A stretch of 5,219 bases of DNA from an uncultured Ruminococcus sp. (lineage in GTDB: Bacteria; Bacillota; Clostridia; Oscillospirales; Acutalibacteraceae). The notes below the pieces were generated by a model. The model had not been told where the DNA came from. It worked only from the letters and a program-made list of their open reading frames with translations, and did no database searches. Of this stretch, positions 1 to 5,219 are shown piece after piece. A program made the position numbers and the translations under genes. The stretch spans positions 1 through 5,219 of the forward strand of contig CACYBZ010000151.1 of the NCBI GenBank assembly GCA_902772795.1, read 5' to 3'. Positions within the stretch are counted from its first letter, which is position 1, and every line of letters starts with the position of its first letter.

Positions 1-233
1 ATATACCCCACCGTAAATTCTACCGTCGTAATGACAAATGACCCTATCATACATTTATAAATATTGCCGATTTCCCGTATTCTGGTAAATATTCTGAACA
101 GTACCAGAAAACAGAATCCACCTGTTATCACCATTGTCCAGTGTGTTCTTTTTCGCCACAGTAATTCCGTAATCCCATAAAGAATCCCGCCCATAGAGAA
201 TATCAGCGTATTGTCACGAACTTTATTTAACAT
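1..233 (-). CDS. Partial CmpB-like membrane protein (putative ABC-transporter type IV family), 3' end outside window
   Basis: An open frame runs on the minus strand from an ATG at 233-231 to the left edge without a stop, giving 77 N-terminal residues; the C-terminus is missing because of the window edge, not because the gene is broken. The visible protein is hydrophobic, with membrane segments around residues 8-22 and 34-48. It carries GGILYGITELLWR (residues 15-27), RTHW (29-32), GGFCFL (38-43) and, after a basic loop, a VITTVEF stretch near residues 67-73. From memory this order (glycine-rich helix, ELLWR, RTHW, GG-CFL, ITT-EF-TG) is typical of the Firmicutes family Pfam calls ABC_trans_CmpB. 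The family name does not prove a transport role, and the function is unknown. The ribosome binding site is weak (GGTGATGG just upstream on the minus strand). The gene is divergent from the DUF4364 gene. Confidence 0.72.
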   Translation of the reverse strand, partial: MLNKVRDNTLIFSMGGILYGITELLWRKRTHWTMVITGGFCFLVLFRIFTRIREIGNIYKCMIGSFVITTVEFTVGY

Positions 234-293
234 TTTTCCATCACCGCTTTTAGTGTTTTCGCAAAACGATGATTTATCCATTTTCTATTGTAA

Positions 294-323
294 TTTCAAA
301 TTTACACTTAAATTTATTTGAAA
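294..323. repeat. 8-bp perfect inverted repeat in a divergent spacer (possible operator)
   Basis: TTTCAAAT at 294-301 and ATTTGAAA at 316-323 are exact reverse complements separated by 14 bases. They lie in the very AT-rich spacer 234-390 between two divergent genes. The dyad could be a binding site for a dimeric regulator, but inverted repeats of this size arise easily in AT-rich DNA. A second, smaller dyad, GTTTT-CGC-AAAAC, lies at 255-267. Confidence 0.25.
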
Positions 324-358
324 ACTGACATATTTTTATGGAATTTTTTAAATTTATG

Positions 359-367
359 TGTTATAAT
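359..367 (+). promoter_or_regulatory. Extended -10 promoter for the DUF4364 gene
   Basis: TGTTATAAT is a perfect TGn extension plus a consensus -10 (TATAAT at 362-367). No good -35 lies 16-18 bases upstream, which is acceptable for an extended -10 promoter. The predicted start near 374 leaves a very short leader of about 17 bases that includes the Shine-Dalgarno at 377-383. Confidence 0.6.
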
Positions 368-390
368 GTTTGATGTGGAGGTGTGTGTGT

Positions 391-1011
391 ATGTCATTCA
401 ATGTTTTGTACGATAAAACAAATGACGGCGTTTTCCCAGGCGGACTGCACAGTAAGGAACAAATCAAGATTCTGATTTGTTACCTTGTATACGAAACAAA
501 AGTTCCTGCCAACGTAGACTTCATTTCAGGTGTACTTCAGGAATGTGGAACGGCAAATTATTTTGAGTCATCATCAGGTTTTTCCGAACTGATTGCCAAC
601 GGACAATTAGTAGCGTGTGACAATAACAATTCCCTGTATCAGCTTTCGGAATCAGGAAAATTCATCGTCAAGAACCTTTCGGACGAACTGCCTGTCACTA
701 TCAAAGAAGAAACGCTGGAGAAATATCAGTATTTTCTTCATCAGCAGGATATCCGTCAGGACAATACCGTCACGCTGACAACCAAAAATAACAAAATCTA
801 TGTGGAATGTACGATGAATGACGGTAATACCCAACTACTGAAAATCAGTATGTATTCCCCTGATAACGAACAAGCGGGATTTATCCGCAACGTATTCTAT
901 AACAACACCGATGTGATTTATCAGGCGGTTGTTGCCCTCATGACAGGCGACAAGAAAACGGCTTTGAATATCATCTCCGTTGCCGATTTCAAAACCGAAA
1001 GTTCTATTTAA
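391..1011 (+). CDS. DUF4364 family protein (winged-helix-type putative regulator)
   Basis: The product has 206 residues. The ATG at 391 is preferred over an upstream in-frame TTG at 370 because GGAGGTG (377-383) sits 7 bases before it, and because the TTG would lie upstream of the predicted transcript start. The N-terminal pattern is FPGGL (15-19), QIKILICYL (24-32), then a helix ending in ANYFE and FSELIANGQL. It matches my recollection of the Clostridia-specific DUF4364 family, whose first about 80 residues resemble a winged-helix DNA-binding fold followed by a mixed alpha/beta C-terminal domain. No membrane segment or signal peptide is visible, so it is probably cytoplasmic. The function is unknown; a regulatory role is an inference from the fold. 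It has its own promoter and overlaps the convergent bofA-like gene by 8 bases at the 3' end. Confidence 0.85.
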   Translation: MSFNVLYDKTNDGVFPGGLHSKEQIKILICYLVYETKVPANVDFISGVLQECGTANYFESSSGFSELIANGQLVACDNNNSLYQLSESGKFIVKNLSDELPVTIKEETLEKYQYFLHQQDIRQDNTVTLTTKNNKIYVECTMNDGNTQLLKISMYSPDNEQAGFIRNVFYNNTDVIYQAVVALMTGDKKTALNIISVADFKTESSI

Positions 1012-1270
1012 AGAATGTATCAATAATCAGCATGGCGGTGACAGCAGGTATTCCCCCTATGGCACTGATACAGATACTCAACGTGCTTATGGGGAGGTAC
1101 ACACCTGTAAAGATTCCCGATATGTTCACAGCCACCAGTGATAAAATACCGCTTAACACCGTATTGACCGCCCTCTTGAGTGGGTGGGGACTTTTTTTTG
1201 AAAAATACATTATGGTAAACAGCAGTATCGTGGAACATATTACCGTTGCCATAAACTGAATGGTTTCCAT
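1004..1270 (-). CDS. bofA: Pro-sigma-K processing inhibitor BofA family protein
   Basis: This 88-residue protein is mostly hydrophobic. It has a membrane segment at 6-23, a basic loop (KKSPHPLKR, 25-33), and two further hydrophobic stretches at 38-54 and 61-83. The C-terminal pattern AVN-G-TGV-LP (47-60) followed by GGIP (72-75) is the signature I associate with the BofA family. In Bacillus subtilis BofA is a small membrane protein of the mother cell that helps hold the SpoIVFB protease inactive until sigma-K is needed; family members in Clostridia often have no tested role. The ATG is supported by a strong GGAGGGGG (1277-1284) six bases upstream. A sigma-E-like promoter lies just before it. 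The start and its frame are much better supported than the competing antisense frames here. Confidence 0.82.
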   Translation of the reverse strand: METIQFMATVICSTILLFTIMYFSKKSPHPLKRAVNTVLSGILSLVAVNISGIFTGVYLPISTLSICISAIGGIPAVTAMLIIDTFFK

Positions 1271-1300
1271 AGGCTACCCCCTCCATTACCATACACCACA

Positions 1301-1329
1301 TATTTATGTGTGACAACTGAATAATATGA
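1301..1329 (-). promoter_or_regulatory. Sigma-E-like promoter for the bofA-family gene
   Basis: Read on the minus strand, TCATATT (1329-1323) is followed after 14 bases by CATAAATA (1308-1301). From memory the B. subtilis sigma-E consensus is KMATATT, 14-15 bases, CATACAHT: the -35 matches exactly, the spacing fits and the -10 has 6 of 8 positions. Transcription would start near 1294, about ten bases before the Shine-Dalgarno. The match is notable because bofA is a sigma-E gene in Bacillus. Confidence 0.45.
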
Positions 1330-1382
1330 TTTCTTCGGCAATAAAGGTAAAAAATTCTTCATCATTTGTTACATATTTGTCT

Positions 1383-1395
1383 ATTGACAGTCAAT
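1383..1395. promoter_or_regulatory. Inverted repeat over the nfeD -35 (possible operator)
   Basis: ATTGAC-A-GTCAAT is a perfect 6-bp inverted repeat around a single base, and the -35 hexamer TTGACA is embedded in its left arm. A dimeric repressor bound here would block the promoter of the nfeD operon. It may also be chance; no regulator for it is known from the window. Confidence 0.3.
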
Positions 1396-1412
1396 CGTCC
1401 ATATGATATTGT
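1384..1412 (+). promoter_or_regulatory. Sigma-A-type promoter for the nfeD-SPFH operon
   Basis: A consensus -35 TTGACA (1384-1389) is followed by a 17-base spacer and TATTGT (1407-1412), which carries a TGn extension (TGA at 1404-1406). The start would be near 1419, giving a leader of about 45 bases to the nfeD ATG. Confidence 0.65.
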
Positions 1413-1464
1413 AATGTTACGGTTTACTATAACTCAGTTGAAAACGAAAGGTGAGGTGTTTTGT

Positions 1465-1902
1465 ATGACTGAGAATATTTTAATCTGGGCAGGCGTTGCA
1501 GTTGTTGCCATTATTGTTGAAGGCTGTACCGTTCAGCTGGTTTCGATGTGGTTTGCTCTGGGTGCTTTGGCGAGTGCGGTGGTGTCGGTGTTCACTGATG
1601 ATATTTTAGTGCAGCTGGCGGTATTTTCCGTGTTGTCGATAATCTGTATCATTGCCACAAGACCTCTTGCCAGACGTCTGAAAGAAAAAAACGGTGAAGT
1701 TCCCACAAACTGCGACCGCTATATCGGAAAAACCGCAGAAGTCATTGTTGATATTGATAATACCAATGCCAGCGGTCAGGTAAAGGTAGACGGGTCTGTA
1801 TGGTCAGCCAAATCCGTCAGCAACGATGTTTTACCTAAAGGTACACAGGTGCGTGTCAATGCTATCGAAGGTGTAAAAATGCTTGTCACACCCCTTACAT
1901 AA
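1465..1902 (+). CDS. nfeD: NfeD family membrane protein, short form
   Basis: The product has 145 residues. The ATG at 1465 is chosen over an upstream in-frame ATG at 1366 because GGTGAGGTG (1450-1458) precedes it at a normal distance, and because 1366 lies upstream of the predicted promoter. Three membrane segments are visible (about 5-24, 26-43 and 47-64), ending in the TRPLARRLK boundary (65-73). A soluble C-terminal beta-rich domain (about 84-144) follows, with the IGKTA-V start, G-V-VDG-VW-A, PKGT-V-V and EGV-L-V pattern of the NfeD OB fold. The N-terminal ClpP-like serine protease domain of long NfeD proteins is absent, so this is the short type. Such proteins are typically encoded beside SPFH/stomatin proteins and are thought to act with them in membrane organisation or quality control. 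Here the SPFH partner follows after 46 bases. Confidence 0.9.
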   Translation: MTENILIWAGVAVVAIIVEGCTVQLVSMWFALGALASAVVSVFTDDILVQLAVFSVLSIICIIATRPLARRLKEKNGEVPTNCDRYIGKTAEVIVDIDNTNASGQVKVDGSVWSAKSVSNDVLPKGTQVRVNAIEGVKMLVTPLT

Positions 1903-1948
1903 ACACAGTAAAAATCTATAAATCTGATAAAAAGGAGCTTGTTTATTT

Positions 1949-2866
1949 ATGAGTCCGTTATTTTTAGTTATTGTCATTATCGCCCTGATTGCGATTTGCA
2001 TATTTGTATCCAATGTCAAAATCGTTCCTCAGGCACATTCATTTGTTATTGAAAGACTTGGTGCCTATCATGAATCCTGGGGAACAGGTCTGCACTGGAA
2101 GATTCCGTTTATTGACAGAATTTCCCGAAAAGTATCCCTGAAAGAACAGGTAGTAGATTTTCCCCCCCAGCCCGTTATTACCAAAGATAATGTTACCATG
2201 CAAATTGATACGGTCGTCTATTTTCAGATTACCGACCCAAAACTGTATACCTATGGTGTTGAAAATCCCATTTCCGCTATTGAAAATCTCACCGCAACCA
2301 CGCTGAGAAACATCATCGGTGAACTGGAACTCGACCACACCCTGACATCAAGAGATGTCATCAATACCAAAATCCGTGTTATTCTTGATGAAGCTACTGA
2401 CGCATGGGGAATCAAAGTAAACCGTGTAGAACTTAAAAACATTCTTCCCCCCAGAGAAATTCAGGAATCCATGGAAAAACAGATGAAAGCCGAAAGAGAA
2501 AGACGTGCCAGAATTCTGGAAGCCGAAGGTCAGAGAGAAAGTGAAATTCTTGTTGCCGAAGGTCATAAGCAGTCCGCTATTTTGCAGGCTGATGCTGTAA
2601 AGGAAAGAAAAATCCGTGAAGCACAGGGTGAAGCAGAAGCTATCCGTAACGTACAGCAGGCTTATGCAGATGCTCTCAAAATGCTGAACGAAGCCAAACC
2701 CAGCGATAAAGTTATTGCTCTGAAAAGTCTTGAAGCGTTCCAGAAAGTTGCTGACGGTAAAGCTACCAAAATTATTATCCCCTCCGAAATACAGTCACTG
2801 GCAAGCCTGGCAACCTCAGTAAAGGAACTCGTCAGCAATGATAATGCTGCTCTGAAAAAACAGTAA
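1949..2866 (+). CDS. qmcA: SPFH/Band 7 (stomatin-like, paraslipin) membrane protein, QmcA homologue
   Basis: The product has 305 residues. The ATG is preceded by AAAGGAG (1931-1937) at a slightly long 11-base spacing. One N-terminal membrane anchor (about 4-21) leads into KIVPQ (24-28) and a full SPFH domain (about 24-185), with VERLG-type, GLHWKIPF, VITKDNV and IDTVVYFQ segments. It then has WGIKV-RVELKNI-PPREIQ (PPRE at 167-170). A long charged coiled coil of MKAERERRARILEAEG type repeats spans about 171-250, followed by a hydrophobic C-terminus with SLASLATSVKELV. From recalled sequence this is closest to E. coli QmcA and other paraslipins, which form oligomeric membrane-bound cages or scaffolds. 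The partner NfeD gene upstream has the same arrangement as in many bacteria. The name is by homology; the cellular role in this organism is not known. No terminator is seen directly after the stop; the next hairpin is at 3045. Confidence 0.92.
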   Translation: MSPLFLVIVIIALIAICIFVSNVKIVPQAHSFVIERLGAYHESWGTGLHWKIPFIDRISRKVSLKEQVVDFPPQPVITKDNVTMQIDTVVYFQITDPKLYTYGVENPISAIENLTATTLRNIIGELELDHTLTSRDVINTKIRVILDEATDAWGIKVNRVELKNILPPREIQESMEKQMKAERERRARILEAEGQRESEILVAEGHKQSAILQADAVKERKIREAQGEAEAIRNVQQAYADALKMLNEAKPSDKVIALKSLEAFQKVADGKATKIIIPSEIQSLASLATSVKELVSNDNAALKKQ

Positions 2867-2903
2867 TCTCCCAAACTTATTTAAAAAGAATACTGGAAAA
2901 CAG

Positions 2904-2932
2904 TTGAAATTATCGTGAAAATGCAATAAAAT
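2904..2932 (+). promoter_or_regulatory. Near-consensus sigma-A promoter in the gap upstream of purE
   Basis: TTGAAA (2904-2909), an exact 17-base spacer and TAAAAT (2927-2932) match the sigma-A consensus at five of six bases in each hexamer. The expected start is about 2938-2940, exactly where the 5' arm of a perfect 10-bp helix begins. It is the best candidate to drive the leader RNA and, by read-through, purE-purF. Confidence 0.62.
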
Positions 2933-2966
2933 ATAGGCAGTAACAAAACTCACGGAGGTATGCTGT

Positions 2967-3038
2967 ATGACAGATGATATTTGTCGCAAAAGTGATAAGG
3001 CAGACATTACGGGATATCTGCGTTTTGTTACCAGGTGA
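2967..3038 (+). CDS. Possible 23-residue leader peptide or small protein
   Basis: An ATG at 2967 has GGAGG (2954-2958) eight bases upstream and opens a 23-codon frame ending in TGA at 3036-3038. The peptide begins MTDDICRKSDKADITG and ends YLRFVTR; it is charged, has no membrane segment, and I recognise no family. There is no run of one amino acid as in classical biosynthetic leader peptides. The stop lies seven bases before the terminator hairpin, so a ribosome finishing here would cover the 5' arm of the hairpin, and translation would also unwind the P1 helix. That makes a ribosome-controlled attenuator conceivable, but the frame may be fortuitous within a structured RNA. Confidence 0.33.
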   Translation: MTDDICRKSDKADITGYLRFVTR

Positions 3039-3044
3039 AAACAC

Positions 3045-3085
3045 AGGCTGTGGTGTATATTTTACCACAGCCTTTTAGTTGTTTT
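3045..3085 (+). terminator. Intrinsic terminator upstream of purE
   Basis: AGGCTGTGGT (3045-3054) pairs perfectly with ACCACAGCCT (3064-3073) around a 9-base loop, and TTTAGTTGTTTT follows. The 10-bp GC-rich stem is the strongest hairpin in the window; the T-tract is interrupted. AAAACA (3038-3043) and TGTTTT (3080-3085) can extend the base. It would end both the leader transcript and read-through from the SPFH gene, and purE would need antitermination or an unseen promoter. Confidence 0.72.
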
Positions 3086-3109
3086 GGCAGAAGCTTTTTT
3101 CTGTCCCCT

Positions 3110-3158
3110 TTCCAAAGATTTTCCTTTGGAATCTCTTCAGACCTCTCAAAAGGCCTGA
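3110..3158 (+). other. Two tandem hairpins in the purE 5' region
   Basis: TTCCAAAG (3110-3117) and CTTTGGAA (3124-3131) form a perfect 8-bp stem with a 6-base loop. TCAGACCT (3137-3144) and AGGCCTGA (3151-3158) form a second stem with one A-C mismatch. They are not followed by T-tracts, so they are not terminators. They may be part of the purE 5' untranslated region or a dispersed intergenic repeat; I see no coding potential that I trust. Confidence 0.35.
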
Positions 3159-3159
3159 T

Positions 3160-3171
3160 CCGAAATTTCCG
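3160..3171. promoter_or_regulatory. Imperfect dyad upstream of purE, weakly PurBox-like
   Basis: CCGAAATTTCCG is a 12-base dyad with one mismatched pair (its core GAAATTTC is a perfect palindrome). It also gives two direct CCGA words nine bases apart. The second, ATTTCCGACATAT (3165-3177), agrees at 11 of 13 positions with the PurBox consensus AWWWCCGAACWWT as I recall it, but misses the AAC core. It lies about 18 bases before the purE ribosome binding site. Confidence 0.2.
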
Positions 3172-3205
3172 ACATATTGTTGATTGATGAAAGGACTGTT
3201 TGATT

Positions 3206-3703
3206 ATGAAAAAAGTAGCAGTTATTATGGGTAGTGACAGTGATTTTCCTGTTGTTTCAGGGGCAATCAAGACACTGAAATCTTATGATGTTCCCGTTGA
3301 AGTACACGTCATGTCTGCACACCGTACCCCAGAACTGGCTTGTGAATTTTCTGCCAATGCCAGAAAAAACGGCTTCGGTGTTATCATTGCGGCAGCCGGT
3401 AAGGCGGCACATCTGGCAGGTGTTATCGCAGGACATACCACACTTCCCGTTATCGGCATTCCCGTAAAATCTTCCACACTGGACGGTCTTGACGCTTTAC
3501 TCGCTACCGTTCAGATGCCCAAAGGTATTCCCGTAGCTACTGTTGCCATTGACGGAGCTGACAATGCAGGTATTCTTGCCGTACAGATACTTTCATTATC
3601 TGATGATACACTCGCCGAAAAACTCGAAAATCTCAAGAATGAAATGAAAAACGGCGTTATCGAAAAAGACAAAGCCATTCAGAGTAAGGTGGAACAACTG
3701 TGA
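3206..3703 (+). CDS. purE: 5-(carboxyamino)imidazole ribonucleotide mutase PurE
   Basis: The product has 165 residues, normal for class I PurE. The ATG at 3206 is preceded by AAAGGA (3190-3195) at 10 bases; an in-frame TTG two codons upstream is rejected. The enzyme rearranges N5-carboxyaminoimidazole ribonucleotide to 4-carboxyaminoimidazole ribonucleotide in de novo purine synthesis, in the cytoplasm. Visible motifs are GSDSD (9-13) for substrate phosphate/ribose binding and SAHRTP (37-42), which carries the catalytic histidine (39). A glycine-rich AAAGKAAHLAG (62-72) holds the second conserved histidine (69), followed by LPVIGIPV and QMP-G-PVATVAID. Lysine 66 stands where I expect glycine or methionine; the rest is ordinary. 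A purK partner is not in the window. The gene overlaps purF by four bases, implying translational coupling. No clear promoter of its own is visible. Confidence 0.96.
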   Translation: MKKVAVIMGSDSDFPVVSGAIKTLKSYDVPVEVHVMSAHRTPELACEFSANARKNGFGVIIAAAGKAAHLAGVIAGHTTLPVIGIPVKSSTLDGLDALLATVQMPKGIPVATVAIDGADNAGILAVQILSLSDDTLAEKLENLKNEMKNGVIEKDKAIQSKVEQL

Positions 3704-5166
3704 GCGTAACCCAAAACATAACCAACCAATCTTTTTTCTCTGCTGATGACAAACCACAGGAAGAATGTGGCGTATTCGGTATTTATGTCAACGATGAAGA
3801 TATCAATGCCGTTGCGGAAGTATACAGCGGATTATATTCTCTGCAACACCGTGGACAGAACAGTGCAGGAATCTGTGTCAATGACAACGGCACATTCAAG
3901 TGTTGCAAAAACAAAGGACTGATTTCTGAGGCATTTCGTGAAAATGCTCTTGAGGAACTTCCGAACGGTAAAATTGCCATTGGTCATGTCCGTCACTCCT
4001 TGCAAAAATTTGAAGATGATGATTTTGCGTCTGTTCAGCCGTTGCTTATGCGTTATGTCTATGGTTCTCTTGCCATTGCCCATAACGGCGATATCACCAA
4101 CAAAGCCGAACTGCATAAACAACTTGCCGAGGGCGGAGCAATATTCCAGTCCAACAGTAATGCCGAACTGATTTCCTATGTCATTGCCAGTATGCGTCTG
4201 CAAACCGATACCATCGACGATGCTGTCATCAAGGCAGTAGATATGCTGGAGGGTGCTTATTCTCTTGTTATCACCTCACCGAGTAAGCTCATCGCCGTGC
4301 GTGACATGCACGGTTTCCGACCACTCTGTATTGGCAAAATGAAAAACAGCTATATGATTTCTTCTGAAAGCTGTTCTTTTGACAGTCTGGGAGCAGAATT
4401 TATCCGTGACGTTGCTCCGGGAGAAATTATCGTTATAGACAAAGATGGTCTGCACAGCTACACCAATTACTGCGGTAAACCGACAGCAATGTGTATTTTT
4501 GAACAGATTTATGTTTCCCGTCCTGACAGTGTACTTGACGGTCAGAATGTACATAACTTCCGTATGAATGTCGGTAAAGTACTTGCCGAAAAATATCCCG
4601 TTGATGCTGATGTCGTGTGCGGTGTTCCCGACAGCGGTTCAAGCTGTGCGGTAGGTTACTCCCGTTATTCGGGCATTCCCTACGGTATCGCTATCATCAA
4701 AAACAAATACATCGGTCGTACCCTTTCCATGGATAACGACGGTATGAGGAAACGTATTCTGGATATCAAAATCAACGTACTGAAATCCACTGTCGAAGGT
4801 AAACGTGTCATCATTATTGATGACAGTATCGTCCGTGGCGGAACTATGGCACATATCGTTGAACTTCTGAGAAAAGCGGGAGCCAAAGAAATTCATGTCA
4901 GGGTTGCTTCTCCTCCGTTCAGAAACATCTGCTATTACGGTATAAGTCTTCCCCAGAAAGAACACTTTATTGCTAATCAGCTGACACCTGACGAACTTTG
5001 TCGGAACATCGGTGCAGACTCCCTTGAGTTCATCACTGTTGACGAACTGTTAAGCTGTGCCGTTGACTCGCAAATCAATTTCTGTACAGCGTGTTTCTCG
5101 GGTGACTATCCCACAGAAAAACCCACAGAATTTTATGATAAATTCAGCGTAAAAATTGAAGTCTGA
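3700..5166 (+). CDS. purF: Amidophosphoribosyltransferase PurF, divergent glutaminase and flexible loop
   Basis: The product has 488 residues, near the family length. The GTG start overlaps the purE stop (GTGA) and has AAGGTGG (3686-3692) seven bases upstream. PurF makes phosphoribosylamine from PRPP and glutamine, the first committed purine step. The class II glutaminase domain begins at Cys23 (EECGVFG) after a 22-residue propeptide that should be cleaved to expose the nucleophile; LQHRGQ and HNGD (128-131, oxyanion hole) follow. The phosphoribosyltransferase half has GVPDSG, KNKYIGRT (334-341) and the PRPP loop DDSIVRGGT (374-382). Cys265, Cys411, Cys462 and Cys465 match the four [4Fe-4S] ligands of the B. 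subtilis enzyme. Oddities: the usual RY(S/A)T-G glutamine-site segment reads RHSLQK (98-103) with a two-residue insertion, the conserved Asp of the S-D-x-E motif is Asn154, and the flexible loop 340-359 lacks several usual residues. It may be a divergent paralogue. Confidence 0.93.
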   Translation: MSVTQNITNQSFFSADDKPQEECGVFGIYVNDEDINAVAEVYSGLYSLQHRGQNSAGICVNDNGTFKCCKNKGLISEAFRENALEELPNGKIAIGHVRHSLQKFEDDDFASVQPLLMRYVYGSLAIAHNGDITNKAELHKQLAEGGAIFQSNSNAELISYVIASMRLQTDTIDDAVIKAVDMLEGAYSLVITSPSKLIAVRDMHGFRPLCIGKMKNSYMISSESCSFDSLGAEFIRDVAPGEIIVIDKDGLHSYTNYCGKPTAMCIFEQIYVSRPDSVLDGQNVHNFRMNVGKVLAEKYPVDADVVCGVPDSGSSCAVGYSRYSGIPYGIAIIKNKYIGRTLSMDNDGMRKRILDIKINVLKSTVEGKRVIIIDDSIVRGGTMAHIVELLRKAGAKEIHVRVASPPFRNICYYGISLPQKEHFIANQLTPDELCRNIGADSLEFITVDELLSCAVDSQINFCTACFSGDYPTEKPTEFYDKFSVKIEV

Positions 5167-5180
5167 CGCTGTTCCCCAAA

Positions 5181-5202
5181 AAAATTTGCTACTGCAAATT
5201 TT
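5181..5202. terminator. AT-rich hairpin after purF (weak terminator candidate)
   Basis: AAAATTTGC (5181-5189) and GCAAATTTT (5194-5202) form a perfect 9-bp stem with a TACT loop, 15 bases after the purF stop. Read on the plus strand it is followed by CCCG, not a T-tract. Read on the minus strand the stem runs into seven Ts, so it would work better for a gene converging from the right. The stem is AT-rich, and the window ends too soon to judge. Confidence 0.35.
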
Positions 5203-5219
5203 CCCGAAAAGTTTTGTCC

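Follow-up and report, generated by a model that had tools for sequence, protein, structure and literature searches.

We propose that the leader preceding the purE and purF genes of an uncultured Ruminococcus species acts as an attenuator that depends on translation: a ribosome that completes a short upstream open reading frame (uORF) would mask an intrinsic terminator and thereby give readthrough into the operon (probability about 0.6). The translatable frame is statistically the best supported feature of the leader. Relatives carry the same arrangement of promoter, leader and terminator ahead of purE, and this recurrent leader with its frame is most likely an attenuator of purE, one of the roles suggested in a preliminary description of the window (the whole 5,219-nucleotide stretch of DNA analyzed here). 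The direction of control, from translation to readthrough, is one that we infer.

If the proposal is correct, a race between ribosomes and RNA polymerase controls purine synthesis in many bacteria related to Ruminococcus, and the leader is to purines what the classical attenuator is to pyrimidines, all within a phylum that the accessible part of PMC13323073 classes as one of runaway transcription. The leader would also be a natural reporter for whether transcription–translation coupling occurs in these bacteria. Because what is kept is the frame, the position of its stop and the terminator, not an aptamer or a peptide, it would then represent a type of attenuation that can escape motif searches.

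Layout of the purE leader and its recurrence

The purE gene (3206–3703, forward strand) encodes an AIR carboxylase domain (PF00731, E = 1.5e-62). It is followed on the same strand by a gene at 3700–5166 with glutamine amidotransferase and phosphoribosyltransferase domains (PF13537 and PF00156), which we take to be purF from this domain pair. Directly upstream of the leader lie genes with domain matches to NfeD and Band 7 (SPFH) at 1465–2866. The terminator scan finds none between the stop of this operon (2866) and 3045, so the NfeD–Band 7 transcript may also end at the terminator of the purE leader.

The leader starts at a sigma-70-type promoter on the forward strand (2904–2932), which was described previously, scores 10 of 12 in the scan and recurs in relatives. 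It consists of TTGAAA (2904–2909), a 17-nt spacer and TAAAAT (2927–2932), with the −35 element extending to TTGAAATT; of the bases around it, 37 of 40 (0.925) are the same in the window and in the nearest relative, G002. In many purE leaders, the window (2904–2911) included, the −35 region reads TTG(A/C)A(A/T)TT instead of TTGACA, the promoter score used here slightly favoring the former. As had been noted, no other convincing promoter was seen for purE: the scan gives no site wholly between the leader terminator and the start of purE, and the nearest promoter-like site (3200–3228, 9 of 12) overlaps that start.

Within the leader, a Shine-Dalgarno (SD) site, GGAGG (2954–2958, forward strand), stands 8 nt before an ATG and is invariant in five of five aligned relatives. 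The ATG at 2967 opens a uORF of 23 codons (MTDDICRKSDKADITGYLRFVTR; 2967–3038, forward strand) that ends in TGA (3036–3038). The preliminary description had missed both the SD and the frame, whose extent means that most of the 3′ helix arms discussed below are coding sequence. The uORF stop lies 6 nt before the stem of an intrinsic terminator (3045–3085, forward strand) formed by AGGCTGTGG...CCACAGCCT (3045–3073) and a T-rich tail; its sequence is kept in relatives, and the scan assigns it an 11-bp stem where 10 bp had been reported.

A search of 60 genomes with positions 2895–3085 matched strongly in G002, G005, G003 and G004, four of the five further species of the genus, the G003 contig ending just after GGAGGT, and at chance level in the fifth (G001, best E = 0.1). 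The match to G025, from another genus, lies at the promoter (E = 0.004). Up to E = 1, 47 of the 60 genomes were tallied; beyond the loci just named the matches are short, and those at L006, L008 and L009 proved unrelated on reading. The window's own genome (85% complete) holds no second match over the full leader length. The order promoter, GGAGG, ATG, short frame, terminator and purE is common to G002, G004, G005 and G025, whose uORF peptides are MTVIICRNHDIMTVTGYLYVVTV, MAKIMCGCSSFVMVCGNLAFFTRHKCRLW (with its stop inside the terminator), MVGIVCTTNDMFFHMWVYLRFVTV and MAIFCESMDNVLTQSFYGVFACIHYF.

A broader set of purE upstream regions was taken from 150 genomes sampled from the larger family, 126 of them with a purE match, from which 70 upstreams were used (30 + 40). 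To these were added two genus members (L003 and L005) and the best 80 of at least 568 named contigs, and removal of four duplicates from the 152 left 148, which are a sample and not a census. Fixed rules (promoter score, terminator and a leader of 70–230 nt) were passed by 69 of the 148 and failed by 79. Two loci with purE at a contig edge and no real upstream DNA (L067 and L078) are not among the 69, and the rules missed a partly present layout in L053, where another gene lies between, and in L059. An SD with ATG or GTG occurs within the first 80 nt in 48 of the 69 leaders and is absent from 21; after exclusion of three redundant leaders, 45 remained, the window included, all chosen without regard to the frame. 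The layout is also found in cultured organisms, namely Massilioclostridium coli (L077), Faecalispora jeddahensis (L109) and Hydrogenoanaerobacterium saccharovorans (L137). In the 36 best-fitting leaders, a median of 52 nt (22 to 198) separates the end of the terminator from purE, leaving little room for another promoter.

At two loci, L063 and L144, the terminator upstream of purE lies only 19 and 12 nt past the promoter, with no room for a uORF; this promoter–terminator pair is a reduced form of the leader. In L053, whose upstream is the same as that of L070 (Pseudoruminococcus massiliensis), a leader-like terminator, GGCTGTGG, is located ~390 nt upstream of purE; a further short gene separates the two, as though it had been inserted there.

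Frame, stop position and peptide of the uORF

Of the 45 leaders, 36 have a stop no more than 15 nt from the terminator in the frame set by the start codon, as against 6 and 6 in the other two frames (Fisher p = 2.5e-14). The 36 best-fitting frames have 20–45 codons, with a median of 26. When stop-to-stem distance was determined by one procedure for both sets, the median was 1 nt for 40 uORFs (no terminator was obtained within 75 nt for 5 of the 45 leaders) and 17 nt at 134 ordinary gene ends (p = 1.8e-9), with 97% and 43%, respectively, lying within 15 nt of the stem; the ordinary gene ends are from G029, G025 and G004, background genomes that are not matched to those of the leaders. Judged from these statistics, both the frame and the position of its stop look selected.

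Selection on the peptide was not seen when codon positions were compared between the window and G002: the differences number 9, 9 and 7 at the three positions in the uORF versus 4, 1 and 55 in purE, and 13 of 24 peptide positions, stop included, are identical. No conserved peptide was found among the loci, where the uORF products differ, and the arrest peptide that a ribosome-arrest leader would conserve is absent by the same two comparisons. Pooled over the 45 uORFs, as opposed to counted as runs per leader, the composition has no single dominant residue.

Folding of the leader RNA

The best fold of the leader is one long hairpin (−30.2 kcal/mol) that pairs 2940–2947 with 3024–3031, 2952–2954 with 3021–3023, 2956–2961 with 3014–3019 and 2963–2967 with 3008–3012. 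The outer helix, with arms at 2940–2947 and 3024–3031 on the forward strand, belongs to a 10-bp match (2940–2949/3022–3031) to which attention had been drawn earlier. The match is real and its outer eight pairs have probabilities of 0.97–1.00, but the inner two reach only 0.42 and 0.28. Among 5000 dinucleotide shuffles of 2933–3044, 9 contain a perfect 10-bp pair of arms separated by 30 nt or more; the match is rare, as supposed, although the original guess of ~1% was too high. Further in, a stretch at 2952–2967 that covers the SD and the A of the ATG pairs with an anti-SD arm at 3008–3023, within the last third of the uORF, in both the best fold and an RNAalifold consensus (all on the forward strand). 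GGAGG is accordingly paired inside the long hairpin (2952–2961 with 3014–3023). The three-way junction drawn in the preliminary description consists of pairs that are all complementary, but at −19.1 kcal/mol it is 11 worse than the best fold, and with a probability of 0.00–0.02 for its P2 and P3 pairs it was rejected.

None of 200 shuffles is as stable as the window leader with its terminator (z = −5.46), and the leader alone has z = −3.49 (60 shuffles). Among 38 leaders selected for a stop near the terminator, the mean z is −1.58, with 19 below −1.5. In these 38, leader 5′ ends pair better with the 3′ ends of their own uORFs than with those of others (−19.0 versus −16.4 kcal/mol, p = 0.002), although their own pairing ranks in the top 5% of swaps for just 6. 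In a set of 44 leaders, SD pairing is 0.739 compared with 0.668 in SD-keeping shuffles (p = 0.02) and lies above the shuffles in 28. Thus, burial of the SD modestly exceeds that in shuffles.

The outer helix is absent from the RNAalifold consensus of five close relatives, which keeps the SD helix and the terminator, and we do not claim the outer helix as general. Over the same five, 79.8% of cells are paired in this register versus 39–51% in slid registers. As many paired cells are found in 64 of 500 shuffles, as many pairs changed on both sides in 18, a covariation score as high in 254, and values as high on two other measures in 89 and 380; by these shuffles the covariation and pair-count support is weak. 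By eye and uncounted, G025 has GTGAAT/ATTCAC at the place of GTAACA/TGTTAC in the window. Leaders of different genera fold differently, and the SD-burying hairpin, a computed structure, is best supported in the genus of the window.

Mechanism and alternative readings

By default, the SD hairpin is predicted to close, so that the uORF stays unread, the terminator forms and transcription stops early. Alternatively, a ribosome would load on the uORF before the anti-SD stretch has been copied, read to the stop beside the terminator, cover its first arm and block it, after which RNA polymerase would read on into purE–purF. The outcome would then depend on how fast polymerase moves relative to ribosome loading. 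The SD and its partner are about 50–65 nt apart, so the SD should be open only briefly after its synthesis. A tentative extension, which we put forward with considerable reserve, is that the leader serves as a one-shot kinetic timer, purE being transcribed only if a ribosome loads before polymerase copies ~60 nt more, and that polymerase speed, hence nucleotide supply, is in this way read without a ligand-binding RNA.

A trp-type attenuator or a terminating riboswitch requires a leader stretch able to pair with a terminator arm. Such complementarity was not seen in the 38 leaders with a stop near the terminator, which pair with their own terminator arm at −12.1 kcal/mol and with swapped arms at −13.1 (p = 0.02 and 0.01); the last 60 nt alone give −10.5 and −11.3 (p = 0.06 and 0.02). 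The pairing requisite for an amino-acid attenuator of the trp/his type was thus not found, being weaker than in swaps. With no antiterminator found, the terminator would most simply be disarmed by the ribosome itself, through direct blocking.

Blocking would still require the trailing ribosome to arrive in time. The accessible part of PMC13323073 classes Bacillota as runaway, their ribosomes lagging too far behind to block terminators, and a short stop-to-terminator spacing itself serves as a proxy for uncoupling in that of PMC7858274. The uORF stops lie closer to terminators than do those of ordinary genes in G029, G025 and G004, three such genomes. These considerations cut both ways, and for this reason our confidence in a blocking attenuator stays at about 0.6.

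The same device could respond to another signal. It is conceivable, if rather doubtful, that ribosome supply and initiation rate, not polymerase speed, set readthrough and that purE follows growth rate or translation capacity; the probability we attach to this lies inside that of the attenuator as a whole, the blocking step being common to both. An SD-burying hairpin would make ribosome loading the gate, and the uORF and linker are not purine-rich, leaving no evident special pause tract for purine shortage. The purine fraction is 0.482 in the uORFs versus 0.535 in ORFs longer than 300 aa. No purine enrichment is seen in the last 20 nt ahead of the terminator (0.540 versus 0.523, p = 0.48), with A up (0.327 versus 0.238, p = 0.001) and G down relative to a reference other than ordinary terminators. 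These values speak against a simple purine-NTP pause sensor, and a purine-rich pause tract, as the counterpart of the tract in pyrBI, was rejected on this basis. However, the supply version would provide no negative feedback by purines, and the present data do not tell it from the version based on polymerase speed.

It is unlikely that the element is a separate small gene or RNA acting elsewhere, with a terminator that simply ends this small unit and the NfeD–Band 7 operon. Promoter, SD, frame and terminator do form a complete unit, but the peptides differ between loci without codon-position bias, and no promoter would then be visible for purE. The unit was also collected at purE. In 786 kb of G029, G025 and G004 there are 259 intergenic terminators, 11 of which have an upstream SD and start and a downstream gene; counted for each of the three frames, a stop falls within 15 nt in 4, 2 and 1 of these 11. 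The set of four comprises the G025 and G004 purE leaders, a ribosomal-protein gene, presumably that of L34, and one weak 12-codon frame, the only non-purE candidate besides the ribosomal-protein gene. The uORF–terminator layout is thus near-specific to purE in these 786 kb of three genomes, with the qualification that a scan that missed the purE leader of G029 has limited sensitivity. The element stays beside purE while its interior changes, which does not support an independent small RNA as its main role, as had earlier been suggested.

Nor is it probable that a protein antiterminator or readthrough repressor binds the terminator arm or the leader, the uORF being secondary. The motif GCTGYG is present in the 5′ arm of the terminator in 26 of the 45 leaders and in 0 of 134 ordinary terminators from the three unmatched background genomes, which exceeds what pairing alone demands. 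This conservation could mark a protein-binding site, but common descent could also preserve it, and the frame would be unexplained.

An undescribed class of metabolite-binding riboswitch, in which a purine-pathway compound binds the leader fold and shifts the terminator, had been suggested before and is now decidedly improbable. Its appeal lies in the stable leader fold, the shared GCTGYG and a ZMP/ZTP riboswitch in the corresponding slot of another locus (L140:1854–1941), which ends 60 nt before purE. The latter came from an Rfam check of 20 purE loci, selected mainly because no uORF leader had been detected in them; in L149 the check also gave a purine riboswitch, ~1.8 kb upstream of purE. 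The L140 case suggests that this control point is filled by different devices in different loci. However, the window gave no Rfam match at E up to 10 apart from two weak ones elsewhere, and 20 leader loci gave none at gathering thresholds, including to the ZMP/ZTP (RF01750) and purine (RF00167) riboswitches. Furthermore, leaders of different genera fold differently, their complementarity to the terminator is not above that of swaps, and a riboswitch would leave the open frame and the place of its stop unexplained.

Relation to known attenuators and a repeated upstream box

The proposed attenuator resembles in form that of E. coli pyrBI (pyrL), where, in the accessible part of PMC5021804, a close trailing ribosome prevents the terminator. 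In both, a nucleotide-synthesis operon is preceded by an intrinsic terminator to which a short frame extends, the open translatable frame being the one found in 36 of the 45 leaders as against 6 and 6. Similar to pyrBI, no leader antiterminator would be needed, own pairing being weaker here than swaps. The two differ in pathway, purine for the window and pyrimidine for pyrBI, in the Clostridia-type host of the window and in the uORF's own SD, which in the window would be buried by a hairpin. The pyrBI leader has a U-rich tract, whereas the window leader type is without a matching purine-rich tract. Growth-rate control of E. coli ampC comes from an attenuator whose terminator is prevented when a ribosome loads on a very short leader frame. 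The purE leader may be analogous in that loading on its frame would prevent the terminator, although ampC is not a nucleotide operon.

The uORF candidates of the Breaker laboratory (ilvB, fthC and hflX motifs) likewise have an SD, a start, an in-frame stop and a terminator before a metabolic gene, but the ilvB motif has codon runs and an antiterminator (accessible parts of PMC11109978 and PMC8632094). The main texts of PMC11109978, PMC8632094 and PMC2965389, taken without supplements, contain 0 occurrences of 'purE'. A search of titles and abstracts, in which 'purE' also matches the word 'pure' and outside which most subscription papers fall, gave none on a uORF attenuator before purE. In the published work searched such an attenuator was not found; it would be kin to known translation-coupled attenuators.

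Upstream of the leader promoter, a box TA(T/C/G)ACAAAAT is present at 14 of the 69 purE leader loci (for example L042, L046, L048, L055, L061 and L175), compared with 0.2 in shuffles, two of the carriers being near-duplicates; it was not found in the window upstream of 2904. The best-scoring boxes lie ~73–76 and 30–33 nt before the −35 hexamer, a clustering that is not independent of the matrix, which was made from exact matches. The boxes are 42 nt apart, equal to four helical turns, and they look like a putative tandem operator.
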